This document shows positions 1 through 9,131 of a stretch of 9,131 nt of DNA, one piece after another. Origin of the DNA: an uncultured Lachnoanaerobaculum sp. (lineage in GTDB: Bacteria; Bacillota; Clostridia; Lachnospirales; Lachnospiraceae). The stretch lies in contig CALISX010000172.1 in assembly GCA_938041725.1 (NCBI GenBank), positions 1-9,131 of the forward strand, given 5' to 3'. The translations under genes were made by a program, and so were the position numbers. The first letter of the stretch is position 1. Each line of letters opens with the position of its first letter. The notes under the pieces were generated by a model. It saw only the letters and a list, made by a program, of their open reading frames with translations. It had not been told where the DNA came from and did not search any database.

Positions 1-21
1 GGTATATTTGGTGGAAGTGTG

Positions 22-48
22 AACGAGTCTGCCCATAGGGCAACCGTT
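22..48 (+). promoter_or_regulatory. Candidate 5' leader hairpin upstream of rpmE
   Basis: Two nested stems can form: AACG (22-25) with CGTT (45-48), and inside it TGCCC (30-34) with GGGCA (38-42) around an ATA loop. It ends about 23 nt before the rpmE start and 5 nt before the purine-rich ribosome binding stretch. Ribosomal protein L31 genes in Bacillota are known to carry autoregulatory leader RNAs, so this could be the 3' part of one. That role is inference: I have not matched it to a covariance model, and it could equally be the tail of an upstream gene's transcript. Confidence 0.25.
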
Positions 49-71
49 AAAAAGGAAAGAAGAGGTGTTTT

Positions 72-278
72 ATGAGAGAAGGAATTCATCCAAAGTATTA
101 TCAGGCCACTGTAACCTGTAACTGCGGCAATACATTTGTAACCGGATCCACTAAGCCGGAGATCCATGTGGAGGTGTGCTCCAAGTGCCACTCCTTCTAT
201 ACTGGACAGCAGAAGTCATCGGCAGCCAGAGGACGTATTGAGAAGTTTAACCGTAAGTACGGCGTACAGGCAGAATAG
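72..278 (+). CDS. rpmE: 50S ribosomal protein L31, zinc-binding (C+) form
   Basis: This 68-residue protein is a component of the large ribosomal subunit at the central protuberance. The start MREGIHPKYY is characteristic of bacterial L31, and the length is normal. Four cysteines at residues 16, 18, 36 and 39 (CNC and CSKC) form the zinc-ribbon site, so this is the zinc-containing C+ paralogue rather than the zinc-free form expressed under zinc starvation. The ATG at 72 follows a purine-rich AGGAAAGAAGAGG stretch (53-65). A branched terminator-like structure downstream (321-393) suggests at least part of its transcription stops before the DUF1385 gene. The order rpmE - DUF1385 - prmC - prfA recurs in Clostridia. 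No anomaly seen. Confidence 0.97.
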   Translation: MREGIHPKYYQATVTCNCGNTFVTGSTKPEIHVEVCSKCHSFYTGQQKSSAARGRIEKFNRKYGVQAE

Positions 279-320
279 GAATAGGAAAAGGGCAGATCCT
301 TTAAGGGGATTTTGCCGTGG

Positions 321-393
321 AAAAGGGCTGTTGCGCAAGGTCCGCCGTCTTGGAAGATTCCCAAGGCAGCAGGCTTTGGGCAGCAGCTTTTTT
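321..393 (+). terminator. Candidate branched intrinsic terminator after rpmE
   Basis: GCTGTTGC (327-334) pairs with GCAGCAGC (380-387) over 8 bp with one G-T pair. The stem extends through AAAAGG (321-326) against TTTTTT (388-393), which also serves as the U tract. The enclosed segment folds into its own 7-bp stem, 347-353 with 361-367 (GTCTTGG/CCAAGGC, one wobble). It fills the 177-bp gap between rpmE and the DUF1385 gene. The large branched loop makes it weaker than a simple hairpin, so some read-through is likely, and I saw no convincing promoter between it and the next gene. Confidence 0.5.
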
Positions 394-455
394 GCGTAAG
401 AGATTTACAGCACCCTGCAAGGGGGCCTGGGGTTTGGTAGAATAGAAAGGAGAAT

Positions 456-1382
456 ATGAAGTATTCCGGTATTGGCGGACAAGCCGTAATTGAAGGCATT
501 ATGATGAAGAATCGGGACAGGTATGCCACCGCCGTTCGAAAGCCTGACGGGGAAATAGCAGTGATGGAGGGGAAGTATATCAGTATGACGGAGAAGGTGA
601 AGTTTTTTTCCCTTCCCTTTGTGAGAGGCATTTTTGCCTTTGCAGATTCTTTGATTTTGGGAATGAAAACCCTGGCCTATTCTGCCAGTTTTTTTGAGGA
701 TGAGGAGGAAAGCGCCCCCTCTCCCATAGAAGAAAAGCTGCAAAGGATTTTTGGAGAAAAGCTGGAAAAGGCTATTATAAGTGCCTCGGTGGTATTTTCC
801 CTCCTGGTTTCTGTGGCGGTTTTTATGCTGCTGCCTATGTTTTTAAGCAATTTGGTAAAACGATTTTATAATAATTATTATTTGATTGCTGTTTTAGAAG
901 GATTTTTGCGCATCGGAATTTTTGTGCTGTATATTAAGCTGGTATCCAGAATGGAGGATATCCGCCGGACCTTTATGTACCATGGGGCGGAGCATAAATG
1001 CATTAATTGTGTGGAGCATGGACTAAGCCTCACTGTTCCAAATGTAATGAAAAGCTCCAAGGAGCATAAGCGCTGCGGTACCAGCTTTTTGATTTTGGTG
1101 ATGATGATCAGCATTTTGTTCTTTATGGTGCTGCGGGTGGATACCCTTTGGATGCGGGCCATTAGCCGGATCCTTTTAATTCCGGTGATTGCCGGAGTGA
1201 GTTATGAATTTTTATCCTTGGCAGGAAGGAGTGATTTCTGGCTGGTTAATCTTTTAAGCCGCCCAGGCCTTTGGATGCAGGGACTGACCACCAAGGAACC
1301 CACAGAGGATATGGTGGAGGTGGCCATTGCTGCTGTGGAAAGGGTATTTGACTGGAAAAGGTATTTGAAAGAGAATTTTTAA
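456..1382 (+). CDS. DUF1385 family (YqhQ-like) integral membrane protein
   Basis: A 308-residue protein of the DUF1385 family, to which B. subtilis YqhQ belongs; its biochemical function is not established. Family hallmarks are visible: GGQAVIEGIMMK near the N terminus (8-18), MYHGAEHKCINCVEHG (174-189) and HKRCGTSF (204-211). The His/Cys-rich segments (H176, H180, C182, C185, H204, C207) could bind metal, which is inference. Hydrophobic stretches at about 107-131, 142-162, 210-227 and 235-255 suggest about four membrane helices, with the His/Cys loop between helices two and three. The ATG at 456 has AAAGGAGA (446-453) just upstream. The stop is one base before the prmC start, so the two genes are co-translated. 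The family often lies beside prmC/prfA in Clostridia, which hints at a link with translation or the membrane but proves nothing. Confidence 0.9.
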   Translation: MKYSGIGGQAVIEGIMMKNRDRYATAVRKPDGEIAVMEGKYISMTEKVKFFSLPFVRGIFAFADSLILGMKTLAYSASFFEDEEESAPSPIEEKLQRIFGEKLEKAIISASVVFSLLVSVAVFMLLPMFLSNLVKRFYNNYYLIAVLEGFLRIGIFVLYIKLVSRMEDIRRTFMYHGAEHKCINCVEHGLSLTVPNVMKSSKEHKRCGTSFLILVMMISILFFMVLRVDTLWMRAISRILLIPVIAGVSYEFLSLAGRSDFWLVNLLSRPGLWMQGLTTKEPTEDMVEVAIAAVERVFDWKRYLKENF

Positions 1383-1383
1383 C

Positions 1384-2262
1384 ATGAAAAGGGCAGTGGA
1401 ATACCAACGGGAGGCGGCGGCGCTTTTGAAGGAGGGGGGCATTGCAGAGGGAGAGCTGGAGGCCAGAATGTTATTTACCCAAGCCTTTGGATGGGATTTT
1501 GGAACCTGGATTTTGGAAAAGGACAACCAGGAAATCCAAGAGTCGGATCCAAGGCTCAGGCAGTTTTTTGCATGGGTCAGGGAGCGGCTTACCCGCCGTC
1601 CCATACAGTATATTCTCCACAGCCAGGATTTTTATGGTTTGCCCCTGTATGTAAATGAAAACGTTTTGATTCCAAGACAGGATACAGAGGTTTTGGTGGA
1701 GGCGGTTTTACACTGGGCACAAAGCCGCCCGCCGGATACCTTGGAGGTCTTGGATCTGTGTACCGGTTCCGGGGCCATTGCCCTGGCTCTGGAAAAAAAC
1801 GGAAGATTTAAAGGGGTGTCAGGACTGGATATTTCTTCTAAGGCTTTGGAGGTGGCCAAAAGAAACAGCGCTTTTCTAAAGGCAGGGGTTTCCTGGATTT
1901 TAGGAGATATGTTTACCGGTTTAACAGAAAATCAGAAATATGATATAATCGTAAGCAATCCCCCCTATATCAGATCCCAGGTGATTGATACCCTTTTGCC
2001 GGAGGTACGGGATTTTGAGCCAAGACTTGCTTTGGACGGAGATGGGGATGGCCTGGGGTTTTACCGTATCCTTGCCCGGGAGGCGGGAGGATTTTTGAAA
2101 AAAAAGGGACTTTTGGCCTTGGAAATCGGTTTTGACCAGGGGGAAGAGGTAAGGGAGCTTTGCCTGGAGACAGGCTTTGCCAGGGTGACTGTAGAGAAGG
2201 ACCTGGCAGGACTGGATCGGGTGATTTTAGCAGAAACGGACATAGAGGATCAATATGTTTGA
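1384..2262 (+). CDS. prmC: Peptide chain release factor N5-glutamine methyltransferase
   Basis: PrmC (HemK) is a cytosolic SAM-dependent enzyme that methylates the glutamine of the GGQ motif in class I release factors. The N-terminal helical domain (about 1-75) is followed by RRPIQYI...FYGLPLYV...[12 protein letters not shown] (71-106), the SAM-binding motif [13 protein letters not shown] (123-134), the acidic end of the next strand at LDIS (148-151), and the catalytic NPPY (192-195) that holds the target amide. The 292-residue length is close to the family norm. The start is one base after the DUF1385 stop and has only a weak ribosome binding site (GAAAGAG near 1367-1374), so coupling is likely. 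The last 8 nt overlap prfA, its substrate's gene. No missing catalytic residue seen. Confidence 0.96.
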
Positions 2263-3325
2263 AAATTTAGAGGATATCATTGTACATTATGACGAGGTGA
2301 TGGCTGCACTGGGAAGTCCCGATGTGGCCAATGATCAGAACCGCTTTCGAAAGCTGATGAAGGAGCAGTCAGATCTGGCGCCTTTGGTAAACACCTATAA
2401 GGACTATAAGCTGGCCCTTTCTGACCAGGAGGATGCCCTGGCGCTTTTGGAAAGTGAAAATGACGAAGAGATTCGGGACATGGCCAAGCAGGAGCTGGCA
2501 GAGGGAAAGGAAAGACAGTCCCTTTTGGAGGACCAGCTGAAGCTTCTTTTGCTGCCCAAGGATCCCAATGATGACAAAAATATTATGCTGGAGATCCGGG
2601 CAGGAGCGGGAGGGGATGAGGCAGCTCTGTTTGCCTCCCAGCTTTACCGGATGTATGTGCATTATGCGGAAAGCCAGCGGTGGAAGGTAGAAATCATTGA
2701 TGTGAATGAAAACGGCATTGGAGGCTTTAAGGAAGTGGTGGCCATGGTTAGCGGAAAGGGCGCCTATTCCAAATTAAAATACGAGTCCGGCGTACACCGT
2801 GTCCAAAGGGTTCCGGAAACAGAATCCGGAGGGCGCATTCACACCTCCACCGCTTCGGTGGCTGTGATGCCGGAGGCGGAGGAGGTGGATGTGCAGATTG
2901 ACATGAATGATGTGCGCATTGACGTGATGCGGGCCAGCGGAAATGGAGGCCAGTGTGTCAATACCACAGATTCCGCTGTGCGTTTGACTCACTATCCCAC
3001 AGGAATTGTAATTTACTCTCAAACTGAAAAAAGCCAGCTGCAAAACAAGGATAAGGCCTTTGCCCTGCTGCGGTCTAAGCTCTATGAAATAGAGCTGGAA
3101 AAGCAGCAGAGCAAGGAGGCAGCTAACAGAAGGAGCCAAATCGGAACCGGGGATCGTTCGGAAAAGATCCGCACCTACAATTATCCCCAGGGCCGGGTGA
3201 CGGATCACCGCATTAACCTGACCCTGTATAAGCTGGATAAAATTATTAATGGAGACATTCAGGAGCTGATCGACGGATGTATCGGAGCGGATCAGGCCGC
3301 CAAGCTGGCCCGGCTGAATGACTAA
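2255..3325 (+). CDS. prfA: Peptide chain release factor 1 (RF1)
   Basis: RF1 recognises UAA and UAG in the ribosomal A site and triggers hydrolysis of peptidyl-tRNA. This 356-residue protein has the normal RF1 length. The tripeptide anticodon region reads PET (187-189, within [14 protein letters not shown]), the RF1-type PxT motif rather than the SPF of RF2. The catalytic GGQ lies at 231-233 in the context [14 protein letters not shown]; Cys234 stands where E. coli has His, a variant I recall as common in Clostridia. The N-terminal coiled helical domain (about 1-105) precedes the core beginning [15 protein letters not shown] (112-126). AGAGGA (2244-2249) inside prmC serves as ribosome binding site, and the start overlaps the end of prmC. 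There is no in-frame TGA as found in autoregulated RF2 genes. Confidence 0.98.
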
Positions 3326-3336
3326 AGGAGAGGAAC

Positions 3337-4362
3337 ATGGAGAAAAAAGATCTTGACTGGAGCAATATCGGATTTAGATACCGCACAACGGATTACCGTT
3401 ATGTTTGTCACTACAAAGAGGGAAGATGGCAGCCGGGAGGGCTGATTACAGATCCCAATATCCAGTTGAATGAATGTGCCGGTATTCTCCAGTATTGCCA
3501 GGAGGTGTTTGAGGGATTGAAGGCCTATACCACAAAGGATGGTAGAATTGTCGCCTTCCGTCCGGACCTGAATGCAGAGCGGATGTATCATTCTGCCCAG
3601 TGGCTGGAGATGCCCCCTTTGCCTCCAGAGGTTTTTTTGGAGGCAGTTGATCAGGTGGTAAAGGCCAATGCCCCCTGGGTTCCCCCCTTTGGCAGCGGTG
3701 CCAGTTTGTATATCCGGCCTTATATGTTTGCTTCCTCTCCTGTTATTGGGGTAAAGCCGGCAGAGGAATATGAGTTTCGGGTATTCACCACTCCGGTGGG
3801 GCCTTATTTTAAGGGAGGAGCCAAGCCCATCACCATTACCGTCAGTGATTTTGACAGAGCTGCCCCCAGGGGAACGGGACATATCAAGGCAGGGTTAAAC
3901 TATGCCATGAGTCTTCACTCCCTGATGAAAGCCCATCGGGAGGGCTTTGATGAAAATATGTATTTGGATCCTTCTTCCCGGACCTATGTGGAGGAAACGG
4001 GAGGGGCCAATTTTATTTTCGTTACCAAGGATTATAAAGTGGTAACCCCCAAATCCGATTCCATTCTTCCCTCCATTACCAGAAGGTCTTTGCTGCATGT
4101 GGCCAAGCATTATTTGAATCTGGAGGTGGAGGAAAGGCCGGTGAAGTTTTCCGAGGTGAAGGACTTTTTGGAGGCAGGACTTTGCGGAACCGCCGCAGTG
4201 ATTTCCCCTATTGGAAGAATCTGCAGCCGACAGGAGGTGATCTCTCTTCCCAGCGGTATGGAGACCATGGGAGAGATTACCAAAAAGCTGTATGATACTC
4301 TTACCGGGATTCAGCTGGGAGAGCTAAAGGCACCGGAGGGCTGGATCCGCACTATTTTGTAA
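3337..4362 (+). CDS. ilvE: Branched-chain amino acid aminotransferase, class IV PLP enzyme
   Basis: The enzyme transfers the amino group between glutamate and the 2-oxo acids of leucine, isoleucine and valine, the last synthetic and first degradative step. The 341-residue length and motifs fit the longer, BCAT2-like (eukaryotic-style) subgroup: QEVFEGLKAY (55-64), FRPDLNAERM (74-83), SLYIRPYMFAS (123-133), GHIKAGLNYA (181-190) with K184 as the probable PLP Schiff-base lysine, YVEETGGANFIFV (217-229) and CGTAAVISPIG (283-293). It starts 11 nt after prfA with AAAGGAGAGG (3324-3333) as a strong ribosome binding site overlapping the prfA stop, so it probably shares the prfA transcript. A hairpin follows the stop. 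Its link to release-factor genes is positional only. All expected catalytic residues are visible. Confidence 0.95.
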   Translation: MEKKDLDWSNIGFRYRTTDYRYVCHYKEGRWQPGGLITDPNIQLNECAGILQYCQEVFEGLKAYTTKDGRIVAFRPDLNAERMYHSAQWLEMPPLPPEVFLEAVDQVVKANAPWVPPFGSGASLYIRPYMFASSPVIGVKPAEEYEFRVFTTPVGPYFKGGAKPITITVSDFDRAAPRGTGHIKAGLNYAMSLHSLMKAHREGFDENMYLDPSSRTYVEETGGANFIFVTKDYKVVTPKSDSILPSITRRSLLHVAKHYLNLEVEERPVKFSEVKDFLEAGLCGTAAVISPIGRICSRQEVISLPSGMETMGEITKKLYDTLTGIQLGELKAPEGWIRTIL

Positions 4363-4365
4363 CCC

Positions 4366-4386
4366 CCATGCCGGGCCTCGGCATGG
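4366..4386 (+). terminator. Perfect hairpin after ilvE (weak terminator or processing site)
   Basis: CCATGCCG (4366-4373) and CGGCATGG (4379-4386) form a perfect 8-bp stem with a 5-nt loop, starting 4 nt after the ilvE stop. The following bases contain only a short TTTT run (4396-4399) about 10 nt away, so it does not meet the normal intrinsic terminator pattern. It may attenuate, protect the ilvE 3' end, or be a palindromic protein site ahead of the next gene. The next gene starts only 38 nt further, and I see no clear promoter between. Confidence 0.35.
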
Positions 4387-4423
4387 AAGCCTATGTTTTA
4401 CAGAAGCGAGGAGAGAATTTTAA

Positions 4424-5107
4424 ATGAATAGAAGTATAGCAGGCGGTATTCTTTTAGCCGCCGGTATTTTTTTATCTGCCTGCGGTGCAGGCAATGTAAC
4501 AGAATCTGCCCAGGACAGTACAGTGGCAGCGGTGCAAAGCAGCGAAACCGTCACAGAGCGTCAAAGTGCAGGAAATCAGGAAACCTCAGAGGCAGCAGTC
4601 ACTGAGGGAGAGACAACGGAAGCTGCTGCCTCTGAGGAAGAATTTGGCCCCATTCGAAATATTGCGCCCTTTAATACCAAGACCATTGAGGGGGATGCTT
4701 TTACAGAGAAAAATCTGGCAGACTATGATTTAACCATGGTCAATGTTTTTGCCACCTGGTGCGGCCCATGTGTTGCAGAGATGCCGGAGCTGGAAAAGCT
4801 GCATCAGGAGATGTCCGGACAAAAATTCAATATCCTGGGGGTCTGCCTGGATGCAATGGATATGGGAGGAGAAAATCCGGATGCTATTCAAAAGGCCAAG
4901 GACCTTCAGAGCAAGCTTGGTATCACCTACCCTATCGTGATTCCAGACTCCACAGCCCTGAATGGGAGATTGATCGGTATCATGGCCATTCCGGAAACCT
5001 TCTTTGTGGATAAAAATGGAAAGATTGTGGGAGATACCTACAGTGGAGCCAGGTCCATGGAACAGTGGAAAGAGATTGTGGAAAAGGAAATTGCAAACCT
5101 GCAGTAG
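4424..5107 (+). CDS. TlpA-like thioredoxin-fold lipoprotein
   Basis: A 227-residue probable extracytoplasmic thiol-disulfide oxidoreductase. The N terminus is a lipoprotein signal peptide: positively charged start, hydrophobic core, lipobox LSAC with Cys20 as the lipidation site. Residues about 24-73 are a Ser/Thr/Glu/Ala-rich linker typical of surface lipoproteins. The TlpA/redoxin domain follows (about 75-227), with NVFATWCGPCVAEMPELEKL containing the CXXC pair C113/C116, the DxxGGENPDAIQKA insert region, and the cis-proline segment IPETFFVDKNGKIVG (about 188-202). The role could be reduction of exported proteins or a peroxide/redox defence step. No CcdA/DsbD-type membrane electron donor is encoded in this window. 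GAGGAGAG (4408-4415) precedes the ATG. There is no obvious terminator directly after the gene, so transcripts may run into the downstream repeat region. Confidence 0.88.
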   Translation: MNRSIAGGILLAAGIFLSACGAGNVTESAQDSTVAAVQSSETVTERQSAGNQETSEAAVTEGETTEAAASEEEFGPIRNIAPFNTKTIEGDAFTEKNLADYDLTMVNVFATWCGPCVAEMPELEKLHQEMSGQKFNILGVCLDAMDMGGENPDAIQKAKDLQSKLGITYPIVIPDSTALNGRLIGIMAIPETFFVDKNGKIVGDTYSGARSMEQWKEIVEKEIANLQ

Positions 5108-5118
5108 CCTTTTAAAGC

Positions 5119-5174
5119 CATACCGCTGTTCATACCTTAAATACCGTTATTCATACTTTTTTCATGCTTTTTAT
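5119..5174 (+). repeat. Short phased CATAC repeats upstream of a promoter
   Basis: Five degenerate units follow head to tail: CATACCGCTGTT (5119-5130), CATACCTTAA (5131-5140), ATACCGTTATT (5141-5151), CATACTTTTTT (5152-5162) and CATGCTTTTTAT (5163-5174). Spacing of 10-12 bp is about one helical turn, which would place them on one DNA face immediately upstream of and into the -35 region of the promoter at 5161-5191. They could be regulator sites, a curved UP-like element, or low-complexity drift. Confidence 0.35.
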
Positions 5175-5191
5175 CACTTACCTGCTATAAT
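5161..5191 (+). promoter_or_regulatory. Extended -10 promoter driving the repeat region
   Basis: TGCTATAAT (5183-5191) is a perfect extended -10 (TGnTATAAT). A -35 is poor; TTCATG (5161-5166) lies 19 bp upstream, which an extended -10 can tolerate. Transcription would start near 5198 and run right, away from tlpA, into a region with no protein gene, ending at the terminator at 5746-5773. The consensus match is the best of any promoter in the window. Confidence 0.6.
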
Positions 5192-5395
5192 CATACTTGT
5201 AAGAGCGATGGCCGAGATGATACATCGGACAGTGTCACAGAGACACATAGGAGTGATAAACATAGTTTGTACTACAGGTTGTGTCGTTGTGATGTAGGCT
5301 TATTAATTGTTTGAGTGTTAGGAAGATGCCCAAGGGGGGAAAGGAGTGCAGAAAATTAGAGAGAGTAGGGTGTTTAAGTGCGGCAAACCAATGGT

Positions 5396-5710
5396 AGAGT
5401 GATATAGACTGTTAGAGTGATATAGGATTTAGAGTGATTGGTTAAGGATGCAGTGATATAGGTTATTAGAGTGAAGCATTAGAGTGATATAGGATTTAGA
5501 GTGATTGGTTAAGGATGCAGTGATATAGGTTGTTAGAGTGATACAGGATTTAGAGTGGTAGACGCAGTGATATAGGTTGTTAGAGTGAAGCGTTAGAGTG
5601 ATACAGGTTGTTAGAGTGAGATGTTAGAGTGATATAGGATTTAGAGTGATTGGTTAAGGATGCAGTGATACAGGCTGTTAGAGTGAAACAGGAAAAGTGA
5701 TATGGGAGTT
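5396..5710 (+). repeat. Tandem array of about 19 degenerate AGAGTGATATAGG repeats
   Basis: Units of 13-21 bp start with AGAGTGA or AGTGA. The commonest form is AGAGTGATATAGGATTT (at 5414, 5481 and 5626; 5535 differs by one base). Others are AGTGATATAGGTTGTT (5519, 5566; near-copies 5452, 5664), AGAGTGAAGCRTT (5468, 5582) and a 21-bp unit with core TTGGTTAAGGATGC (5431, 5498, 5643). A higher-order unit of 67 bp is visible, and one 47-bp stretch is identical at 5412-5458, 5479-5525 and 5624-5670. By hand count, 5401-5700 has about 99 G and 13 C, an extreme strand asymmetry. Decayed copies reach back to about 5250 (GGAGTGATA 5250-5258, GTGATGTAGG 5289-5298) and forward to 5742. Units are too short and contiguous for CRISPR. 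Confidence 0.95.
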
Positions 5711-5745
5711 AGAACAGGGCCTTTAGAGTGGTGGGCCTTGGGAAT

Positions 5746-5773
5746 AAAAAAGCGGGGGATGCCTCGCTTTTTT
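5746..5773. terminator. Strong bidirectional intrinsic terminator
   Basis: AAAAAAGCGGGG (5746-5757) pairs with CCTCGCTTTTTT (5762-5773) with one G-T pair and a 4-nt loop (5758-5761). The A and T tracts flank a GC-rich core, so the structure works on both strands. It ends the rightward transcript of the repeat region and, on the minus strand, the Rrf2 gene whose stop lies 26 bp away at 5800. It therefore insulates the array from antisense read-through. Confidence 0.92.
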
Positions 5774-5799
5774 ATATGGAAGTGCTGCGGAGCGCATCC

Positions 5800-6243
5800 T
5801 TAAGGGATGGGCTCCACAGTTCTTTTTTTTCGACGAATGGAAAGTTCGTCTTCCATCAGGTCTAACAGGGTCACATTGTCCACCACATTATTAATGGCGG
5901 TTTCAATTTTTTTGAACAGATTCTGGGTGACGCAGGATCTGGAGCGTTCACAAATTCCATCCATATCCAGACAATGCACTGGTGCCAAGGACCCCTCCAT
6001 TACCCGAAGAATTTCCCCTACGGAATAGTCCTTTGGGGCTCTGGTAAGAATATATCCCCCCTGGGCACCCCGGATGCTTTTTACCAGTCTGGCTTTGGAC
6101 AGGGTTGATACAATCTGCTCCAAATATTTTTCAGAGATCCCCTGGGATCTGGCCACCTGATTGATTTTGGTAGGAGAGCCAGGATTTAAACCGAACTCCA
6201 CCATCATTTTCAGTGCATATCTGCCCTTCGTAGAAATTTTCAC
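5800..6243 (-). CDS. Rrf2 family transcriptional regulator, IscR-like with three cysteines
   Basis: A 147-residue DNA-binding regulator. MKISTKGRYALKMMVEF at the N terminus and the winged helix-turn-helix (about 26-66: INQVARSQGISEKYLEQIVSTL, then LVKSIRGAQGGYIL) are typical of Rrf2. Cysteines C91, C98 and C104 (C-x6-C-x5-C) lie where IscR binds a [2Fe-2S] cluster (C-x5-C-x5-C in E. coli), so it probably senses Fe-S status, redox or nitric oxide; CymR-type cysteine regulation is less likely. The start is GTG at 6243-6241, chosen because GGGAGG (complement of 6250-6255) lies 6 nt upstream and the family N terminus begins there. It is monocistronic, ends at the bidirectional terminator, and is divergent from the ArsC-like gene. 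No iscS/nifU or suf gene is adjacent, although such genes are frequent neighbours of these regulators. Confidence 0.92.
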   Translation of the reverse strand: MKISTKGRYALKMMVEFGLNPGSPTKINQVARSQGISEKYLEQIVSTLSKARLVKSIRGAQGGYILTRAPKDYSVGEILRVMEGSLAPVHCLDMDGICERSRSCVTQNLFKKIETAINNVVDNVTLLDLMEDELSIRRKKRTVEPIP

Positions 6244-6267
6244 CGTATGCCTCCCATATTATTCATA

Positions 6268-6280
6268 CCTATTTACTAGG
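6268..6280. promoter_or_regulatory. Inverted repeat in Rrf2 leader, possible operator
   Basis: CCTA (6268-6271) and TAGG (6277-6280) form a short inverted repeat around TTTAC, located just downstream of the Rrf2 -10 box. This is where an autorepressing Rrf2 protein would bind, as IscR does on its own promoter. The repeat arms are only 4 bp, so chance is a real possibility. Confidence 0.25.
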
Positions 6281-6290
6281 AAATAAGTCT

Positions 6291-6319
6291 ATTGTAGCAA
6301 ACACAGGGGTTAAAGTAAA
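6291..6319 (-). promoter_or_regulatory. Promoter of the Rrf2 regulator gene
   Basis: Read on the minus strand: -35 TTTACT (complement of 6314-6319), a 17-bp spacer, and -10 TACAAT (complement of 6291-6296) preceded by TGC, giving an extended -10. Transcription would begin near 6284 and give a leader of about 40 nt before the GTG start. Confidence 0.65.
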
Positions 6320-6342
6320 CCTTTAGGAAAGAAGGATAGCAC

Positions 6343-6370
6343 TTTTCATTTGAAGGAAAAGAGGTATAAT
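6343..6370 (+). promoter_or_regulatory. Promoter of the arsC-like/fchA/folD operon
   Basis: A perfect -10 TATAAT lies at 6365-6370, with TTTTCA (6343-6348, four of six matches to TTGACA) 16 bp upstream. It points right, back to back with the Rrf2 promoter about 25 bp away, so one regulator could act on both. Start of transcription is expected near 6377. Confidence 0.6.
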
Positions 6371-6375
6371 GGTTG

Positions 6376-6392
6376 TGCCAGCCCGCCTGGCA
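6376..6392 (+). promoter_or_regulatory. Hairpin/palindrome at the operon transcript 5' end
   Basis: TGCCAG (6376-6381) and CTGGCA (6387-6392) form a perfect 6-bp stem around CCCGC, at the predicted transcription start. As RNA it would be a 5' stabilising hairpin. As DNA it is a 17-bp palindrome overlapping +1, a classic operator position. Which of these applies cannot be decided by eye. Confidence 0.4.
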
Positions 6393-6426
6393 TGGGAGTT
6401 TAGCGGATGATGGCAGGAGGAAAAGC

Positions 6427-6774
6427 ATGAATATACAGATTTTTGGAACCAATAAGTCCCAGGATACCAAAAAAGCCCAGCGCTTTTTTAAGGAAAGAAG
6501 AATTCCCTTTCAGATGGTAGATCTTAGGGAAAAGAGTATGAGCCGGGGGGAGTTCCGTTCTGTGGTGGCTGGGGTGAAGGATGTGGAGGAGATTCTGGAT
6601 GTGAAATGTAAAGATCAGGAGACCCTTACATTGATCCGCTACCTGTCTCCAGAGGACAAACTGGAAAAGATTTTTGAAAATCAGCTGGTGCTGCGGCTTC
6701 CCATTGTGCGCAATGGGAAAAAGGCTGCCTTTGGATATGCGCCAAAGGAATGGGAAAACTGGATCGAATCATAG
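6427..6774 (+). CDS. ArsC/Spx-fold protein lacking the active-site cysteine
   Basis: A 115-residue thioredoxin-fold protein of the arsenate reductase (ArsC)/Spx superfamily. MNIQIFGTNKSQDTKKAQRFFKERRI matches the N-terminal strand-helix of the family, and LVLRLPIVRNGKKAAFGYAPKEWENW (88-112) carries the cis-proline segment LPIVRNG. Relatives I know have a cysteine after the first strand (as in KKCxDTKKA). Here that position is Ser11 and the only cysteine is C61, so classical arsenate reductase chemistry is unlikely. It may instead bind a partner, as Spx does with RNA polymerase. The ATG at 6427 is preferred because AGGAGG (6415-6420) precedes it; an upstream TTG at 6373 would fall at the transcription start. 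It is the first gene of an operon with fchA and folD, ending 9 nt before fchA. Confidence 0.85.
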   Translation: MNIQIFGTNKSQDTKKAQRFFKERRIPFQMVDLREKSMSRGEFRSVVAGVKDVEEILDVKCKDQETLTLIRYLSPEDKLEKIFENQLVLRLPIVRNGKKAAFGYAPKEWENWIES

Positions 6775-6783
6775 GAGTATTAT

Positions 6784-7413
6784 ATGGAAACCAAAACAGA
6801 AGTAATTGAAACCTATCTGCAAACCCTGGCTTCCCGGGAGCCTGTGCCTGGAGGAGGCGGGGCTTCAGCCCTGGCCGGGGCTTTGGGAGCTGCTCTGGCC
6901 GGCATGGTTTGTAATCTTACCCTGGGAAAGAAAAAATATGCCAATGTGGAAAAGAATATTGCATTGATATTAGAGGAGATGCAGGAGCATATCCAAAGTT
7001 TTTTGCAGCTTGCAGACCAGGATGCTGCAGTATTTGCCCCTTTGGCAAAGGCCTATTCTCTGCCTGCTTCCACAGCGGAGGAAAAACAAAAGAAAGAAGA
7101 AATCATGGAGGAGCTTTTGTGGGATGCTGCCCAGGTGCCCTTTTCTATTATGAGGGAGGGGGTTTGGATGCTGCAGTCGGTATGTTATCTGGCCAGATAC
7201 GGCTCCAGAATGGCAGTTTCTGATGCGGGGGTTTCCATTTCTCTCCTAAGGGCCAGTATCACAGGAGCCATGATGAATGTGGCAGTCAATGCCGGGATGA
7301 TGAAGGATAAAACCAGAGCCAGGAAGCTGCTGGATGAAGCCAGCGATATGCTGGAGGCATCCAAACAGGAGGCGGACAAGCTGTATACAGAGATTTTGGA
7401 GGAGCTGTTATGA
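6784..7413 (+). CDS. fchA: Methenyl-THF cyclohydrolase / formimino-THF cyclodeaminase family protein
   Basis: A 209-residue member of the cyclodeaminase/cyclohydrolase family (FchA; also the C-terminal domain of animal FTCD). It converts formimino-THF to methenyl-THF plus ammonia, or hydrolyses methenyl-THF to 10-formyl-THF. Visible hallmarks are PVPGGGGASALAGALGAALAGMV (20-42), the Asp-rich LADQDAAVFAPLAKAYSLP (76-94), VSDAGVSISLLRASI (145-159) and NVAVNAGMMKDK (165-176). The protein is almost entirely helical, as in the family. AGGAG (6774-6778) overlapping the upstream stop is its ribosome binding site. It overlaps folD by 4 nt (ATGA), so the two are translationally coupled. With the FolD next door lacking cyclohydrolase residues, the cyclohydrolase role is the more probable one. 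No hut genes are present to favour histidine degradation. Confidence 0.9.
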   Translation: METKTEVIETYLQTLASREPVPGGGGASALAGALGAALAGMVCNLTLGKKKYANVEKNIALILEEMQEHIQSFLQLADQDAAVFAPLAKAYSLPASTAEEKQKKEEIMEELLWDAAQVPFSIMREGVWMLQSVCYLARYGSRMAVSDAGVSISLLRASITGAMMNVAVNAGMMKDKTRARKLLDEASDMLEASKQEADKLYTEILEELL

Positions 7414-8267
7414 GCCGGGAATGCAGGATTTTAAAGGCTGACAAGGTACAGGAAATATTGGAAAAGGAAATCCGGGAATTCTTATCTCGGGAGGGTGCCT
7501 TTCCTCCCACCTTAGGGATTTTGCGTTTGGGGGAGGAGGCAGATCAAATTTCCTATGAAAGGGCTGCCCAAAGGAATATGGGAAAATTCGGGATTCAAAC
7601 CAGGGTATTTGCTTATCCTGCGGCTGTTTCCCTGGAGAAGGTGGAGGATGTTATTCGTCAAATCAATATAGACAGATCCATCCATGGCCTTTTGATTTTA
7701 CGTCCTCTGCCGGAGCACATTTCAGAACAAAGACTGGGGGAGCTTTTATCTCCTGAAAAGGATATGGACGGTTTTTCTCTGGGAAATCAAAATGCAGTCA
7801 TGAAGGGAGAATCTAAGAACCAGTGGGCACCCTGTACCGCCAGGGCGGTGATGGAGATCTTAAAGGCTTATGCCATTCCCCTGGAGGGAAAAAAAGTGGT
7901 GGTGCTGGGACGGAGCATGGTGATTGGCCGTCCCGCAGCTATGATGGCTTTGGATGAAAATGCCACAGTTACCATTTGCCACAGCAAAACAACGGGTTTG
8001 AAGGAGGAATGCCGCAGGGCGGATATTTTGATTGCGGCGGTGGGACAGGCCGGTATGGTTCAATGTGATTATATCAAAGAGGGGGCTGTGGTAATTGATG
8101 TGGGAATCAACTACATAGAGGGAAAGCTGGTGGGAGATGTGGATTTTTCTTCTGTTCAAAAAAAGGCTGCTGCCCTTTCCCCTGTTCCTGGGGGTGTGGG
8201 AGGGGTGACCAATTATATACTGGCCAGGAATTTGGCCAGAAGCTATCAAAACAGTCTCAGGGAGTAG
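7410..8267 (+). CDS. folD: Methylene-THF dehydrogenase (FolD family), cyclohydrolase site degenerate
   Basis: A 285-residue FolD-family enzyme interconverting 5,10-methylene-THF and methenyl-THF with NAD(P). The NAD(P)-binding domain is intact: VVVLGRSMVIGRP (163-175), TVTICHSKT (186-194), DVGIN (230-234) and PVPGGVGGVTNYIL (258-271; the usual proline after VG is Gly). In the catalytic domain Tyr49 (SYERAAQR) and Asp120 (KDMDGF) are kept. The lysine expected four residues after the tyrosine (K54 in E. coli, K56 in human) is Ala53, and the glutamine of the QLPLP motif is Leu97 (LLILRPLP). That lysine is essential for cyclohydrolase but not dehydrogenase activity in characterised enzymes, so this FolD is probably a monofunctional dehydrogenase partnered by FchA. 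GGAGGAG (7398-7404) inside fchA is the ribosome binding site. Confidence 0.92.
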   Translation: MSRECRILKADKVQEILEKEIREFLSREGAFPPTLGILRLGEEADQISYERAAQRNMGKFGIQTRVFAYPAAVSLEKVEDVIRQINIDRSIHGLLILRPLPEHISEQRLGELLSPEKDMDGFSLGNQNAVMKGESKNQWAPCTARAVMEILKAYAIPLEGKKVVVLGRSMVIGRPAAMMALDENATVTICHSKTTGLKEECRRADILIAAVGQAGMVQCDYIKEGAVVIDVGINYIEGKLVGDVDFSSVQKKAAALSPVPGGVGGVTNYILARNLARSYQNSLRE

Positions 8268-8294
8268 CAGAGCGGGTTTTTTCCCCATGGAAGC

Positions 8295-8323
8295 TTGTTT
8301 TTCTTCCTTCTTTCCGATACAAT
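8295..8323 (+). promoter_or_regulatory. Promoter upstream of the comEA-like gene
   Basis: TTGTTT (8295-8300), a 17-bp spacer and TACAAT (8318-8323) make a good sigma-A type promoter. Transcription would start near 8330, leaving a leader of about 40 nt. The gene can therefore be expressed independently of folD, although no clear terminator separates them. Confidence 0.55.
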
Positions 8324-8370
8324 AAAAGAGGACTTACATAGCTGGATGCAAGATGTTTTGGAGAAAGGCT

Positions 8371-9015
8371 ATGAAAATAAATAAAATAAAAATTGGGTTG
8401 ATTCTTGTGCTTTTTCTTATGGCAGGATTGTTTTCTTGTTGCCAAAAAAATTCGCTGTCCCAGATCCAGGAGGAATTCCAGGAAGAAATCAAAGAAGAAC
8501 AAACAGAGTCTGAAGCCACCGGGGCAGAGGATTCCTCCAGTATGCCGGGGAAGGGGGAGACATTGCCCCTGGAAATAGAGAGCAGCACACAGATGCTTCG
8601 GGTGTATGTTTCCGGATGTGTGGTACAGCCGGATGTGTATACCCTTTCGCCCGGTTCCATTGTAAAGGATCTGATCATGATGGCAGGGGGGATGACCCAG
8701 GAGGCAGATCCGGACCGGATCAATCTGGCCCAGGAGTTAAAGGACGGAGAACATATTATTGTTTTTGACAAGGCAGGCAGCATCGCCCCTGCGTTGGCAG
8801 AGGAAGCCGGGACTGGGGGAGAAGCACGCATTAATATCAATACAGCAGATAAAAATGCATTGATGTCTTTGCCGGGGATTGGAGAGAGCAAGGCAGAGGC
8901 CATACTGGCCTACCGCAGGGAGCAGCCGTTTACTGTTATTGAGGATATTATGAAAATACCCGGCATTAAGAAAAATGCCTTTGAGAAGGTAAAGGATAGA
9001 ATCAGAGTTCAGTAG
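8371..9015 (+). CDS. ComEA-like lipoprotein with SLBB and helix-hairpin-helix domains
   Basis: A 214-residue ComEA-family protein; ComEA binds incoming double-stranded DNA at the cell surface during transformation. A lipoprotein-like signal (MKINKIKIGLILVLFLMAGLFSCC) ends in lipobox LFSC with Cys23; typical ComEA has an uncleaved membrane anchor instead. An acidic Glu/Ser-rich linker (about 29-73) leads to an SLBB domain (RVYVSGCVVQPDVYTL through IIVFDKAG, 77-136) and a tandem helix-hairpin-helix domain (INTADKNALMSLPGIGESKAEAIL and MKIPGIKKNAFEKVKDRI, 156-211). The ATG at 8371 is preferred over 8353 because GGAGAAAGG (8360-8368) lies just before it and only this start gives a clean signal peptide. 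No comEB/comEC follows; a response regulator start does. The gene name comEA fits the domains, but a DNA-uptake role is inferred. Confidence 0.85.
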   Translation: MKINKIKIGLILVLFLMAGLFSCCQKNSLSQIQEEFQEEIKEEQTESEATGAEDSSSMPGKGETLPLEIESSTQMLRVYVSGCVVQPDVYTLSPGSIVKDLIMMAGGMTQEADPDRINLAQELKDGEHIIVFDKAGSIAPALAEEAGTGGEARININTADKNALMSLPGIGESKAEAILAYRREQPFTVIEDIMKIPGIKKNAFEKVKDRIRVQ

Positions 9016-9027
9016 AGAGGGAGAAGC

Positions 9028-9131
9028 ATGCCGAAAGCATTGGTGGTAGATGATGAAAAATTAATTGTAAATCTGAATGAACTTGTACCTCTTGCGGCTT
9101 TTCCACATAGTCCTGACAACGTTCATGAAAT
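9028..9131 (+). CDS. Start of a response regulator, partial and possibly interrupted
   Basis: The ATG at 9028, preceded by GAGGGAG (9017-9023) and 12 nt after the comEA-like stop, opens with MPKALVVDDEKLIV, the first strand and the acidic pair (D8, D9) of an OmpR-type receiver domain. The next residues read NLNELVPLAAFPHSPDNVHE, which is rich in proline and does not form the expected first helix or second strand. The frame stays open to the window end, so there are 34 codons with no stop. Either this is an unusual receiver, or the gene is broken near 9070 by an inserted element or an assembly joint. The phosphoacceptor aspartate and output domain lie outside the window. Confidence 0.6.
   Translation, partial: MPKALVVDDEKLIVNLNELVPLAAFPHSPDNVHE

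Follow-up and report, generated by a model that had tools for sequence, protein, structure and literature searches.

A predicted non-coding RNA with tandem units complementary to the seed of a conserved, predicted small RNA in Lachnoanaerobaculum and relatives

Gene and sequence features of the array locus

The window, by which we mean the whole stretch of 9,131 nt that was analyzed, carries the gene order ilvE-tlpA-array-rrf2, which combines both arrangements known from relatives. An ilvE-like class IV aminotransferase gene (3337-4362, + strand; Pfam Aminotran_4 in the window, G190 and G249) is followed by a tlpA-like gene for a thioredoxin-fold lipoprotein (4424-5107, + strand; Pfam AhpC-TSA and Redoxin), which lies upstream of the array, and an rrf2-like regulator gene (5800-6243, - strand; Pfam Rrf2) is convergent to the array. 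The TlpA-like protein has one near-identical relative (99%), on a JGI metagenome contig; its further relatives among the matches listed are at most 60% identical.

Between tlpA and rrf2, a non-coding sponge RNA of ~578 nt is predicted from the sequence (5198-5775, + strand). The extended -10 reported in the initial annotation is present as TGCTATAAT at 5183-5191 on the + strand, with no match to a -35 element, and the reported terminator is likewise predicted to fold, as a hairpin with A-tract and T-tract at 5744-5775 on the same strand, where it could serve both convergent transcripts. A simple consensus scan for promoters and terminators reported neither the extended -10 nor the hairpin; absence of the promoter from such a scan would fit an activator-dependent promoter. 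The claim that no open frame crosses the region stood insofar as no frame spans it and stops break all six frames of 5108-5800, but a 97-aa ORF (5004-5297), in a frame different from that of tlpA, overlaps the first 100 nt of the predicted RNA.

The predicted RNA opens with ~200 nt of mixed sequence outside the array, which occupies 5395-5733 on the + strand. The tandem repeats, first put at about 19, are real and number 20: AGTG occurs 20 times between 5398 and 5727 on the + strand, 11 times in the form AGTGATA, with start-to-start distances of 12-31 nt, while the whole window holds 47 copies on the + strand and 15 on the - strand. Tandem Repeats Finder (TRF) resolved the array at 5411-5713 into 4.3 copies of a higher-order 67-bp unit. 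The predicted RNA contains 8% C and 33% G and folds slightly better than its shuffles (z -1.59). The judgement that known RNA classes do not fit was borne out, in that Rfam covariance models gave no match to the window up to E 1 and the array lacks the characteristics of CRISPR. A CRISPR array was rejected since the units follow one another without spacer-sized gaps and no Cas family was found among ten window proteins. A viral origin was also rejected, as viral contigs yielded 10 stretches with one motif match each and 1-3 AGTG per 200 nt, and no array.

Arrays and promoters in related genomes

Relatives of the locus were found by scanning genome contigs with the Rrf2 protein, and the best 80 of 548 were kept. 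Five of these best 80, all named Lachnoanaerobaculum, contained at least three motif matches (with up to two mismatches) within 400 nt, and two further relatives in the same set, L002 and L007, contained two. Within 400 nt, AGTG additionally occurs 11 times in L002, which is Lachnospiraceae oral taxon 107, and 4 times in L007. Arrays face the rrf2 counterpart in the five Lachnoanaerobaculum genomes and in Lachnospiraceae oral taxon 107 (L001-L006). The initial annotation had counted absence of the array from this locus in all close relatives against its proposal, but the six nearest rrf2 loci carry arrays.

In L001-L006, two successive units face rrf2, a short RNA and then a long array RNA, each with its own boxes and -10 upstream and a hairpin downstream. 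The long array RNAs measure 258-412 nt and the short RNAs 118-138 nt in five of the six loci; the short RNA of L004, for which there was no terminator match, was set at 180 nt. On the reverse complement of L003, the 5' part of the short RNA is found twice (near 3146 and 5216, ~2 kb apart) with a transposase-like frame in between, which gives the appearance of an insertion that interrupted the short RNA gene and left a piece duplicated; the extra copy has the second box only. Two further genomes carry the array elsewhere. In G190 it directly follows the ilvE-like gene and the end of its terminator lies 4.4 kb ahead of the small RNA described below, and in G249 it likewise directly follows the ilvE-like gene, ~4.0 kb from the small RNA; the rrf2 neighbourhoods of both genomes contain no array.

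Array RNAs of different lineages have little in common beyond the repeat unit. The motif recurs in relatives with other spacing and other flanks, between a promoter of the same form and a terminator, which argues against the repeats acting as DNA, in the manner of protein binding sites, or being neutral tandem duplications. The 67-bp higher-order duplication of the window copy would suit such a reading, but the motif is also the complement of an independent conserved gene, as set out in the next section, and we find the reading scarcely credible.

Upstream of the -10 in the window lies a double direct-repeat box, GTTCATACCT-N11-ATTCATACTT (5128-5158, + strand; 21 bp start to start), a putative LytTR-type activator site. 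The distance from this double box to the -10 is 27 bp in the window, in G190 and at 12 of 12 promoters of the six relatives, and 28 bp in G249; the 21-bp distance between the two boxes is shared by all of them. When the six genomes were searched for the box with up to one mismatch, 10 matches were obtained, nine at array-type promoters and one in G002. At L193 (G002:C16:44200-48200), near 1981 on the - strand, a gene for a predicted secreted protein is preceded by a double box with a -10 at the usual spacing and is a possible protein-coding member of the same regulon.

With LytTR-regulated RNAs the array RNA shares a promoter that lacks a good -35 and is preceded by two direct repeats. All eight genomes with the small RNA contain LytTR genes, with one each in G001, G003 and G004; the LytTR protein of G001 is a response regulator by Pfam. 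In the available text of two papers (PMC2838878, PMC4227749), VirR and AgrA are described as binding two direct repeats just upstream of their promoters. From the form of the box, which resembles these repeats, with LytTR genes present in all eight genomes, we surmise that a LytTR-type activator would probably switch the array RNA on. At L191, L192 and L248, the gene that directly follows the conserved LytTR response regulator gene encodes a predicted secreted protein; the start region in G190 reads AGAGTGATAATATAGGAG, which resembles an array unit.

Complementarity between the array and a predicted small RNA

The window unit TTAGAGTGATATAG, a 14-mer, was used with up to one mismatch as a query against the six rrf2-type whole genomes. 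It gave 25 matches, six of them exact and one exact per genome. None of the six exact matches lies within an array; they form one conserved locus, antisense to a small gene, at which a small RNA of 107 nt is predicted. Promoter hexamers TTGCAT and TATTAT are present in 6/6, and the 3' end is a strong hairpin. Nucleotides 1-77 are identical in the six genomes, as are 100 of the 107 positions overall. In the predicted fold, a 5' hairpin is followed by another on GUGCAUUAUGCAC, then by the unpaired stretch UCCUAUAUCACUC and finally by the terminator hairpin, and UCCUAUAUCACUC is the complement of the array unit; nt 55-68 are predicted to be unpaired with a probability of 0.98-1.00. Four pairs of the terminator helix are changed on both sides in a six-row alignment that includes two rows from other lineages. 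Rfam models gave two weak matches up to E 5 at the small-RNA loci L101-L106, neither overlapping the small RNA, and assignment to an Rfam family was rejected for the window and the small RNA alike, both being without a covariance-model match. The exact core pattern of the small RNA had no match in viral contigs.

The small RNA was found in eight genomes in total (G001-G006, G190 and G249), and its seed is identical in all eight. With up to three mismatches allowed, a 27-nt core was present in six of 295 relatives of G005, which are G001-G006, and in one of 61 each in the G249 and G190 sets, namely in these genomes themselves; the three sets of relatives overlap. Among the 397 genomes of the family of G005, TTAGAGTGATAYAGG occurs in six (G001, G005, G006, G190, G249 and G289), of which G289 was rejected as a carrier since the surroundings of its copy differ from the small RNA. 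A covariance model of the small RNA matched 14 of the 397 genomes at E up to 0.01. In G001, G005, G006, G190 and G249 the match had E 2e-19 or below; the other nine (E 4.6e-4 to 0.0086) were rejected, their 10 loci being, by eye, hairpins without the seed. The same model gave no match in the 9,131-nt window itself. In G190 the small RNA is flanked by a dihydroorotase-like gene and a ClpB-like gene.

All eight genomes found with the small RNA also have an array, six of them beside rrf2 and two, G190 and G249, behind ilvE. A strict array pattern matched six of 22 genomes and 0 of the 14 without the small RNA, and it misses the arrays of G190 and G249. A loose pattern matched 92 of 397 genomes, 87 of them among the 392 without a detected small RNA, and loose AGTGAT repeats are common in other genomes. 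Going by this pattern, of whose matches few were inspected (L231, L232, L237, L243 and two stretches of G305), arrays may also exist in genomes without the small RNA. At L244 (G305:C26:1500-3600), four AGTGATAYA copies lie between reading frames, and the small RNA was not found in G305; these copies are probably an unrelated short repeat.

We compared the window array with the small RNA of the relatives. The 7-nt complements from 13 array RNAs (that of the window, six long and six short) cluster on nt 51-72 of the small RNA, and those elsewhere on it are stray, single or double. In a control with 500 dinucleotide shuffles, in which 7-mers were counted without overlap and a long match could thus score several times, the window RNA had 25 seed complements against a shuffled mean of 2.99, and none of the 500 shuffles was as high. 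The long RNAs of the relatives had 8-13 (0.83-1.67 shuffled; 0/500 as high), and the short RNAs had 3-5 (0.26-0.49 shuffled; at most 2/500 as high). The window RNA is predicted to pair in 22 stretches of eight pairs or more; 19 of these reach 10 pairs, 10 reach 12 and one extends to 19, though its units are not independent because the array partly arose by 67-bp duplication. Of the 22 stretches, 19 fall within the array, and the longest site, at 5409-5427 on the + strand, is perfectly complementary over 19 nt to nt 55-73 of the small RNA. Stretches of at least eight pairs number 7-13 in the six long arrays, 11 in G190, 7 in G249 and 3-4 in the short RNAs.

Neither the 19-nt match nor the 24 eight-nucleotide sites of the window was reached by any of 4907 null pieces. 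The null pool includes the antisense of the relatives' own arrays, which produces high null values in some rows and makes the test stricter. In G249, the longest Watson-Crick match of the array is 9 nt, equalled by 232 of 1481 null pieces, and its six eight-nucleotide sites were matched by one of the 1481; the G249 array is a weak case of complementarity to the small RNA. The short RNAs of L001 and L003 also have a longest match of 9 nt, with 105 and 87 of 1481 null pieces as long. For 19 of the 22 window sites, duplex energies of -11.8 to -32.3 kcal/mol were predicted, compared to -5.2 to -13.4 kcal/mol for reversed units. The sites are as open as the rest of the array (0.51 versus 0.49), with no gain in accessibility, which speaks against the sponge reading, as does the slightly better folding of the window RNA relative to its shuffles.

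CsrB and RsmZ carry many copies of a short motif and titrate a regulator, the protein CsrA, which they bind through GGA, the CsrA binding core. The array resembles them in its multi-copy short motif, and GGA is found 16 times in the window RNA, 13 times in G190 and 10 times in G249, as might be expected if the repeats sequestered a protein such as CsrA. However, GGA is not a conserved repeated element of the six long relatives (1-7 copies per 258-412 nt), the conserved unit core GAGTGATA does not contain it, and the unit is fully accounted for as the complement of a conserved RNA, so we regard a CsrB-like function as very improbable. In contrast to CsrB and RsmZ, whose partner is a protein, the array would have an RNA as its partner. 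The initial annotation had left both options side by side, sequestration of proteins or of other RNAs. The second is supported, the unit being complementary to a conserved predicted small RNA, and the first is weak in view of the scarcity of GGA in the six long relatives.

The same complementarity would be expected with the direction of control reversed, if the array RNA were the effector, acting on other mRNAs or a protein, and the small RNA were its antagonist or a trigger of its decay. The array RNA has a regulated-looking promoter of its own, and in three of the six relatives (L001, L003 and L005) the long arrays have extra matches to the hairpin-1 loop of the small RNA (2, 2 and 4 sites; 7, 4 and 1 of 500 shuffles as high), perhaps a second contact. 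However, the array RNAs vary between lineages and the seed is fixed in 8/8, as would suit a small RNA that acts in trans and has a flexible decoy, and one small RNA facing 7-22 sites per long array has the stoichiometry of a sink. We consider this reverse order of control unlikely and prefer the reading of the array RNA as a sponge for the small RNA.

Proposed function, known systems and candidate targets

From the sequence comparisons as a whole, we judge it likely that 5198-5775 encodes a non-coding sponge RNA whose ~20 units, complementary to the seed of the predicted small RNA, titrate that RNA. An activator binding the direct repeats, probably of the LytTR kind, would turn on the array RNA, whose many sites would pair with the seed UCCUAUAUCACUC. 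Drawn off its mRNA targets in this way, the small RNA, with a seed that could pair with AGGAG-type ribosome-binding sites, would leave these targets derepressed. Mechanistically, target mimicry is the simplest reading, with the sequence to which the small RNA pairs being presented many times over by the array RNA.

Animal microRNA sponges of the ciRS-7 type are eukaryotic, circular and microRNA-based; they are unrelated to the array, and share with it the plan of a dedicated decoy on which a single small RNA finds many sites. We see about an even chance that the locus represents a new bacterial module, in which a small RNA with a frozen seed would have a sponge gene dedicated to it, holding up to ~20 target mimics in tandem and under the control of a LytTR activator of the quorum-sensing type. 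Such a module would be a bacterial counterpart of the animal many-site microRNA sponges, with the sponge free to change its length, number and place. In the mostly open literature on small RNAs of this genus, repeat sponges and LytTR-linked sponges, we found no comparable case.

The bacterial small-RNA sponges named in the available portions of two sources mostly belong to other transcripts or offer few sites (PMC8216469, PMC12721325). RosA of Bacillus subtilis, which sponges RoxS and FsrA, is described in the accessible text as the first confirmed Gram-positive sponge (PMC8216469). Like the predicted array RNA, it is a stand-alone Gram-positive non-coding RNA whose binding parts are G-rich and C-poor, and, as we propose for the array RNA, it sequesters the C-rich seed of small RNAs and is expressed under a transcription regulator. 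Unlike the array RNA, RosA is ~229 nt long, has three G-rich regions and is under CcpA (PMC8216469), whereas in the array RNAs one unit provides 7-22 sites and the promoter has a direct-repeat double box; the two are likened by description only. Other bacterial sponges are reviewed elsewhere (PMC12721325, available in part). As proposed for the array, in the ChiX trap and other enterobacterial sponges a decoy pairs with the seed of the small RNA, but those named in the accessible text are operon parts, phage-derived RNAs or products of tRNA precursors or mRNAs, whereas the array would be a dedicated gene with a tandem array.

With respect to its promoter, the array resembles VR-RNA of Clostridium perfringens and RNAIII of Staphylococcus aureus, regulatory RNA genes that also lie behind a promoter with two direct repeats (PMC2838878, PMC4227749, both available in part). 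There the repeats are bound by the LytTR-type proteins VirR and AgrA, whereas for the array we infer the binder. VirR boxes are 7-8 nt apart in these accounts, compared with 11 nt between the two 10-mers of the array promoter. In contrast to the role proposed for the array RNA, VR-RNA and RNAIII are themselves regulators of target genes, and the accessible parts of these papers do not describe them as repeat arrays. A dedicated gene with 7-22 sites, found in several lineages with an invariant seed and one promoter design, would be a high-capacity threshold titration device, and the arrays would be a natural series for measuring the effect of site number. The analysis also uncovered a predicted small RNA outside all Rfam families, with its seed, a proposed sink and a candidate regulator, in culturable species.

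The complement of the seed contains ATAGGAG, so mRNA ribosome-binding sites are likely targets of the small RNA. Among the matches listed, the target pattern ATATAGGAG..ATG was roughly as common as the control in the eight genomes. Genes that we take to be mscL carry ATATAGGAG in G190 and G004, and the sequence is absent from the mscL-like gene of G249. Among the 57 loci scored from the matches listed, the longest match before a long gene precedes a peptidase-like gene, in G249 only (L201, L212; G249:C13). There, 13 perfect pairs extend over the ribosome-binding site of that gene, the first in a predicted Flp-type pilus operon. The peptidase-like gene scored 25.2 bits with Pfam Peptidase_A24, below the cut-off of 26.5, and the three genes downstream match RcpC/CpaB, T2SSE and T2SSF above the Pfam cut-off. 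We take this ribosome-binding site, in one genome, as a candidate target and as a lead only. Further GAGTG motifs lie upstream of the ribosome-binding site of this first gene.
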